The notes under the pieces were generated by a model, which saw only the letters and a program-made list of their open reading frames with translations, searched no databases and was not told where the DNA came from. Positions 1 to 64,000 of a stretch of DNA of 64,000 nucleotides are shown in pieces. The stretch is from Emcibacter sp. SYSU 3D8 (lineage in GTDB: Bacteria > Pseudomonadota > Alphaproteobacteria > SMXS01), in contig NZ_JBBYXK010000005.1 in the NCBI RefSeq assembly GCF_039655875.1, positions 124,001-188,000 on the forward strand. The letters are read 5' to 3'. Each line of letters starts with the position of its first letter. Positions within the stretch are counted from its first letter, which is position 1. A program made the position numbers and the translations under genes.

Positions 1-743
1 GGCAGCCAGGCCTTCGCAGTATCGTCACCCAGCAGATCCACCTGCTCGACCAGCGCCTCGAACCAGTGCAGATGGGTGTTGTAGCGCTTGGTCCCCGCCG
101 GCACTTCAGACAAATATCCCCGCTCCGTGCCGGTCCACGGCCTCCAGTCCCGCGTGAAAAGCTCACCGTAGCCGCCATGAACGGCGTCGTGCGCCTTCTC
201 GTGTACAAGCCGGGCAAGCTGGCGCGCCATCGACTCCGCCTGGCCGTCGTCGGACACGGCCGCATAGCGAGAGAGCGCGAACAGGCCGAACGCCTGGCCG
301 TAAAGATGCTTGGCGTCCTTGACTGGCCGTGCCGACCGGGCATCCACCGTCCAGTAGAAGCCGCCGTGTTCAGGATCCCACATCCGGTCGCGCAGAAACC
401 GGAAGCCATGGGATGCGGCGTCCAGATGTTCCGGGCCGCCATGGCCGCCCGCCACCAGGCGCGAGAAGAACCAGACCATCCTGGCCTGGGTGACGATCGC
501 CCGCTCCCATACGCGGCCAGCGGGCCGGCCGCGCACATCCCGCTTCAAGGCATAACCACCCGAATGGGCATCGATGCAGGACGGGAACCAGAAGCCCAGG
601 CAATTGGCGTGGAGCAACCGTCCAAGCAGAGGGCTTGTCTCCTCCGGGCGGTCAGGAATCGCCATGCCTGCGCGGCGGAGCGGCACCGGTGGCAGACGCC
701 GCGTGACGGCCCGTCCCAGCCGGGACGCGTCCCACGCGGCCAC
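1..743 (-). CDS. AGE-family (N-acylglucosamine 2-epimerase-like) sugar isomerase, partial
   Basis: The 3' end runs off the window: about 247 residues are visible of a family usually 380-420 long. Hallmarks of the AGE alpha/alpha-barrel fold are an FWFPSCID..SGGY segment near residue 51, QARMVWFFSRL near 86, DPEHGGFYWTVD near 123, KHLYGQAFGLFALSRY near 145 and RYNTHLHWFEAL near the edge. Members interconvert free or N-acylated sugars (GlcNAc/ManNAc, mannose, cellobiose); the substrate cannot be read here. The gene follows the mutase on the same strand. The chosen GTG (741-743) lies 13 nt after the mutase stop, with a GAGGT ribosome site overlapping that stop; an ATG at 663-665 is the alternative start. 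Pairing a sugar epimerase with methylmalonyl-CoA mutase has no obvious metabolic logic. Confidence 0.72.
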   Translation of the reverse strand, partial: MAAWDASRLGRAVTRRLPPVPLRRAGMAIPDRPEETSPLLGRLLHANCLGFWFPSCIDAHSGGYALKRDVRGRPAGRVWERAIVTQARMVWFFSRLVAGGHGGPEHLDAASHGFRFLRDRMWDPEHGGFYWTVDARSARPVKDAKHLYGQAFGLFALSRYAAVSDDGQAESMARQLARLVHEKAHDAVHGGYGELFTRDWRPWTGTERGYLSEVPAGTKRYNTHLHWFEALVEQVDLLGDDTAKAWL

Positions 744-756
744 GACGATCGCGACC

Positions 757-2904
757 TCAGGCGGCGGCGCGCTGCTTGTCGAGCAGGCCGAGAATTTCGG
801 CGGCTGCCTTCGGGATATTCGTGCCCGGGCCGTAAACCGCCGCGACGCCGGCCGCATAGAGACCATCGTAGTCCTGCGGCGGAATGACGCCGCCACAAAC
901 GACCAGGATATCGGACGCGCCCTGCTTCTTCAGTTCCTCGATCAACGCCGGCACCAGAGTCTTGTGGCCGGCAGCCTGCGAAGACACGCCGATGACGTGC
1001 ACGTCCGCCTCGACGGCCTGGCGAGCCGCTTCTTCCGGCGTCTGGAACAACGGCCCCACGTCGACGTCGAAGCCGATATCGGCAAACGCCGTGGCGATGA
1101 CCTTGGCGCCGCGGTCGTGGCCGTCCTGGCCCATCTTCACGACGAGCATACGCGGGCGGCGGCCCTCGGCGGCGGCGAATGCCGCAATGTCCTTCTGGAT
1201 GTTCATGAAGCCCTCATCGCCCTCATAGGCGGCGCCATAGACGCCGGAAATGGAACGGATTTCCGCACGGTGACGGCCGAACACCTTCTCCATGGCATCG
1301 GAAATCTCGCCCAGGGTGGCACGGGCCCGCGCCGCGTCAACGGCCAGCGCCAGCAGATTGCCATCACTGGCCGCCCCTTCGGTCAGCGCCACGAGCGCGG
1401 CCTGGCAAGCCGCATCGTCGCGCGTCGAGCGGACGGTCTTCAGGCGGATGACCTGGGCTTCGCGCACCTTCGTATTGTCGATGTCGAACACCTCGAAAGG
1501 CTGCTCGCTGGACGGCTTGTACTTGTTCACGCCGACGACGACTTCCTCGCCCCGGTCGACCCGGGCCTGCTTCCTGGCGGCAGCCTCCTCGATCTTCAGC
1601 TTGGGCATGCCGCTGTCGACGGCCTTGGTCATGCCGCCGAGTCCCTCGACCTCCTGGATCAGGTCCCAGGCCGCGTCGGCCAGCGACTTGGTCAGGCTTT
1701 CCACGTAATAGCTGCCACCGAGCGGATCGATCACATGGGTGATGCCGGTTTCTTCCTGGAGGATCAGCTGAGTGTTGCGGGCAAGCCGGGCCGAGAAGTC
1801 GGTGGGCAGCGCGACCGCTTCGTCGAATGCGTTGGTATGCAGCGACTGGGTACCGCCGAACGCCGCCGCCATGGCCTCGACCGTGGTGCGGATAATGTTG
1901 TTGTAGGCGTCCTTCTCGGTCAGCGACACGCCCGAGGTCTGGCAATGGGTGCGCAGCATCAGCGAGGAATTCTTCTTGGCGCCGAAGTCCTTCATGATTC
2001 GTGCCCACAGCAGCCGCGCGGCGCGCAGCTTGGCCACTTCCATGAAGAAATTCATGCCGATGCAGAAAAAGAACGACAGCCGGCCGGCGAAATCGTCCAC
2101 GTCCATGCCCTTGGCCTGCGCGGCGCGGACATATTCCATGCCGTCGGCGAGGGTGAAGGCCAGTTCCTGCAGCTGGGTCGCGCCGGCTTCCTGCATGTGA
2201 TAGCCGGAGATCGAGATCGAGTTGAACTTCGGCATGTTCCTGGAGGTGTACTCGATGATGTCGGCGATGATCCGCATCGAGGGTGCCGGCGGATAGATGT
2301 AGGTGTTGCGGACCATGAACTCCTTGAGGATGTCGTTCTGGATGGTCCCTGCGAGTTTGTCGGCCGACACGCCCTGCTCTTCCGCCGCGACGATATAGAA
2401 CGCCAGCGTCGGGATGACGGCGCCGTTCATGGTCATGGAGACGGACATCTCGTCGAGCGGGATCTGGTCGAACAGAATCTTCATGTCCTCGACGCTGTCG
2501 ATCGCGACCCCTGCCTTGCCGACGTCGCCGACGACACGCGGATGATCGCTGTCATAGCCGCGGTGCGTTGCCAAGTCGAACGCCACCGACAGGCCCTTCT
2601 GGCCGGCAGCCAGGTTGCGGCGATAGAAGGCGTTCGATTCTTCAGCCGTGGAGAAGCCGGCATATTGCCGCACGGTCCACGGCCGGTTCGAATACATGGT
2701 GGCGCGCACGCCGCGCGTGAACGGGAAGAAGCCCGGCAGGGTCTCGTCCTCGGCCATGGCCTCGAGGTCTTCCGAGGTGTAGAGCGGCTTTACGGTGATG
2801 CCTTCGGGCGTTTCCCAATCCAGCGCCGTGAGCGGCGTGCCGCGCAGCTCCTTCTCGGCCAGCGACTTCCAATCCTCGACGGTGGGCTTCTTCTGCTCGG
2901 ACAT
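757..2904 (-). CDS. scpA: Methylmalonyl-CoA mutase, single-chain, B12-dependent
   Basis: This cytoplasmic enzyme converts (R)-methylmalonyl-CoA to succinyl-CoA with adenosylcobalamin, feeding propionate, odd-chain fatty acid and branched amino acid carbon into the TCA cycle. The 715-residue chain matches the large-subunit length. The N-terminal TIM barrel carries [13 protein letters not shown] (Tyr71, the active-site tyrosine position) and the GYHMQEAGA histidine motif. The C-terminal cobalamin domain has [13 protein letters not shown], with His596 as the lower cobalt ligand of the DxHxxG motif, and GGVIPPQDY. An in-frame ATG seven codons earlier was rejected because AGGGAG sits correctly before the ATG at 2902-2904. 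A promoter lies at 2973-3000. No small beta subunit or MeaB/ArgK chaperone gene adjoins. The symbol could equally be mcmA or bhbA. Confidence 0.96.
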
Positions 2905-2972
2905 CCCAGTCTCCCTGCGTTTCACCCGTCAGAATACCATGACAGGGCAATGGCAACCTATATTGGCGGCGG

Positions 2973-3000
2973 AATATCGCCAAACGATAGCGCGTGTCAA
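2973..3000 (-). promoter_or_regulatory. Likely sigma-70 promoter of the mutase gene
   Basis: On the minus strand a perfect TTGACA (2995-3000) is followed after 16 nt by GATATT (2973-2978), about 70 nt upstream of the mutase start. Nearby ATATT and AATAT half-sites form a loose inverted repeat that could bind a regulator. The assignment is by eye only. Confidence 0.5.
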
Positions 3001-3039
3001 ATCGCGCCATTGCATGGTTGAATCGCGCCGGTGCGTGGC

Positions 3040-4344
3040 CTATTGGGCGGCTGCCAATCCCATGGCGGCCTTGCGCCGTTCGTTGGTGGCGGCCTCGTTC
3101 TCATCATAGGCCCGGGCGGCCTCCAGACAATTCATGTCGAGATCCGGTTCCTTGCCGTCGCCCATGCGAACGATGTTGACGCAGAACCAGCCCTGCTGAC
3201 CGTGCTGCTGCAGCATGGCGCGGTGCGACGGGCTGAGGTCGGGGGCATCTTCCTCGCGGACGATCAGGTGACTCTCGTAGGCCGGCAACGCGTCGATCTC
3301 GCCGCGGATCAGCTGGCCCGGGCACTCGGTATCACCGCACAACGGCCGCGCAATGCCGACCACGTCGAGCGCGCCGTCGTTGAGCGCCGCTTCCATGGCC
3401 TCGCGCGTGCGGAAGCCGCCAGTGACCATCAGCGGCATGGTGGCCGCAGGACGGATCGCCTTGGCGTATTCAACGAAATAGGCTTCGCGGGCGCGGGTCG
3501 ATTCCTTCAGCGGATCCTGCCAGGTCCTGGCGCTGCCCTTCTGGCCAACCATGGCCGGCTGCTCGTAGGTGCCGCCCGAGACCTCCAGCAGGTCGATGCC
3601 CGCCTCGCCCAGCCACGACACCACCTGGCGGCATTCGTCCAGGGTGAACGCGCCTTGCTGGAAGTCCGAGGAATTCAACTTTACCGAGATGCCGAAATCC
3701 TTGCCGCAGGCGTCGCGGGTGCCGCGGACGATTTCCAGCAGCAGGCGCGCGCGATTCTCGATCGGACCGCCCCACTGATCGTTGCGGCGATTGACCACCG
3801 GAGACAGGAAATTGCTGAGCAGGTAGCCGTGCGCCGCGTGGACCTGCACGCCGCCGAATCCGGTCGCCTTGGCTGTCTCGGCCACATGGAGGAAGCGGCG
3901 GATGATATCGGTGATCTCGTCATGGGACAGCGGGATCGGCGTGCCGAACACCGCCTCGTTGGAGCCGAGCCGCACGTCCGACGGCGCGCGCGGCCGGGCG
4001 CTGATCGAGGCCGGCTCCTGCCGGCCGGGGTGATTGATCTGCATCCACAGCTCGGTGCCGCCCGTCTTGCCGGCCCCGGCGTATTTCTTCAGTTCCTCAA
4101 GGCCGCCATTGCCGTCGATGGCGACGTTGCCGGGGCGCTCCAGATGATTACGGTCGATCTGCACGTTACCGGTGAGCGACAGGCCGATGCCGCCTTCCGC
4201 CCAGCGCCGGTAGACCGCCGCGTGCCGCTCGGTCGCGCGCAGCTGCGGGTCCGCTAGTCCCTCGGTCATCGCCGCCTTGCACAGACGGTTGGGCAGCGTA
4301 ATGCCGCAAGGCAGCTCGAGCGGCGATCCCAGTGTGACAGTCAT
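3040..4344 (-). CDS. NADH:flavin oxidoreductase, Old Yellow Enzyme family
   Basis: This is a predicted FMN-dependent ene-reductase or NADH oxidase of the Old Yellow Enzyme family. The 434-residue TIM barrel starts with the typical LPNRLCKAAMTEG strand, followed by an early GIGLSLTGNVQID segment and QINHPGRQ (the substrate-side Gln/His region). GFGGVQVHAAHGYLLSNFLSP and GGPIENRARLLLEIV are the family's most diagnostic motifs, and GFRTREAME..GALDVVGIARP binds the FMN phosphate. There is no C-terminal iron-sulfur or second flavin domain, which places it with the short single-domain members. It stands alone on the minus strand, 135 nt upstream of the mutase start, so it may be read into the mutase gene. 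The substrate is unknown. Confidence 0.9.
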   Translation of the reverse strand: MTVTLGSPLELPCGITLPNRLCKAAMTEGLADPQLRATERHAAVYRRWAEGGIGLSLTGNVQIDRNHLERPGNVAIDGNGGLEELKKYAGAGKTGGTELWMQINHPGRQEPASISARPRAPSDVRLGSNEAVFGTPIPLSHDEITDIIRRFLHVAETAKATGFGGVQVHAAHGYLLSNFLSPVVNRRNDQWGGPIENRARLLLEIVRGTRDACGKDFGISVKLNSSDFQQGAFTLDECRQVVSWLGEAGIDLLEVSGGTYEQPAMVGQKGSARTWQDPLKESTRAREAYFVEYAKAIRPAATMPLMVTGGFRTREAMEAALNDGALDVVGIARPLCGDTECPGQLIRGEIDALPAYESHLIVREEDAPDLSPSHRAMLQQHGQQGWFCVNIVRMGDGKEPDLDMNCLEAARAYDENEAATNERRKAAMGLAAAQ

Positions 4345-4405
4345 GCGTGCATCTCCCCAGTTTCCGTATCGTTACTTCGGGGTGGAATTGTCCGCAAACC
4401 ATTTC

Positions 4406-4419
4406 GCCCCAACTGGGGC
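4406..4419. repeat. 14-bp palindrome upstream of the OYE gene
   Basis: GCCCCA-AC-TGGGGC is a perfect 6-bp inverted repeat with a 2-nt centre. It lies about 60 nt upstream of the oxidoreductase start and just beyond the stop of the next gene. It has no T-run and could be an operator. Support is weak. Confidence 0.3.
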
Positions 4420-4428
4420 ACTCCAATT

Positions 4429-4875
4429 TTAGCTTTGCCGCATGGCCCATGTGTCGATCACCTGCCGAGCCAGCTGGTCCAATCTTCTCGGCCTACCCGT
4501 AGCGGCGCGAGCGATTGCCAAGGCATTGTATTGGTAAGGGTGGTTGGAAATCAGGGTCATTACAGACGCCGCCTGCTCATCGGAAATCACCTCCCCCCGG
4601 ATCAACGCAATAGCGCATCCGGATAGTGGAGCCGCGAGTGGATGCTGCCATCCGTCCCGCCAAGCCTCCAAGAGTTCGAGCGCCAAGGGCTTGCGCTTCC
4701 TGACCCACTCGCCGCGACATATCTCATGCAGTACCATGAACACTGCGTTGACCGAGATAGCTCGGGCTTCCTCGATAAGCACTTCGCACTGCCGTTTATC
4801 CTTGTAAGGAAAGCGCGCATCAATCCTAAGAATGAACTCGCCTTCGGCAATGTGATCTGGTTGCGCGTATGGCAT
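4429..4875 (-). CDS. Hypothetical protein divergent from a Doc toxin-antitoxin module
   Basis: The 148-residue product (starting MPYAQPD) is not one I recognise. It is soluble-looking, with no signal peptide or membrane segment. A central helix-rich part reads CEVLIEEARAISVNAVFMVL, followed by a charged RGEWVRKRK stretch and a C-terminal helical part ending in TWAMRQS. Codon use is AT-richer than its neighbours. An upstream in-frame ATG at 4906-4908 would add 11 residues but falls inside the promoter inverted repeat of the divergent antitoxin; GGGG before the inner ATG favours 4875. It shares the operator region with the toxin-antitoxin pair and may belong to the same acquired patch. The reading frame is convincing; the function is unknown. 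Confidence 0.6.
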   Translation of the reverse strand: MPYAQPDHIAEGEFILRIDARFPYKDKRQCEVLIEEARAISVNAVFMVLHEICRGEWVRKRKPLALELLEAWRDGWQHPLAAPLSGCAIALIRGEVISDEQAASVMTLISNHPYQYNALAIARAATGRPRRLDQLARQVIDTWAMRQS

Positions 4876-4896
4876 CAGCACCCCACGGGCGAAAAC

Positions 4897-4924
4897 TTGA
4901 CAAATCATGAAATGTCATGATACT
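4897..4924 (+). promoter_or_regulatory. Promoter and overlapping operator of the toxin-antitoxin operon
   Basis: TTGACA (4897-4902), a 16-nt spacer and GATACT (4919-4924) form a strong promoter. Inside it sits a perfect inverted repeat, ATCATGA-AATG-TCATGAT (4904-4921); a further TCATGA follows at 4931. RHH antitoxins usually repress their own operon by binding such repeats, so this is the probable autoregulatory site. The predicted transcript start (about 4931) almost coincides with the ATG at 4933, implying a leaderless mRNA. Confidence 0.65.
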
Positions 4925-4932
4925 CACTATTC

Positions 4933-5160
4933 ATGACTGATATGAAGCAGAAATTCTCGACCCAGGTAGATCCGACCATCCTTCAGGAGGTGCGGGCGCT
5001 CGCCGATTCCGAAGGCCGGCAGCTTCAGGCGCTGATCGAAGAGGCCCTTGCCGACCTGATAGAGAAGCGCAAGCAGAGCACGCCGCGCAAGCATATCCTG
5101 GCCCATTACCGCACCAGCGTCGAAAAATTCGGACCGCTTTACGAGCGCCTCGCCAAATAG
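4933..5160 (+). CDS. Ribbon-helix-helix-type antitoxin of a Doc module
   Basis: The 75-residue protein lies directly upstream of a Doc/Fic toxin, the usual antitoxin position. The N-terminus (KFSTQVDPTILQEVRALAD) reads as the beta strand and first helix of a ribbon-helix-helix DNA-binding fold. The helix LQALIEEALADLIEKRK completes it, and the basic C-terminal tail (PRKHILAHYRTSVEKFGPLY) is the expected toxin-binding part. It would neutralise the toxin and repress the operon. ATG 4933 has no ribosome site and may be leaderless; ATG 4942 is an alternative. Its stop is 8 nt before the toxin start. Confidence 0.8.
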   Translation: MTDMKQKFSTQVDPTILQEVRALADSEGRQLQALIEEALADLIEKRKQSTPRKHILAHYRTSVEKFGPLYERLAK

Positions 5161-5168
5161 CCTGAGCC

Positions 5169-5537
5169 ATGACCGACTACCTTACGATCGCCGACGTCCT
5201 GGCGATCCATGACGACCAGATCGAACGATATGGTGGCTCGCACGGCGTGCGGGACATGGGCGCGCTCGAGTCCGCCCTGTTCCGTCCCCAAACCGGCTAC
5301 TATGCGGACCTGGTCGAAGAGGCCGCCGCGTTGTGGGAAAGCCTGGCGCAGAATCACCCGTTCATCGATGGCAACAAACGCGTGGCGTTCGCTGGCACTT
5401 ATGTGTTCCTCGCCGCCAACGGCCTCACCATCGAGGCGGACCCGCTAGAGGCATACGATTTTATCAACGGACTCTATGAAAACCGGGACTTCCGGTTCGA
5501 ACATCTTGTCGTGTGGCTGCGCGCCCACACCACATAG
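5169..5537 (+). CDS. doc: Death-on-curing (Doc/Fic-fold) toxin
   Basis: Doc toxins are Fic-fold kinases that phosphorylate elongation factor Tu and stop translation. The 122-residue length fits. The catalytic loop HPFIDGNKR (residues 63-71) matches the Doc/Fic HxFx(D/N)GNKR motif, including the catalytic His63 and phosphate-binding GNKR. The N-terminal LTIADVLAIHDDQIERYGGSHGVRDMGALESAL is the classic Doc opening. It is translated from the same transcript as the antitoxin 8 nt upstream. All visible catalytic residues are intact, so it is probably active. The pair may serve plasmid-addiction-like maintenance or stress arrest. Confidence 0.92.
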   Translation: MTDYLTIADVLAIHDDQIERYGGSHGVRDMGALESALFRPQTGYYADLVEEAAALWESLAQNHPFIDGNKRVAFAGTYVFLAANGLTIEADPLEAYDFINGLYENRDFRFEHLVVWLRAHTT

Positions 5538-5557
5538 CGCAGTCACAATAATTTCTG

Positions 5558-5588
5558 TTGCCTGCAGGCCCTGATGGGCAAATATAGA
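5558..5588 (+). promoter_or_regulatory. Weak candidate promoter of the helicase gene
   Basis: TTGCCT (5558-5563) and TATAGA (5583-5588) are 19 nt apart, a poor spacing, about 60 nt before the helicase start. A GCCTGCAGGC palindrome overlaps the -35 element. Listed only because this gap must carry the operon promoter. Confidence 0.25.
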
Positions 5589-5650
5589 GTCCAGATGACT
5601 CGGCTCCCCCAGATATGCCCGCGGGGCCGGATAAAGGGCCACGGAGCGGG

Positions 5651-8203
5651 ATGAAGAACGATCAGGACACAAGGCGCCTGGTTGCCGTCCTCGGTCCCAC
5701 TAACACTGGCAAGACTCATTTCGCGATCGAACGGATGCTGGGCCACAGCTCGGGCATGATCGGCCTGCCGTTGCGGCTGCTGGCGCGCGAGGTCTATGAC
5801 AAGATCGCGGCCATGCGCGGCACGCATTGTGTGGCGCTGTTGACCGGCGAAGAAAAGATCGTCCCGCGTCATCCGTCCTACTGGGTCTGCACCGTCGAGA
5901 GCATGCCGCTGGACAAGGACGTGGCGTTTCTGGCCATCGACGAGGTCCAGCTCTGCGCCGATGAAGAACGCGGCCACACCTTCACCGACCGGCTGCTCTA
6001 TGCGCGCGGCCGCGAGGAAACCATGTTCATGGGCGCCGACAGCATGGCGAAGATCATCCGCCGGCTGCTGCCCGAGTGCGAAATCATCAACCGCAGCCGA
6101 TTTTCGCACCTGTCCTATGCCGGCGCAAAAAAACTGACCCGTCTGCCGCGGCGCAGCGCCATCGTCGCGTTCACCGCCCGGGACGTCTACGAGATCGCCG
6201 AACTGATCCGGCGCCGGAAGGGCGGCGCCGCCATTGTCATGGGCGCCCTGTCGCCGCGCACCCGTAATGCCCAGGTCGAGATGTACCAGAACGGCGAGGT
6301 TGACTACATCGTCGCCACCGACGCCATCGGCATGGGGCTCAACATGTCGATCAACCACGTGGCGTTCGCCTCGCTGACCAAGTTCGACGGCATGCGCCAC
6401 CGCGCCCTGAACAGCCAGGAAGTCGCCCAGATCGCCGGGCGTGCCGGGCGGCATATGAACGACGGCACCTTCGGCGTGCTGAGCGATGGCATGGACGAGC
6501 CCGACATGGCCCCTGAAGTGATCGAGGCGGTCGAGCAGCATCGGTTCGTGCCGGTCGAGAAGCTGCAATGGCGCAACGCCGCGTTGGACTACGCGTCCCT
6601 GCCCCGCCTGATCTCGAGCCTGGAGCGGACACCCGATCTTGGCGGCCTGCTGAAGGCCCGCGAGGCCGAGGACCTGACGGTGCTGAAGGCGCTGGCGAAT
6701 GACAGCGAGATCCGCGACCTGGCCACCCATCGCGCCGCCATCTCGCGGTTGTGGGAAGTCTGCCAGGTGCCGGACTTTCGCAAGACCATGGCCGACGAGC
6801 ATTCCCAGCTGGTCAGGAAGCTGTACGTCCACCTCATGGAGGAAGGCGGCAAACTGCCAGAGGACTGGATCGCCGCACAGGTCAAGCGGCTGGACCGCAC
6901 CGATGGCGATATCGACACGCTGGCGACGCGTATCGCCCATACCCGCACCTGGACCTATATCGCCAACCGGCCTGACTGGATGACCGACCCGGCTCACTGG
7001 CGCGGCGAAACCCGAAAGATCGAGGACAAGCTTTCCGACGCCCTGCATGAACAGCTCACGCTGCGCTTCGTGGACCGGCGCTCGGCGGTGCTGATGAAGC
7101 GTTTGCAGTCGGACCAGCAGATCTTCGCCGCGATCGACGCCCAGAGCGACGTGCTGGTCGAGGGGCATTATGTGGGCCGCCTGAACGGCCTGATATTCGA
7201 TGTGGACCAGACGGCGAACGGTGCGGAAGGCAACGTGCTGCTGAATGCTGCGGGACGTGCCTTGCGCCGGGAGGTGGCGAGCCGGGTTCGCAGCATCCGC
7301 GAGGCGGCTGACCGGGACTTCGTTCTGGAAACGGACACCGCGCAGGTCCTGTTCGGCGGCGCGCCCGTCGCCAGGCTGACCAAGGGCGCCGATCCGTTGA
7401 GCCCCAAGGTCGAGATTCTGGCCAGCGACTTTGTCGAGCAGGCCGAGCGCCTGATGCTCGCCGGCCGGCTGACCGCATTCGCCGAGGCTCAGCTTCGCAG
7501 GGCGCTGGGGCCCTTGTTCCGCCTGAAGGATGCGCTTGCCGCCTCGGACCGGGATTCCGACGCCAAGCTGGCCGGCCTGGCACGCGGTATCGCGTTTCGT
7601 CTGATTGAAGCGCTGGGCGCCATGCCCCGCGAGACGGCCGCCGAGGATCTGCGCAAGCTGGCGCAACAGGACCGCTGGCAGCTTCGCTCGCTGGGCGTGA
7701 AGTTCGGCGAGGCCAGCATCTTCATTCCGGCAATGCTGAAACCCGGCGTCACGCGGCACCGGTTGATGTGCTGGCGCCTGTTCCACGACATGCACGGCCT
7801 GCCGGCTGTGCCCGCTCCGGGCATGACATCGGTCATCGCCGCGCCGGCGCCGGACGGGTTTTACGAGGCGACCGGGTACCGCGTGATCGGCGTGCGCGCC
7901 ATTCGGCTCGACATGCTCGAGAAGGTCGCCGAGACGGCACGGGCACGGCATGAATCCGGCGCCTTGAACGCCGACCGCGAGATCACCTCGTTTGTCGGCT
8001 GCCGCGACCAGGAATTCGCCGCCATACTGGCTTATCTGGGGTATCAGCCAAAGACGCACGCCGACGGCGACACGACGTTTGTTCGCCAGCGGAAGGACCA
8101 CAGGAAATCATCGGCGAAGGCGCAGCGCCAGCAACGGCAGCGCGCCGAACATTCGCCATTCGCGGGACTGCAGACTTTGAAAACCGCCCTCGGCAGAGGT
8201 TAG
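5651..8203 (+). CDS. SUV3-like superfamily 2 RNA helicase
   Basis: This 850-residue protein resembles the SUV3/alphaproteobacterial helicase group, probably an ATP-dependent RNA helicase acting in RNA turnover. Visible motifs are Walker A GPTNTGKT (residues 15-22), Walker B-type DEVQ (97-100), VATDAIGMGLNMSI (about 221-234) and motif VI QIAGRAGRH (260-268). The remaining ~580 residues hold the SUV3 C-terminal region and a basic tail (QRKDHRKSSAKAQRQQRQ). ATG 5651 follows a GGAG site; upstream in-frame starts have none. It heads the tightly spaced run helicase - S4 protein - TerB-like - fdxA - carD, a conserved alphaproteobacterial order, which suggests coupling of RNA decay and stress functions. 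Confidence 0.9.
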   Translation: MKNDQDTRRLVAVLGPTNTGKTHFAIERMLGHSSGMIGLPLRLLAREVYDKIAAMRGTHCVALLTGEEKIVPRHPSYWVCTVESMPLDKDVAFLAIDEVQLCADEERGHTFTDRLLYARGREETMFMGADSMAKIIRRLLPECEIINRSRFSHLSYAGAKKLTRLPRRSAIVAFTARDVYEIAELIRRRKGGAAIVMGALSPRTRNAQVEMYQNGEVDYIVATDAIGMGLNMSINHVAFASLTKFDGMRHRALNSQEVAQIAGRAGRHMNDGTFGVLSDGMDEPDMAPEVIEAVEQHRFVPVEKLQWRNAALDYASLPRLISSLERTPDLGGLLKAREAEDLTVLKALANDSEIRDLATHRAAISRLWEVCQVPDFRKTMADEHSQLVRKLYVHLMEEGGKLPEDWIAAQVKRLDRTDGDIDTLATRIAHTRTWTYIANRPDWMTDPAHWRGETRKIEDKLSDALHEQLTLRFVDRRSAVLMKRLQSDQQIFAAIDAQSDVLVEGHYVGRLNGLIFDVDQTANGAEGNVLLNAAGRALRREVASRVRSIREAADRDFVLETDTAQVLFGGAPVARLTKGADPLSPKVEILASDFVEQAERLMLAGRLTAFAEAQLRRALGPLFRLKDALAASDRDSDAKLAGLARGIAFRLIEALGAMPRETAAEDLRKLAQQDRWQLRSLGVKFGEASIFIPAMLKPGVTRHRLMCWRLFHDMHGLPAVPAPGMTSVIAAPAPDGFYEATGYRVIGVRAIRLDMLEKVAETARARHESGALNADREITSFVGCRDQEFAAILAYLGYQPKTHADGDTTFVRQRKDHRKSSAKAQRQQRQRAEHSPFAGLQTLKTALGRG

Positions 8204-8215
8204 AACGGAGCCCCC

Positions 8216-8524
8216 ATGCAAGATACCGCCCTGCGCATCGACAAATGGCTTTGGTACGCCAGATTCTACAAGAGCCGCTCGTTGGCGGCCAAACATGTGC
8301 AGGCCGGTGAAATCCGGGTCAACAGTCAAAGAATATCCAAGTCGAGTGTCGTGCTGAAGGTCGGCGATGTCCTGACCTTCGCGCTTGGCGACACGGTCCG
8401 CGTGGTCGAAGTCGCCGCGCTGGGCGACCGGCGCGGCCCGGCGCCCGAAGCCAGGCTGCTCTATCACGACCTTGCCGGACAGATCGCGGCCAGCCGCAAC
8501 CGGCCTGGCATCGCCGCCGAATAG
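8216..8524 (+). CDS. S4-domain RNA-binding protein, Hsp15-like
   Basis: The 102-residue protein is essentially one S4 RNA-binding domain. RIDKWLWYARFYKSRSLAAKHVQAGEIRVN is the standard S4 helix-turn-strand core, with KVGDVLTF following. Hsp15 (HslR) binds stalled 50S subunits carrying peptidyl-tRNA and helps recycle them. It starts 12 nt after the helicase stop, with GGAG placed 5 nt before the ATG, so it is translated from the same message. The short C-terminus lacks the long basic tail of E. coli HslR, so the exact function could differ. Confidence 0.88.
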   Translation: MQDTALRIDKWLWYARFYKSRSLAAKHVQAGEIRVNSQRISKSSVVLKVGDVLTFALGDTVRVVEVAALGDRRGPAPEARLLYHDLAGQIAASRNRPGIAAE

Positions 8525-8568
8525 CGGCCAGGCTTGCGGGCGTTCTCCCGGCATGGTAACGCCGGGAC

Positions 8569-9030
8569 ATGTTGGAAGCACTGAAAGCATTGCTGGGCGC
8601 CGGCGCCCCGCCCGTCGAGCGCGAGGGCGAAGGCGCGGATATTCATATTGCGGCGGCGGTCCTGATGGTCGACGCGGCAAGCATCGATGGCGAATTCGGC
8701 GACAACGAACGCGGGATCGTTGCGGGTATTCTCAAGCGCCATTTCGGCCTCACGGACGACGCGCTGGCGAACCTGATGTCGCTCGCTGTCGGCAGGCGCG
8801 ACACCGCGTCGGACCTCAACCGCTACACGCTCACAATCAAAGACGAATTTTCCGAAGCGCAGCGCGTGGAACTCGTTGAACTGCTTTGGGAAGTGGTGTA
8901 TGCGGACGGCCAACTTCACGCCTACGAAGCAAACCTGTTGCGCCGCATCGCGGGGTTGCTCTACGTTTCCGACCGTGAACGAGGGGATGCGCGCAAGCGG
9001 GTACTTAACCGCCTGGGCGTTACAGAATAA
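8569..9030 (+). CDS. TerB-family (tellurite-resistance-type) protein
   Basis: The 153-residue all-helical cytoplasmic protein matches the TerB/DjlA N-terminal domain. It has two metal-type acidic helices, [20 protein letters not shown] and [20 protein letters not shown], the paired D-G-x-F/L...E signatures of the family. The biochemical role is unknown; despite the name most members have no proven link to tellurite. It lies 44 nt after the S4 gene and 19 nt before fdxA, so the three are probably co-transcribed. Confidence 0.82.
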
Positions 9031-9049
9031 AAGGCTCAAGGAGACCGCG

Positions 9050-9382
9050 ATGGCTTACGTCGTGACCGAGGCTTGCATCAAGTGCAAGTACACAGACTGC
9101 GTGGAAGTATGCCCGGTGGACTGCTTCTACGAAGGCGAGAACATGCTCGTCATCAATCCCGACGAGTGCATCGATTGCGGCGTTTGCGAGCCGGAGTGCC
9201 CGGCGGAAGCAATCGTGCCCGATACCGAGGACGGCCTCGATCAGTGGATCGAACTCAATGCCAAGTTCTCGAAGGAGTGGCCGAACCTGACCGAGAAGAA
9301 GGAGGCGCTCGACGGCGCCGACGATTTCAAGGGCGAGACGGGCAAGTTCGACAAGTATTTCACGCCCAATCCGGGCAGCTGA
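9050..9382 (+). CDS. fdxA: Seven-iron ferredoxin FdxA
   Basis: This is a cytoplasmic electron carrier with one [3Fe-4S] and one [4Fe-4S] cluster. The 110 residues include Cys9, 17 and 50 (three-iron cluster) and Cys21, 40, 43 and 46 (four-iron cluster), with extra Cys12 and Cys25, the standard FdxA pattern. The ~50-residue acidic C-terminal extension ([20 protein letters not shown]) is also typical. AAGGAG sits 7 nt before ATG 9050; a longer frame from 8876 overlaps the TerB gene and is not real. A strong terminator follows at 9437. The partner reductase is not in this window. Confidence 0.96.
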
Positions 9383-9436
9383 GACTGCCGCCCGGAGTGC
9401 TTCGGGCGCAGCACCGCTGACCGCTATGTTTTCTCG

Positions 9437-9473
9437 GCACCCCCGATTGCGTGAAATCGGGGGTGCATTTTTT
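9437..9473 (+). terminator. Rho-independent terminator after fdxA
   Basis: A perfect 12-bp stem, GCACCCCCGATT with AATCGGGGGTGC around a 6-nt loop, is followed by ATTTTTT. It closes the helicase-to-fdxA operon, so carD has its own promoter downstream. Confidence 0.93.
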
Positions 9474-9716
9474 ACGATTTTGTGATAATTGTCCTCTCCG
9501 CGTCGGGACACTATCGACACAAGTCGAAGCACCCTTGTCGCGGCGTTTGTCTCCCGTTTCGGTGAGAACCGGTCGTCCTACGAGACGATAGTACAGACAT
9601 CATCCGGTCAATGCGGTCGATGCCGCAGGGGGCGGGTTACATGACTGTCAACTGCTGGCAAAAGGCCAGCGCGGCCACCCGACTGGGACCCTGGAGAGAG
9701 GTTGGCGAGAGAATCC
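9474..9716. other. Intergenic region, presumed carD promoter
   Basis: This gap between the fdxA terminator and carD has no convincing small gene. It must hold the carD promoter, but I see no clear -35/-10 pair. A short frame from 9611 runs into carD out of frame and is discounted. Confidence 0.4.
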
Positions 9717-10241
9717 ATGAACATCATGACCAGCAAGAAGCCCGATCTGTCGAAGAAAAAGTTCCGCAAGGGCGAGCACATCGTCTATCCGGCGCATGGC
9801 GTCGGCCGCATCACCTCCATCGACAAGGAGACGATCGCAGGCACGGAGCTGGAACTTTATGTTATTGAATTTGATAAGGAAAAGATGACCCTCCGGGTTC
9901 CGGTCGCGAAGGTGGACCAGTTGCAGATGCGGAGTCTCGCATCGCCCGACATCATGAAGACGGCGTTGACGACGCTGCGCGGGCGGGCGCGGGTCAAGCG
10001 CACCATGTGGAGCCGCCGCGCCCAGGAATACGAAGCCAAGATCAATTCGGGCGACCCCATCTCGATCGCCGAAGTGGTGCGCGATCTGCACCGCGCGGAA
10101 GATCAGCCGGAGCAGTCCTACAGCGAGCGCCAGATCTACGAATCGGCCCTGGGACGTCTCGCCCGCGAAGTTGCGGCAGTGGAAAAGATCGACGAGCGAT
10201 CGGCCATCGAGAAACTGGAAAAGACTCTCAAGGCGGCGTAA
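9717..10241 (+). CDS. carD: CarD-family transcription regulator
   Basis: CarD proteins bind the RNA polymerase beta subunit and stabilise open promoter complexes, notably at rRNA and stress genes. The 174-residue protein has the RNA-polymerase-interaction Tudor-like domain (FRKGEHIVYPAHGVGRITSID, then a TLRVPVAKVDQL strand, residues ~20-75). A helical C-terminal domain follows (EYEAKINSGDPISIAEVVRDLHR) with the usual alphaproteobacterial helices to the end. ATG 9717 was chosen because upstream residues come only from a TTG; ATG 9726 is possible. It is isolated between two terminators, immediately upstream of rpoH, a conserved pairing. Confidence 0.95.
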   Translation: MNIMTSKKPDLSKKKFRKGEHIVYPAHGVGRITSIDKETIAGTELELYVIEFDKEKMTLRVPVAKVDQLQMRSLASPDIMKTALTTLRGRARVKRTMWSRRAQEYEAKINSGDPISIAEVVRDLHRAEDQPEQSYSERQIYESALGRLAREVAAVEKIDERSAIEKLEKTLKAA

Positions 10242-10267
10242 CGCAGGCACGCACAACGCGTTTGCAG

Positions 10268-10294
10268 AAAGGCCCGCCTCCGGCGGGCCTTTTT
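10268..10294 (+). terminator. Rho-independent terminator after carD
   Basis: The stem AGGCCCGCC / GGCGGGCCT with a TCC loop (extendable by flanking AA/TT pairs) is followed by TTTT. It lies 27 nt after the carD stop. Confidence 0.93.
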
Positions 10295-10307
10295 CGTCCG
10301 GGATCAC

Positions 10308-10341
10308 CTTAAATTGACCGCACCAATGCCCATATGATATT
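10308..10341 (+). promoter_or_regulatory. Overlapping heat-shock-type and housekeeping promoters of rpoH
   Basis: CTTAAA (10308-10313), a 15-nt gap and CCCATAT (10329-10335) resemble the sigma-32 consensus CTTGAAA ... CCCATNT. Interleaved with it, TTGACC (10314-10319), 16 nt and GATATT (10336-10341) make a sigma-70-like promoter. rpoH would then be expressed basally and amplified by its own product. Inferred from sequence only. Confidence 0.5.
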
Positions 10342-10430
10342 AGAATTAGTCCAAACTGCTCGCCACACCGTAAGAATGGTTGCCGCTTAGCCGCACCAGC
10401 GCAGGAGGGAGCGACAGTAGGAGGTCCGTT

Positions 10431-11324
10431 ATGGATCTGAGTCCACAGAGAATAGACCAGCGCCTCGTCAAGGCCGCCACGGATGCCCGCCTCCTCGGCA
10501 AGGAGGAGGAGTTCGAACTGGCGAACCGCTGGCGCCACAATCACGATCACGACGCCCTTCACCAGTTGATGGCCGCCTATCTGCGGCTTGTGATCAGCAT
10601 GGCGAGCAAGTACCGGCATTATGGCCTGCCGGCCAATGACCTTGTGCAGGAGGGCTGCCTGGGCCTGATCCAGGCCGCCGACCGGTTCGAGCCGGAACGC
10701 GATATTCGTTTCTCGACCTATGCGAGCTGGTGGATCCGGTCTGCCATCCAGGATTACGTCCTGCGCAACTGGTCCATCGTCCGCACCGGCACCACGGCGG
10801 CGCAGAAGAAGCTGTTCTTCAACCTGCGCCGGCTGCGCAGCCTGATCGGCCAGGACACCGGCAACGACAGCGCGGCGCCGATCTCGTCCGAGACCCGTCA
10901 GCGGATCGCCACCCAGCTTGGCGTGAAGCAACAGGAAGTGGATTACATGGAAGCCCGCCTGACCGGCGGCGACCAGTCGGTCAACGCGCCTATCGGCGAG
11001 GAAGGCGACAGCGAGTGGCAGGATTACCTAGCCGACGATCGCGCTGTTCCGGAAGACACGGTGATGAATGCCCACGACACGGAAATTCGTCTCGGATGGC
11101 TGAAAGAGGCCATGGAGACGCTGACCGATCGGGAAAAGCTGATCATCAAGGAACGCCGCCTTGGCGACGAGTCGGTGACCCTGGCAGTGCTGGGCGACCA
11201 GCTCGGCATCAGCAAGGAGCGGGTGCGCCAGATCGAGCACCAGGCGCTGGGCAAGCTGCGCAAGGCGCTCTTGCGCCTCGTCGGCGGCGATCCGCACCGC
11301 GTGGGTCTGATCCCGTCGACCTGA
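10431..11324 (+). CDS. rpoH: Heat-shock sigma factor RpoH (sigma-32 family)
   Basis: The 297-residue group-3 sigma factor directs RNA polymerase to chaperone and protease genes. Region 2 is clear: LVISMASKYRHYGLPANDLVQEG, then FSTYASWWIRSAIQDYVLRNW for -10 recognition. The RpoH box QKKLFFNLRR, diagnostic for sigma-32, follows. Region 4 (TLAVLGDQLGISKERVRQIE) provides the -35 helix-turn-helix. An AGGAGGT site 5 nt before ATG 10431 fixes the start; an upstream frame of 17 codons is not used. Alphaproteobacteria often have two rpoH copies; which paralogue this is cannot be told. Confidence 0.96.
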   Translation: MDLSPQRIDQRLVKAATDARLLGKEEEFELANRWRHNHDHDALHQLMAAYLRLVISMASKYRHYGLPANDLVQEGCLGLIQAADRFEPERDIRFSTYASWWIRSAIQDYVLRNWSIVRTGTTAAQKKLFFNLRRLRSLIGQDTGNDSAAPISSETRQRIATQLGVKQQEVDYMEARLTGGDQSVNAPIGEEGDSEWQDYLADDRAVPEDTVMNAHDTEIRLGWLKEAMETLTDREKLIIKERRLGDESVTLAVLGDQLGISKERVRQIEHQALGKLRKALLRLVGGDPHRVGLIPST

Positions 11325-11342
11325 CGCGGCCGCGCAACACGA

Positions 11343-12179
11343 TCAAGGGGAGGGTTCGCGCCCTCCCCTTTTCTTTGGCGGCATGGGTTCGTGCCCCGGC
11401 AATTCGAGCTGTTCCGGATGGCTCAGTTCGATCATGGGGCCGTTGTAATTCTTGATCCAGCCCCGCACACGAACCGTTCGGCCCTTCAATGCCGCCGCAT
11501 CCAGGCCTTGCCGCGCAAGCATGGTCCGCACCCGCGCCGGCACAAGCACCGTGAAATCGGTTTTCCAGTCCGGGCCGAAGTTCAGATAAACCCGGTTCTT
11601 CACGGCTGCGGCATCCAGCACCGTGCCCTCGACGATCTGGAAGGTATTCACCACGCGATGAGCGCGCTCTGGCGTGACGATCGAATAATAGGGATGTCCC
11701 CAGATGCCGCGCCTTGCGGCACGGGCATTGCGCTCAAGCGCCAGCATCTCGGCGGCAAGCGCGCGGTTGTCGGAAAACGTGTAAACCCTGGCCCAGCCCG
11801 ACCGCAGCATCTCGCCTTGCACCCACAGGCCATCGTCGCGCTCGAGATGGGCGAGGGTCCTGCCCCAGCGATCGATGGGTTTGGCGGTTGGGCGCACGGT
11901 CAGCGTATGGTCCAGCACGATCCGCTCGAGTGCACGCCTCGATTCCCTTGCCAGTGGCCATTCCTTGAAGTGAGGACGATCCAGGGGAAGTTTGGGCGCC
12001 TGGATGCCGACCAGCCGGACGACAACCTTGTCGGCCAGAACGAGCGTGTCACCGTCGGTCACTTCGGCGACCTTTGCCGTCCCGGATGACCGCGGCGCAT
12101 GGCCCGGCAGCGCGGCAAAGGCCCACGCTGACAAGGGCAGCAACGCCAGAACGGCAATGACATATGACCGGAATTTCAT
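11343..12179 (-). CDS. Exported thermonuclease (SNase-like) domain protein
   Basis: The 278-residue protein begins with a signal peptide (basic MKFRS, hydrophobic core, AFA/ALP region). An OB-fold nuclease domain follows, with TDGDT at 41-45 (calcium-binding aspartates), RLVGIQAP at 55-62 and the downstream RESRRALERIVL and GWARVY...ALERNARAARRGIW segments. A C-terminal part of about 110 residues (VVNTFQIVEGTVLDAAAVKNRVYLNFG...) is a second OB-like module seen in longer members. It probably degrades extracytoplasmic DNA or RNA. It is the second gene after a tiny membrane-peptide ORF, and its last residues lie in the rpoH terminator. Confidence 0.87.
   Translation of the reverse strand: MKFRSYVIAVLALLPLSAWAFAALPGHAPRSSGTAKVAEVTDGDTLVLADKVVVRLVGIQAPKLPLDRPHFKEWPLARESRRALERIVLDHTLTVRPTAKPIDRWGRTLAHLERDDGLWVQGEMLRSGWARVYTFSDNRALAAEMLALERNARAARRGIWGHPYYSIVTPERAHRVVNTFQIVEGTVLDAAAVKNRVYLNFGPDWKTDFTVLVPARVRTMLARQGLDAAALKGRTVRVRGWIKNYNGPMIELSHPEQLELPGHEPMPPKKRGGREPSP
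11345..11376. terminator. Bidirectional terminator shared by rpoH and the nuclease gene
   Basis: The stem AAGGGGAGGG / CCCTCCCCTT with TTCGCG loop is followed by TTCTTT on the plus strand. The convergent nuclease stop codon (11343-11345) touches its left edge, so the hairpin also encodes the nuclease C-terminus. Confidence 0.88.
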
Positions 12180-12210
12180 GGCGGCAGCGTATCACCGCGT
12201 CGCCGGATCG

Positions 12211-12309
12211 TCAGGCGAAGACCGCACCCAGGACCAGATAGGCCAGGACGAGGACGACCAAGACGGGAAGCACGAGCCCCCGCAAGAGAGAAAACACTGC
12301 CGAGTCCAT
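12211..12309 (-). CDS. 32-residue single-pass membrane micropeptide
   Basis: A short frame encodes MDSAVFSLLRGLVLPVLVVL and a further hydrophobic stretch ending LVLGAVFA. It has one transmembrane helix and almost no soluble part. A GAGGA ribosome site lies 5 nt before the ATG, strong support for such a short gene. It ends 31 nt before the nuclease start, so the two probably share a transcript. No family is recognised; a role as leader peptide or membrane regulator is speculation. Confidence 0.55.
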   Translation of the reverse strand: MDSAVFSLLRGLVLPVLVVLVLAYLVLGAVFA

Positions 12310-12554
12310 TTTTCCTCAACCCCCAAGGGCCATCTCATAGCGGATCGCCCTTATATTCTGGATAGCCGCCGAGTTCGGCAACATTAAGGCGTATTTGCGC
12401 CGTGGCCGGTCTCCACTGCCCGATATGAGCCCCGCCCCGGAGAGGGCATTCGTCGGTGGCGCGACTTTGGGAATCCATGAGCCTGTCGCCGCAACGATCA
12501 CGTGGTCACTCGAGGCTTTAGCGGCAGCGAAAATTCCGCTATCACTCTCGGCGG
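12310..12554. other. Intergenic region upstream of tRNA-Arg
   Basis: No gene is supported. A minus-strand TATAAG at about 12350 might be a -10 element for the micropeptide gene, without a well-spaced -35. Frames crossing the tRNA are discounted. Confidence 0.35.
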
Positions 12555-12631
12555 GCGCCCGTAGCTCAGCAGGATAGAGCACAGGATTCCTAATCCTGGG
12601 GTCGTGAGTTCGAATCTCGCCGGGCGCGCCA
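12555..12631 (+). tRNA. tRNA-Arg (anticodon CCT)
   Basis: A full cloverleaf of 77 nt with encoded CCA. Acceptor GCGCCCG pairs with CGGGCGC; D-arm GCTC/GAGC; anticodon stem CAGGA/TCCTG around loop TTCCTAA, giving anticodon CCT, which reads AGG; T-arm GTGAG-TTCGAAT-CTCGC. Discriminator base is G. No integrase gene or flanking attachment repeat was found beside it. Confidence 0.97.
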
Positions 12632-12735
12632 TCACACCGGAAACAAATTTTCAGACAGCCGGGAACCACTTCCTGTGACACCCGTTGTCTGGTTGTGGCA
12701 TCGGCGATTGCCCTCGAAGGTGCCTTGTGGAACCA

Positions 12736-12765
12736 GCCCCGCCGGAGCCCCCCGCCCGGCGGGGC
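12736..12765. repeat. GC-rich hairpin downstream of tRNA-Arg
   Basis: GCCCCGCCGG pairs with CCGGCGGGGC over a 10-nt loop. There is no T-run on either side, so it is not a classic terminator. It could stabilise or end the tRNA precursor. Confidence 0.4.
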
Positions 12766-12804
12766 ACACATTTGGGGACCACCGCGCCGCCGGCATTGTA
12801 CCGG

Positions 12805-12990
12805 CTAACTGCCGCCGCCGGTCTCGTCGAGAATTGCGTCCACCCGTGACCACTGATGGCTGGCGTGGCATTCGGGGCAAGGGACCGACTGGGTACCGAA
12901 GCGGTACGATTCGAAGGTTTCCCAGTTGAGGTTTACGCCGGTGTAGATTTGCTTCCCCGTATTGGGACACTTGATCATCACTCTGGGCAT
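12805..12990 (-). CDS. Small zinc-ribbon-like hypothetical protein
   Basis: The 61-residue protein starts MPRVMIKCPNTGKQIYTGVN and carries a later CPECHASHQW pair, together a plausible four-cysteine/histidine zinc ribbon (Cys8, then Cys-x2-Cys). Similar short CPxTGKxIxTG proteins are common hypotheticals in alphaproteobacteria. AGGAG lies 6 nt before the ATG; the frame is open further upstream but those residues have no ribosome site and unlikely composition. The function is unknown. Confidence 0.72.
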   Translation of the reverse strand: MPRVMIKCPNTGKQIYTGVNLNWETFESYRFGTQSVPCPECHASHQWSRVDAILDETGGGS

Positions 12991-13167
12991 GGCTTGCTCC
13001 TCTTTGTCGAACGGCGCTCCGCCACCGCGGATCATAGCACGATCACCCGCCCATGGCCGCCCGTTGTCGGGATGTTCGCACGATCCCGGGTCAATCGGGT
13101 GCCATCGGAGAAACCATTTACCGTCCGCCGAGTTGAGTAAGGCAGGAGCAGAAAGGCTGGCGACTCG

Positions 13168-13326
13168 ATGAGCAACAAGATCTCGAGAGAGGACAAGGAC
13201 ACCCTGTATCGGCTCAGACCGAACGACGAGGACCTGATCCGCAATCTGCATGTGCTTTATGACGGCATCCGCGTCGAGCCCATGCCCGAATATCTTCAGG
13301 AACTACTGGACCAGCTGCCGAAATAG
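13168..13326 (+). CDS. NepR-like anti-sigma factor peptide
   Basis: The 52-residue product has a C-terminal helix pair LIRNLHVLYDGIRVEPMPEY followed by LQELLDQLPK. This matches the NepR core LRxxYxxxxxEPxPxxxxxLL. NepR is the anti-sigma factor that holds EcfG inactive until the phosphorylated response regulator PhyR sequesters it. Normally nepR, ecfG and phyR sit together; here neither partner adjoins, so this is an orphan or paralogous NepR. The ribosome site is weak and the start rests on the ATG alone. The frame is short but its composition and motif argue for a real gene. Confidence 0.66.
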   Translation: MSNKISREDKDTLYRLRPNDEDLIRNLHVLYDGIRVEPMPEYLQELLDQLPK

Positions 13327-13499
13327 CGGCCACAAGTGCTGCATTACCGCCGATTCCGAGGCCTCTTCCCCTTGCCTGAACGGCGCGTCGGCAGCCGGTA
13401 AGTGAGCGCAAAAACGATCCCCTCGTGCCGCATTACGGTTTCCTTCGACAGCGTGCATCCTATAACAACACTCGGAACACCATCTCGCCGAGGACCAGT

Positions 13500-14321
13500 A
13501 TGACAATCCGCCGATTCTCAATTCCCCTGCTGGGCATGGCGGCCTTGTTGGCCGTATCCGGCCCCGCCGCTGCCTGGTCGCCCGAAGGCCATCAGGTCAT
13601 CGGGCGCATGGCGGCGCTTTATCTCACAAAGAGCGCCAAGGCCGAAGTCGAGGCGCTGCTGGGCGGCGACGCAGCGGATGCCATGGAGCGGGCCTCGACC
13701 TGGGCCGACGATATCGTGGCACAGCGGCCGGACACCCTGGCGTGGCATTTTGTCGACATTCCCCTGGACGAGGGCAAATACAACCCAGAACGCGACTGCC
13801 CCGGCGGGAATTGTGCGGTGGCGCGGATGACGGCCGACATGAAGCTTCTGGCCGACAAGACCCAGCCAAAGGAACAGCGCGCCGAAGCCCTGAAATACCT
13901 GATCAACCTGATGGGCGAAATCCACCAGCCGCTGCGGGTGGTGGACGACGGTCACGACCATGGCCGCGACATCAAGGTCCAGTTCGGCGACAAGCGCACC
14001 AATCTGTTCGACGTCTGGGAAACCGACGTGCCAAAGGGACTTCAGGGGACAACCCAGCAGATCGTCAGCCGACTCCGCGGCAAGATCACGCCCGAGCACC
14101 GCAAGTTCTGGGCCTATGGGACCTTTATCAAGTGGACCGAGGAATCCGCCGGCCAGGCCCGGGTCAACATCCATGACGACCTGTACGGCGCCGCGCGCTT
14201 GTCGAACGAGGAATTGCTGGTGAGCCTGGAATACCCCGACGTCAAGCGCAGGCTGGCATCCGAATTGATCTCGCGGGCCGCCGTGCGCCTTGCGGCAGCG
14301 CTCAATTTTGCGCTGAAATAG
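13500..14321 (+). CDS. Exported S1/P1-type nuclease
   Basis: The 273-residue protein has a cleavable signal peptide ending AAA|W, leaving Trp26 as the mature N-terminus, the zinc ligand typical of the S1/P1 family. WSPEGHQVIGRMA (His31), WHFVDIP, then HQPLRVVDDGHDHGRD supply the other ligands of the three-zinc site. Such enzymes cut single-stranded DNA and RNA and can release 3'-phosphate in the periplasm. A GAGG site precedes ATG 13500. With the SNase-like protein this is the second secreted nuclease in 3 kb, suggesting nucleic-acid scavenging. Confidence 0.92.
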   Translation: MTIRRFSIPLLGMAALLAVSGPAAAWSPEGHQVIGRMAALYLTKSAKAEVEALLGGDAADAMERASTWADDIVAQRPDTLAWHFVDIPLDEGKYNPERDCPGGNCAVARMTADMKLLADKTQPKEQRAEALKYLINLMGEIHQPLRVVDDGHDHGRDIKVQFGDKRTNLFDVWETDVPKGLQGTTQQIVSRLRGKITPEHRKFWAYGTFIKWTEESAGQARVNIHDDLYGAARLSNEELLVSLEYPDVKRRLASELISRAAVRLAAALNFALK

Positions 14322-14322
14322 A

Positions 14323-14769
14323 TCAGCGCGACGCCGTGCGCTCTTCATCCCAGCAGCGCTGCATCAGGTAGTAGCTGAACGAGGCCGACCAGCCCAGCAG
14401 CAGCAGGCCGTTGATCGGCTCGATGCTGGCCAGCAGCCGCAGCGGACCGATGGGATAGATGTCGCCCAGCCCCAGTGTCGTGAAGGTCTCTGCGGAAAAG
14501 TAGAAATAGCTGAGCGGCTCGAACACATGGGAGCCGGCAAAGCTGCCGATATCGATCCATTTGTCGGCAAACCAGTACGCGATCGCGTAGAGCCCGATCT
14601 CCAGCAGGTGAATCCAGAAAACGATGAGGATGGCCGCGAGGATCTTGCGCCGCCCGGATCCCGACATCCCCAGGATGTACCGGTAGGTCAGGCGAAGTCC
14701 CTCATAATGCATTGCGGTGGTGGTCACGACCAGCACCAGCGCCGTCACGATCGCATAGAGAATGCCCAA
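14323..14769 (-). CDS. Two-TM potassium-channel-like membrane protein
   Basis: The 148-residue membrane protein has hydrophobic segments at about 3-20, 44-66 and 112-133. A re-entrant pore loop reads FSAETFTTLGLGDIYPIGPL. The selectivity filter TLGLGD (98-103) matches canonical TVGYGD except Leu for Tyr. It belongs to the Ion_trans_2 family and probably forms a tetrameric cation channel. No RCK/TrkA domain is attached. The Tyr-to-Leu change may alter selectivity. It converges with the S1/P1 nuclease gene, one base apart. Confidence 0.82.
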   Translation of the reverse strand: MGILYAIVTALVLVVTTTAMHYEGLRLTYRYILGMSGSGRRKILAAILIVFWIHLLEIGLYAIAYWFADKWIDIGSFAGSHVFEPLSYFYFSAETFTTLGLGDIYPIGPLRLLASIEPINGLLLLGWSASFSYYLMQRCWDEERTASR

Positions 14770-14829
14770 TGGGCCGTCCTTCCGGTGCCGCCACCATTGG
14801 AGAGAAGAGTCTGGGCGGAAGAGCGGCCG

Positions 14830-15240
14830 TCAACCGCCGCTGGGGAACCGCTCGAACGCGGGCAGACCCTCGGGAATGCTGTGGAAAGGCTGCTTGTCGA
14901 TGGTAAAAATCGCCATTTCCGGACCGCCGAACAATTTCGGGTCGTCGAACGTGCCCACTTTCAGGATGACCCCGTCGAAGCCCTTGGCGCGGGTGAGGAT
15001 GTGGGTGCCGCAGTTGGGACAGAACTCGCGCGTTACCGGGCGCGGCAGATCGCTCCGGGCGAACTGTTTCGGCTCGCCTTTGGTGTAGGCAAATCCGGCG
15101 AGCGGCATGGCGACGATGACGTTGGGCGAGCCGCCCGAAATGTACTGGCATTCCCGGCAATGGCACTGCGCCTTCATCATGGGATCGCCCTCGGCCACAT
15201 AGCGCAGCCCGCCGCAATAACATCCGCCTTCGATCTTCAT
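14830..15240 (-). CDS. GFA-family zinc protein
   Basis: The 136-residue protein has the glutathione-dependent formaldehyde-activating (GFA) fold. GGCYCGGLRY and AQCHCRECQ give the first cysteine clusters and EFCPNCGTHI the CxxC pair, together binding two zincs. Many members are not formaldehyde enzymes and the substrate is unknown. GGGAGGGAACCC precedes the ATG. It lies 60 nt upstream of the channel gene on the same strand, but no functional link is evident. Confidence 0.9.
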   Translation of the reverse strand: MKIEGGCYCGGLRYVAEGDPMMKAQCHCRECQYISGGSPNVIVAMPLAGFAYTKGEPKQFARSDLPRPVTREFCPNCGTHILTRAKGFDGVILKVGTFDDPKLFGGPEMAIFTIDKQPFHSIPEGLPAFERFPSGG

Positions 15241-15472
15241 GGGTTCCCTCCCCTGGTTCGCAAGCGAGTCTAGCCCGCTCCGCCGCGAATTTCCATGCAG
15301 CGGATCAGATCATGGTTGATGGATCCGGCGTGGATTGCGCCGCAGCAGGCCGGAGCTGCCCTTCCGGGGCTCTTGAACACCCGCACAAACGGCCCGCGAC
15401 GAAGAAAGCAACCTTGCTTATTCCTGTTCGCCGCGACAGGCTACCGCTTCACGAAACTGGGGAGTACGTGGG

Positions 15473-16258
15473 ATGGGACAGCTTGACGGCAAGGTGGCGA
15501 TCGTCACCGGCGCTGGGCGCGGCATCGGCAAGGCGACGGCGATTACCTATGCGAAAGAGGGCGCCAAGGTCGTTGTCGCGTCGCGGACGCAGGCGACGCT
15601 GGACGGCGTGGTGAAGCAGATCACCGACGCAGGCGGCACGGCCATCGGCATCACCTGTGACGTGGGCCACAAGGACCAGATATTCGCCATGGTCGACAAG
15701 GCGGTGAAGGCATTCGGTCCTGTCGATATCCTGGTGAACAACGCGCAAGGCTTCGGCACCGAGGCCAACCCGCAGAAATCGACCGTGTTCGTGTCGGTGC
15801 AGGACACCGACGACGTGGAACTGGAATACACCTTCCGCACCGGTGCGCTGGCGAGCCTGTGGGCCATGCAGGCCGTCTATCCGCACATGAAGGGCCGCGG
15901 CGGCAAGATCATCAATTTCGCCTCGGCCGCCGGCATGACCGGCGACCCCGGCAACACCTCCTACAACATCGCCAAGGAGGCCATCCGCGTCATCACCCGG
16001 ACGGCGGCACGCGAATGGGGACCGGACGGCATCCAGATCAACACGGTAAACCCGTTCCTGCGCACCGACGCCTGGGAGAACTGGGAAAAGGCCCGGCCCG
16101 AAGACGTGAAGAAATACGCGGAATCGGTGCCGCTGAAGCGGCTGGGCGATCCCATGAAGGACGGCGGGCCGCTGATGGTGTTCATCGCCAGCGACGCCAA
16201 TTCCTACATGACCGGCCACGACTTCAACCTGGACGGCGGCTGGGAGATTCACGCATGA
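15473..16258 (+). CDS. Short-chain dehydrogenase/reductase (classical SDR)
   Basis: This 261-residue NAD(P)-dependent oxidoreductase has the Rossmann motif TGAGRGIG (12-19), NNAQG near 89, and catalytic Ser151, Tyr164 and Lys168 (SYNIAK). The C-terminal DFNLDGGW is typical of the family. NNAQG replaces the usual NNAG. Its stop overlaps the start of the next NTF2-like gene (ATGA), so the two are translationally coupled. This suggests a shared pathway for a hydrophobic alcohol or ketone, perhaps a steroid-like or fatty compound. Confidence 0.92.
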   Translation: MGQLDGKVAIVTGAGRGIGKATAITYAKEGAKVVVASRTQATLDGVVKQITDAGGTAIGITCDVGHKDQIFAMVDKAVKAFGPVDILVNNAQGFGTEANPQKSTVFVSVQDTDDVELEYTFRTGALASLWAMQAVYPHMKGRGGKIINFASAAGMTGDPGNTSYNIAKEAIRVITRTAAREWGPDGIQINTVNPFLRTDAWENWEKARPEDVKKYAESVPLKRLGDPMKDGGPLMVFIASDANSYMTGHDFNLDGGWEIHA

Positions 16259-16746
16259 GCACCGACAGGACCATCCGCGACCTGCTCGAAAAGCAGGCGA
16301 TCTACGAGCTGATGGCGCATTATGCCGACCGGATCGACGCCAACGATCCCGAAGGCGCGGCGGCGTGCTTCGCCGAGGACGGATTGGGCGTCTACTGGCA
16401 GGACTGCATCGGGCCGGTGGCCATCGCCGAACGCCTCGTCGGCATCCTCGACCGCTTCCACGCCACGTCCCATCACCTGAGCAATGTCCAGATCCGGCTG
16501 AACGGCGATACCGCGACGGCGCAGGCCTATGTCTACGCCTTCCACCGGGTGAAGGCCGACATGGAAAATCCCATGCACTACTGGGGGCGCTGGGTCGACG
16601 AACTGGCCAAGATCGACGGCGCGTGGAAATTCAAGCGCCGCGAAGTGGTCGGCATCGGCAGCATCAGCCGGGGAACGGACGATCTGGATCATCCGGGACA
16701 TCCGGGCCGCCTTTCACGCGAGGCGCCCAAGGCCGATTTCGGGTAG
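16255..16746 (+). CDS. NTF2/SnoaL-like protein, copy A
   Basis: The 163-residue protein is a SnoaL-like (NTF2-fold) polyketide-cyclase/ketosteroid-isomerase relative. It opens with a helix ending LMAHYADRIDANDPEGAAACFAEDG, followed by SHHLSNVQIRLNGDTA, the standard cone-barrel strands. Such proteins isomerise, hydrate or bind small hydrophobic molecules; activity cannot be read. The ATG overlaps the SDR stop (ATGA). Copy B follows 6 nt after its stop and shares most residues. Confidence 0.88.
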   Translation: MSTDRTIRDLLEKQAIYELMAHYADRIDANDPEGAAACFAEDGLGVYWQDCIGPVAIAERLVGILDRFHATSHHLSNVQIRLNGDTATAQAYVYAFHRVKADMENPMHYWGRWVDELAKIDGAWKFKRREVVGIGSISRGTDDLDHPGHPGRLSREAPKADFG

Positions 16747-16752
16747 CGCCGG

Positions 16753-17220
16753 ATGACCGATCCGATCCGCGAACTCGCCGACAAGCGGGCCATACACGAG
16801 TTGATGGCGCATTATGCCGACCGGATCGACGCCAACGACCCGGAAGGCGCAGCGTCCTGCTTCGCCGAGGACGGCATCGGAGTCTATTGGCAGGACTGCG
16901 TGGGTCCCAAGGCTATCGCCGAACGGCTGACCGGCATCCTCGCCCACTTCCACGCCACGTCGCACCATCTGAGCAACGTCCAGATCCGGCTGGATGGCGA
17001 TACGGCGACGGCGCAGTCCTATGTCTATGCGTTCCACCGGGTAAAGGCGGACATGGACAAGCCCATGCATGTCTGGGGCCGCTGGGTCGATGCCCTGAAA
17101 AAAGTCGACGGCCATTGGAAGTTCGCCCACCGCGAAGTGGTGAGCGTCGGCAGCATCGGCAGCGTGCGGGTGCCAGATGACCTCGGGCATCCGGGGCATC
17201 CGGGACGGCTGGTGAGATAG
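16753..17220 (+). CDS. NTF2/SnoaL-like protein, copy B
   Basis: The 155-residue protein is a tandem paralogue of the preceding gene. Long stretches are identical (LMAHYADRIDANDPEGAA, HATSHHLSNVQIRL), while the N-terminus and the GSIGSVRVPDD tail have diverged. The two may form heteromers or act on related substrates. It completes an SDR-NTF2-NTF2 operon. A palindromic intergenic repeat follows 15 nt later. Confidence 0.88.
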   Translation: MTDPIRELADKRAIHELMAHYADRIDANDPEGAASCFAEDGIGVYWQDCVGPKAIAERLTGILAHFHATSHHLSNVQIRLDGDTATAQSYVYAFHRVKADMDKPMHVWGRWVDALKKVDGHWKFAHREVVSVGSIGSVRVPDDLGHPGHPGRLVR

Positions 17221-17234
17221 AGATTTACCTTTTC

Positions 17235-17342
17235 CCGTCATTGCGAGCGCCCGCAGGGCGCGCGGCAACCCAGTCTCTCCACCACTCGCTCATCGGTTGG
17301 AGAGACTGGATTGCCGCGTCGCTTCGCTCCTCGCAATGACGG
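17235..17342. repeat. 108-bp palindromic intergenic repeat element
   Basis: The outer arms are CCGTCATTGCGAG and CTCGCAATGACGG, exact inverted repeats. The inner arms CGCGGCAACCCAGTCTCTCC and its complement differ at one base, around a loop of about 15 nt; a short unequal stretch separates outer and inner arms. The CGTCATTGCGAG core is that of dispersed REP/MITE-like elements found in many proteobacteria. It lies in the gap after the NTF2 pair and could act as an mRNA-stabilising or terminating hairpin. Confidence 0.85.
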
Positions 17343-17454
17343 CGGATTTACCATCTGGTAATCCGCGGCCACAAATCTACCTCCTGTAACCTTCGACCAC
17401 TATTCCGCGCGACCGTGGAACTCACCGGGGAGCACGCCGTCACGGCACCGTCAC

Positions 17455-18624
17455 ATGAACAAGGCCCTGACCGTCATCCTGGCCACGGTCGCGCTCGATG
17501 CCATTGGCATCGGCCTGATCATGCCGATCCTGCCCAGCCTGCTGCGCGAGCTGGGCCATTCGTCCGAGATTTCGGCCCAGTACGGCATGCTGCTGGCGCT
17601 TTATGCGGCCATGCAGTTCCTGTTCGGACCGGTGCTGGGCGCACTGAGCGACCGCTTCGGCCGGCGGCCGATCCTGCTGGTCGCGCTGGCAGGCGCCGCG
17701 GTCGATTACCTGATCATGGCGATGACCGATCATCTGGCGATCCTCTATGTGGGCCGCGCCATCGCCGGCATCGCGGGCGCCAGCTTCGTCGTCGCCACCG
17801 CCTATATCGCCGACATCTCGCTGCCCGCCGAGCGCGCGCGCCGCTATGGGCTGATGCAGGCCTGTTTCGGGATCGGCTTCATTGCCGGGCCGGTGCTGGG
17901 CGGCCTGCTGGGCGAACTATCGCTGCGCTATCCTTTCCTGCTTGCCGCCGCGCTCAACGGCATCAACTTCGTGGTCGGACTCTTCGTGCTGCCAGAATCC
18001 CATCTGCCGGAGCGCCGCAAGGTCAAACTCGCGAGCCTGAACCCGCTCGCGTCGTTCCGCTGGGCGTTCGGCATGCGGACCCTGGTCCCGCTGATCGCGA
18101 TCTTCTTCACCATGCATCTGGTGGGACAGGTGCCGGGATCGCTTTGGGTGATCTATGGCGAGGACCGCTTTGCCTGGGATACCTGGATGGTGGGCCTGTC
18201 GCTGGGCGTGTTCGGCCTGTTCCATGCCGTCGCCCAGGCATTCCTGACCGGACCGGTCACGGCGCGCCTTGGCGAGAAGACCACGCTCGCCCTGGGCGTC
18301 GCCTTCGACGCCACCGGGCTTGTCCTGATGGCGTATGCCACCACGACCTGGATGGTCCTCCCAGTGCTGATGTTCCTGACCCTGTCGGGCGTGGGTATCC
18401 CCGCCCTTCAGTCCATGGTCTCGCGGCAGGTCGATGAGGACCAGCAGGGCGAGTTGCAGGGCACGGTCGCAGCGCTCATGAGCCTGGCTTCGATCTTCGG
18501 ACCGCTTGCCGCCACCGCCTTCTATGCGGCGACGGCGGCTACATGGAGCGGCATGGTCTGGGTGGCGGCGGCGGCGCTCTATGTCCTGCTCATTCCCGCG
18601 CTGCTCGCCATCCGGCGGCATTAA
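17455..18624 (+). CDS. MFS drug-efflux transporter, TetA-like
   Basis: The 389-residue protein has about twelve transmembrane helices and opens MNKALTVILATVALDAIGIGL, very like TetA-type 12-TM drug:proton antiporters. Motif A is ALSDRFGRRPILL (about 64-76), and motif C-like GIGFIAGPVLGGLLG lies in helix 5. It probably exports an organic compound by proton antiport. No tetR-type repressor is divergent from it, unlike classical tetracycline loci, so resistance should not be assumed. The ribosome site is weak. The gene stands alone after the palindromic repeat. Confidence 0.88.
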   Translation: MNKALTVILATVALDAIGIGLIMPILPSLLRELGHSSEISAQYGMLLALYAAMQFLFGPVLGALSDRFGRRPILLVALAGAAVDYLIMAMTDHLAILYVGRAIAGIAGASFVVATAYIADISLPAERARRYGLMQACFGIGFIAGPVLGGLLGELSLRYPFLLAAALNGINFVVGLFVLPESHLPERRKVKLASLNPLASFRWAFGMRTLVPLIAIFFTMHLVGQVPGSLWVIYGEDRFAWDTWMVGLSLGVFGLFHAVAQAFLTGPVTARLGEKTTLALGVAFDATGLVLMAYATTTWMVLPVLMFLTLSGVGIPALQSMVSRQVDEDQQGELQGTVAALMSLASIFGPLAATAFYAATAATWSGMVWVAAAALYVLLIPALLAIRRH

Positions 18625-18746
18625 TGCGCCCTCGGCTTTATGGGCCAGGCAAAACCAGCACGCATGATGCTTCCATCGGAGGCGATCCGATGCTTACATA
18701 GGGGCCGCGCAGGGGAGAGCGCGTTTCCAGGACCGAGGGAGAGACC

Positions 18747-19331
18747 ATGTCCGCGCCGAATGACCACGAAGTCGTTTCCATCTATCCGTACACGCCCGAG
18801 CAACTCGACCGGCTGATGACCGACGCGCGCGAATGCGTGCTGATGTGGGCCACCAAGGACAACTGGCCGGTCGGCGTCTACCATTCCTTCGTCTGGCGCA
18901 ACGGGCGCATCTGGATCACCTTCGCCGCCCACCGCCACCGGGCCAACGCGATCAAGCGCAACCCCAAGGTGGCGGTCGCGGTCAGCGGCGTCGCCGGGGT
19001 CGAGCCGGATTGCCCCATGGGATCGGCCACCGCCAAGGGCATCGGCATCTTCCATGACGATGACGAAACCAAGGCCTGGTTCTATCGGGCGCTGGCAGAC
19101 AAGTCGTACCGCGACGACCCGGCCAAGGCAGACCGCTTCGTCGAAACCCTGAATTCGCCCATGCGCACCATTCTCGAGGTGATCCCGACCCAGTGGATCA
19201 CCTTCGACAGCGGCAAGTCGGCACGCCACATGGCCGGGCAGATCAACGACACCGAACTGGGTCCGCGGCTCACCTCGGACGCCGAGCGGCTCGCCAAGTT
19301 CCGCCAGGAACGCGGACTCGGCGAGCGCTGA
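18747..19331 (+). CDS. Pyridoxamine 5'-phosphate oxidase-like flavin protein
   Basis: The 194-residue protein is a split-barrel flavin-binding protein of the PPOX superfamily. CVLMWATKDNWPVGVYHSFVWRNGRIWI is the first barrel half, followed by HRHRANAIKRNPKVAVAVSG, a typical cofactor phosphate-binding segment. Members bind FMN, F420 or haem and reduce various substrates. There are no PdxH-specific signatures, so PLP synthesis is unlikely. A GGGAGAGACC site precedes the ATG. Confidence 0.85.
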   Translation: MSAPNDHEVVSIYPYTPEQLDRLMTDARECVLMWATKDNWPVGVYHSFVWRNGRIWITFAAHRHRANAIKRNPKVAVAVSGVAGVEPDCPMGSATAKGIGIFHDDDETKAWFYRALADKSYRDDPAKADRFVETLNSPMRTILEVIPTQWITFDSGKSARHMAGQINDTELGPRLTSDAERLAKFRQERGLGER

Positions 19332-19337
19332 AGCAGG

Positions 19338-20291
19338 TCAGGCCGCCAGGGCGGCACGGCAGGCCAGGCCAATCTGCTCCACATGGCGGTGGTCGGTCCC
19401 GCAGCAGCCCCCCAGCACGTTGAGCTGCGGCAGCAGCGTCCGCAGGTCGGCATAGCGCCGCGCCAGGTCGGCCGGATCGCCGTCGTCGAGGTCGGTGGCT
19501 TCGTCCAGTTCGGCATGGCTGCGGGTCGACGCGTTCGCCCGCAGGCCGCGCAGCTTCGCGGTCCAGCCCTCGCCCGTCTCCAGCGCATGCCGGAAATGGG
19601 TAGGATGCGCGCAGTTCAGCATGTAGTAGGCCGGCGCGCCGCCGGTCTGGTCCTCGACAATGCCGATTGCCTCGCCAATGCTGTGGCCCGACGGCAGCGT
19701 GCCGTCGGTCTCGACGGTGAACGACAGGGCAACCGGCATCCCGGCCGCCTTCGCCGCCCGCGCCAGGCCTGTAGCCTCTTCCGGATAAGTCATGGTAATC
19801 GCGGTGATCATGTCCGCCTCGGTGCCGGCGAACACGCCAATCTGGACCGCATGGTAGTCCTCGGCCGCCGCCACGCTCATCATGCCGTCCGGACGATAGC
19901 CGTCGCCGCGGGGACCGATACAGCCGCTGATCACCATCGGCGACGAGGGTGTCTGCAACCGGTCACGCACCTGCTGTACAAGCGCGATCGCGCGCCGGTT
20001 GGCGTCGGCGAGCGCCTCGTCCGAATAGCCCAGCTTGTCGGCCCAATCCTTGCTGGCGCGCCAGGTCGGGCTTTCCAGGATGAAGCCGGCCCCAGCCTCG
20101 ACCGCGAGCCGGGCGTAGCGTTCGAAGTAGGCTTGCAGCGCGTCGGCGCCGCCGTCCCGGTTGAGCAGGTCGAAGGCGGCGAAGTAGGGCAGATCAAAAT
20201 GATCGTGGAAGATCAGTGTCGTCTCGATGCCGCCATCGGACAGAAACAGCCGCTGGGACAATTGGGGCAGGTTATTGCGATAGGTCGCCAT
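19338..20291 (-). CDS. Homocysteine S-methyltransferase family protein
   Basis: The 317-residue zinc TIM-barrel enzyme transfers a methyl group (from S-methylmethionine or SAM in known members) to homocysteine, giving methionine. SDGGIETTLIF opens the barrel; the zinc cysteines are Cys227 (NCAHP) and Cys296/Cys297 (GGCCGTD), the exact family triad. GAGGT lies 6 nt before ATG 20291; 17 upstream in-frame codons are discounted. It diverges from a TetR gene 190 nt away, its likely regulator. This is a cobalamin-independent methionine route. Confidence 0.92.
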   Translation of the reverse strand: MATYRNNLPQLSQRLFLSDGGIETTLIFHDHFDLPYFAAFDLLNRDGGADALQAYFERYARLAVEAGAGFILESPTWRASKDWADKLGYSDEALADANRRAIALVQQVRDRLQTPSSPMVISGCIGPRGDGYRPDGMMSVAAAEDYHAVQIGVFAGTEADMITAITMTYPEEATGLARAAKAAGMPVALSFTVETDGTLPSGHSIGEAIGIVEDQTGGAPAYYMLNCAHPTHFRHALETGEGWTAKLRGLRANASTRSHAELDEATDLDDGDPADLARRYADLRTLLPQLNVLGGCCGTDHRHVEQIGLACRAALAA

Positions 20292-20359
20292 GGTCTCACC
20301 TCGTGGTTTTGGGTGTCCGGACTTTTCCCCAATCCGCATCATGAAAATAGACGACTCGT

Positions 20360-20479
20360 GGTAAACTAAGAGCGTAGGTTCGATTGTTTAATAGATTCAG
20401 TAACTTGGAAGATGCCCAAGGCGATGGGGCCGCTCTGGGTGGCAAAAATGCACCGACAACTTGACCCCCGGTACACTAA
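20360..20479. promoter_or_regulatory. Repeated GGTA(A/C)ACTAA sites between divergent genes
   Basis: GGTAAACTAA at 20360-20369 and GGTACACTAA at 20470-20479 are direct repeats flanking the intergenic region of the methyltransferase and TetR genes. The second copy ends GGTACACTAACC, with GGT/ACC half-symmetry, 2 nt before the TetR ATG. They are candidate operators for the adjacent TetR protein. Confidence 0.4.
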
Positions 20480-20481
20480 CC

Positions 20482-21105
20482 ATGCTGGAGACGCCGACCC
20501 GCAGGAGCGACACGCGCGAGCGCCTGCTGGCGCTTGCCGAGGAGGCCGTGCTGGCAAAGGGGTTCGCGGCCACATCCATCGAGGAACTGATCACTGCCGC
20601 CGGCATTACCAAGAGCGGTTTCTTCTACCATTTCAAGGACAAGGCCGTTCTGGCGCGCGCATTGCTGGTGCGATACCTGGAGAACGACAAACAGCTGCTG
20701 GACGATCTCTTCTCCCGCGCGGATGAACTCAACGAGGACCCGCTACATGGCTTCCTCGTCGGCTTGAAGCTGTTCGCCGAGATGATGGACAATCTACCCG
20801 AGGCGCATCCCGGATGCCTCGCCGCCTCGTTCTGCTATCAGGACCAGTTGTTCAACCAGGAGATCCGCAAGCTGAACGCCGACGGCGTCATCGTCTGGCG
20901 CCGCCGGTTTCGCGAGCGGCTGGACCTCATCGCCGCGCAATATCCGCCGCGCATCGACGTCGATCTGGACGCCATGGCCGACATGGTCTCGACGTTGGTG
21001 GAAGGCGGCATCATCCTGAGCCGGGTGCTGCGCGACGGCACCGTCATGCCGCGGCAGATCATGCTCTACAGGGACTTTGTCCGGATGGTCTTCTCGCCGG
21101 CCTGA
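20482..21105 (+). CDS. TetR-family transcription regulator
   Basis: The 207-residue repressor-type protein has an N-terminal TetR helix-turn-helix (residues ~10-55: TRERLLALAEEAVLAKGFAA, then IEELITAAGITKSGFFYHFKDK). A helical ligand-binding domain follows. ATG 20482 was chosen over a TTG at 20461. It diverges from the homocysteine methyltransferase gene, whose promoter it probably controls together with its own. The ligand is unknown. Confidence 0.9.
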   Translation: MLETPTRRSDTRERLLALAEEAVLAKGFAATSIEELITAAGITKSGFFYHFKDKAVLARALLVRYLENDKQLLDDLFSRADELNEDPLHGFLVGLKLFAEMMDNLPEAHPGCLAASFCYQDQLFNQEIRKLNADGVIVWRRRFRERLDLIAAQYPPRIDVDLDAMADMVSTLVEGGIILSRVLRDGTVMPRQIMLYRDFVRMVFSPA

Positions 21106-21121
21106 GCTGATCCAGGCCGAC

Positions 21122-22618
21122 CTAGTCGAGGCTGGCCGTGGCCGTGCCCGGCGCGACGATGATGCAGCTGACCTTGCCACGCTTGAGCATCGTGCACGCA
21201 TCCTGCGCCTCGCTGCGGCTGGCGAAACCCACCAGGCGCGAGCGATACAGCGTCTTCTTGCCGCCGGCCGTGCTGACCGAGGCAGTGACATGCTCAAGCG
21301 TATCCGACAGCCTGCCAATGACCTTCTGGGCGAAATCGCGGGCGGCATCGCGCTTGCTGAACGCACCGACCTGCACCGCCCAGCCCTGCGGCAACGTCGC
21401 AGCTTCGGCATCGCTTTCGCCGGTTTCGAGGGCCGCCGAGGTAACCGATGTGGCCGATGCTTCCACCGGCCTCATTGCGCCGGCATCGGCCTGGCTGGCG
21501 CGCGGCGCCGGCATGGCCAGCGATGCCGGCATCACGACGGGCTTGTCGGTCGGGGCAAGCTGATCGTCGAGCGTCGTCATGGTGACGACCTTCGCCTTGG
21601 GCGCCGTTTCCTGCGGGAAGCCGGCCACCTTCACCTTCATGACCAGTGGCTCCGGCTTGACGGCGGCAAGCGACTTGGTGCCTGCGTCGTCATCCTTGAC
21701 ATATTCCACGCCCGGCAGATCGTTCCCCTTGGCCCGGGCAAAGCTGGCATCCATGATCTCGCCCATATAGCGGTCGCGCGACGCGGCGGTCGAGCCGCCG
21801 AAGACCACGCCGACAAGTCGGGTTCCGTCGCGCTGGGCGGCCGCCAGCAGATTGAAGCCGGACATGCCGATGAAGCCGGTCTTGATGCCGTCCGCACCCT
21901 TGTAATTCAGGGCAAAGCGATTGTGCGAGGTATGGGTCACGCCCTTGTAGGTGAAGCTGCGGGTCGAGAAGTAGGCGTAATATTCCGGGAAATTGCGGTG
22001 GATCGCGACGCCGAGCAGCGCCTGGTCTCGCGGTGTCGACACCTGTTGCTTGTCGGGCAGGCCCGAGGCATTGCGGTATATGGTGTTCTTCATGCCCAGT
22101 TCGCGGGCCTTGGCCGTCATCAGGTAGCCGAAATCGGCCTCGGTGCCGCCCAGGCCTTCCGCCAGCACCGCCGCGGCATCGTTCGCCGACCGGGTGACGA
22201 GCGCCAGGATCGCGTCCTCGACGGAAATGCTCGAGCCCACCGTCAGCCCCAGCTTGCTGGGCGGGCGGGATGCCGCCGCGCGAGATACCGGCAGCTTGCT
22301 GTCGAGCGTCAAGGTGCCGTTTTCCAGCGCCTCGAACGTGAGGTACAGCGTCATGACCTTGGTCATCGATGCCGGATACAGCTTCTTGTCGGCATTGCGC
22401 GCGTAGAGAACTTCGCCGGTCGCCTCATTGATGATGATGGCGCCCGTGCCGATCGTGAAGGTCGAGCCCTTCTTCGATTTGGCTTCCTTGGACTTGTGCG
22501 TGCGGGCTTCGGCGGGGGGCGCAGAGGCGACACCGACCATCAACAGAGAGGCCAGTACCAGTACGTGTAACTTGATCAGCTTTTGCGCAAAGCGCCGTCC
22601 GAATGCATTGCCCCGCAT
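21122..22618 (-). CDS. D-alanyl-D-alanine carboxypeptidase with C-terminal SPOR domain
   Basis: This is a periplasmic penicillin-binding protein (peptidase S11) that trims the terminal D-Ala of murein stem peptides. The 498 residues start with a signal peptide (cleavage near APPAEA). The catalytic motifs are Ser84-Met-Thr-Lys87, Ser143-Ala-Asn145 and Lys245-Thr-Gly247, with YPASMTKVMTLYL around the active serine. A linker of about 130 residues leads to a SPOR domain (WAVQVGAFSKRDAARDFAQK...), which targets proteins to denuded glycan at the septum. AGGGAGG lies 6 nt before ATG 22618. A fused SPOR is common in alphaproteobacterial DacC-like proteins. Confidence 0.94.
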   Translation of the reverse strand: MRGNAFGRRFAQKLIKLHVLVLASLLMVGVASAPPAEARTHKSKEAKSKKGSTFTIGTGAIIINEATGEVLYARNADKKLYPASMTKVMTLYLTFEALENGTLTLDSKLPVSRAAASRPPSKLGLTVGSSISVEDAILALVTRSANDAAAVLAEGLGGTEADFGYLMTAKARELGMKNTIYRNASGLPDKQQVSTPRDQALLGVAIHRNFPEYYAYFSTRSFTYKGVTHTSHNRFALNYKGADGIKTGFIGMSGFNLLAAAQRDGTRLVGVVFGGSTAASRDRYMGEIMDASFARAKGNDLPGVEYVKDDDAGTKSLAAVKPEPLVMKVKVAGFPQETAPKAKVVTMTTLDDQLAPTDKPVVMPASLAMPAPRASQADAGAMRPVEASATSVTSAALETGESDAEAATLPQGWAVQVGAFSKRDAARDFAQKVIGRLSDTLEHVTASVSTAGGKKTLYRSRLVGFASRSEAQDACTMLKRGKVSCIIVAPGTATASLD

Positions 22619-22812
22619 CCACAACCTCCCTTGGTCCGCCCTACTCCACGAGCAAATTGATGTAGAACAAAAGAGTCTTATTTTTCGCCAGGTTGTGCAA
22701 GCTAAAGTTAAAGTGAAGACTCAGGAAATGTCACATTCCCGACAATTTACCGCGGCGCGCACCGCCGGGGAGGTATTCCCTAACCTGCGCGCGGTATCGG
22801 AGGCGTGAAACC

Positions 22813-23259
22813 CTATTCGCGGAACGGGTGGACGTCCCGGTCAGGCCACAGAAAATGGATCCGGGTGCGATGGATCAGCCAGTTGTCCCCGGATTTGCGA
22901 TATTCGTCATCGTAGATCCCGAACAGGATCAACGGGTCCTCGGTGCCCTCGGCGGTCCGCAAGTCGAGCAGATACCAGCGGCCGATCGCCCGGTCGGGTC
23001 CCTTGAGCATGATCCAGGGATTGGTGACAGCATGCATCACGTTGAAGATGCCGCCATAGCGGGACATGAAATTCCGGTAATTCTCGTGAATTGCCTTACG
23101 GCCGACCCAGTCGCCGCCGTAATTGGCTCCGAATTCGCAGACGGCGTCCTCGGTGAACAGCGCCGCGAGTTTGTCGACCTCGCCGCCGTCATAATAGTGT
23201 GAGTAGAGGTGGCGCGTCGTCTTGATCTTCTCGATATCCAGCAGGTCGTCGATCGTCAT
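22813..23259 (-). CDS. NTF2/SnoaL-like protein
   Basis: The 148-residue protein (start MTIDDLLDIEKIK) has the SnoaL_4-type opening TRHLYSHYYDGGEVDKLAALFTEDAVCEFG and conserved later strands (NVMHAVTNPWI, WLIHRTRIHFLWPDRD). A GGAG site 6 nt before ATG 23257-23259 supports this start over one 12 nt upstream. The function is unknown. It is a distant relative of the tandem pair at 16.3-17.2 kb. Confidence 0.83.
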   Translation of the reverse strand: MTIDDLLDIEKIKTTRHLYSHYYDGGEVDKLAALFTEDAVCEFGANYGGDWVGRKAIHENYRNFMSRYGGIFNVMHAVTNPWIMLKGPDRAIGRWYLLDLRTAEGTEDPLILFGIYDDEYRKSGDNWLIHRTRIHFLWPDRDVHPFRE

Positions 23260-23398
23260 CGGTGTCTCCATTCATCGCGCCGCACGGAATTTATCGCGAG
23301 GGGCACGCCGGGCGGCAAGCCTTTTCGTTCAAGCGTGCTTGTTAAGCCTTTCCAAGCGGCCGGGGTTTTGGCAGGTTGGCGCGCAAAGGAGCCAAGCG

Positions 23399-24025
23399 AT
23401 GCCTTATGATTTCCACGATGTGCTGCGCGGCACGGTCACCACCAATCTGGGCAGCTTTCCCCACGAATTTATCGATGGCGAGGGCATGCGCCATGCGGCC
23501 GTCGCCCTTACCATCGTGGCAGGCGACACGCCGGAGGACGGCGCGTCCATGCTGCTGACCCGGCGCACGTCCAGGCTGAACAAGCATGCCGGCCAGTGGG
23601 CGCTGCCGGGCGGACGCATCGACCAGGGTGAGGATCCATTGCGCGCCGCGCTCCGGGAGATGCACGAGGAAGTCAACCTGATGCTTGATGACAGCCACCT
23701 CCTGGGCCGCCTCGACGACATCTCGTCGCGCTCGGGTTACGTGATCTCGCCTTTTGTTTTCTGGGCCGACGACCTCTCGTCGATGGCGCCCAATCCTGAC
23801 GAGGTGGCGTCGATCCACCGCATACCGCTGCGCCTGTTCGAGGGCGCCGATTCCGTCCAGTTCATCGACGTCGAGGGACAGACCGAAAAGCTGCTGCGTC
23901 TGCAACTGGGCGACACCCGCATCCACTCGCCAACCGGCGCATTCCTGCTGCAGCTTTGGGAGGTCGGCGTCAACGGCCGGCATACGCGCGTCAAGCAGCA
24001 CCTGCATCCCGACTGGTCCAAGTAA
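23399..24025 (+). CDS. NUDIX hydrolase, CoA-pyrophosphatase-like
   Basis: The 208-residue protein hydrolyses a nucleoside diphosphate linked to another moiety. The NUDIX box spans Gly72 to about residue 94 (GRIDQGEDPLRAALREMHEE), with Glu87, Glu90 and Glu91 for metal; the usual glycine after EEx is Asn. MLLTRRTSRLNKHAGQWALP just before resembles the UPF0035 motif of CoA pyrophosphatases (NudL). AAAGGAG lies 7 nt before ATG 23399; the open frame upstream is discounted. The exact substrate is unproven. Confidence 0.86.
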   Translation: MPYDFHDVLRGTVTTNLGSFPHEFIDGEGMRHAAVALTIVAGDTPEDGASMLLTRRTSRLNKHAGQWALPGGRIDQGEDPLRAALREMHEEVNLMLDDSHLLGRLDDISSRSGYVISPFVFWADDLSSMAPNPDEVASIHRIPLRLFEGADSVQFIDVEGQTEKLLRLQLGDTRIHSPTGAFLLQLWEVGVNGRHTRVKQHLHPDWSK

Positions 24026-24097
24026 CCGGCCGCTTGCGCGGCGCACCGTGATCGTGGCTAGCTTCGCCCCTAAGTTTGGCAACGAGCGAGGACGGCC

Positions 24098-24820
24098 TTG
24101 GGACATCGCGGCTATCTGACCATTCTCGGTGTCCTGTTCACGATCCTGTTCGTGACGCTGGCGATCCATCCCGTCGATCGCGCCGGCTGGATGCTGGAAA
24201 ATGCGCTGGTCGGCGGTTTCCTGCTGGCCGCGTTGCTGATCCACCGCCATTTCGCCTTTTCCCGGCTGTCGGCGACGCTGATCTTCGTCTTCCTCTGCCT
24301 GCATGAGGTCGGATCGCACTACACCTATTCCCTGGTTCCCTATGACGCATGGTTCACGGCTGTGACCGGCGGCAGCTTCAACGAACTGGTGGGCTGGGAG
24401 CGCAACAACTACGACCGCGTCGTGCATTTCAGCTACGGCCTGCTGCTGGCCTATCCCTTGCGGGAGATGTTCCTGCGCGTGGTCGATGTCAGGGGATTCT
24501 GGGGCTATTTCCTGCCGCTCGACGTGATGATGTCCACATCCATGCTCTACGAGTTGGTCGAATGGGCAGCCGCCGCAGCGTTCGGCGGCGAACTCGGCAT
24601 GGCCTATCTGGGTACCCAGGGCGACGTCTGGGACGCCCACAAGGACATGGCGCTGGCCAGCGCCGGCGCACTCGTCGCTATGGGGATCACGGTGGCCGTC
24701 AATCTGGCGCTGCAGCGCGATTTCGCGTCGGAATGGGCGGAGAGTTTCCGCGTCAAGAACAACCAGCCGGTTGGCGAGGCCGCCTTCATCGGATTGTGGC
24801 GCCGCCGCCGGACGGATTGA
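24098..24820 (+). CDS. DUF2238/YjdF-type inner-membrane protein
   Basis: The 240-residue membrane protein has about six transmembrane helices. Characteristic motifs are CLHEVGSHYTYSLVPYDAWF, NNYDRVVHFSYGLLLAYPLRE, YELVEW and YLGTQGDVWDAHKDM. These acidic/histidine pairs suggest a metal site or catalysis, but no function is established for the family. The start is an unusual TTG at 24098, supported by GAGGA 5 nt upstream. It follows the NUDIX gene by 72 nt. Confidence 0.85.
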   Translation: MGHRGYLTILGVLFTILFVTLAIHPVDRAGWMLENALVGGFLLAALLIHRHFAFSRLSATLIFVFLCLHEVGSHYTYSLVPYDAWFTAVTGGSFNELVGWERNNYDRVVHFSYGLLLAYPLREMFLRVVDVRGFWGYFLPLDVMMSTSMLYELVEWAAAAAFGGELGMAYLGTQGDVWDAHKDMALASAGALVAMGITVAVNLALQRDFASEWAESFRVKNNQPVGEAAFIGLWRRRRTD

Positions 24821-24972
24821 GCCAAACCGCCCGCGTCGTGGCCCCGTTTGACCGGTTTGCCAACCGGCCGGTCACTTCATCGTGAATGTGGTATTTGGCG
24901 CTGCAGGAGTTTGCGGAAGTGCAGTAAAATCGGCCTTCAGCACCCAAGCCCCCTCAAGCCTGACGTGCTGAC

Positions 24973-25013
24973 GGCCGGACGGGGAGCGGCTGCAGCGCAT
25001 CCCCCGTCCGGCC
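24973..25013. repeat. 12-bp perfect GC-rich inverted repeat
   Basis: GGCCGGACGGGG pairs exactly with CCCCGTCCGGCC over a 17-nt loop, followed by only ACCCTTT. It lies 150 nt after the membrane-protein gene and about 100 nt before the DksA-like gene, in a 288-nt gap with no other content. It may be a weak terminator or a leader hairpin. Confidence 0.5.
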
Positions 25014-25108
25014 ACCCTTTCGCAAAACCCGGAACGTCCCAACACCCGGAAAGCGGCCCGTGGGCTGAATTGGTGGCCAAGCGCCGGCATTCGGGATAGG
25101 CTGAACCC

Positions 25109-25432
25109 ATGAAGAACCACCAGCAGATCGCGGACGCCCTCAACGCGCGCATGGCGCAATTGTCCCAGCGCGTCGAACGGCTCGAGGAAGATCTTCGCCA
25201 GCCGCTGGATCCGGATTTCGCCGAACAGGCCACCGGCATGGAATCCAGCGAGGCAAACGAAGCGCTCGAGGGCGCGAGTTTTGCCGAAATGGCGCAGATC
25301 CGGGCAGCCCTGGGCCGCATCGACGACGGCACCTACGGCGTTTGCGTCAGCTGCGGCGAAACCATCGCACCAGCGCGGCTGGAGGCCCTGCCCTATGCCC
25401 AGCAATGCATCGATTGCGCTCGCGGCAGCTGA
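25109..25432 (+). CDS. TraR/DksA-type zinc-finger protein
   Basis: The 107-residue protein has an N-terminal coiled coil and a C-terminal DksA/TraR zinc finger (Cys79, Cys82, Cys100, Cys103; CVSCGETIAPARLEALPYAQQCIDCA). Members enter the RNA polymerase secondary channel and modulate promoter opening. The coiled-coil tip lacks the DxxDxA motif of DksA proper (ESSEANEAL instead), so it is TraR-like or has a different role. Confidence 0.9.
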   Translation: MKNHQQIADALNARMAQLSQRVERLEEDLRQPLDPDFAEQATGMESSEANEALEGASFAEMAQIRAALGRIDDGTYGVCVSCGETIAPARLEALPYAQQCIDCARGS

Positions 25433-25546
25433 TTTTCTCCGGTGCGGGTGCCTGCGGCGCAGTATTAATTGCGCCGGCAGCAGATTGACTTAAATCTTAC
25501 CGACCACGGGCTGGGGCGGCACCCGAATACCAAGGAGACAAACGAC

Positions 25547-26269
25547 ATGCTGAAATTCACCCGGCGCAGCTTCCAGGTTGCGGCACTGTCGGTGGCGCTT
25601 GCCACGGGCGTGGCGACTGTTGCCCTGATACCGTCACAGCCGGTGCAGGCGGCTTCGGAATCCGACGCCAGGGAACTGGTGATGTCCGCCCAGTATGCCT
25701 TCGACGACCTGACCGACAAGGGCAGCAATGCGACGGTCCGCTCGCTGCTGAAGGATGCCCGGGGCGTGATGATCTTTCCGTCGGTGGTCAAGGGAGCAGT
25801 CGGCATCGGCGGCGAAGGCGGCAGCGGCGTGCTGCTGGTGCGCGGCGAGGACGGCGTCTGGAGCTATCCGGCGTTCTACCACATGAGCTCGATCAGCATC
25901 GGCCTGCAGCTCGGCGGCCAGGAAAATCGCTTCCTGCTGATCCTGATGACCGACAACGCCGTGCGCAAGGTCATGAGCGGCGACACCCAGGTCGGCGGCG
26001 ACCTGAGCGCCGTGGCCATCGAGAGCGGCGTCGACAAGTCGACAGGCACGACCACTGGCCGGCGTGACATCTATTACCACGCCGAAACCCAGGGCGGCCT
26101 GTTCGCGGGCGTCAGCCTGGAAGGCACCAACATCAAGGCGCGCAACAAGATGGCCAGAAAATATTACGGCCAGGAAGTGTCCGTCAGGGACATCCTGATC
26201 GAGCGGCGCGCCGCCAACCCGCAGGCAGAAGACCTGCGGACGATCATCGCGTCCCAGTCGGGCTACTAA
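25547..26269 (+). CDS. Exported SYLF-domain lipid-binding protein
   Basis: The 240-residue protein has a signal peptide with a Tat-like FTRRSFQV motif and an A-x-A-type cleavage site near residue 36. The rest is a SYLF (DUF500/Ysc84) domain: SLLKDARGVMIFPSVVKGAVGIG, then GEDGVWSYPAFYHMSSISIGLQLGGQ and LFAGVSLEGTNIKARN. SYLF proteins bind phosphoinositides or other lipids in eukaryotes; the bacterial function is unclear. AAGGAG lies 9 nt before ATG 25547. A TatA gene is present at 63.1 kb. Confidence 0.9.
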   Translation: MLKFTRRSFQVAALSVALATGVATVALIPSQPVQAASESDARELVMSAQYAFDDLTDKGSNATVRSLLKDARGVMIFPSVVKGAVGIGGEGGSGVLLVRGEDGVWSYPAFYHMSSISIGLQLGGQENRFLLILMTDNAVRKVMSGDTQVGGDLSAVAIESGVDKSTGTTTGRRDIYYHAETQGGLFAGVSLEGTNIKARNKMARKYYGQEVSVRDILIERRAANPQAEDLRTIIASQSGY

Positions 26270-27561
26270 CCCGCCGTCGCAAGGGCCTGGTCCAGATCGG
26301 CGATGATGTCGTCGATGTGCTCCAGGCCGATCGACAAACGGACATAGCCGGCGGTGACGCCCGTCGCCAATTGATCCTCGGGCGAGAGTTGACTGTGCGT
26401 GGTGCTGGCGGGATGGATGGCCAGGCTTCGCGCGTCGCCGATATTGGCCACATGATACAGCAGCTTGAGGGAGTCGATGAACCGGCGCCCTGCCTCCATG
26501 CCTCCCTTCAGTTCGAACCCGACCAGGCCGCCATAGCCGCCCTTGAGATAGGCATCGGCCCGGCGCCGCGCCTCGCCTGACTGTTGCCCCGGATGGATCA
26601 CCGTCGCGACGGAAGGATGCCGGGCCAGCCAGTCCGCGACCTTCGCGGTATTGGAGCAGTGCCGCTCCATCCGCAGCGGCAGGGTTTCAAGGCCCTGCAT
26701 GATGTAGAACGAATTGGTCGGGCTGATCGCCGGACCAAGGTCGCGCAGCATCACCGTGCGGGCACGCAGAATGTAGGCGATGGGGCCGATCGGCTTGGCC
26801 GCCTGTGTCCAGACCGCGCCGTGATAGGACGGGTCGGGGCTGTTGAGGTTCGGCTGTCGATCAGGATTCGCTTCCCAGTCGAAGGCGCCGCTATCGACGA
26901 TCATGCCGCCGATCGACGTGCCGTGGCCGCCGATATATTTGGTGAGCGAATAGACGACAATCGCCGCGCCATGATCGAAAGGCCGGCAGAGCATGGGCGC
27001 CGCCGTATTGTCCATGATCAGGGGGATGCCGAAACTGCGGCCGATGGCCGCGACTTCTGCGATCGGAAACACCTGCAGCTTGGGATTGGGCAGCGTCTCG
27101 GCGTAATAGGCGCGCGTGCGGTCGTCGGTCGCCCGCCGGAAGCTCTCGGGATCGCCCGGATCGACAAAGCGCACCTCGATGCCCTGCGCCCGCAGCGTAT
27201 TGTTGAACAGGTTCCATGTCCCGCCATAGAGATCCGTCGAACTGATCACGTTGTCACCGGCCGAGGCGAGGTTCTGCAGCGCCAGCGTCGACGCCGCCTG
27301 ACCGGACGCCACTGCCAGGCCGGCAGCCCCGCCTTCCAGCGCGGCGACACGGCTTTCGAGGACAGCCGTCGTGGGATTCATGATGCGCGTGTAGACGTTC
27401 CCCAGTTCCTCGAGCGCGAACAGCCGCGAGGCATGGGCGGTGTCGTCGAACTGATAGGATGTCGTCTGGTAGATCGGCACGGCGACGGCGCCTGTGGCAG
27501 GATCGGCACGGTATCCGGCGTGCAGGACGAGAGTTTCGGGATGCTTGCTGTCGGTACACAT
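26266..27561 (-). CDS. metY: O-acetylhomoserine sulfhydrylase-type PLP enzyme
   Basis: This cytoplasmic PLP enzyme makes homocysteine from O-acetylhomoserine and sulfide (or methionine from methanethiol). The 431-residue length is right for MetY. PLP-lysine is Lys208 in YSLTKYIGGHGTSIGG, with Asp184 (MDNT) at the pyridine nitrogen. TTSYQFDD, VYTRIMNPT and ASGQAA are standard. AGGGGAAC precedes ATG 27559-27561; 56 upstream in-frame codons are not used. The stop overlaps the convergent SYLF gene by 4 nt. No SAM riboswitch is seen upstream. With the homocysteine methyltransferase at 19-20 kb it completes a local methionine route. The exact specificity within the family is inferred. Confidence 0.9.
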   Translation of the reverse strand: MCTDSKHPETLVLHAGYRADPATGAVAVPIYQTTSYQFDDTAHASRLFALEELGNVYTRIMNPTTAVLESRVAALEGGAAGLAVASGQAASTLALQNLASAGDNVISSTDLYGGTWNLFNNTLRAQGIEVRFVDPGDPESFRRATDDRTRAYYAETLPNPKLQVFPIAEVAAIGRSFGIPLIMDNTAAPMLCRPFDHGAAIVVYSLTKYIGGHGTSIGGMIVDSGAFDWEANPDRQPNLNSPDPSYHGAVWTQAAKPIGPIAYILRARTVMLRDLGPAISPTNSFYIMQGLETLPLRMERHCSNTAKVADWLARHPSVATVIHPGQQSGEARRRADAYLKGGYGGLVGFELKGGMEAGRRFIDSLKLLYHVANIGDARSLAIHPASTTHSQLSPEDQLATGVTAGYVRLSIGLEHIDDIIADLDQALATAG

Positions 27562-27770
27562 GGTGTTCCCCTGACAAGGCCTCAGAAAGGTACCGCGAGC
27601 ATGCCCGCGCGACGCGCGCCATGCAACCTGTGCCGGACCTTCGCCGTGCCAGTTGCCGTCCGTGCGCGCCGGCCGCCAGAACGACAGCGCCCTGGGCCCG
27701 CCTCCCGGCTGCTTGGCCGCGACGCGCAAAGGGCGTAGTGTCGCCGCTGCGTGAAACCAGGGAGAGGCCC

Positions 27771-28694
27771 ATGTCGCTGATGGCGATGATCAAAGGCCGT
27801 AGCGGACCCAGCGGGTTCGGCTACGCGTCGACGGCCGAGGACGTGACGGCGGGGCTCGACCTTGCCGGCAAGACGATTCTGGTTACCGGCGTCACGTCGG
27901 GTCTGGGACGGGAAACGGCCCGAGTCCTGGCCAAGCGCGGCGCCCATGTCATCGGCACCGGCCGGTCGGCGGACACTGCGCGCGAGACCCTTGAATCGTT
28001 CGGCACGCACACGACCGCCGTGGCCTGCGAATTGTCGGAACCGGCATCGGTGCGGCAGGCCGCCGCCGAGATCGGCGGCACAGGCCGCGCCCTCGATGCG
28101 GTGATCTTCAACGCCGGCATCATGGCGCTGCCGAAGCTGCAGCAAAAGCATGGCTACGAGCTGCAATTCCTCACCAATCACATGGGCCACTTCATGCTGA
28201 TGCAGGGGATCATGGACGTGCTGGCGCCCGATGCGCGGGTGGTGGTGGTTTCCAGCACCGCCCATACCGGCGCGCCAAGGGGCGGCATCCAGTTCGACAA
28301 TCTGTCGGGCGAACGCGGCTATGGCGCGTGGCGCGCCTACGGCCAGGCGAAGATCGCCAACCTGCTGTTCGCCAAGGAACTCGCCCGGCGGTTCGAGGGA
28401 ACGGGGCGAACCGCCAACTCGCTGCATCCGGGCGTCATCATCACCAATTTGGGGCGGCACATGAATCCGGTGATGAAATTCGGCTTCGGTGTCGCCAGTG
28501 TCGTGATGTGCAAGACCGTGGAACAGGGTGCGGCGACCGAATGCTATCTGGCTGTCCACCCGGGTGCGGCCAGGATCAACGGCGAATATTTCGACGACTG
28601 CAATATTTCGCGCCCGCGCGCCGACGGCACCGATGCCGATACCGCGCGCCGGCTGTGGGAGGTGAGCGAGGAAATCGCCGCCCGCTTCCCGTGA
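27771..28694 (+). CDS. Short-chain dehydrogenase, WWOX/retinol-dehydrogenase-like
   Basis: The 307-residue SDR has TGVTSGLGRETA (nucleotide-binding Gly-rich loop), NAGIMALP near residue 121, VSSTAHTG (catalytic Ser) and YGQAKIAN (catalytic Tyr/Lys). The loop and NAGIM motif resemble human-type retinol dehydrogenases and oxidoreductases of this subfamily. AGGGAG lies 7 nt before ATG 27771. It diverges from metY. Its stop overlaps the next gene by 4 nt (GTGA). Confidence 0.9.
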   Translation: MSLMAMIKGRSGPSGFGYASTAEDVTAGLDLAGKTILVTGVTSGLGRETARVLAKRGAHVIGTGRSADTARETLESFGTHTTAVACELSEPASVRQAAAEIGGTGRALDAVIFNAGIMALPKLQQKHGYELQFLTNHMGHFMLMQGIMDVLAPDARVVVVSSTAHTGAPRGGIQFDNLSGERGYGAWRAYGQAKIANLLFAKELARRFEGTGRTANSLHPGVIITNLGRHMNPVMKFGFGVASVVMCKTVEQGAATECYLAVHPGAARINGEYFDDCNISRPRADGTDADTARRLWEVSEEIAARFP

Positions 28695-29410
28695 AGGCAG
28701 CGGTGTCGGCCCGGTATCTGTTAGGCGCCGCCACGGCCGCCATGTTCGCGCTATTCGCCCACCCCGGCCTGGCACGGGAATGCCGCGACCGGCCGGTGCC
28801 CGGCAATATCCAGACGGCGCTGTTCAGCCATGTGGCCAGAAACGGCACCAGCGAGGACACCTACACGGTAGCCGCCATGGGCAACGAGCACACGGCGCTG
28901 GGCACCGACCTGAAGCCCCTGCCCGCCGAACAGCTCGCGACGGTCATCAAGGGCGATCCAAAATTCGCCACCGTCACGCGCATCGTGCTGGAATGGCCGT
29001 ATTCGGCGCGCGGCGACGCGCCCTACGCGAGGGAACTGGAGGCGCTGCTCGAAAAGCCCGTCGACGGCTATGCCGGCCCGGTCTGGTGGTATGCCGACGG
29101 CACGCTCATCGCGGCCCGCGGCAGCAACGGCATGGAAACGGGCCCGGATGCGGCCGATGTCACCGAATGCGCGATCAGCGACGGGGCACTGCTGGAAGGC
29201 GCGGCGTGTCAGCCGGTGTTCGTGGCCCACAAGACCCAGACCAAGTATTTCGGCAACGCCCCCTACGACCTGACCTGCGACGAAGTAAATCAGATGGAGA
29301 TCCTGTCCGACCAGGGCGACCGGAAAGCGACGCAGCGTCTGTTGCTGTATCATCAGTTCGTCAACAGGGACGCCAAGGCTGAGCAGAAATATTCGTCCAG
29401 GCCGCGATAG
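28691..29410 (+). CDS. Exported hypothetical protein
   Basis: The 239-residue protein starts with GTG overlapping the SDR stop and has a signal peptide (hydrophobic LLGAATAAMFALFAHPGLA, cleavage before RE). The mature part holds several cysteines (about seven), consistent with periplasmic disulfides. I recognise no family. Motifs worth noting are VWWYADGTLIAARGS and KTQTKYFGNAPYDLTCDEVN. It is co-translated with the SDR and precedes a desaturase by 32 nt. Confidence 0.78.
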   Translation: MKAAVSARYLLGAATAAMFALFAHPGLARECRDRPVPGNIQTALFSHVARNGTSEDTYTVAAMGNEHTALGTDLKPLPAEQLATVIKGDPKFATVTRIVLEWPYSARGDAPYARELEALLEKPVDGYAGPVWWYADGTLIAARGSNGMETGPDAADVTECAISDGALLEGAACQPVFVAHKTQTKYFGNAPYDLTCDEVNQMEILSDQGDRKATQRLLLYHQFVNRDAKAEQKYSSRPR

Positions 29411-29442
29411 GTCACCCAAGCCTGCGAGCAAGAGGCCGGATC

Positions 29443-30342
29443 ATGCCGACCGCCGGTTCATACCTTACCCGCGACGAATTGCGCAGCCTGCGCAAACGAT
29501 CCGACCTGCGCGGCGCGTGGATGTTGGCGCACGCATGGGGTCTGATCTTCGGCGCCATGGCGCTGTTCGCATGGTGGCCCAATCCCCTCACCTTCCTGCT
29601 GGCGGTGATGATCGTCGGCACGCGTCAGCTGGGACTGGGCATCCTGATGCACGACGCGGCCCATGGCCTGCTGTTCCACAACAGGACACTGAACGACCGG
29701 GTGGGCAACTGGCTCTGCGCCTACCCGCAGATCCTCGACCTGGACATCTACCGCCCCTATCACTTCGAGCACCACCGCAAGACCCAGCAGCCGGACGATC
29801 CGGACCTGCCGCTGTCGGCCAAGTTCCCGGTCAGCCGCGCCAGCTTCCTGCGAAAGAGCCTGCGCGACCTGACCGGACTCACCTTCTTCCGGCAGTACCG
29901 CGCGGCCATGGACAGCCCGGCGCGGCGCGGCGACGGCAGCACGAAGCGCGGCCTGGTCAGGCCGCTGATCGCTAATCTGGCGCTGCTGGCGGTGCTGACC
30001 GCCTTGGGCAAGCCTCACTATTACCTGATGTTCTGGGTGCTGCCGCTGGTCACCTGGCGGATGTGGGTGACCCGGATACGCAACATCGCCGAGCACGCCA
30101 TGGTCCGCGACAACGATGACCCGTTGCTGCACGCCCGCACCACACTGGCCAACCCGCTGGAGCGCCTGCTCATCGCGCCGTATTTCGTGAACTACCACCT
30201 CGAGCATCACCTCTATATGTGGATTCCCTGCTACAACCTGCCCAGGGCGCACGGGCTGATCCGCAGCAAGGGTCTGGAGCCGCGCATGGAGGTGCAGCGC
30301 AATTATGCCGATGTCCTGCGGCTGGCGCTGACGGCGGCATAG
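29443..30342 (+). CDS. Membrane fatty-acid desaturase/hydroxylase
   Basis: The 299-residue integral membrane protein has the three histidine boxes of the diiron FA_desaturase family: HDAAH (about 76-80), HFEHHRK (about 107) and YHLEHH near residue 250, with transmembrane helices before and between them. It probably introduces a double bond or hydroxyl into a lipid acyl chain or carotenoid. The NADH-dependent partner is not in the window. It ends 375 nt before nrdA. Confidence 0.9.
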   Translation: MPTAGSYLTRDELRSLRKRSDLRGAWMLAHAWGLIFGAMALFAWWPNPLTFLLAVMIVGTRQLGLGILMHDAAHGLLFHNRTLNDRVGNWLCAYPQILDLDIYRPYHFEHHRKTQQPDDPDLPLSAKFPVSRASFLRKSLRDLTGLTFFRQYRAAMDSPARRGDGSTKRGLVRPLIANLALLAVLTALGKPHYYLMFWVLPLVTWRMWVTRIRNIAEHAMVRDNDDPLLHARTTLANPLERLLIAPYFVNYHLEHHLYMWIPCYNLPRAHGLIRSKGLEPRMEVQRNYADVLRLALTAA

Positions 30343-30717
30343 CGGCGCAGGCTATCGCCTCTCGGGCCGGCTGAATTGAGGCATCCTGCGGGCCGCCGGG
30401 GCGCAACCCAACGGCCTCGGCGGGCTCCAGCGTGTCAAGCGCATTATCACGAATTTTGAGTGACGATCACGCTTGACGCCTATGGGCCACAGGCACAAGA
30501 TATGGGGTCTGTGGTGCCCCCAATTATCATATCTGGGGCCGACAGGGCCGCCGTATGATGCGAAAATTCGCGAGAATCCGGGGCCGCCGGAGCCGGAAAG
30601 GCACCGCAGTAAAGTAGAAAACTCCCAGGGCGAGGGGCCCATGGGATGCGTGCTGGGTGATTGCGCCAGCCATGCATTTCGATTCCCCGGCGTCCAAGGA
30701 AGCGAAGGAAACGGTGC
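30343..30717. promoter_or_regulatory. nrdA upstream regulatory region with inverted repeats
   Basis: The 375-nt gap before nrdA contains a perfect 8-bp inverted pair GTCAAGCG (30434-30441) and CGCTTGAC (30470-30477), 28 nt apart. The right arm overlaps a -35-like TTGACG (30473-30478); the -10 is weak (CAAGAT, 30496). A second 7-bp pair, AGATATG (30498-30504) and CATATCT (30528-30534), surrounds GGGG...CCCC and could form a hairpin. I see no clear NrdR box or cobalamin riboswitch. Confidence 0.45.
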
Positions 30718-32673
30718 ATGTCGACGCTCGCCTATGATTTCGACCGCGAAGGTCATCTGGTGCCGGAGGCGAAGGCTGCCCGGCCCATGCCGATCCCCCC
30801 TTCACAGCTGCCGATGCATTTCTCGGCCAGCGACGCGACGGTCGAACCGGCCAGACGCGCACCGCTGCCCATGCCGCTTGCGCCTCGGCCCACGCCGGCC
30901 GATCTCGTCCTCGACCGCAGCCGCGACGACCTGCTGACCCCGTTCGGCAAGGCGACGCTGGAGGATCGCTACCTGATGCCTGGCGAGTCGTACCAGGACA
31001 TGTTCGCCCGTGTCGCCTGCGCCTATGCCGACGACCTCGATCACGCCCAGCGCATCTATGACGCCGTGTCGCGGTTGTGGTTCATGCCGGCGACTCCGAT
31101 CCTGTCCAACGGCGGCACCACACGCGGCCTGCCGATCTCATGCTTCCTCAACGCCGTGCCGGATTCACTCGACGGCATCGTCGATATCTGGAACGAGAAC
31201 GTGGCGCTCGCCTCCAACGGCGGCGGCATCGGCACCTATTGGGGCAAGGTCCGCTCCATCGGCGAGCCGGTAAAGGGCTGCGGCGAAACCTCGGGCATCG
31301 TGCCGTTCATCCACGTCATGGACAGCCTGACGCTGGCAATCAGCCAGGGCTCGTTGCGCCGCGGCTCGGCCGCCGTCTATCTGGACATTCATCATCCGGA
31401 GATCGAGGAGTTCCTCGAGATCCGCAAGCCATCAGGCGACTTCAACCGCAAGGGCCTGAACCTGCACCATGGCATCAACATCACCGATGCGTTCATGGAA
31501 GCCGTCAAGGCGGGCGAGAACTTCGGCCTGATCAGCCCTAAGACGGGCACGGTGATCCGTGAAGTGGACGCCCGCCAGCTGTGGCAGCGCATCCTGGAGA
31601 CCCGGTTGCAGACCGGAGAGCCCTATATTCTGAACATCGACGCGGTGAACCGGGCGCTGCCCAAGCACCAGCGCGATGCGGGCCTGACCGTGTCGACGTC
31701 GAACCTGTGCAGCGAAATCACCCTGGCCACCGGCACCGACCAGCACGGCGAGGAGCGCACCGCGGTCTGCTGCCTGTCGTCGCTGAACTTCGAGACCTGG
31801 GACGAGTGGAACGACGAGCCCGGCTTCATCGAGGACATCATGCGCTTCCTCGACAACGTGCTCACCCAGTTCATCGAGGACGCCCCCGACACCATGAAGA
31901 ACGCCCGCTATTCGGCGCTGCGCGAGCGTTCGGTGGGCCTGGGCGTCATGGGCTTCCATTCCTTCCTGCAGGCCCGCGGCATTCCGTTCGAGAGCGCCAT
32001 GGCCAAGTCGTGGAACATGCGCATGTTCCGCAAGGTCCGCCGCGAGGCCGACGCCGCTTCGGTGGCGCTGGCGGAGGAACGCGGCCCCTGCCCCGACGCC
32101 CAGGAACGCGGCATGATGGCCCGGTTCAGCCACAAGCTGGCGATCGCTCCCACCGCCTCGATCAGCATCATCTGCGGCGGCGCCAGCGCCTGCATCGAGC
32201 CGATTCCGGCCAACATCTATACCCACAAGACGCTGTCCGGCGCGTTCGTGGTGCGGAACCCCTATCTGCAGGACCTGCTGGCGCGCAAGGGCGCGGACAC
32301 GCCGGAAATCTGGCAGTCCATCGTCGAGCACGAAGGCTCGGTGCAGCACCTCGACTGCCTCGACGAGGACGAAAAGGCGATTTACCGCACGGCGTTCGAG
32401 ATCGACCAGCGCTGGGTGCTCGATCTGGCGGCGGATCGTACGCCGTTCATCTGCCAGAGCCAGTCGCTGAACCTTTACCTGCCTGCCGACATCGACAAGT
32501 GGGACCTTCACATGCTGCATTGGAGCGCCTGGGAAAAAGGCATCAAGAGCCTCTATTACTGCCGCTCCAAATCGGTCAGCCGCGCCGCGTTCGCCGGCCA
32601 GATGGAAAAGGGCGAGACGGCCATGAACTATGGCGGCCGTACCGATTACGAGGAGTGCCTGGCATGCCAGTAG
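30718..32673 (+). CDS. nrdA: Ribonucleoside-diphosphate reductase, large subunit (class Ia)
   Basis: It reduces ribonucleoside diphosphates to deoxy forms for DNA synthesis, together with NrdB. Key residues are Cys142 and Cys351/352 (redox pair positions of SCFLN and VCCLSSLN), and Asn329/Cys331/Glu333 in NLCSEI (thiyl radical and substrate). SLYYCRS gives the radical-relay Tyr-Tyr, and the C-terminal ECLACQ the shuttle Cys pair. The 651-residue chain is short: the N-terminus lacks the ~100-residue ATP-cone of E. coli NrdA, so dATP inhibition via a cone is not expected. AAGGA sits 8 nt before ATG 30718. Confidence 0.96.
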   Translation: MSTLAYDFDREGHLVPEAKAARPMPIPPSQLPMHFSASDATVEPARRAPLPMPLAPRPTPADLVLDRSRDDLLTPFGKATLEDRYLMPGESYQDMFARVACAYADDLDHAQRIYDAVSRLWFMPATPILSNGGTTRGLPISCFLNAVPDSLDGIVDIWNENVALASNGGGIGTYWGKVRSIGEPVKGCGETSGIVPFIHVMDSLTLAISQGSLRRGSAAVYLDIHHPEIEEFLEIRKPSGDFNRKGLNLHHGINITDAFMEAVKAGENFGLISPKTGTVIREVDARQLWQRILETRLQTGEPYILNIDAVNRALPKHQRDAGLTVSTSNLCSEITLATGTDQHGEERTAVCCLSSLNFETWDEWNDEPGFIEDIMRFLDNVLTQFIEDAPDTMKNARYSALRERSVGLGVMGFHSFLQARGIPFESAMAKSWNMRMFRKVRREADAASVALAEERGPCPDAQERGMMARFSHKLAIAPTASISIICGGASACIEPIPANIYTHKTLSGAFVVRNPYLQDLLARKGADTPEIWQSIVEHEGSVQHLDCLDEDEKAIYRTAFEIDQRWVLDLAADRTPFICQSQSLNLYLPADIDKWDLHMLHWSAWEKGIKSLYYCRSKSVSRAAFAGQMEKGETAMNYGGRTDYEECLACQ

Positions 32674-33782
32674 CCGCATCAGGCACGAGCTTTGGCGACG
32701 TCGATCCCCGCAGCCTGATCGGCACCGGCCGGGTCGGCCTGCTGCAGGCCACCGGCACCTATGACGTCGAGCGCTATCCCTGGGCCTACGAGTTCTGGAA
32801 GCGCCAGCAGCAGACCCACTGGATGGGCGAGGAAGTGCCGCTGGGCGCCGACATCCGCGACTGGACGTCGGACCGGGTCACGCCCGCCGAACGGGCTCTG
32901 CTGACCCAAATCTTCCGCTTCTTCACCCAGTCGGACGTGGAAGTGGGCGACAATTACCTGAAGCGCTACATCCCGATCTTCCAGCCGATCGAGGTGCAGA
33001 TGATGATGGCCGCCTTCACCAACATGGAGACGGTGCACATCGACGCCTATGCGCTGCTGCTGAAAACGCTGGGCATGCCGAAATCGGAGTTCGAGGCGTT
33101 CCGCGACTATCGCGAGATGCGCGAGAAGGCCGACTACATGCACACCTTCGGCGTCGACACCGTCTCGGACGTGGCGCGCACGCTCGCCATGTTCGGCGCG
33201 TTCACCGAAGGCATGTCGCTGTTCGCCAGCTTCGCCATGCTGCTGAACTTTCCGCGCCACAACAAGATGAACGGCATGGGCCAGATCGTCAGCTGGTCGG
33301 TACGCGACGAGAGCCTGCACTGCGAGGGCATCATCCGCCTGTACCACCAGTGGAACCGGGAAACCGGCGCGGTGACCAAGGGCGTGCGCGACGACATCAT
33401 CGACGTGGCCAAGACCATGGTGAAGCTGGAGGACCAGTTCGTCGACCTGGCCTTCGGCCTGGGCGGCATCCAGGGGATGACCGCCGAGAACATCCACGAT
33501 TATGTCCACTACATCGCCGACTGGCGGCTGACCCAGCTGAAGCTGACGCCGGTCTTCGGCTATTTCAGCGAGCACGACAACACCTACAGCCAGATCAAGG
33601 CGCATCCGTTGCCGTGGCTGGTGGAAATCCTCAACGGCGTCGAGCATGCCAATTTCTTCGAGCAGCGATCGACGGAATATTCCAAGGGCGCCACGCGCGG
33701 CAGCTGGGATGGTGCAAACGGCGTCTGGGCGCTGTTCGACGCCAAGCGGCAGCCCGCGGAAGCCGAGAAGCTGCTGGTCTGA
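32664..33782 (+). CDS. nrdB: Ribonucleoside-diphosphate reductase, small subunit (class Ia)
   Basis: It houses the diiron-tyrosyl radical that starts catalysis in NrdA. Of the 372 residues, Asp91, Glu122 and His125 (METVHIDAYA) are in the ligand positions, Tyr129 is the radical tyrosine with the expected H-x3-Y spacing, and RDESLH supplies the second Glu/His pair. The gene overlaps nrdA by 10 nt with AGGAG inside nrdA, so translation is coupled. A long frame from 31581 is an artefact of continuing upstream in the wrong frame of nrdA. Confidence 0.97.
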   Translation: MPVAASGTSFGDVDPRSLIGTGRVGLLQATGTYDVERYPWAYEFWKRQQQTHWMGEEVPLGADIRDWTSDRVTPAERALLTQIFRFFTQSDVEVGDNYLKRYIPIFQPIEVQMMMAAFTNMETVHIDAYALLLKTLGMPKSEFEAFRDYREMREKADYMHTFGVDTVSDVARTLAMFGAFTEGMSLFASFAMLLNFPRHNKMNGMGQIVSWSVRDESLHCEGIIRLYHQWNRETGAVTKGVRDDIIDVAKTMVKLEDQFVDLAFGLGGIQGMTAENIHDYVHYIADWRLTQLKLTPVFGYFSEHDNTYSQIKAHPLPWLVEILNGVEHANFFEQRSTEYSKGATRGSWDGANGVWALFDAKRQPAEAEKLLV

Positions 33783-33798
33783 TAACCGCGAGGCGCGG

Positions 33799-34446
33799 CT
33801 ATCTAGTTTCCATGGGCTTTTCGACCAGTTTCTCGATGAGGCGCTTGAGGTCCGAAGGGGTCGTGTGCCCGGCCACCACCTCGTGATAGCCAATGCCTGC
33901 CCGGCGGAGAGCCTCCTTTTTTATTGCATCACGTGCCGCTGCAGCAGCCTGATAGTGGGCACCCCCCTGATATTCGATGGCATGCCGTGGCAGGCAATCT
34001 TCATCCACAAGGAGAAGGTCGACGCGTTTTGAGTTGATGCAGCTATACGCATCTATGTCTTTGCATTGAAGAATTTCGCCTAACGAAACCTGCGCCATCA
34101 CCTGCCAGTCCGGATTGCAGGCGAGAACGATGCGATCAAGTTCCTTAAATACACGGGCTTCGCTCTTGTTCAGCAATGACTGAACCGTGAAACTGGCACC
34201 CATGACAATACGCAGTTGATCCGCGGCATCCGGGGGCTTCGAAGCTTTAAAATCGGAGCTCGATGTCCATGGCTCGCTGGTAACATTGCTGCGGCTCGTT
34301 CGTTTCCAGCGTCCTCGCCTCCGCCACATCAAGCGTTGAACTCGGGACCGCAAACGCTCGAGGCTACTGCCGATGAAGGCACCCAATAAGAGCGCGATTA
34401 TCCAATAAGTCTGGTTGTCATATGGTCCAAAGATTTCGGGCAGCAT
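33799..34446 (-). CDS. Membrane-anchored DUF2726 protein
   Basis: The 215-residue protein has one transmembrane segment (about 14-30), a basic linker (RRRGRWKR) and a C-terminal DUF2726 domain. That domain has LLNKSEARVFKELDRIV, the NSKRVDLLLVD core and AIEYQGGAHYQ, with RDAIKKEALRRAGIGYHEV at its end. The domain resembles restriction-endonuclease-like nucleases (a VDLLLVD...EYQG arrangement with acidic and Gln residues), so a nucleic-acid role is possible but unproven. Its base composition is lower in GC than its neighbours, a hint of transfer. It converges with nrdB, 16 nt apart. Confidence 0.78.
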   Translation of the reverse strand: MLPEIFGPYDNQTYWIIALLLGAFIGSSLERLRSRVQRLMWRRRGRWKRTSRSNVTSEPWTSSSDFKASKPPDAADQLRIVMGASFTVQSLLNKSEARVFKELDRIVLACNPDWQVMAQVSLGEILQCKDIDAYSCINSKRVDLLLVDEDCLPRHAIEYQGGAHYQAAAAARDAIKKEALRRAGIGYHEVVAGHTTPSDLKRLIEKLVEKPMETR

Positions 34447-34815
34447 GCCCGATAGGATAGCATCGTCGTGTTGTGTCCGCCGCTAGAACATTACCCGAAC
34501 TCACGGCGCAGAGTAGCGGAGTTGGATTTGCGACTAAGCAGGGTTGCAGTAATAGTCCCTCTCGAAGCTTCAACGATGTCGACGTTGCATGCCGTTCGAT
34601 GCGAAACGGTCGCCGAAAGAAATAAAGAATCTATCGGTCTGATCAAACAATGATTCTCTACGCCTAAAGTAGTCCGTCCTTGAAGTTCTCGTCGGTGTTC
34701 AATACCGAGAACACGCCAATTTGGGTGACCACGACCGGGCTGGATGGGATGCGCCGGGGAAATCAGGCCGCTTTCCGGCGCAGCGCTGCATCGGCGGGCT
34801 CCGCCAACCGTCTGA
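34447..34815. other. AT-richer intergenic gap
   Basis: No gene is supported in these 369 nt. A plus frame at 34468-34653 has no ribosome site. Hairpin GTTCTCG-GGT / ACC-GAGAAC (34685-34712, with a two-base bulge) is the only structure. The gap may be a scar around the DUF2726 gene. Confidence 0.4.
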
Positions 34816-35643
34816 TCAGGTCCGCTTCCGGGGCGCCATGAGTTTCTGGATCTGTCGGGAATCGGCGACCAGCCTGTCCTCGCTGTCCCAGATCTCGCCG
34901 TCCTCCTCGAAGAAGCCGCGGGTCAGGAGTCTTGTGGTGAACCGGAAGCGCAGCCAGCCTGGTGCTGGCCGGCGGCGCAGATGGGTGGTCAGCTCGATGG
35001 TGGGCACCCAGCCGGTGGCGCCAACCACGTTGAAGATGGCGGGCGGCACGGCATCGGCAAACATCAGTACCGAATAGAGGTCAGGCTCCAGTCCGTCGCG
35101 AAACCGGATGTAGCCGGCCATCTCGCCAACACCGTGCGGCGTCGCACGGGCCCAGCCCATATGGGTGGGGTGGAACCGCATGTCGATGAGTTGCTGGAAA
35201 CCGGGGGACTTGCCGGCCACATAGGGATGCTCGACACAATCGTCCGGCGGCGGCAGGTCCGGTGGCGTGGCATGGACCACCGACTGACCGGTGGCGATAT
35301 CGAAATCGGTAAAGGTCGCGGTGAAATGGGTCCGCTGGACACCATCCTGGATCAGCCGCGCCAGGCCGGTCGACGTGGTCAGGCTCCGGCCCAGCAATTC
35401 GGTATGGATGTCCACCGGACCCGTCGAGGAGCGCTTCATGTAGTGGCCGGTGATGGTCAGCGGATGCGGATGCGGTACCGTCCCTGCGATGGCCCGCGCG
35501 GCGATGGCCATGAGGTAGCCGCCATTGGGTGTGCCCCCGGCAATGCCCCAGGTCTCATGGAAATGAGCGGTGAAGCGGGTGTCGTTCACCTTTTCCACGG
35601 CGGTTTCGGAATCGAAGAACGAAGGCGTGACCGCAGTCGGCAT
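34816..35643 (-). CDS. Acyl-CoA thioesterase-like protein (double hotdog)
   Basis: The 275-residue protein has the two-hotdog architecture of TesB/FadM-like thioesterases. The first domain shows HETWGIAGGTPNGGYLMAIAARA and PLTITGHYMKRSSTGP; the second shows TGWVPTIELTTHLRRRPAPGWLRFRF. It would cleave acyl-CoA thioesters. It is the last gene read from this strand after the RND operon, separated by 65 nt. The specific acyl group is unknown. Confidence 0.85.
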   Translation of the reverse strand: MPTAVTPSFFDSETAVEKVNDTRFTAHFHETWGIAGGTPNGGYLMAIAARAIAGTVPHPHPLTITGHYMKRSSTGPVDIHTELLGRSLTTSTGLARLIQDGVQRTHFTATFTDFDIATGQSVVHATPPDLPPPDDCVEHPYVAGKSPGFQQLIDMRFHPTHMGWARATPHGVGEMAGYIRFRDGLEPDLYSVLMFADAVPPAIFNVVGATGWVPTIELTTHLRRRPAPGWLRFRFTTRLLTRGFFEEDGEIWDSEDRLVADSRQIQKLMAPRKRT

Positions 35644-35708
35644 GGCGAAGGCTTCCTTTAGCTGACGGCCGACGAATTAGCGAAATTGCCGGTCGCTGGC
35701 AATGCCCG

Positions 35709-38700
35709 TCACTCGCCGGGATGCCCTGCGCCGCGATGATCCATGTCGCCCCTGGGATTGGGCGAGCCGAATGTCAGACGGCTGGCGTGCCGGCCCATCC
35801 AGGCCTGAATGTCATCGACCACCGTGAACACGACGGGCACGAACACCAGACTGAGCAGGGTCGAGGTGATCAGACCGCCGATCACGGCGATGGCCATGGG
35901 CGAACGGAATTCTGTGTCGGCGCCGATGCCGGCGGCAATCGGCAGCATGCCGGCGCCCATGGCGAGCGTGGTCATGACAATCGGCCGCGCCCGCTTGTGG
36001 GCGGCGTCGAGCAGCGCCTCGCGGCGGGAAGCACCGCGTTCGTTGCGCGAAACGATGGCGTATTCCACCAGGAGAATGGAGTTCTTCGCGGCAATGCCCA
36101 TCAGCATGAGGATGCCGATTAGGACCGGCACCGAGAACGGCTTGCCGAGGATGAGCAGCAGGCCGAAAGCCCCGCCGAACGACAGCGGCAGGGCCGTGAG
36201 AATCGTGACCGGGTAGCCGAAGTTCCGGAACAACAGCACCAGCACGAAATACATCAGCAGGATGCCGGTGATGAAGGCGAAGATGAAGCCGCTGAGCAAT
36301 TCGCCCAGATTCTCGACGTCACCCGTCGGCACCTCGAACACGCCGGCCGGCAGATTGCGCATGGCCGGCAGCGCGTATACCAGGTCGTTGGCCTCGCCGA
36401 GCGGCAGGCCGGATATCTCGGCCTCGATCAGGGCGTTGCGGCGACGGTCCAGGCGATCGATCTGCGATGGGCCGGCGCCGAAGGACACGTCGGCCACGGA
36501 AGACAGCGGCACCGAACCGCCCTGGCTTGTCGGAACCCGCAGATTACGGATCGTATCGAGACTCTCGCGCGCATCCTCGGCCAGCATCACCCGGATCGGA
36601 ATCTGGCGGTTCGGCAGGTTGTACTTGGGCAGGTTGAATTCCACGTCGCCCAGGGTGGCGATACGCACCGCCTGGGCAATGGTCTGGGTGGCGACGCCCA
36701 GCGACGCCGCCTTGTCGGGCTTGGGTGCGATCAGGATCTCGGGCCGTGCCAGATTTGCGGTCGAGGCCACGTTGGTAAGGCCCGGCAGCCCGCGCATCTC
36801 GCGCTCGAGCTGACGCGACGCCCGGGTCAGCGCCTCGGCATCGTCGCTGACCAGCGCGATCTGGAGCTTGGAGCCGCTGGAGCCATCGGCGCCGAAGCGG
36901 ACACGGACGCCCGGCACGGCCAGCAGATCCGGCCCCACAGCGGCTTCGAATTCCTGCTGCGTCAGCTTGCGCTTGCCGCGCGGAACCAGGTTGACGGTCA
37001 TTGTCGCACGGCGAACTTCGCCCTGGGTGGAGCCCCCGCCGCCCGGTCCCATAAGCGTGACCGATGTGCCCAGCGCCACATAGATGGACTCGACCTCCGA
37101 GCGCTGCATCAGCACCTTTGCCAGACCGGCGGCGACCGCATCGGTTTCGGCGAGCGTGGCGCCGGGCGGCAGTTCGATCGACATGACCGAGCGGCCTGTA
37201 TCGCTTACCGGTACGAAGTCGAACTTCATCGCCATCGCCATCGCGCCCGAAATCAGCACGATGACGAAGCCGGCGATGATGACCTTGATCCGGTGATCGA
37301 GAGCCCACGACACCAGTTTCAGGTAACGCGGCATCCAGCTGGGCTCGTCATGCTGCTGGTCCCCGCCCTTCAGCAGGTAAGCCCCCATCAGCGGCGTGAT
37401 GGTGCGCGCCACCAGCAGCGAAAACAGCACGGAGACGCATGCCGATATCGCAAAGGCGCGAAAGAACTGACCAACGATCCCCGGCATGAACCCCACGGGC
37501 GCGAAGACGGCGACAATGGTCATGGTGGTCGCCACGACGGCAAGGCCGATCTCGTCTGCGGCTTCGATCGCGGCCGGATAGGCCGGCTTCCCCGCCCGCA
37601 TATGCCGGACAATGTTCTCGATCTCGACAATGGCATCATCGACCAGGATGCCGATCGTCAACGCCAGCGCCAGCAAGGTGACGATGTTGAAGGACTGGTC
37701 GAACAACGCCATGACGGCAAAGGTCGGAATCAGCGACAGCGGCATGGCAAGCGCCGAAATCATGGTCGCGCGCATGTCGCGCAGGAACCACCAGACGACC
37801 AGCACCGCCAGCGCCGCGCCCAGCAGGAGCGCCTCGATGGACGCCAGATAGCTTTCCATGACAAATTCGTCGGCGGAGGTGACCTCCTCGATACTCACAT
37901 CGTCACGCGCCGCGTCGAGTTTGGTAACTTCCTTGCGCACCTCGCGCGCCACATGCACTTCACTGGCGCCGCGCGTGCGGATGATGCCGAAACCCACCAC
38001 TTCCTGGCCGTTGAACCGGGCCCGCGTGCGCGGCTCGGCCCAGGAATCCTCCACCCGGCCCAGGTCCGAAAGCCGGACGGTGCGTCCATCGGGCAGATTG
38101 ATCAGGCTGTCGGCCAGCCCCTTGACGGAAGCCGCGCTGCCCAGAGTACGGATCGACTGCTCCGCCGAACCGATATCCGAGCGGCCGCCCGGCAGGTTGG
38201 TGTTGATCAATCGAAGCTGCTGGCTGACGTTGCCGGCCGTGATGCCGAGCGAGGCGAGGCGCTGCGGGTCGAGCCGCACGGCGATTTCGCGGCTGACGCC
38301 GCCTTCCCTGTCGACACGGGATACACCCGGGATCGCAAGCAGCGCCTTGGCCACGTCGTTATCGACGAACCAGCTCAGCTCCTCCGGCGACATGCTTTCG
38401 GCACGAACCACGTAGGTGACCAGCTGGCCGCCGGATGCGTCGATACGCTCGACCATCGGCTCGTTGATATCCGCCGGGAGATCGGAACGAATCCCCGTGA
38501 CCGCGTTGCGGACATCATTGGTGGCGCGATCCGTATCGGTGCCGAGCTGGAATTCGACCGTGGTCACGGAAACGCCGTCATTGACCACCGAGCGGATATG
38601 CTTCACGCCACCCAGACCCGCGACCGAATCCTCGATCAGCCTGGTGATCTGGGTCTCGATCTCCGACGGCGCAGCACCGGGCTGGGTGACCGACACGATG

Positions 38701-38837
38701 ATCGCCGGCACGTCCAGGTCTGGCGTGTTGTTGATCCGCAGCATGTTGAAGCCGACGACGCCCGCGATCGTCAGCGCCACGAACAGAACGACCGTGGGAA
38801 CTGGATTCCTGATCGACCAGGACGAGAGCCGCATCAT
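35709..38837 (-). CDS. RND efflux permease (AcrB/HAE1-type)
   Basis: The 1042-residue inner-membrane proton antiporter has the RND layout: an N-terminal helix, then two large periplasmic loops and eleven more helices. FFRAFAISACVSVLFSLLVA and the GILVDDAIVEIENI motif in TM4 contain the paired Asp that carries protons. GIDLPxG-type porter signatures (ISGLPLGEANDLV) occur in loop two. It exports drugs or hydrophobic metabolites. ATG 38837 overlaps the adaptor stop (ATGA), so the two are coupled. No outer-membrane factor or regulator is adjacent; a TolC-like protein elsewhere must serve it. Confidence 0.94.
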   Translation of the reverse strand: MMRLSSWSIRNPVPTVVLFVALTIAGVVGFNMLRINNTPDLDVPAIIVSVTQPGAAPSEIETQITRLIEDSVAGLGGVKHIRSVVNDGVSVTTVEFQLGTDTDRATNDVRNAVTGIRSDLPADINEPMVERIDASGGQLVTYVVRAESMSPEELSWFVDNDVAKALLAIPGVSRVDREGGVSREIAVRLDPQRLASLGITAGNVSQQLRLINTNLPGGRSDIGSAEQSIRTLGSAASVKGLADSLINLPDGRTVRLSDLGRVEDSWAEPRTRARFNGQEVVGFGIIRTRGASEVHVAREVRKEVTKLDAARDDVSIEEVTSADEFVMESYLASIEALLLGAALAVLVVWWFLRDMRATMISALAMPLSLIPTFAVMALFDQSFNIVTLLALALTIGILVDDAIVEIENIVRHMRAGKPAYPAAIEAADEIGLAVVATTMTIVAVFAPVGFMPGIVGQFFRAFAISACVSVLFSLLVARTITPLMGAYLLKGGDQQHDEPSWMPRYLKLVSWALDHRIKVIIAGFVIVLISGAMAMAMKFDFVPVSDTGRSVMSIELPPGATLAETDAVAAGLAKVLMQRSEVESIYVALGTSVTLMGPGGGGSTQGEVRRATMTVNLVPRGKRKLTQQEFEAAVGPDLLAVPGVRVRFGADGSSGSKLQIALVSDDAEALTRASRQLEREMRGLPGLTNVASTANLARPEILIAPKPDKAASLGVATQTIAQAVRIATLGDVEFNLPKYNLPNRQIPIRVMLAEDARESLDTIRNLRVPTSQGGSVPLSSVADVSFGAGPSQIDRLDRRRNALIEAEISGLPLGEANDLVYALPAMRNLPAGVFEVPTGDVENLGELLSGFIFAFITGILLMYFVLVLLFRNFGYPVTILTALPLSFGGAFGLLLILGKPFSVPVLIGILMLMGIAAKNSILLVEYAIVSRNERGASRREALLDAAHKRARPIVMTTLAMGAGMLPIAAGIGADTEFRSPMAIAVIGGLITSTLLSLVFVPVVFTVVDDIQAWMGRHASRLTFGSPNPRGDMDHRGAGHPGE

Positions 38838-39967
38838 TTCGGACGGGCTTCGGTCTGCGCCAGTGGCAGTTCGGCGCGCTCGGGCTCGCGCGACAGCGTC
38901 ACCTTGTCGCCATCCTCGAGGAAGCCGGCGCCCTTGAGCGCCACTTCGTCGCCGGCGGCAACGCCCTTGCTGACCTCGACAAATGCCCCGACCCGATCAC
39001 CGGTGGCGACGGGGCGGAAACTGACCTCCTGGTTCTTCGACATCACGAACACGCCGGAGACGCCGTCCCGGTAGACGACCGCGGAACTGGGCACCAACAG
39101 CGCCGTGCCCTGTTCCAGCGCGATACTGGCCTGGGCGAACATGCCGGGGCGGAATCCGGCCTTGGGCGGCAATGCAATGTGGGCAAGCCCCAGCCGCGAT
39201 CGGGTATCCACACTCGGAGCGATCGAGCGGATGGTCCCGCTGGTCACCGGCAAGCCGTCGGCGCTGACCTGAACGGTCAAGCCCGGAGACAGGCTCGCAA
39301 GGGTGGTCTCGGGTATCTGCGCATCAAGTTCCAGCCGGCTGTCCCGCACGACCCGGAACAACTCGGTACCGGAGCTGACGATCTGACCGATCACGGCGCT
39401 TCGGGCCGAAATGTAGCCGTCATCCGGCGAGGTGATGCGGGTCTGGTTCAGCTTGGCGAGCGTTTCGTCGCGCGCCGCCTGAGCCACGGTGAGTTGCGCG
39501 GCGGCAGTGCCGGCAGCGGCGCGCCTGGCGTCGGCGGTCTGGCCGCTGATATGACCCTTGGGCAGCAAGTCCTCGGCACGCCTGAGATTGGCCTGGGCTT
39601 CGGTGAGGGTCGCTCGTGCCGCCGCGATATTGGCCTCGTGCTGCGCGAGTTGTGCGCGAAGCACGGAATCGTTCAGACGAGCGAGCACCTGGCCGCGCTT
39701 CACCTCATCGCCTTCCTCGACGAGCACCTCGGTAATCGCGAGACCGCCCACTTCGGCGCCGACGGGCATTTCTTCCCAGGCGACGACGGTGCCCATGACC
39801 GCGATCGTCCGTGCCAACGGCCTGGCTTTGACGGTCGCTGTGGTGATCGTCATGGCGGATCGCGCCTCGTGCTGCTCCGATGCGCCGTCGCCGCAGGCAA
39901 CGAGCACCACAGCAACTGCCGCGGCGGAGAGCATTCTGAAACTGGGAAACTGCAAAACGAGTCGCAT
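38834..39967 (-). CDS. RND efflux periplasmic adaptor lipoprotein
   Basis: The 377-residue membrane fusion protein links the permease to an outer-membrane channel. The start at ATG 39967 gives a lipoprotein signal ending LVAC (Cys27), consistent with an inner-membrane anchor. The usual order follows: beta-barrel and lipoyl half (EEMPVGAEVGGLAITEVLVEEGDEVKRGQVLARLND), alpha-hairpin (ANIAAARATLTEAQANLRRAE), second lipoyl half and membrane-proximal beta domain ending near GDEVALKGAGFLEDGDKV. Fifty upstream in-frame codons are discounted. It is followed immediately by the permease gene. Confidence 0.92.
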   Translation of the reverse strand: MRLVLQFPSFRMLSAAAVAVVLVACGDGASEQHEARSAMTITTATVKARPLARTIAVMGTVVAWEEMPVGAEVGGLAITEVLVEEGDEVKRGQVLARLNDSVLRAQLAQHEANIAAARATLTEAQANLRRAEDLLPKGHISGQTADARRAAAGTAAAQLTVAQAARDETLAKLNQTRITSPDDGYISARSAVIGQIVSSGTELFRVVRDSRLELDAQIPETTLASLSPGLTVQVSADGLPVTSGTIRSIAPSVDTRSRLGLAHIALPPKAGFRPGMFAQASIALEQGTALLVPSSAVVYRDGVSGVFVMSKNQEVSFRPVATGDRVGAFVEVSKGVAAGDEVALKGAGFLEDGDKVTLSREPERAELPLAQTEARPK

Positions 39968-40126
39968 AAGGCCCTTGAGAGTTTGGTTTGGCGTTATCCG
40001 GAACATGGCAGGCCCGGATGGACCATCAGTCGGGATGGGCTCCAAATATCGCGCATATTCCGTCAGCCCCCGCCAGCACGGAAAATTCAAAAAATAAAGC
40101 GGCCCCATCCCGTCCACGGCGAGCGA

Positions 40127-40185
40127 GATATAAGACCCGGACCGTTTACGGCCAAGAACTTATCTCTGTTACTTTCAAGATAGGT
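40127..40185 (-). promoter_or_regulatory. Candidate RND operon promoter and operator
   Basis: On the minus strand TTGGCC (40150-40155), a 17-nt spacer and TATATC (40127-40132) form a plausible promoter. Directly upstream, ACTTATCT ... AGATAGGT (40158-40185) is an inverted repeat with 8-bp arms and one mismatch, a possible repressor site. The remainder of the 341-nt gap to the MltF-like gene holds nothing further I can support. Confidence 0.5.
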
Positions 40186-40308
40186 CCGGCTTTTTGCGAA
40201 TAGCAGCCTTTCTGCAACGCAATATGGAACACGGGTTCTTCAGAAATGCACGGGCTGCCGGAATCTTCACGGATGCTTGTTATGGAAGGCGCCGTTCAAT
40301 GCTGCCGG

Positions 40309-41886
40309 TCAGCGCTGGGTGACCGCCACCGGATCCTCTTCCGGAACGCGTTCGACCGGCTCGACGGCCACGGGGCTGTTGGGTCTCGTCCGGAGGGCCG
40401 GATCGCCCACCGAAATACGGTACGCCGTATAATATTTGTAGATGTTGGAAACATATTCGACCGATTTCCGGCCGAGGGTCTGCGCGGCGGCCAGTTCGAC
40501 GTTCTGAAACCAGACATTGGGGTCGAGCCCGCTCTTGGCGGCGGCCTCGCGGATGATCTTGAGTTTCCTGGGGCCCGCATTGTACCCCACGAACGCCATC
40601 AGCGTGCGGTTCATCTGACTGATATTGGGGTCATCCAGGTATGAATCGGCTATGTATCTTAGATACTTGGCGGCTGCCTCGACATTCCGGTTGGCGTCCT
40701 TGTCGATGCCCTTGATGGCGACGACCGACGTGGAAGCCGTCGCCGGCGTGATCTGCATCATGCCGACCGGGCCATAGGGATTGCGTGCCTTCTGATTGAG
40801 GCCGGATTCCTGATAGCCCAGGGCCATCATCATCAGATGATCGAAATCGTAAGCGTCGCCATACTTCTTGAACATGTCGATGGCTCCGTTGAACTTGTCC
40901 ATCTCTCTCTGGGCGGTCGCGTTGTTCGGCAGCCTGGTTTCGCCGAGATATTTTCTCAATGAGGTTCCGCCCGCAAAGGCTTTGCCCTCGGCACGGGCCG
41001 TAAAGCCCTCGAGGAGGCGTTTGAGCTGCGGGCTGTTCTTGCGCACCGCCCATCCCAGCGCTGTGCCTCCCTTGTCCAGCAAGTCGCCGTTCACCACGAT
41101 GCCGGGGATGATCTTGCTCCAGAAGGTCGCGACATAACCATCGACTACGGCAATCTGGACAAGGCCACCGCTGACCATCTGCAGCAGATCCTCGTCCTGC
41201 AGCTCCTCGGGCGCCTTGATCAGCTTGATGGGACGCTTGCCCCGGGCCTCCAGCCTGGCGCTCAGCGCCCGCAGAGGCTCGAACGACGCGCTGGACCTGT
41301 GAATGACCACCTCGCGACCCGACAGGTCGTCCAGCTCGTCAAGCGGATCGCCGCGTTTTCGGCTGACGAGAACCGAACCGCTGTCAGGCGCCAGCGATCC
41401 GCCAAAGTCGATCTCGCCATTGTCGTCGAAAGCCAGGCCACCCGCTGCCATGTCGCCAAGCCCCGCCGTCAGGTCCGACAACAATCGCTCTTCGGGCACC
41501 GGCACGAACACCACCTTCACGCTCTTCTTGCCCGGTCCGGGTGAAGACTGCTGGTTGGCCCACTTCTCCAGCGACACGCCGAGATCGTGCACCACCCCCA
41601 TCTCCTTGTCCTTGTCGTAAAAGAACAGGGTTTTGCTGTAGGGAACGAGAATGCGGATGACCTGCCGGTCCTTCATGCCCGAAAGGTCGCCTGTCCACGG
41701 GCTGGAATCGCCATCTGGCCGTGCGGCACCAGAGGCAGACTCTGCCGGTGTTGCCTGCTGGACATTTCCCTGTTTACCGGAAGCGGTATCCGCGTATGCA
41801 GCCGGGCTACCCGCCAGAAGGCACAGCGCCAACCCGAAGGTAGCCGCCAGACGAAAAACCGCGTCACCACGTCGTGGCCGGATCAT
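40309..41886 (-). CDS. MltF-like lytic transglycosylase with solute-binding domain
   Basis: The 525-residue envelope protein has a signal peptide (cleavage near AYA|D), an SBP_bac_3-type (periplasmic solute-binding) domain over residues ~70-310 (IRILVPYSKTLFF, GGLAFDDNGEIDFG) and a C-terminal SLT transglycosylase domain. The catalytic Glu lies in LGYQESGLNQKARNPYGPVG, followed by MQITPATA and FVGYNAGPRKL. This is the MltF architecture: murein cleavage with formation of 1,6-anhydroMurNAc. ATG 41886 was chosen for the signal peptide; ATG 41943 is possible. It lies between the RND genes and an NTF2-like gene. Confidence 0.9.
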   Translation of the reverse strand: MIRPRRGDAVFRLAATFGLALCLLAGSPAAYADTASGKQGNVQQATPAESASGAARPDGDSSPWTGDLSGMKDRQVIRILVPYSKTLFFYDKDKEMGVVHDLGVSLEKWANQQSSPGPGKKSVKVVFVPVPEERLLSDLTAGLGDMAAGGLAFDDNGEIDFGGSLAPDSGSVLVSRKRGDPLDELDDLSGREVVIHRSSASFEPLRALSARLEARGKRPIKLIKAPEELQDEDLLQMVSGGLVQIAVVDGYVATFWSKIIPGIVVNGDLLDKGGTALGWAVRKNSPQLKRLLEGFTARAEGKAFAGGTSLRKYLGETRLPNNATAQREMDKFNGAIDMFKKYGDAYDFDHLMMMALGYQESGLNQKARNPYGPVGMMQITPATASTSVVAIKGIDKDANRNVEAAAKYLRYIADSYLDDPNISQMNRTLMAFVGYNAGPRKLKIIREAAAKSGLDPNVWFQNVELAAAQTLGRKSVEYVSNIYKYYTAYRISVGDPALRTRPNSPVAVEPVERVPEEDPVAVTQR

Positions 41887-42143
41887 TTCAGCGGGCTGAA
41901 CCAATGCCGCTCCTGTTACCGTCCCGGGGCGACATAAAAGCATGATGAAATGCCTCACGCCACCCCTACCGACAAGACGCAGGCGACCAGCGCCCCCCGA
42001 TCCCTGCCACGCGCCGGCCGCACCGCACGCGGCCTCCGCGGTGACCGGTGGGTAAGCGGTAATTGGGGCTTTTTCATGCCGCCCGAGACGCGGCATATGA
42101 ACCCTTCGTCAGACCGGCCAAGCCCTGTCCGGTGCCGGCCCGA

Positions 42144-42671
42144 TCAGGGACGATGCGTCATCGCGCGGTACAGGGGATGTGCCGGTGAAAGGCCTTCGAT
42201 CAATTCCAGGCCCTTCAGGCCGCCGTCCGGGCCGCCGGAGCTGGGCATCTGCTGGGCGAATTCGAGCATGGTGCGGCGCTCGGAAATCCGCCAGATCCCA
42301 TCACGCTTCTCCAGCCTGTCAAGATAACGGCTACCAAAGAAGCTCTGGTTGAAACCACCCTCGCCGTCGGACGAACGACCGCCGGCCAGACTGTTGCTTT
42401 CCGCCTCGGCCGTGTCGCCGTTCAGTTCTATGAGGATGTTGAAGACGTAGTGGAAGCGGTGAAGGCTCTGCGCCTCGATGGGCATCACCATGGTGCACCA
42501 GTCATGGGCGTTTCCGACGAAGAAGCCATAATCCACATGGGCGTCGGGGTGAAAGCACGCCTTCAACGCCGCCTCGTCGAGCCAGTCCAGCCCGCGGGCG
42601 TACCGGGCACCCAATACGTCAGCGATTTCCTGTTTGTCCCATAGCTCCTGAAGCTGCGCGTCGGTGGGCAT
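42144..42671 (-). CDS. NTF2/SnoaL-like protein
   Basis: The 175-residue protein is another SnoaL_4-type NTF2-fold member. It has an N-terminal helix LWDKQEIADVLGARYARGLDWLDEAALKACFHPDAHVDYG, then HRFHYVFNILIELNGDTAEAES and FGSRYLDRLEKRDGIW. A histidine and arginine-rich pocket is present but no activity can be assigned. It is the fourth such gene in the window and is divergent from the first TonB receptor. Confidence 0.85.
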   Translation of the reverse strand: MPTDAQLQELWDKQEIADVLGARYARGLDWLDEAALKACFHPDAHVDYGFFVGNAHDWCTMVMPIEAQSLHRFHYVFNILIELNGDTAEAESNSLAGGRSSDGEGGFNQSFFGSRYLDRLEKRDGIWRISERRTMLEFAQQMPSSGGPDGGLKGLELIEGLSPAHPLYRAMTHRP

Positions 42672-42806
42672 GTCTGTCTCTCCCTTATGCGATTCCGGCC
42701 CCCAGCCTAGCCAGAGCGACCGGTAAAATCATTCCCCAATGCTGCGCCCGCAGTCATGTCTGTAACAGATTTAACACACTCCCCAAAAAGTCAGTCCGAC
42801 CCGTAG

Positions 42807-42883
42807 AAATCACGCTTGAATGTTTGTGGAGACATATGCTCTGATTTTGGTAACATGAACATGAGCGTGCCGTCTTGGGGAGG
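42807..42883 (+). promoter_or_regulatory. Conserved upstream elements of TonB receptor 1
   Basis: AAATCACGCTTGAATGT (42807-42823) is identical to a site upstream of receptor 2. TATGCT (42835-42840) follows TTGAAT (42816-42821) by 13 nt, short for sigma-70 but within the spacing reported for some alphaproteobacterial promoters. TTGGGGAGG (42875-42883) is also shared and sits ~145 nt before the receptor start, directly before a short ORF. Confidence 0.5.
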
Positions 42884-42889
42884 GATCGG

Positions 42890-43021
42890 ATGCGCGCTGC
42901 CAGGTCTCCGAGGGGAGGAGCGCCGGCACCGCATGGCAAGCGCGCCGCATCCACTCTCACCAGCAGACGCATGACGCAAGGAATCCGGCGCAGTATCGAC
43001 CGCCGACAACAGGGGAGATGA
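42890..43021 (+). CDS. Possible leader peptide upstream of TonB receptor 1
   Basis: A 43-codon arginine-rich frame (MRAARSPRGGAPAPHGKR...) begins 6 nt after a very strong GGGGAGG site and stops 5 nt before the receptor GTG, overlapping the receptor ribosome site. It could couple translation of the receptor. The peptide is not conserved with the short frame upstream of receptor 2, so the DNA element may matter more than the peptide. It is weakly supported as a protein. Confidence 0.25.
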   Translation: MRAARSPRGGAPAPHGKRAASTLTSRRMTQGIRRSIDRRQQGR

Positions 43022-43026
43022 TCAAC

Positions 43027-45648
43027 GTGAAAACAGCGCAACATATGGGAGGGGGCAGCTTCTTGGGCCGCTTGCTTGCCGGCGTGGCGGGAGCCGCGCT
43101 GATAGTGGGGATAATCGGCCCGGCCGCCGCGCAAGGCGATGCGCCCCCGCCCGCACCGCCACCGACGCCCCAGAGGACCTCGTCGATCGAGACCGTGATG
43201 GTGAGCGCCCGAAAGACCGAGGAACGCGCCATCGACACGCCGGTTGCCCTGGCGGTACTGACCGAAGAGCAGATGCAGCGCTACAATACCACCGACGTGA
43301 CCCAGCTGAGTTCGCAGTTGCCCGGCGTCGAGGTGAACAAGGCCTCGGGCGGCGGCGCCGGCGGCAACTTCGTCATTCGCGGCATCGGCCGCCAGGCGTC
43401 CGACTACGGCGCCGACCAGCCGGTGGCCTTCGTGCTGGACGGCTTCTCGTTTACCCGCGGCCACATGTCGAGCGTCGGCTTCTTCGACGTGGCGAACGTC
43501 CAGGTGCTGAAGGGTCCGCAGACCCTGTTCTTCGGCAAGAACAGCCCGGCGGGCGTGATCGCGGTCACCAGCGTCTCGCCCGGCGACACCTATGAAGGCT
43601 TCGCCAAGGTCAGCTATGAGTTCCGCGCCGAAGATCCGAGCATCGAGTTCGGTGTCTCGATCCCGGTCAACGAAAAGCTGAAGATCCGCGTCGCTGGCCG
43701 CGGTCAGTTCATGCAGGGCGGGTATTACAAGAACGACGGCGCCAAGATCCTCGACGTGCCCCGGAATCTGGGTCCGTTCGAGACCGATGCGCTCTACCCG
43801 CACAACCCGAACCAGTTCAAGGAGCAGCCCAAGACCAAGCAATATGTGGGCCGCATCACGGCCGTGTTCGAGCCGACCGACAATTTCGATGCCACCTTGA
43901 AGATATTCGCGGCCGATCAAACCGATAACGACGCAGGCGCCGCGGCTGTCATCGCCTGCGCCGATGGTGTCGGCGGCAGCCCCTATCTGAACACCGGCTT
44001 CTTCGGCCTCGTCAAGGATCCCACCCAAGTCTGCGACGGCAAGATTCACTGGCGGCGGAGCGCTGTCCAACCGCCGGTCGCATGGTTCGAGAGCAACCCC
44101 ACGCTCGATAACAACGACACCCATTACTTCAACCACTTCCGTAACTTCCTTACCACCCTGGAGATGAACTGGAAGATCACCGACGACCTGACGTTGACCT
44201 CGGTGTCCGGCTACTGGGATTACAAGCAGCGCGAGCTGACCCAGTACGACTACACCTATGGCGTCGTGGCCTCGAAGCAGGGCGAAGGCGGCCACAGCTT
44301 CACCACCGAGCTGCGCCTGCGGTCCGACTATGACGGTCCGGTCAACTTCATGATCGGCGGCTTCTACGAGGACATGTTCCGCGACCTGGATGCCCCGGTG
44401 CAGATCTTCCCGCTCGGCCCGGCCCCGGACAGCAATTTCTATCCGGATTTCTACAACGGCAGCTTCCTCACCTATCACCAGCATTGGGACAACAACATCA
44501 CCAGCTGGTCGATATTCGGCGAAATGCGCTGGGACATCACCGACACCCTCGAGCTGTCGGGCGGTGTGCGCTATACCGAGGACAACCGCAACGCCCACGG
44601 CGAGCAGCTGTTCAACCGGCTGGACGATTTCCTGTCGGCCGCGCCCGAGACGGCCAATCCGTTCGCTCACTCAGGCACGGCTTACGACCTGACCCGCAGC
44701 TTCCACAACACCTCGCCGCAGGCGACGTTGAGCTGGAAGCCGGTTGACGACCTGATGCTCTATGCCTCGTACAAGACCGGTTACCAGGCGGCGGGCATCT
44801 CCAACCCGGGCACCATCGGCAACTTCTATTCGAAGAACCCCGACGGATCGATCCGGATGGACACGGAGGGCAACCCGATCCGCGCCACCAGCGAAGAGGT
44901 GAACCCGATCCTGACCTTCGACGGCTCGACCGTTAAAGGCTTCGAGATCGGCGCCAAGGGGTCGTTCTTCGACGGCATGATGACCGCCGACATCGCCCTC
45001 TACACCATGAAGTACAGCTCGCTGCAAGTGGCCGTGTTCAACCCGGTGACCACCAACTTCACCGTCCAGAACGCCGCCGGCGCCCGGAACTCGGGTATCG
45101 AAGGCAACATGTACCTGCAGGCCACCGACGACCTGCAGTTGCGCCTTTCGGCCCAGTACAACCATCTGAAGTACACCAGCTTCCCGGCAGCCCAGTGCTA
45201 TGCCGGCCAGAACACGCCATCGGCATCGAACTATGTGCCCGCATTGGCGGCGTTGTGCATGCCCACCGGTACCGGCGGCTTCGCCCAGGACCTGTCGGGC
45301 GAGCGTTATGGTGGCGGTCCCTTCCAGATTGCCGCCGGCTTCACCTACGATGTGTCGATTGGCAATGACTGGGGAATGTCGCTGTCGGGTGACGTGAACT
45401 TCCGCAACAAGGGTTTCGAGCCCCTGCGTCAGCCCGGTACGGCCGTTCCGGCACGCACGCTGATCAACGCATCCGTCCGCATCTACCAGATGGACGGACC
45501 GTGGGAGTTCTCACTGATCTGCTCGAACTGCGGCAACGACCATTATGTCTACAGCATCCAGGACAAGCCGCTGGCCAAGACCGGCGACCTGACCGGTCAG
45601 TTGGGCATGCCCCGGCTGATCACCATCCAGTCAACCTACCGCTGGTAA
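43027..45648 (+). CDS. TonB-dependent outer-membrane receptor 1
   Basis: The 873-residue outer-membrane transporter takes up a large nutrient using TonB energy. It has a signal peptide (cleavage near AAAQGD), a TonB-box-like ETVMVSA, a plug domain (TPVALAVLTEEQMQRYNTTDV, GGGAGGNFVIRGIG, LKGPQTLFFGKNSPAGVI) and a ~700-residue beta barrel. It ends in the aromatic TIQSTYRW (C-terminal Trp for Bam recognition). GTG 43027 was chosen because AGGGGAG lies 9 nt upstream; the ATG at 43018 abuts the ribosome site. No FecI/FecR-type sigma system adjoins. The ligand is unknown; the plug is of the siderophore or carbohydrate type used by sphingomonad-like bacteria. Confidence 0.93.
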   Translation: MKTAQHMGGGSFLGRLLAGVAGAALIVGIIGPAAAQGDAPPPAPPPTPQRTSSIETVMVSARKTEERAIDTPVALAVLTEEQMQRYNTTDVTQLSSQLPGVEVNKASGGGAGGNFVIRGIGRQASDYGADQPVAFVLDGFSFTRGHMSSVGFFDVANVQVLKGPQTLFFGKNSPAGVIAVTSVSPGDTYEGFAKVSYEFRAEDPSIEFGVSIPVNEKLKIRVAGRGQFMQGGYYKNDGAKILDVPRNLGPFETDALYPHNPNQFKEQPKTKQYVGRITAVFEPTDNFDATLKIFAADQTDNDAGAAAVIACADGVGGSPYLNTGFFGLVKDPTQVCDGKIHWRRSAVQPPVAWFESNPTLDNNDTHYFNHFRNFLTTLEMNWKITDDLTLTSVSGYWDYKQRELTQYDYTYGVVASKQGEGGHSFTTELRLRSDYDGPVNFMIGGFYEDMFRDLDAPVQIFPLGPAPDSNFYPDFYNGSFLTYHQHWDNNITSWSIFGEMRWDITDTLELSGGVRYTEDNRNAHGEQLFNRLDDFLSAAPETANPFAHSGTAYDLTRSFHNTSPQATLSWKPVDDLMLYASYKTGYQAAGISNPGTIGNFYSKNPDGSIRMDTEGNPIRATSEEVNPILTFDGSTVKGFEIGAKGSFFDGMMTADIALYTMKYSSLQVAVFNPVTTNFTVQNAAGARNSGIEGNMYLQATDDLQLRLSAQYNHLKYTSFPAAQCYAGQNTPSASNYVPALAALCMPTGTGGFAQDLSGERYGGGPFQIAAGFTYDVSIGNDWGMSLSGDVNFRNKGFEPLRQPGTAVPARTLINASVRIYQMDGPWEFSLICSNCGNDHYVYSIQDKPLAKTGDLTGQLGMPRLITIQSTYRW

Positions 45649-45672
45649 GCTAGCTTCCAGCATCATCCGCCT

Positions 45673-45710
45673 CGGGGCGGGCCGGTTTACCGGTCCGCCC
45701 CGTTGCTTTT
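45673..45710 (+). terminator. Terminator after TonB receptor 1
   Basis: CGGGGCGGGCCGG-TTTA-CCGGTCCGCCCCG forms a 13-bp stem with one mismatch, followed by TTGCTTTT. It separates the two receptor genes, so receptor 2 has its own promoter. Confidence 0.85.
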
Positions 45711-45750
45711 GCGGGTAGCGCCCCGGGACCGCTGCCGGGCCGGCCATCAA

Positions 45751-45818
45751 AAATCACGCTTGAATGTATTTGATTAGTATGATGTTCTTCCAGCGAACGA
45801 AGCACTGAGTTGGGGAGG
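45751..45818 (+). promoter_or_regulatory. Conserved upstream elements of TonB receptor 2
   Basis: AAATCACGCTTGAATGT (45751-45767) repeats exactly the site before receptor 1, and TATGAT (45778-45783) follows TTGAAT by 12 nt. TTGGGGAGG (45810-45818) is again present, now ~175 nt before the receptor start. Flanking sequence is largely unrelated, so the shared parts look selected or converted. Confidence 0.5.
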
Positions 45819-45822
45819 ACAG

Positions 45823-45930
45823 GTGCGGATCGACACCATCGATGGTTGCTCGCACCGAAATACCGCGCACGGCATCCCCCCGCATAACCGCCACACCAAG
45901 AAACAGGCACTGAATCCAGCGACTGCCTGA
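45823..45930 (+). CDS. Possible leader peptide upstream of TonB receptor 2
   Basis: A 35-codon frame starting at GTG (MRIDTIDGCSHRNTAHG...) lies 4 nt after GGGGAGGACAG and ends 62 nt before the receptor start. It parallels the short frame before receptor 1 in position but not in peptide sequence. Poor support as a protein; noted for the paired arrangement. Confidence 0.2.
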   Translation: MRIDTIDGCSHRNTAHGIPPHNRHTKKQALNPATA

Positions 45931-45992
45931 CCAAAGTGTCCGTTGGAAATCCAGCGGACAAGGGGCAACACCACAAGGGGAGAAAACAACCA

Positions 45993-48629
45993 GTGAGTAA
46001 GCTTTTTAATACCTGGACCGGCCGTCATGGCCGCGCCTTGACGGGCGTTGCGGGCATAATTGCTCTTGCAGCGATCCATCCTGCAGCCGCCCAGGACGGC
46101 GCGGCGCCGTTGCCGCCGACGGGTCAGACCCAGCAGCAGCCTGTGTCGCAGCCGCGCAGCCAGTCGATCGACACGGTGATGGTGAGCGCCCGAAAGACCG
46201 AGGAGCGCGCCATTGATACGCCGGTCGCCCTGTCGGTGCTGACCGAAGAGCAGATGCAGCGCTATAACACCACCGACGTGACCCAGCTCAGTTCGCAGCT
46301 GCCCGGCGTCGAGGTGAACAAGGCCTCGGGCGGCGGCGCCGGCGGCAACTTCATCATCCGCGGCGTGGGCCGTCTGGCGACCGATTACGGCGCCGACCAG
46401 CCGGTGGCCTTCGTGCTGGACGGCTTCTCGTTTACCCGCGGCCACATGTCGAGCGTCGGTTTCTTCGACGTGGCGAACGTCCAGGTGCTGAAGGGTCCGC
46501 AGACCCTGTTTTTCGGCAAGAACAGCCCGGCGGGCGTGATCGCGGTCACCAGCGTTTCGCCCGGCGACACCTATGAAGGCTTCGCCAAGGTCAGCTACGA
46601 GTTCCGCTCCGAAGACCCGAGCGTTGAATTCGGCGTGTCGATCCCGGTGAATGACAAGCTCGCGATCCGTGTCGCAGGCCGCGGTCAGTTCATGCAGGGC
46701 GGCTATTACAAGAATACGGCGTCAGACCTGGTTGGCCTGCCGCGCGACCTGAGCCCGTTCGAGACGACCGCGCTCTATCCCACCAATCCCAACCAGTTCA
46801 CCGAAACCCCGAAAACCAAGCAGTTCGTGGGCCGTATCACCGCGGTGTTCACGCCGAACGACAATTTCGACGCGACGTTGAAAGTGTTCGCAGCGGACCA
46901 GCGAGACAATGACGCCGGTGGCGCCGCTGTCATCGCCTGTGCCGACGGCGTGGGCGGCAGCCCCTACCAGAACACGGGCTTCTTCGGCCTGGTCCAGGAT
47001 CCGACGCAGACCTGTGACGGCAAGATTCATTGGCGCCGTCACAGCACCCAGCCGCCCGAGGCGTGGTTCGACAGCAATCCTACCCTGGATAACAACGACA
47101 CCCACTACTTCAACCATTTCCGCAATTTCCTGACCACGCTGGAGATGAACTGGAGGATCACCGACGAGCTGACGTTGACGTCCGTGTCGGGCTACTGGGA
47201 CTACAAGCAGCGCGAGCTGACCCAGTACGACTACACCTATGGCGTCGTGGCCTCGAAGCAGGGCGAAGGCGGCCACAGCTTCACCACCGAGCTGCGCCTG
47301 CGGTCCGACTATGACGGTCCGGTCAACTTCATGATCGGCGGCTTCTACGAGGACATGTTCCGCGACCTGGATGCCCCGGTGCAGATCTTCCCGCTCGGCC
47401 CGGCCCCGGACAGCAATTTCTATCCGGATTTCTACAACGGCAGCTTCCTCACCTATCACCAGCATTGGGACAACAACATCACCAGCTGGTCGATATTCGG
47501 CGAAATGCGCTGGGACATCACCGACACCCTCGAGCTGTCGGGCGGTGTGCGCTATACCGAGGACAACCGCAACGCCCACGGCGAGCAGCTGTTCAACCGG
47601 CTGGACGATTTCCTGTCGGCCGCGCCCGAGACGGCCAATCCGTTCGCTCACTCAGGCACGGCTTACGACCTGACCCGCAGCTTCCACAACACCTCGCCGC
47701 AGGCGACGTTGAGCTGGAAGCCGGTTGACGACCTGATGCTCTATGCCTCGTACAAGACCGGTTACCAGGCGGCGGGCATCTCCAACCCCGGCACCATCGG
47801 CAACTTCTATTCGCAGAACCCCGACGGCTCGATCCGTTATGACGGTGACGGCAAACCGATCCGGGCGACCAGCGCCGAGGTCAACCCGATCCTGACCTTT
47901 GACGGCTCGACCGTTAAAGGCTTCGAGATCGGCGCCAAGGGGTCGTTCTTTGACGGCATGATGACCGCCGACGTCGCGCTCTACACCATGAAGTACAGCT
48001 CGCTGCAGGTGGCCGTGTTCAACCCGGTGACCACCAACTTCACCGTCCAGAACGCCGCCGGCGCCCGGAATTCGGGCATCGAAGGCAACATGTACATGCA
48101 GGCTACCGATAACCTGCTGCTGCGTCTTTCGGCCCAGTACAACCGCCTGAAATACACCAGCTTCCCGGCAGCCCAGTGCTATGCCGGCCAGAACACGCCT
48201 TCGGCATCGAACTATGTGCCCGCATTGGCGGCATTGTGCATGCCCACCGGTACCGGCGGCTTCGCCCAGGACCTGTCGGGTGAGCGTTATGGCGGCGGTC
48301 CGTTCCAGGTCAATGCCGGCTTCACCTACGACGTCGACCTGTCCAACGACTGGGGCCTGTCCCTTTCGGCGGATGTGAACTTCCGCAACAAGGGCTTCGA
48401 GACCATCCGCCAGCCCGGAACAGGGGTGCCCGCGCGTACGCTGATCAATGCGTCGGTCCGTGTCTATCAGACGACCGGTCCGTGGGAGTTCTCGCTGGTC
48501 TGCGCCAATTGCGGCAATGACCATTATGTCTACAGCATCCAGGACAAGCCGCTGGGCGCGACCGGTGACCTGACCGGCCAGCTTGGCATGCCGCGCCTGA
48601 TCACCATCCAGTCGACCTATCGCTGGTAA
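45993..48629 (+). CDS. TonB-dependent outer-membrane receptor 2 (paralogue)
   Basis: The 878-residue protein has a signal peptide (cleavage near AAAQDG), TonB-box-like DTVMVSA and the same plug and barrel layout as receptor 1. Nucleotides 47202-47788 equal 44221-44807 of receptor 1 with no mismatch, while the plug, N-terminus and C-terminal third differ at many silent and some replacement sites. Differences concentrate in loops such as ASDLVGLPRDLSPFET versus GAKILDVPRNLGPFET. GTG 45993 was chosen because AAGGGGAG lies upstream. Probably a related but not identical ligand. Confidence 0.93.
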   Translation: MSKLFNTWTGRHGRALTGVAGIIALAAIHPAAAQDGAAPLPPTGQTQQQPVSQPRSQSIDTVMVSARKTEERAIDTPVALSVLTEEQMQRYNTTDVTQLSSQLPGVEVNKASGGGAGGNFIIRGVGRLATDYGADQPVAFVLDGFSFTRGHMSSVGFFDVANVQVLKGPQTLFFGKNSPAGVIAVTSVSPGDTYEGFAKVSYEFRSEDPSVEFGVSIPVNDKLAIRVAGRGQFMQGGYYKNTASDLVGLPRDLSPFETTALYPTNPNQFTETPKTKQFVGRITAVFTPNDNFDATLKVFAADQRDNDAGGAAVIACADGVGGSPYQNTGFFGLVQDPTQTCDGKIHWRRHSTQPPEAWFDSNPTLDNNDTHYFNHFRNFLTTLEMNWRITDELTLTSVSGYWDYKQRELTQYDYTYGVVASKQGEGGHSFTTELRLRSDYDGPVNFMIGGFYEDMFRDLDAPVQIFPLGPAPDSNFYPDFYNGSFLTYHQHWDNNITSWSIFGEMRWDITDTLELSGGVRYTEDNRNAHGEQLFNRLDDFLSAAPETANPFAHSGTAYDLTRSFHNTSPQATLSWKPVDDLMLYASYKTGYQAAGISNPGTIGNFYSQNPDGSIRYDGDGKPIRATSAEVNPILTFDGSTVKGFEIGAKGSFFDGMMTADVALYTMKYSSLQVAVFNPVTTNFTVQNAAGARNSGIEGNMYMQATDNLLLRLSAQYNRLKYTSFPAAQCYAGQNTPSASNYVPALAALCMPTGTGGFAQDLSGERYGGGPFQVNAGFTYDVDLSNDWGLSLSADVNFRNKGFETIRQPGTGVPARTLINASVRVYQTTGPWEFSLVCANCGNDHYVYSIQDKPLGATGDLTGQLGMPRLITIQSTYRW

Positions 48630-48655
48630 ACGAACTCCAGCAACGCCGACGATCG

Positions 48656-48690
48656 CGGGGCGGACCGGTAACGGTCCGCCCCGTTTTCTT
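48656..48690 (+). terminator. Terminator after TonB receptor 2
   Basis: CGGGGCGGACCG-GTAA-CGGTCCGCCCCG is a perfect 12-bp stem followed by TTTTCTTT. Its sequence resembles the terminator after receptor 1, as expected for a duplicated unit. Confidence 0.92.
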
Positions 48691-48781
48691 TGCGCAGCCC
48701 TGCCCGCACGGCATTGCCACTTGATCGGCATGCCGCCCATGGTCAGAGTGCGCCCGTCCCGCCACTTCGTCCGGTGCCGCA

Positions 48782-49621
48782 ATGCTGTCCTACCGCCACG
48801 GATTTCACGCCGGCAACCACGCTGACGTCCTCAAGCACGGAATATGCGCGTTCATTGCCCGCTACCTGCTGCGCAAGGACACACCGGTCCTGTTCCTCGA
48901 CACCCATGCGGGCGCCGGACGCTACGATCTGCAGGCGCCAGAGGCTGAAAAGACCGGGGAATTCAGGGCTGGTATCGGCCGTCTGATGCCGGAAGCCGCC
49001 GACGCGCCGGAATTGCTGACCGATTATCTGGCCCAGGTGCGATCGCTCAATGCGGACGACAGCCTGCGCATTTACCCCGGCTCGCCATCCTTGATCATGG
49101 CGCTGATGCGGCCTCAGGACCGTGCGCTGTTCTATGAACTACATCCGTCGGACGAAGCCAGACTCTCCCAGTTTGTCTCCGGCCGAAGGCGGGTCCGCGT
49201 GGAAAAGGCGGACGGCCTTCGCAACCTGATCGCCCACATGCCGCCACCCGAGCGGCGGGCGCTGTGCCTGATCGACCCCAGCTACGAGATCAAGACCGAC
49301 TACGCGCTGGTTGCCACGGCCGTCTCCCAGGCATGGAAAAAATTCCCCGGCGGCACATATGTCTGGTGGTATCCCGTCATCGACAGGACACGTGTGCGTG
49401 CCATGGAGGTCGCCATGCGCGCAGCTGGGCTTCGCAAGACTTACAGGGTGGAATTCTGCATGGAACCAGATACGGCCGAACGCGGCATGACAGGGTCCGG
49501 CCTGTTTATCGTGAACCCTCCCTACACGCTGCCCGCCGCGGTGGATGCGGCCCTGCCCTGGCTGGTGGAAAAGCTTGGCGCACAGGGTCCGACACAAGCC
49601 GGCTGGCTGTTTCCCGAATAG
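48782..49621 (+). CDS. rlmJ: 23S rRNA (adenine-2030-N6)-methyltransferase RlmJ
   Basis: It methylates A2030 of 23S rRNA using SAM. The 279-residue protein opens with the diagnostic YRHGFHAGNHADVLKH, has LDTHAGAGRYDL (SAM motif I), YPGSPSLI and the catalytic motif IV at residues 165-169, here DPSYE instead of the usual DPPYE. Asp165 (E. coli Asp164) is kept. GSGLFIVNPPYTLP near the C-terminus is also conserved. It is followed by a GNAT gene 7 nt later, with which it is probably co-transcribed. Confidence 0.93.
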   Translation: MLSYRHGFHAGNHADVLKHGICAFIARYLLRKDTPVLFLDTHAGAGRYDLQAPEAEKTGEFRAGIGRLMPEAADAPELLTDYLAQVRSLNADDSLRIYPGSPSLIMALMRPQDRALFYELHPSDEARLSQFVSGRRRVRVEKADGLRNLIAHMPPPERRALCLIDPSYEIKTDYALVATAVSQAWKKFPGGTYVWWYPVIDRTRVRAMEVAMRAAGLRKTYRVEFCMEPDTAERGMTGSGLFIVNPPYTLPAAVDAALPWLVEKLGAQGPTQAGWLFPE

Positions 49622-49628
49622 GCGGACG

Positions 49629-50129
49629 ATGAACATCAGAGCGGAAACCAGCGCGGACCACGGCAGCATCAGGACGCTTAACCGGATCGCCTTCGGCGGT
49701 GAATATGAAGCTGCCCTGATCGAGCGCCTGCGGGCGGAGGAGTTGATCCGCGCATCACTGGTCGCCATCGATGACGAGCAGCTGATCGGACATATCCTGT
49801 TCAGCGCCATTTCGGTCATCGTGGACGGCTGGGGCGTGCGCGCTGCCGCACTCGCGCCCATGGCCGTCACGCCAAAACGCCAACGGCAGGGTGTCGGCTC
49901 GGCTCTGGTACGCACGGGCCTCGATCAACTGGCGGCGCAGGGTTTCGAGGCCGTGATCGTCCTGGGGCATCCGGCATATTATCCACGTTTCGGGTTCTCG
50001 CCGGCGACGGTAAACAAGCTGGAGGCGCCGTATTCAGGCGAGGCCTTCATGGCCCTGGAACTGACGGCCGACGCATTGGCCGGCATGTCCGGAACGGTGA
50101 CCTATCCGGACGCCTTCGATCCGGATTGA
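49629..50129 (+). CDS. GNAT-family N-acetyltransferase
   Basis: The 166-residue enzyme transfers an acetyl group from acetyl-CoA to an amine. LAPMAVTPKRQRQGVGSALVRTGL is the CoA pyrophosphate-binding motif A with R-x2-G-x-G/A, and VIVLGHPAYYPRFGFSPA is the YjbJ/YhbS-type motif B loop. The N-terminal RAETSADHGSIRTLNRIAFG supports the start. The substrate (protein, small molecule or antibiotic) is unknown. Confidence 0.9.
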   Translation: MNIRAETSADHGSIRTLNRIAFGGEYEAALIERLRAEELIRASLVAIDDEQLIGHILFSAISVIVDGWGVRAAALAPMAVTPKRQRQGVGSALVRTGLDQLAAQGFEAVIVLGHPAYYPRFGFSPATVNKLEAPYSGEAFMALELTADALAGMSGTVTYPDAFDPD

Positions 50130-50200
50130 ACCCGGACAGGAACCGCCCTTTCCGGCATGCGTTCGTGTCGGGCAACAACGTACAGGGCGCGGGCAGTCGC

Positions 50201-51097
50201 ATGCGATTTCTTCTCAGACATTCAACCACTTACAGCTACGCCAACCCGGTGAAACTGGGGCGGCACCGGCTGATGCTGCGGCCGCGTGACAGCCACGAGA
50301 TGAAGCTGCACGAAGCCACGCTGGCCATTTCGCCGCACCCCAGCAACATTGTCTGGCAGTACGATGTGTTCGGCAACAGCATCGCCTTCGTGGACTTCGA
50401 CTGCCAGGCGACCGAACTGGTGATCGACAGCACGCTGGACGTGGAACGTTTTGCCTTCGTCCAGCCTGAAGCCCTGCTGACGGATCACGCACGGAACCTG
50501 CCGCTCGCCTATTCCGCCGACGAGATTCGGGATCTGGCGGGTCTGCAGGAGCGTCACGTGCCCGATCCCGGGCATGCCATCGATTTGTGGGCAAAGGGCT
50601 TTCTTGCAGTCCCCGACGGCGGTGCAGGCGTCAAGGAAACGCTGCCGCTGATCCGGGAAATCGCATCGGCGATCAAAAGCAACTTCGCCTACAGTCCGCG
50701 TGACATTTACGGCACGCTGTCGCCGCTGGAGACGCTGCAGACAGGATCTGGCACGTGCCGGGATTTCGCCTACTTCATGATGGAGGCCATGCGAAGCCTC
50801 GGAATCGCGGCCAGGTTCGTCAGCGGATATATCTATGACGCGGCGCAGGACCCCGGTTCGAATGCGGCCGGCGTGATCGGCGGCGGCGCAACCCACGCCT
50901 GGGTGCAGATCTATCTGCCAGGCGCCGGCTGGACCCATGTGGACCCGACCAACGCCCTGACAACCGACATCGAGTTGATCCCCGTCGCCATCGTGCGCGA
51001 CCCGCACCAGGCATCGCCCATCTCAGGCACTATCGAGGCCGCGCCCGGCGATGCCCTGGGCATGAACGTGAATATCTCCATTACCAATCACATCTGA
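50201..51097 (+). CDS. Transglutaminase-like cysteine peptidase-fold protein
   Basis: The 298-residue protein has an N-terminal transglutaminase-associated beta domain (MRFLLRHSTTYSYANPVKLG, RLMLRPRD) and a catalytic core. Its triad is Cys in GSGTCRDFAYFMMEAMRSLG (near residue 187), His in ATHAWVQIYLPGAGW (near 230) and Asp in WTHVDPTN. Such bacterial proteins are cysteine peptidases or amidases, often close to murein or peptide genes. The ribosome site is weak; a TTG at 50126 would add 25 residues and is unlikely. The role is unproven. Confidence 0.86.
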   Translation: MRFLLRHSTTYSYANPVKLGRHRLMLRPRDSHEMKLHEATLAISPHPSNIVWQYDVFGNSIAFVDFDCQATELVIDSTLDVERFAFVQPEALLTDHARNLPLAYSADEIRDLAGLQERHVPDPGHAIDLWAKGFLAVPDGGAGVKETLPLIREIASAIKSNFAYSPRDIYGTLSPLETLQTGSGTCRDFAYFMMEAMRSLGIAARFVSGYIYDAAQDPGSNAAGVIGGGATHAWVQIYLPGAGWTHVDPTNALTTDIELIPVAIVRDPHQASPISGTIEAAPGDALGMNVNISITNHI

Positions 51098-51204
51098 TTA
51101 CCCCACCTCGCGGACCAGCTATATCCGGGATTTGCACGCTGGTACGCCGCGGCTGTAGCCGGCTACCGGCGCCTTCTGCCGGCAGTCATCTTTTTGAAAA
51201 ATCA

Positions 51205-51229
51205 GGAACATTCCCCTTCGATCCCCGTT
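51205..51229 (+). promoter_or_regulatory. EcfG-type (general stress response) promoter
   Basis: GGAAC (51205-51209), exactly 16 nt, then CGTT (51226-51229) matches the EcfG sigma consensus GGAAC-N16/17-CGTT of alphaproteobacteria. It lies ~60 nt upstream of the PRC-barrel gene, a type of gene often in this regulon. No other exact copy was found by eye in the window's intergenic regions. Confidence 0.7.
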
Positions 51230-51287
51230 GTTCGAAGATATCCGCATTCATGGTGCGGATGCGATTCACTACGGAAAGGAATGTCAG

Positions 51288-51650
51288 ATGGACACGACGA
51301 CCCACACCAAACTGATCGCCTCCGACCGGGTCGAGGGCACCAAGGTATACAACCCGCAGGGCGAGAAGATCGGATCGATCGAGAACGTCATGATCGACAA
51401 GCTGAGCGGCAAGGTCGCCTACGCGGACATGTCATTCGGCGGCTTTCTCGGCATGGGCGACAAGCATCACCCGCTGCCCTGGAGCGTCCTGAAATACAAC
51501 ACCGACATGGACGGCTATGTGGTGAATATCGACAAGGAAAAGCTGAAGAACGCGCCCACCTTCGAGGCCAACGACAAACCGCAATGGGAAGACGAAGGCT
51601 GGGGCAAGCTGGTTCACAGCTATTATAACGCCACGCCTTACTGGATGTAG
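51288..51650 (+). CDS. PRC-barrel domain protein
   Basis: The 120-residue protein contains one PRC-barrel domain (KLIASDRVEGTKVYNPQGEK, then IGSIENVMIDKLSGKVAY) and a C-terminal acidic/aromatic tail (PQWEDEGWGKLVHSYY). PRC-barrels act in photosynthetic reaction centres, RNA processing (RimM) and as stress-related proteins; the function here is unknown. AAGGA lies 8 nt before ATG 51288. The EcfG-type promoter at 51205 places it in the general stress regulon, which fits alphaproteobacterial PRC-barrel proteins. Confidence 0.9.
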   Translation: MDTTTHTKLIASDRVEGTKVYNPQGEKIGSIENVMIDKLSGKVAYADMSFGGFLGMGDKHHPLPWSVLKYNTDMDGYVVNIDKEKLKNAPTFEANDKPQWEDEGWGKLVHSYYNATPYWM

Positions 51651-51687
51651 GCCAGACAGGGCCATGGCCGCCGCGCCATGGCCCGCC

Positions 51688-52767
51688 CTACACAGGCGGC
51701 GGCAGATCGTAGCCGCGGTAAAGCTGGCTCTTCAGATATTCCTGGATCGCGTAGCGCGTCAACACGCCCACCACGGCCGCCATCGGCACTGCCAGGAGCA
51801 GGCCGACGAATCCGAACAGGGCGCCGCCGGCCAGCAGCGCAAAGATCACCGCCACCGGATGCAGGTCCACCTTTTCGCCCACCAGCATGGGCGTCAGCCA
51901 ATTGCCTTCCAGCGCCTGGCCGACCAGAAATACGCCCGCAACAAGGGCGACGCGCCAGGGTTCATCGAACTCGATGGCCGCCATCCCCACCGCCAGGATC
52001 AGTCCGCCGATCGCACCGACAAACGGCACGAACGACAGGAAACCGGCAAAAATCCCGATGAACAGTCCTACCTTCAGTCCGATCAAGCTGAGCGTTACCG
52101 CGTAAAACGCCGCCAGCAATACGCATACAAGGGCGACACCCCGCACCCAGGCGGCAAGGATATCGTCGATCTGACCGGCGAGGCTGCGAACCACATTGAC
52201 CTGATTGCGCGGGATCCAGGAATCCAGCCGGGCAATAAAGCTGTCCCAGTCACGCAACATGAAGAACGCGACCACCGGGGTCAGAAAGATCAGTGACAGG
52301 ACATTGAGCAGGGCCAGCCCGCTCGAGAGCAGGCCGGTCAGCATTCCCCCGATCCACGACCCAAAACCACCGAAGGAACTGGCCAGACCGTCGCGTATCT
52401 GATCGGCGGTCGCGGGATCAACGACCTGGTTGAACCGGTCGAGCAGCACACGGACCTTTCCCCGGCCGACCTCGAGCAACGTCGGCAAGGTGTCGACAAA
52501 GTCGCCAAGCTGATGAACGGCGAGCGGCAGCAGGAAAGCGAACGCCGCCACGACCAGCAGGGCGAAGGCCACCGTCAGGACCGATGTGGCCCAGACCCGC
52601 GACATGCCCCAGCGCTGCAGCCGGTCGCAGATCGGATCGAGAAAATAGGCTACGGCAAGGCCCGCGAGGAATGGCAGCAGAATTGACCGGAGCAGCCAGA
52701 CGACGCCAAGAAAACCGACGAAGCCGATGATCCAGAAGGCAAGGCTGCGCCGCCGCGATATCGTCAC
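51688..52767 (-). CDS. AI-2E-family (PerM/YdiK-type) permease
   Basis: The 359-residue inner-membrane protein has about seven transmembrane helices; VVWLLRSILLPFLAGLAVAYFLDP and the C-terminal QALEGNWLTPMLVGEKVDLHPV are hallmarks of the AI-2E transporter superfamily. Members include quorum signal exporters and Na+/H+ antiporters; the substrate here is unknown. GTG 52767 was chosen because GGAGG lies 7 nt upstream; ATG 52773 is only one base from that site. It is downstream of the TPR gene but separated by a terminator. Confidence 0.88.
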   Translation of the reverse strand: MTISRRRSLAFWIIGFVGFLGVVWLLRSILLPFLAGLAVAYFLDPICDRLQRWGMSRVWATSVLTVAFALLVVAAFAFLLPLAVHQLGDFVDTLPTLLEVGRGKVRVLLDRFNQVVDPATADQIRDGLASSFGGFGSWIGGMLTGLLSSGLALLNVLSLIFLTPVVAFFMLRDWDSFIARLDSWIPRNQVNVVRSLAGQIDDILAAWVRGVALVCVLLAAFYAVTLSLIGLKVGLFIGIFAGFLSFVPFVGAIGGLILAVGMAAIEFDEPWRVALVAGVFLVGQALEGNWLTPMLVGEKVDLHPVAVIFALLAGGALFGFVGLLLAVPMAAVVGVLTRYAIQEYLKSQLYRGYDLPPPV

Positions 52768-52860
52768 GTCCATTCCTCCACTCGCCACGTGGATGCAAGG
52801 TAACGGAGACCTTGGCGGTCGGCCACGCAAATCCCGATACTATGCGCTACGGCGCCGGAC

Positions 52861-52894
52861 AAAAAATTCCCCCTCGCCGCAAAGAGAGGGGGAA
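52861..52894 (-). terminator. Terminator of the tonB-exbB-exbD-exbD-TPR operon
   Basis: On the minus strand the stem TTCCCCCTC / GAGGGGGAA (9 bp, 10-nt loop) is followed by TTTTTT (52861-52866). It lies 45 nt past the TPR stop and ends the cluster before the AI-2E gene. Confidence 0.92.
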
Positions 52895-52938
52895 CCGGTA
52901 ACCTCGAATGGAGGGCGCCGGAGCGCCCCGCCATATCC

Positions 52939-54174
52939 TTACGAAGCGATCTGCCAATAGGTGGCAAGCTTCTCATAGGCGGCGTCGCCCTTGACCGCCT
53001 TGAACGCTGCCGTGGCCTCGGCCTTCTTGCCAGCCGCAAGAAGTGCCTGTCCCAGGTGCAACTGGGCGGCGGCCACATTCTTCAGGCCACCCTTCTTGAG
53101 GCCCGACTGATAGGCCGCGATCGCCTTGTCGTACTGACCGTAACTGGCATAGGAATCGGCAAGCGCGATGTCCTTCGCGCCGGTCGTCGCCGCAGCGGCT
53201 TCCTTGACCAGACCAGCAGTCTCCGACTTATCGGTCTTGACCGCATCCTCGACCGTCTTCCTCAGACGCTCGTGGCGGCCAGCATCGCTGCCGGTGCCGA
53301 GGATCTTCTTGTCGTAACCCTGCTTCATCGCAGCCTGGGCATCGCCAGGAACGCCAAGGAGAACCGCAACCTGCGCCATCTCCATGTAGTCCTCGGACGT
53401 GCTCAGCGTGCCGATGTGCTCCATGAGGCGGAAGCTCTCGAGATTGATCGCGTCCGAACGATTGGCATCGCGGAACGTGTTGATCAGATCACGCCAGTAA
53501 TCCTTGTTGCTCGGAGCAACCCGGACCAGCTGCTCAAGCGCATCGCGCATGGTATCCTTGTCCTGCGCCTTGTGGGCACAGCTGAGCTGAATCTGAAGCC
53601 ATTCCTCTTTGACCGGCCGGCCCGCAGACCGGGCGGTGTTCACCAGCTTCTTCACAGTGTCCTTGGCGGCGCTGCACTGGTTCATCAGGTACTGGCTTTG
53701 CGCAACCAGCACCATCATGTCGGTGTCGCCGGGATTCTGGCCCAGATACTGCTGAGCGGCGTTAACCGCAGCATTGTAGTTCTTCAGGCTGTAGTAGATC
53801 TGGATCAGGTTCTTGCGCAGGGTCGAGACCTCGTCCGGGGCCGCGATACCGCTGTCGATGGTCGACTGGATCGCCTTTGCAGCCTTGTCGTATTGCTTCA
53901 GGCCCACATAAGCGTTGGTTTCGAACTGGCTGATCACGTAGTTTTCGTAGGGTGTCCGCTTCGGAACAGCCTTTGCTTCGGCCAGTTTCGCCAGAGCCTT
54001 GTTATAGTCCTTTGCATTGATAGCCTCCTGGGCTTCCTGCAGCGGACGACCAACCTTCTCGCTGACTTTCTGCTGCTTGGCAGCGTAAGCCGCGCCGGTG
54101 TCCACGACGCTGGTTGCCAGGACCGGACCGGCCAAGGCGACCATCACGAGGGCGACGAGTTGTTTCCCGTTCAT
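52939..54174 (-). CDS. Exported TPR-repeat protein of the TonB cluster
   Basis: The 411-residue protein has a signal peptide (MNGKQLVALVMVALAGPVLA, cleavage near AYA) and about nine tetratricopeptide-like helix pairs (AINAKDYNKALAKLAEAK, LIQIYYSLKNYNAAVNAAQQ, SYASYGQYDKAIAAYQSGLK). It is periplasmic. TPR proteins form docking scaffolds. Being the last gene of the tonB-exbB-exbD-exbD run, it may bind TonB, murein or the receptors. GGAAGG lies 6 nt before ATG 54174. There is no catalytic signature. Confidence 0.86.
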   Translation of the reverse strand: MNGKQLVALVMVALAGPVLATSVVDTGAAYAAKQQKVSEKVGRPLQEAQEAINAKDYNKALAKLAEAKAVPKRTPYENYVISQFETNAYVGLKQYDKAAKAIQSTIDSGIAAPDEVSTLRKNLIQIYYSLKNYNAAVNAAQQYLGQNPGDTDMMVLVAQSQYLMNQCSAAKDTVKKLVNTARSAGRPVKEEWLQIQLSCAHKAQDKDTMRDALEQLVRVAPSNKDYWRDLINTFRDANRSDAINLESFRLMEHIGTLSTSEDYMEMAQVAVLLGVPGDAQAAMKQGYDKKILGTGSDAGRHERLRKTVEDAVKTDKSETAGLVKEAAAATTGAKDIALADSYASYGQYDKAIAAYQSGLKKGGLKNVAAAQLHLGQALLAAGKKAEATAAFKAVKGDAAYEKLATYWQIAS

Positions 54175-54260
54175 GTGAGCCTTCCATTTTATCAAAGTTC
54201 TACGCGTATCCCGCGCAATACACACTCTAGGTTCCGGTAATTGAACCTGGAATGAATGCG

Positions 54261-54689
54261 TTAGCCGCCGATCGAACTGTCGTTGATCAAGCCCATCTTC
54301 TTCAGACCGAGACGCTGGGTAGCGGACATCACCTTGGCGACATACTCGTATTTCACGAGTTTGTGGGGCCGGATGTGAATTTCCGGCTGCTTCGGCTGTG
54401 CGGCGACGGTGTTCAGGTAGCCGTTAAGCTGCCCCATGCTGGAAACGACATTGCCGTTCCACAACACGGTACCGTCAAAGTCGACCTGCAATTCCACCAC
54501 TTCCGGCGGCTCGGGCGGCGTCGACGGCTTGTTCACCGGCATATCGAGCTTCACGGCGTGCGTCTGGATCGGGATCGTAACGATCAGCATGATCAGCAGC
54601 ACGAGCATGACGTCGATAAGCGGTGTGGTGTTCATTTCCACCATGACGTCCGCTTCGTCGCCCGAAGCGTTACCTACGTTCATAGCCAT
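54261..54689 (-). CDS. exbD: ExbD/TolR-family protein, copy 2
   Basis: The 142-residue protein is an inner-membrane proton-channel subunit with one transmembrane helix (about 24-44) and a periplasmic domain. NTTPLIDVMLVLLIMLIV carries the essential Asp of the helix, and the ~30-residue C-terminal half ends EIHIRPHKLVKYEYVAKVMS. It shares the MAMxVGxxxxDEAxx...NTTPL framework with copy 1 but differs in the periplasmic part, so the pair probably forms heteromers or serves distinct TonB partners. Only 25 nt separate it from copy 1. Confidence 0.94.
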   Translation of the reverse strand: MAMNVGNASGDEADVMVEMNTTPLIDVMLVLLIMLIVTIPIQTHAVKLDMPVNKPSTPPEPPEVVELQVDFDGTVLWNGNVVSSMGQLNGYLNTVAAQPKQPEIHIRPHKLVKYEYVAKVMSATQRLGLKKMGLINDSSIGG

Positions 54690-54714
54690 TGGCTATAACT
54701 CCTTGACAGACGGT

Positions 54715-55143
54715 TCAGACCAAGCCGGGACGCAGAGGCTCGGTGATGAAGCCGACCTTGACGATACCCACGCGCTGACATGCCACGACAACACGACCCA
54801 CGAACTCATAGCGGGCCGCCTTGTCGCCACGGATGTGGACTTCCGGCTGAGGGTCAAGCACCGCCACTTGGGAGAGCTTGTCCATCAGTTCGGCTTGGCC
54901 GGCAACCTGTACTGCATTCCAGTACACGTTGCCGTCAGCGTCGATGGCGATGACGATGTTTTCCGGCTTCGTCACCGTCGCAATGTTACTCGCCTTGGGT
55001 AGCTCCACCTTCACCGTCGTGATCACCACTGGAATAGTGATGAGGAAGATGATCAGCAGCACCAGCATCACGTCCACGAGTGGAGTCGTGTTGATGGTCG
55101 AAATTACAGCTTCGTCTTCCTGTGCTCCGACGGACATTGCCAT
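54715..55143 (-). CDS. exbD: ExbD/TolR-family protein, copy 1
   Basis: The 142-residue protein has the same design: NTTPLVDVMLVLLIIFLITI provides the membrane helix with the conserved Asp, and EVHIRGDKAARYEFVGRVV the periplasmic fold. With ExbB it forms the proton-driven motor for TonB. It begins 1 nt after the exbB stop, so translation is tightly coupled. Two ExbD genes in tandem are known in Xanthomonas-type clusters. Confidence 0.95.
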   Translation of the reverse strand: MAMSVGAQEDEAVISTINTTPLVDVMLVLLIIFLITIPVVITTVKVELPKASNIATVTKPENIVIAIDADGNVYWNAVQVAGQAELMDKLSQVAVLDPQPEVHIRGDKAARYEFVGRVVVACQRVGIVKVGFITEPLRPGLV

Positions 55144-55144
55144 T

Positions 55145-56053
55145 TTAGTGGCTCCGGGCAGTCGCGGACCGGCTCTGCACCAGGTACGACCCGTAATCGA
55201 TCACGAAGTTGCGAACGATCTCGGTGGCGGCCTTGTTGCGGCGAACCAGCCAGTTGTAGGCCAGCACGGCCGGCACGGCGACGGCAAGACCGATGGCGGT
55301 CATGATCAGTGCTTCACCAACCGGACCCGCGACCTTGTCGATCGAGGCCTGACCGGCAACGCCGATGGCGATCAGAGCGTGATAGATACCCCAAACCGTA
55401 CCGAACAGACCGACGAACGGTGCGGTCGAGCCGACGGTGGCGAGGAACGCGAGGCCGCCCTGCAGACGCATCTGGATGGCTTCGGATTCACGCTGCAGAT
55501 TGTTGGCAATCCACTCCGGCGCGTCGATCTGATCGGTCAGACGGCCTTCGTGATGCTGGGCGGCGCCCAGACCCTTTTCGATCAGGCTGCGGAACTGGTT
55601 GCCGCGGTCCAGCTTGTCGAGGCCTTCCTGCAGGCTCGGCGCCTTCCAGAAATCACGGTCGACCTGCTTGGCCTGGCTGAACAGCTTGGCCTGGTCCCAC
55701 ACCTTGGTGAACATGATGTACCAGGTGCCCATGGACATGATGACCAGGATGATCAGCGTGCCCTTCGAGATAAGGTCGCCCTGCTCCCAAAGAGCCTTGA
55801 GGCCGTAGGGGTTCTCGACTTCGGCCATTCCGGTGTCTTCGATCGGCGCGGCTTCCATCGGCGCGGCCGGCTCGGCAGTGGCCGCCGGATCGGTCATGAC
55901 GGGAGCTTCATCGGCCGGAGCCTCGGCGGCCGGGGCTTCGGCGTCCTGAGCCAGCGCGATGCCAGAGGCAACCGGGGCGACAACCAGGGCCAGAGCGAGG
56001 GCAACCGGCGCGAAGGCGCGGATGCCCCAGTGACGGGTGGACAGGCGGTTCAT
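55145..56053 (-). CDS. exbB: ExbB/TolQ/MotA-family proton channel protein
   Basis: The 302-residue inner-membrane protein has an unusual ~100-residue N-terminus with signal-like helix and Ala/Glu/Pro-rich segment (EAPAAEAPADEAPVMTDPAA), then three transmembrane helices. VGSTAPFVGLFGTVWGIYHAL is the conserved second-helix region and GEALIMTAIGLAVAVPAVLAYN the third. ExbB pentamers harness the proton gradient for TonB. The N-terminal extension is longer than in E. coli ExbB (244 residues). GGAG lies 8 nt before ATG 56053. Confidence 0.95.
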   Translation of the reverse strand: MNRLSTRHWGIRAFAPVALALALVVAPVASGIALAQDAEAPAAEAPADEAPVMTDPAATAEPAAPMEAAPIEDTGMAEVENPYGLKALWEQGDLISKGTLIILVIMSMGTWYIMFTKVWDQAKLFSQAKQVDRDFWKAPSLQEGLDKLDRGNQFRSLIEKGLGAAQHHEGRLTDQIDAPEWIANNLQRESEAIQMRLQGGLAFLATVGSTAPFVGLFGTVWGIYHALIAIGVAGQASIDKVAGPVGEALIMTAIGLAVAVPAVLAYNWLVRRNKAATEIVRNFVIDYGSYLVQSRSATARSH

Positions 56054-56136
56054 TGTGGTATCTCCGTTTTGAATTCTTGACGTGAAGCCGGTTGCGCCGG
56101 CGCAGGTTGATTAAGAGGCGTGGAAAGCACTCCGGG

Positions 56137-56769
56137 TTAGCGGCGTGCCTTCTTCAGCTCGAACACGACACGGAACTGGTGCCATACCGCAACAGGCTTG
56201 CCGTCTTTCGTTCCAGGTATAAATCTCCAGGCCTTGCGGGCTTCTGTCATCGCAGCCTTGTCGAGACGATCAGAACCACTGCTTTCGACGACGGAGATGC
56301 TGTCTGCATCGACGCGGCCATTCGGCATGACCATAAACTTCAGGATGACGGCGCCTTCTTCACCCAAGCGAACCGACGTGGACGGATATTCGGGCTGCGT
56401 GATCGGACGACGCGGGTCCTGACGCGGCTCGGTCGGCTTCGCGACGGGCGGCGGCGGCGGCGGCGGGGCTTTCTTCACCTCGTTGGTAACATTCTGAATC
56501 GCCCGGGTTGCAGGTGCCGAGTCAAAGGCGACCATGGGCATGTCGACAAAGGCGGGCGGCGGCGGCTTGAAGTCCGGTGGCGGCGGCGGCGGTGGTGAGT
56601 CGTCCTTGACGGCCTCGTCGATGATCTCTGTCTCCATTGGCCCGGTCAGCAACTCTACCATTGTGCTGCTGAGCCCGGACATGAGCGCATAGAAGATGCC
56701 GACATGGATCAGGATGACAAAGCCGAAACCAAGCGCGCGGCCGGAAATCACGGATTGGGTATTGTTCAT
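56137..56769 (-). CDS. tonB: TonB energy-transducing protein
   Basis: The 210-residue protein has an N-terminal membrane helix (ALGFGFVILIHVGIFYALMS), two proline tracts of seven or more (PPPPPPPDFKPPPP and PPPPPPPVAKP) that span the periplasm, and a C-terminal TonB domain (RPITQPEYPSTSVRLGEEG, then LKFMVMPNGRVDADSISVVESSG). It couples the ExbBD motor to receptors such as the two at 43-48.6 kb. It heads the cluster; GAGG precedes its ATG and a promoter lies at 56884-56912. The tracts are encoded by GGC/GGT repeats that may slip and should need EF-P. Confidence 0.94.
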   Translation of the reverse strand: MNNTQSVISGRALGFGFVILIHVGIFYALMSGLSSTMVELLTGPMETEIIDEAVKDDSPPPPPPPDFKPPPPAFVDMPMVAFDSAPATRAIQNVTNEVKKAPPPPPPPVAKPTEPRQDPRRPITQPEYPSTSVRLGEEGAVILKFMVMPNGRVDADSISVVESSGSDRLDKAAMTEARKAWRFIPGTKDGKPVAVWHQFRVVFELKKARR

Positions 56770-56883
56770 GGTTCCTCGACGCTGTGTACTTTGATCTTCC
56801 CCGCAGCGCCTTTCGGTTCGGCGCCGACCACCCTCCCCGGGTGGCGGACCCCGTGCGCTACGGCATGGGACCCTTGGCGCATA

Positions 56884-56912
56884 TCAATACGGCCCTTGGC
56901 ATGAACTGACAA
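56884..56912 (-). promoter_or_regulatory. Likely promoter of the tonB operon
   Basis: On the minus strand TTGTCA (56907-56912), 17 nt, and TATTGA (56884-56889) form a good sigma-70 pair ~115 nt upstream of tonB. The five genes to the terminator at 52861 are then one transcript of about 4 kb. No Fur-like 19-bp box is seen. Confidence 0.6.
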
Positions 56913-56934
56913 TGGCCCAAAGATTAACTTTTAT

Positions 56935-58347
56935 TCATTTTTCAACCGAGCGCTTGAAAAGGAAGCTCAATGGCGGCTTTCGGCGAGGCTTGGCGACGAA
57001 CTGGATTACGGCGGTAAGCCCTGGCAGGTTGTCGTGCAATTTCAGGAAGGCCCCGTGCAATTTAGCGACTGCCGCGACGAGGCTGAGTCCCAGTCCCGAT
57101 CCCGGGCTTTTCCGTGCCGCGTCAAGCCGGACAAAGCGATGGATCACCCGCTCGCGCGCCTCGGCGGGAATGCCCGGGCCTCGGTCGCTGACCTCGATCA
57201 GCGGCCCCAGCGGCCCCAAGGACGCCCGCAGCTCGATAGCCGTTCCCAGCGGCGAATATTTGATGGCGTTGTCGATAAGGTTGGCGATCGCCTGGGCCAG
57301 CAGTTCCGGATGGGCGCGGACCTGGATCGGCTCTGCCGCATGGACATTGAGTTGCAGACCCGCCTCCTCGGCGACCGGGACATAAAGGTCACCGACGTCC
57401 GAAATCAGCGTCGACAGGTCCATGTCGGCCATCTGGTCGCCGCTGACGCCGGCCTCGGCACGGGCGATCTCGAGCAGCGAGTTCAGGATGTGCAGCATGG
57501 AATCCACTTCGCTGGCGGCATCGCGCATGGCCGTGCGAAGTTCCTGCTCGCCACCCTTGCCGCCTGACGCCATCTCGAGCCGCGCGCCAAGACGGGTGAG
57601 CGAGCTGCGGAAATCGTGGGCGATGCTGTCCGTGACGGCGCGCATGGTGGTCATGCTGTCTTCGATGCGCGACAACATGGCGTTGAGCGAGGCGGACACC
57701 ACGCTGAACTCGACCGGGAGATAGCTCACCTTGACGCGCCGGGACATGTCGCCCCCGAGAATATCCTCAGCGGTCTCGACGATGCTGCTCATGTGCCGGC
57801 GCAGGAAGTGCGAGACCCTGAAGCCGGCAATGACATTGAGCAGCATGGCAATGAAGAAGCCCAACGCTGCCGCCTTTGCGACCAGTCCGATCGGCATGCC
57901 CCATTCCTCGCGGGGAATGGCTACAAGCAGCCGGTAGCGTCCGGGCAGTTCGGTCGCACTCGCGCCCATCACCTCAGGCTCGGCGAATGTCGACCGGCTC
58001 AGCGGCACGACTTCCCATGCAAAACTGGACGAGGACTTGGCCGGCCACGCCGTCAGATTGCCGGCAACGCGGTAGCGGTATCCATCCTCGAACAGATACA
58101 GCATGCGGCCACTCTCCGAGTTGGTCAGGCTGTCACGGATCCGTTCCTCGACGGCGGCTGCCCCATCGTCCTCGTAAACCGACTTCAGCGCCCGCAGCTC
58201 ATCGCTCACCTCCTTTTCGATCTTCTGCTCGTGCAGTGTCGAGAGATCGAAATAGAGCACGCCGAAAGGCACAAGCGTCGCCACGATGGAAAGTGGGATC
58301 AGCGTGCGCGCGATCTGAAGGGTTGCGCTCTGGGGCCGGATCGGCAA
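56935..58347 (-). CDS. Two-component sensor histidine kinase
   Basis: The 470-residue inner-membrane kinase has a signal-anchor helix (about 16-34), a ~120-residue periplasmic sensor and a second helix (about 153-176), then HAMP, dimerisation and ATPase domains. His244 lies in SIAHDFRSSLTRL, the N box is NLIDNAIKYSP, and the G boxes are DRGPGIPAE and GSGLGLSL. The start is TTG 58347 with GAGGG upstream; no other in-frame start is convincing. It is 4 nt after the response-regulator stop. The signal is unknown. Confidence 0.93.
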   Translation of the reverse strand: MPIRPQSATLQIARTLIPLSIVATLVPFGVLYFDLSTLHEQKIEKEVSDELRALKSVYEDDGAAAVEERIRDSLTNSESGRMLYLFEDGYRYRVAGNLTAWPAKSSSSFAWEVVPLSRSTFAEPEVMGASATELPGRYRLLVAIPREEWGMPIGLVAKAAALGFFIAMLLNVIAGFRVSHFLRRHMSSIVETAEDILGGDMSRRVKVSYLPVEFSVVSASLNAMLSRIEDSMTTMRAVTDSIAHDFRSSLTRLGARLEMASGGKGGEQELRTAMRDAASEVDSMLHILNSLLEIARAEAGVSGDQMADMDLSTLISDVGDLYVPVAEEAGLQLNVHAAEPIQVRAHPELLAQAIANLIDNAIKYSPLGTAIELRASLGPLGPLIEVSDRGPGIPAEARERVIHRFVRLDAARKSPGSGLGLSLVAAVAKLHGAFLKLHDNLPGLTAVIQFVAKPRRKPPLSFLFKRSVEK

Positions 58348-58351
58348 GCGC

Positions 58352-59038
58352 TCAGCCCTCCGCCGCGAGACGGTAACCGGCGCCCCTGATGGTATGGATC
58401 AGCGACCCCTGGAATCCCTTGTCGACGCGCTGGCGCAGCCGGCTGATATGCACGTCGATGACGTTGGTTTGCGGGTCGAAATGGTAGTCCCACACCGCTT
58501 CCAGCAACATGGTCCGGGTAACCAGCTGGCCCTGGTGCCGCATCAGATATTCGAGCAGGGCGAATTCGCGCGGTTGCATGTCGATGATCTTGCCGGCCCG
58601 CGTCACCTTGCGGGCGATCAGGTCCATCTCGAGGTCGGCGCAGCGCAGCTTGGTCTCGGCTTCGGGGCCCGCGCTGCGCCGGCGCAGCAGAACCTCGATG
58701 CGCGCCAGCAGTTCGGACACGGCGAACGGCTTGACCATGTAGTCGTCGCCGCCCGCCTTCAGGCCCTTGACCCGCTCGTCCAGGGTGCTGAGCGCCGACA
58801 GCAGGAGCACGGGGGTCTCGATTCGGGCGGCGCGCAGGGCCTTGAGTACGGAAAGGCCGTCCAGCCCCGGCAGCATCCGGTCCAGCACCACCAGTTCGTA
58901 CGCCCCGTCACTGGCAAGGTAAAGCGCCTCGCGCCCATCTTCGGCCACGTCGACCGTATAGCCCTGTTCCCTGAGGCTCTGCACCAGGTAGCTGGACGTG
59001 ATGGTGTCGTCTTCAACGACTAGCAGTTTGCGGCTCAC
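58352..59038 (-). CDS. OmpR/PhoB-family response regulator
   Basis: The 228-residue cytoplasmic regulator has a receiver domain with Asp10/Asp11, phospho-acceptor Asp53 (LDRMLPGLDG), Ser81 and Lys103 (MVKPFA), and a C-terminal winged helix (DMQPREFALLEYLMRHQGQL, then VDVHISRLRQRVDKG). The start is GTG 59038 with GGGAG 6 nt upstream; upstream in-frame residues are not used. It is paired with the downstream kinase and directly upstream of the tonB cluster, so regulation of that cluster is possible but unproven. Confidence 0.95.
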   Translation of the reverse strand: MSRKLLVVEDDTITSSYLVQSLREQGYTVDVAEDGREALYLASDGAYELVVLDRMLPGLDGLSVLKALRAARIETPVLLLSALSTLDERVKGLKAGGDDYMVKPFAVSELLARIEVLLRRRSAGPEAETKLRCADLEMDLIARKVTRAGKIIDMQPREFALLEYLMRHQGQLVTRTMLLEAVWDYHFDPQTNVIDVHISRLRQRVDKGFQGSLIHTIRGAGYRLAAEG

Positions 59039-59203
59039 CCGATCTCCCCCGAACAGAACCGGTATCGGAAAGAATGTTACAATGGCCGGCCGCCGCGCGC
59101 GAGGACATGCCTTGCGGTCTGCCGCACCTGGTTCTATGTGTGGGCGCAGCTGGCTGCATGCCAAGCGGAATCTCCGCCGGCAGTCGCTTCAGGGAGTACG
59201 ACC

Positions 59204-59629
59204 GTGACCAAAGCCCGACTCGCGGGCGGCATCTGGACGGGGGTCTTTGTCCGGCACTGCGGCCGGGCGAAGGCCTTGCTGGTGGCGTTACCGCTGCTGA
59301 TGCTCTCTGTGGCGGTGGATCATGGCTTTGCCGGCGCCACTGCCTCGACTGATTCTGGCAAGTCAAATAGCCACGCCGCGGATGTCGCCGGCACCCAGGG
59401 GACGGCGCAGCCGCCAGGGCGCGCCGCCGCCGTCATTGCCGATCCTGCGCGTCCGACGCCCAAATTGTCGGGCGGCGGACTGCCCGGCGCGCACGGCATT
59501 GTGCGGACGGTCTCTTTCGATCCCCTGCGCGGTCCGGTGATACCAATATTGGGCAACAAGCAGCAGATGGCGCCATTGCGTGCGCCGGTCGCTGCCCGTC
59601 CAAGGGCGCCGCCATCCCTGGCGGCCTAG
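59204..59629 (+). CDS. Hypothetical exported or membrane-anchored protein
   Basis: The 141-residue product begins at GTG 59204 with AGGGAG 7 nt upstream. A basic stretch, one hydrophobic helix (AKALLVALPLLMLSVAVDHG, about 24-43) and a low-complexity, Ala/Pro/Gly-rich tail follow. This is a signal-anchor layout; no family is recognised. It is divergent from the response-regulator gene and 100 nt before secDF. Confidence is moderate because the tail has low information content. Confidence 0.5.
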   Translation: MTKARLAGGIWTGVFVRHCGRAKALLVALPLLMLSVAVDHGFAGATASTDSGKSNSHAADVAGTQGTAQPPGRAAAVIADPARPTPKLSGGGLPGAHGIVRTVSFDPLRGPVIPILGNKQQMAPLRAPVAARPRAPPSLAA

Positions 59630-59731
59630 CCCAACCGCGCCTTGCGGCGCGGCCGAACTATATCCAGAGAATTCGATGAAGACGCCCGCCCAAGCGGCAT
59701 GGCTTCGGACTCCAGCCCAAAAGGCGACCCC

Positions 59732-62293
59732 ATGCAGATCCCAAAGTGGCAGATTTACCTGTACAGCTTCATCGTCCTTGTCGGGGTGATACTGGCGCTG
59801 CCCAACGTCTTTACCTCGGCACAGCTCGATCGCATGCCGAACTGGCTGCCGAAGAAGCAGGTCACCCTGGGCCTCGATCTTCGCGGCGGCTCGCACCTGG
59901 TGCTCGAAGTGGACTCGAAGGCGCTGATGAAGGAGCGCCTGCAATCCATGGCGGACGACATCGCCACCAAGGTGCGCCAGGACAAGATTTCCAGCGTGCG
60001 CGCCGCACCGGTCGGCGATTCGGTCCTCGTGACGTTCCGCGACCCGAGCCGCGCCGACCAGCTGCGTGAGCTCATCCGCGATGTCACCCAGGCACCGGCC
60101 ACGGCCATGGGGCCGAGCCAGCCGGACGTGGATATTGAATCCGGCGGCGCCACCCAGCTTCGCGTGACGTTCACCGAAGCCGGCACGACCCGGCGGATCA
60201 CGGCAGCCGTAGACCAGAGCCTCGAAGTCGTGCGCAAGCGCATCGACGGCGCCGGCGTGGCCGAGCCGACCATCCAGCGAATCGGCAGCGACCGGATCCT
60301 GGTCCAGCTTCCCGGCGTGCAGGATCCCGGCCGCATCACCAAGCTGCTGGGCGGTACGGCCAAGATGACATTCCATCTGGTCACCACGCCGGTCATGGCC
60401 GGAGAAACACCGCCGCACGGCGTGTTCGTGCTGCCCGACGTGGAAACCGGCGAACAGCTGGCGCTGATCGAGCGGCCGATCGTCACCGGCGATCACCTCG
60501 AGAATTCGGATGTCAGCTTCTCGCAATACACCAGCGAGCCGCAGGTGGGCTTCAAGTTCGACAGCACGGGCGCACAGCAGTTCGGCCGTGCCACCCGTGA
60601 GCACGCAGGCGAGAGAATGGCCATTGTACTGGATGGCAAGGTGCTGAGCGCGCCGCGCATCAACGAACCCATCCTTGGCGGTGCCGGCGTCATCACCGGG
60701 AATTTCACGACCACGGAGGCCAAGGACCTCTCGACCATGCTGAAGGCCGGCGCCCTGCCCGCGCCGCTGACCGTGATCGAGGAACGCACCGTGGGTGCGG
60801 ATCTTGGCGCCGATTCCATCAAGATGGGCGCGTGGACCGGCTTCATCGGCTTCGTGCTGGTGTTCGTCCTGATCCTGTTGCTCTACGGCACCTGGGGCGC
60901 CATCGCCAGCGTGGCGCTGCTCATTCACACCATTCTGACCCTGACGGTGCTGACCCTTCTGGGCGCGACGCTTACCCTCCCGGGCATCGCCGGTATCGTG
61001 CTGGGCATCGGCCTGGCGGTGGACGCCAACGTGCTGATCAACGAACGCATCCGCGAGGAGAGCCGACGCGGGCTGGGAGCCTTCGCCGCATTGGAATACG
61101 GTTTCAAGAAGGCGTTCTCGACCATCATCGACTCCAACATGACGACGCTGTTCGCCGTGATCCTGCTGTTCGCGGTAGGCACCGGTCCGATACGCGGCTT
61201 CGCCATCACCATGGGCCTGGGCATTGTCATCTCACTGTTCACCGCGCTGACCATGGTGCGGGTCATGATGATCTGGTGGATCAAGGTGCGGAAGCTCAAG
61301 GTCCTGAAGATGGACCCGCCGTTCCAGATCGTTCCCACAGGCACGAACATCAGGTTCATGCGCGCCCGCTTCCTGGGCATCGCGGTATCGGCAATCCTGT
61401 CCACGGCCTCGGTCGTGCTGTTCATCGTGCCGGGACTTAACTACGGCATCGATTTCAAGGGCGGCATCCAGATGGAGGTCGAACCGGCTGAAGGGAAGGC
61501 AGACCTCGGCGCAATGCGAGACAAGCTGGGCAGCCTTGGCCTGGGAGACATCTCGTTGCAGGGCGCCGACAACAACACCAGGGTCCTGATCAGGATCGAA
61601 ATTCAGCCTGGTGGAGATGGGGCCCAGCGGGTCGCGGTCGAGAAAGCGCGCGCCGCCATCAACGAGGCGGCGCCCGGCAGCCAGATTTCGCGCACCGAGG
61701 TGGTGGGGCCGAAAATCAGCGGCGAGTTGGCAACCACCGGCATCTACGCGGTACTGGGCGCGAGCATCATCATGCTGCTCTACATCTGGTTCCGCTTCGA
61801 ATGGTACTTCGCCATCGGCGCCATCGTAACCATGATGCTCGACATCACGAAGGTGGTTGGCTTCTTTGCGATCACCCAGCTGGATTTCAATCTCAGCGCC
61901 GTAGCCGCATTGCTGACACTGGTCGGCTATACCGTGAACGACAAGGTCGTCGTGTACGACCGAATGCGCGAGAACATGCGTCTGTTCCAGAAAATGGACC
62001 TGCGTGACATCATCGACAAAAGTATCAATGAGACGCTGACACGCAGCGTCTATACGTCGGCGACCACGCTGCTGGCCATGCTGCCCATGGCGATCTGGGG
62101 CGGATCTGCAGTGGAGAGCTTTGCCGTGCCGATGATTTTCGGCATCGTCATCGCGGCCTCGTCCTCGATCTTCATTGCGGCGCCGATCCTGCTGTTCCTG
62201 GGCGACTGGCGCATCCGGCGCCAGGCCAAGGAGGCGCTGAACGACGATGAAAACGCGAATGTGGGCGGTGTCGATCCGGCGCGGATGCCCTGA
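59732..62293 (+). CDS. secDF: SecDF fused protein-translocase subunit
   Basis: The 853-residue protein joins SecD and SecF, each normally with six transmembrane helices, in one chain. It pulls preproteins through SecYEG using the proton gradient. [18 protein letters not shown] opens the SecD part, [19 protein letters not shown] is the SecD D-x-N motif, and [17 protein letters not shown] opens the SecF part near residue 570, with [21 protein letters not shown] as the SecF counterpart. ATG 59732 has AAGG upstream. A fused SecDF occurs in some alphaproteobacteria and Firmicutes. Its stop overlaps uppP. Confidence 0.96.
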
Positions 62294-63120
62294 TGAGCAT
62301 GATGCTGCTGGCAGCGGATGGCCGGACCTATATCGAGGCCCTGCTGCTGGGCCTGATCGAGGGCCTGACCGAATTCCTGCCTGTGTCGTCGACCGGCCAC
62401 ATCCTGCTGGCCGGTCACTTCATGGGGTTCGAGTCAACCGGCAAGACCTTCGAGGTAGTAATCCAGCTGGGCGCGATCCTTGCCCTGTTGCTGGTCTATG
62501 CCCAGCGCCTGCTGGGCGTGGCCGTGGCCGCGCCTGGCGACCCGAAGGCCCGGCGCTTCATCGCCAGCATCCTGATCGCGTTCCTGCCGGCGGCAGTGAT
62601 CGGCGCACTGGGCCACGATTACATCAAGGATGTGCTGTTCGAGAGCCCCGGCCTGATCTGCGCCACGCTGATCGGCGGCGGATTCATTCTGCTGGTGGTG
62701 GACCGGTTGAAGCTGCCGGTGCGGCATGCCGATGCCATGGCCTATCCGATCCCGATGGCGTTCGGTATCGGTCTTTGCCAGTGCCTCGCCATGGTGCCCG
62801 GCGTTTCCCGCTCGGGCGCCACCATCGTCGGCGCGCTGCTGATGGGCGCCGACAAGCGCTCGGCCGCCGAGTTCTCGTTCTTCCTCGCCATGCCGACCAT
62901 GGTGGGCGCCGTGGTTTACGACGTCTACAAGAACCGCGACGTGCTCGACTTCAGCGACACGGCGCTGATCGCCGTTGGATTCGTCACGGCATTCATCACT
63001 GCGTTACTGGTGGTGCGGGCGTTGCTCGAATTCGTCAGCCGACGTGGATTTGCAGTGTTCGGCTGGTGGCGTATCGCCGTCGGCGTCGCGGGGCTTGCCG
63101 GGCTATCGCTGCTCGGATGA
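62293..63120 (+). CDS. uppP: Undecaprenyl-diphosphatase UppP (BacA)
   Basis: It recycles the murein lipid carrier by removing one phosphate from undecaprenyl pyrophosphate. The 275-residue, about eight-helix protein has the two catalytic motifs: [20 protein letters not shown] (residues ~19-38) and the second [19 protein letters not shown]. The ATG shares one base with the secDF stop (TGATG), so translation is coupled. It is involved in bacitracin tolerance. Confidence 0.96.
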
Positions 63121-63124
63121 GCGC

Positions 63125-63340
63125 CTAGGCGCCTTCCTTCCGCGCGGCCTCGGGCGCCGGCCGGGAGGTGTCGAGGGCGGGCGCCGGTTTCATGCTGATC
63201 GTGGCTTCATCGTCGTCTTCCACAAGACCCTTGCGAAAGCTCTTGATTCCCTTTGCCACGTCGCCCATCAGTTCAGAGAACTTGCCCTTGCCAAAGATGA
63301 GCAGCAGGAGCGCGACGAGCAGGAGAATTTTCCAGGCCAT
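63125..63340 (-). CDS. tatA: Twin-arginine translocase TatA/E-family subunit
   Basis: The 71-residue protein has a short N-terminal membrane helix (MAWKILLLVALLLLIFGKGK), the amphipathic helix FSELMGDVAKGIKSFRKGL and a charged disordered tail, all typical of TatA. TatA oligomers form the Tat passage. GGAGG lies 6 nt before ATG 63340. tatB and tatC are not in the window. It converges with uppP, four bases apart. Confidence 0.9.
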   Translation of the reverse strand: MAWKILLLVALLLLIFGKGKFSELMGDVAKGIKSFRKGLVEDDDEATISMKPAPALDTSRPAPEAARKEGA

Positions 63341-63462
63341 GCGTAACCTCCGAAGCAACCTAACAGCAGGTTGAAGGCCCCCTCATAGACCTTCCCGGCC
63401 AGCGGTTCAAGAGAGGTGCCAAGCGGGTTCCAGCAGCGGCCGGTTACCGGTACCATGCGGTC

Positions 63463-64000
63463 ATGCGAACCCTGCCCGCCCTGATCGGAGTCCTGCTGAT
63501 GCTGTCGATGGTTCAGGCGCATGCCGCGGATGACGCGCTTCCCGAAGGCTTCGTTCGCGCCGACCAGACAGTGCCCGGACTGGTGCTCGACCTGCGCTAT
63601 GCCGGCGCGGACAATTTCGTTGGCCAGCGGATCGACGGATACGAGGCTGTCCATGTCGTACTGACGGCACAGGCTGCCGAGGCACTGGGCAAGGTGCAGG
63701 CCGACCTGCTGCCCTTCGGCCTGGGATTGAAGGTCTTCGACGCCTACCGACCTGCCAGGGCCGTTGCGCATTTCGTCCGCTGGTCGTCCATGCCGGACGA
63801 TCCGGCCACAAAGCGCGCCTATTACCCCGATATCGACAAGCAGAAGCTGTTCGAGGAAGGCTATGTGGCGACCCGCTCGAGCCATAGCCGCGGCAGCACG
63901 CTGGACCTGACGCTGGTCAGCATCGACAGGGACGGCGCGGCACGTGAGCTGGACATGGGCACGCCGTTCGACTTCTTCGGCCCGGAATCATGGCCTGACT
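63463..64000 (+). CDS. Exported D-alanyl-D-alanine dipeptidase (VanX/DdpX family), partial
   Basis: This is a partial gene; about 179 residues are seen before the window ends. A signal peptide (hydrophobic LIGVLLMLSMVQAHA, cleavage near AHA|AD) marks it as periplasmic. FDAYRP and HSRGSTLDLTL give the M15D zinc motif (His141, Asp148); the third zinc ligand would lie beyond the edge. Family members cleave D-Ala-D-Ala dipeptide; with the signal peptide this is a murein-turnover or DdpX-like enzyme, not evidence of vancomycin resistance. It is divergent from tatA. Confidence 0.88.
   Translation, partial: MRTLPALIGVLLMLSMVQAHAADDALPEGFVRADQTVPGLVLDLRYAGADNFVGQRIDGYEAVHVVLTAQAAEALGKVQADLLPFGLGLKVFDAYRPARAVAHFVRWSSMPDDPATKRAYYPDIDKQKLFEEGYVATRSSHSRGSTLDLTLVSIDRDGAARELDMGTPFDFFGPESWPD

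Follow-up and report, generated by a model that had tools for sequence, protein, structure and literature searches.

The locus described here raises the question of how two neighbouring genes for TonB-dependent receptors, R1 and R2, came to share 587 bp at every position, while other parts of the same genes differ at many silent sites. The explanation that we regard as very probable is a recent gene conversion between the members of an old tandem pair, the latest of several such events, during which each gene kept its own leader, i.e. its upstream region and signal peptide. A sequence-only reading of the window, the 64,000-nucleotide stretch of DNA that was analysed, had already proposed a recent conversion or recombination of the tandem copies, and this proposal is supported by a permutation test, by segment trees and by approximately unbiased (AU) tests.

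Layout of the receptor locus and its conservation

The two receptor genes are arranged head to tail on the plus strand between two conserved neighbours, and the locus comprises the following features:

42144-42671, minus strand: SnoaL-like protein (PF13577), conserved neighbour on the left side
42807-42823, plus strand: motif AAATCACGCTTGAATGT upstream of R1, one of two genome copies
43027-45648, plus strand: R1, TonB-dependent receptor with PF07715 plug and PF00593 barrel (Pfam)
45751-45767, plus strand: motif AAATCACGCTTGAATGT upstream of R2, the other genome copy
45993-48629, plus strand: R2, TonB-dependent receptor with PF07715 and PF00593 (Pfam)
48782-49621, plus strand: RlmJ-type 23S rRNA methyltransferase (PF04378), conserved right neighbour

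The GTG codon at position 43027 is favoured as the start of R1 by an alignment of relatives, the longest open frame beginning at 43018, and an alignment with the receptors G006_B and G003_2 of related genomes makes the GTG codon at 45993 the likely start of R2, for which the longest open frame begins at 45936. Both Pfam domains were detected above cut-off in each deduced protein, which identifies R1 and R2 as TonB-dependent receptors. The AlphaFold2 model (pLDDT 84, pTM 0.84) contains 22 strands as counted from the predicted secondary structure, and its best Foldseek matches were FyuA (4epa), FoxA (6i97) and PqqU (9c4o), which share the plug and the 22-strand barrel with R1 and R2 but just 12-16% sequence identity. 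With respect to the substrate, no NCBIfam model of a subfamily (siderophore, haem, B12 etc.) reached its cut-off for R1 or R2, and the searches by NCBIfam, PDB sequence and fold returned general receptor matches only.

The 17-bp motif AAATCACGCTTGAATGT occurs exactly twice in the whole genome, both times at this locus, and the motif or a near form of it (0-3 mismatches) was found 5' of all nine receptors checked at the locus across the genus, including those of regions L031-L035. It is a probable regulatory site. An interpretation as a sigma-70 -35/-10 pair was discarded, as no convincing spacing was apparent by eye.

The genome carrying R1 and R2 (G000) was compared within seven genomes of the genus; searches of the family and the order gave ten genomes in all and none further. 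The gene order MltF-like, SnoaL-like, receptor(s), RlmJ, transglutaminase-like is conserved across the genus, with the exceptions of G002, in which no SnoaL match was found at the locus, and of G006, whose contig begins inside the first receptor. A receptor pair is present in G003 and G001 and a single receptor in G002 and G004, and G006 contains a complete second copy (G006_B) along with the C-terminal part of the first, cut by the contig end. Since the pair is syntenic in G003, G001 and G006, it does not represent a new duplication.

Silent divergence and segment phylogenies along R1 and R2

The R1 bases 44221-44807 equal the R2 bases 47202-47788 at an offset of 2981, and the nearest mismatches are located at 44220 (T/C) and 44808 (G/C). 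As these mismatches lie directly at both block edges, the limits given by the sequence-only reading are exact, as is the claimed identity including silent sites. No exact repeat within the window is longer than this block, and a third copy that might have served as donor was not found in the genome. The remaining gene bodies align at the same offset with many mismatches, and R1 can accordingly be divided as follows:

43213-43602, plus strand: TonB box and plug region of R1, with 6/73 fourfold sites differing from R2, probable older tract
43603-44220, plus strand: divergent part of R1 with strands 1-7 and loops L2 and L3, 42/82 fourfold sites differing
44221-44807, plus strand: recent conversion tract in R1, 0/587 mismatches and 0/92 fourfold differences, also supported by the AU test and structure mapping
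44808-45357, plus strand: intermediate part of R1, 15/94 fourfold sites differing from R2, possible older tract
45358-45645, plus strand: divergent C-terminal part of R1, 21/42 fourfold sites differing from R2
47202-47788, plus strand: matching tract in R2, 0/587 mismatches

Outside the block, 92 of 312 fourfold sites in the codon alignment differ between R1 and R2 (Fisher p = 1.7e-12 against the block), which bears out the many silent differences that had been noticed in the flanks; divergence is strongly non-uniform rather than uniformly low along the genes. The longest run of identical silent codons comprises 187 of 748, compared with a maximum of 68 in 20,000 shuffles. Moreover, a Sawyer-type test of R1, R2 and four sequences from relatives, performed with our own script and not with the GENECONV program, detected a run of 66 silent polymorphic codons for R1 and R2 (44227-44803), whereas the largest run in 10,000 permutations was 29. 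No comparable run was observed in the other 14 pairs; the G003 pair showed a 12-codon run in the plug with p = 0.012 before correction for 15 pairs.

The same sites vary in the relatives. Within the block, R2 differs from its position-2 counterpart G006_B at 23/83 fourfold sites (p = 5.5e-9 against the value for R1 and R2), and the block differs from the single gene of G002 at 18/79. This combination of a sharp-edged tract of reduced silent divergence with variability of the same sites in relatives is characteristic of interlocus gene conversion. Within the block, the fourfold divergence of the two receptors has a 95% upper bound of 3.2%, roughly a ninth of the value for G000 and G006, and the event is therefore recent in relation to that split, a rough estimate uncorrected for saturation.

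Trees of the individual segments revealed a mosaic history. The R1+R2 clade obtained bootstrap values of 100 in the block, 86 in the plug and 90 in the intermediate part, and alternatives to it were rejected in the block (AU p about 1e-6 or less). On the other hand, the R1+R2 clade itself was rejected in 43603-44219 (AU p 0.037) and in 45358-45645 (AU p 0.029), where R2 groups with G006_B with a bootstrap value of 99. Accordingly, the paralogues group in the tract, and orthology outside it is clear at the C-terminal end and weaker at 43603-44219. Silent divergence in the plug and the intermediate part was distinguished from that in the two divergent parts with p = 1.1e-12. In the AU tests both segments lean to R1+R2 short of significance, the R2+G006_B alternative having p values of 0.10 in the plug, where an older tract is not significant on its own, and 0.12 in 44808-45357. 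These values are suggestive of older tracts, and we assign the two segments to older conversion with moderate confidence.

Divergence between the two genes is found at the N-terminus, which includes the signal peptide, and at 43603-44220 and 45358-45552. The plug, which had been supposed to diverge, belongs in fact to the most similar parts, with 91-98% identity overall and 98% identity at 43408-43602 (2/38 fourfold differences). On the model, the tract corresponds to residues 368-562, predicted to begin in the second half of strand 7, to end where loop L7 starts and to include L4-L6, the loop numbering being our own reading of the strands in the AlphaFold2 prediction. Outside the block, amino acid differences affect 35/249 residues of predicted extracellular loops and 27/239 of predicted strands and turns (p = 0.42). 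The idea that divergence is focused on the loops, which might have pointed to ligand shuffling, was hence rejected, and the suggested shuffling of ligand specificity finds no support in the distribution of amino acid differences between R1 and R2.

The direction of the conversion leans towards R1 as the donor and R2 as the recipient. Among the sites that distinguish G006_B from G002, the block agrees with the two in a ratio of 34:30, which resembles the divergent flanks of R1 (70:66) and is unlike those of R2 (106:36; p = 0.003). The raw silent distance to G006_B, which amounts to 0.28 in the block, 0.29 in the R2 flanks and 0.39 in the R1 flanks, leans against this direction. The signal is derived from one comparison, and uneven regional divergence could produce it.

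Leaders and bodies in the genus

A tree of six neighbouring proteins placed G004 with G006 and G002, then G000, and left G003 and G001 outside. The leaders, i.e. the upstream and signal regions, fell into one class with R2, G006_B and G003_2 (bootstrap 95) and another with R1 and the receptors of G002 and G004; those of G003_1, G001_1 and G001_2 were less firmly placed, but by eye they look like the class that matches their position. The leaders thus sort largely by position, but the receptor bodies do not. R1, G002 and G003_1 carry bodies of the position-2 kind, and the bodies of G004 and G001_1 are 54-58% identical to the others at aligned residues outside the block. Behind position-1 leaders, X-type bodies are present in G001 and G004 and Y-type bodies in R1, G002 and G003. 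On the neighbour tree, bodies behind position-1 leaders must therefore have been replaced at least twice, and the new bodies may equally well have been supplied by the adjacent copy, by a different paralogue or through transfer.

Stretches bearing other receptors of G000 were also compared, in a set chosen for its receptors and not as a genome-wide repeat count. A second tandem pair of TonB receptor genes (C2:329675-335523) has 2,555 exact bases in common (L038:4664-7218 and 7723-10277, corresponding to G000:C2:329663-335276). This block extends from the TonB box (LESVTVSG) to 12 bp past the stop codon, whereas the signal peptides and flanks differ; it may have arisen by conversion or by a new duplication that placed the body behind a different leader. 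Single counterparts of the C2 receptor are found in G004 and G006. The matches to counterparts in G004 (L059), G006 (L060) and G002 (L062) each contain one stop codon, which is probably located upstream of the start, and larger stretches of the three genomes show full-length open frames of 899-914 amino acids. In G002, a pair at a related cluster (G002:C21, L075:6647-6969 and 9579-9901) shares an exact block of 323 bp that begins near the TonB box. These exact blocks in other receptor sets of G000 and G002 indicate that sharing is not confined to R1 and R2. G000 also contains three tandem TonB receptors at C2:996000-1013000, two of which have an exact block of 140 bp in common (L043:8387-8526 and 11389-11528).

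The events at the locus may be pictured as follows. The tandem pair is old, and 587 bp of one of its members would recently have been overwritten by homologous recombination without crossover, presumably dependent on RecA, with strands 1-7 and the C-terminal strands retaining separate histories. This event would be the latest of several, as the plug and 44808-45357 seem to bear signs of older homogenisation; the exact identity, the lack of constraint, the mosaic phylogeny and the leaders that follow position are shown by the data, and the molecular mechanism and the number of older events are what we infer. Over longer time, bodies would have been exchanged at the locus, and each gene would have retained its own upstream region and signal peptide. 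The tandem receptors of the genus, then, appear to exchange or homogenise their bodies repeatedly while keeping their own leaders. Because X- and Y-type bodies occur behind position-1 leaders and the 2,555-bp block starts from the TonB box, we tentatively consider a body-exchange system, in which the upstream region and signal peptide stay fixed and the body, beginning at the TonB box, is copied from one position to another; this possibility is rather less likely than its absence. If it existed, one receptor could be put under the control of another gene. With regard to phase or antigenic variation, a Pfam scan of the neighbouring genes revealed no recombinase, and the genome contained no third copy of the block.

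Competing explanations and significance

Several other explanations of the exact block were weighed against gene conversion. Its identity might be an assembly artefact, in which the sequence of one copy was written into both places or small differences were collapsed, and indeed the draft genome consists of 17 contigs and the repeat is longer than short reads. We consider this improbable. The flanks, which are 15-25% different, were assembled apart right up to both edges, and a 587-bp stretch that differed to a similar degree would therefore have been kept apart as well; only a near-identical block could collapse, and near-identity would itself still require a recent conversion. The same assembly places the 2,555-bp exact tandem repeat inside a contig of over 1 Mb, which suggests that long reads were used. 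A small number of differences within the block could still be masked by the assembly. About equally unlikely is that both copies took the block from another cell, by two transfers or by one transfer that then spread. The block is equally near to G006_B and G002, and one transfer followed by conversion would fit this observation, but at silent sites the block is no more distant from each relative than the flanks are, and a single transfer still requires conversion between the copies.

Two further explanations have next to nothing in their favour. Long antisense open frames overlap the block, and constraint at the nucleotide level, by RNA structure, an overlapping antisense frame or codon bias, might thus be imagined to hold it identical; such frames are common at a G+C content of 63%. 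The silent divergence between species within the block, seen against both G006_B and G002, refutes constraint. Similarly, the tandem arrangement would suit a recent duplication of the whole gene, after which everything except the block diverged rapidly, but the silent divergence in the two divergent parts equals or exceeds the level seen from genome to genome within the genus, and other genomes contain the tandem pair with its leaders, as the syntenic pairs of G003 and G001 demonstrate.

Recent gene conversion between R1 and R2 belongs to a process that is already known, of which the pair is a new and clean example, real and recent. Gene conversion and concerted evolution of bacterial outer-membrane protein paralogues, including a short-term class, are mentioned in PMC6053082 with reference to Santoyo and Romero (2005). 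As in that class, paralogues of the same genome are closer to each other than to orthologues over a limited tract; unlike that class, R1 and R2 are TonB-dependent receptors of an environmental alphaproteobacterium-like genus, show a mosaic of tract ages and imply no antigenic role. Intragenomic recombination between babA and babB of Helicobacter pylori (PMC3444412) likewise exchanges coding sequence between loci of outer-membrane paralogues in one genome, but the bab genes encode host adhesins, whereas R1 and R2 are tandem transport receptors with no sign of phase or antigenic variation. No paper on conversion between tandem TonB receptors was found, the subscription literature lying mostly outside the search.

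The locus accordingly provides a clean and datable gene conversion in a large receptor family for which conversion is seldom described in the literature searched. It cautions that trees of tandem receptor genes blend several histories and that the prediction of ligands by orthology can fail at such loci. The pattern of leaders and bodies beyond R1 and R2 merits a survey: if the exchange of bodies behind fixed leaders were general, the regulation of nutrient uptake could be rewired without new promoters.
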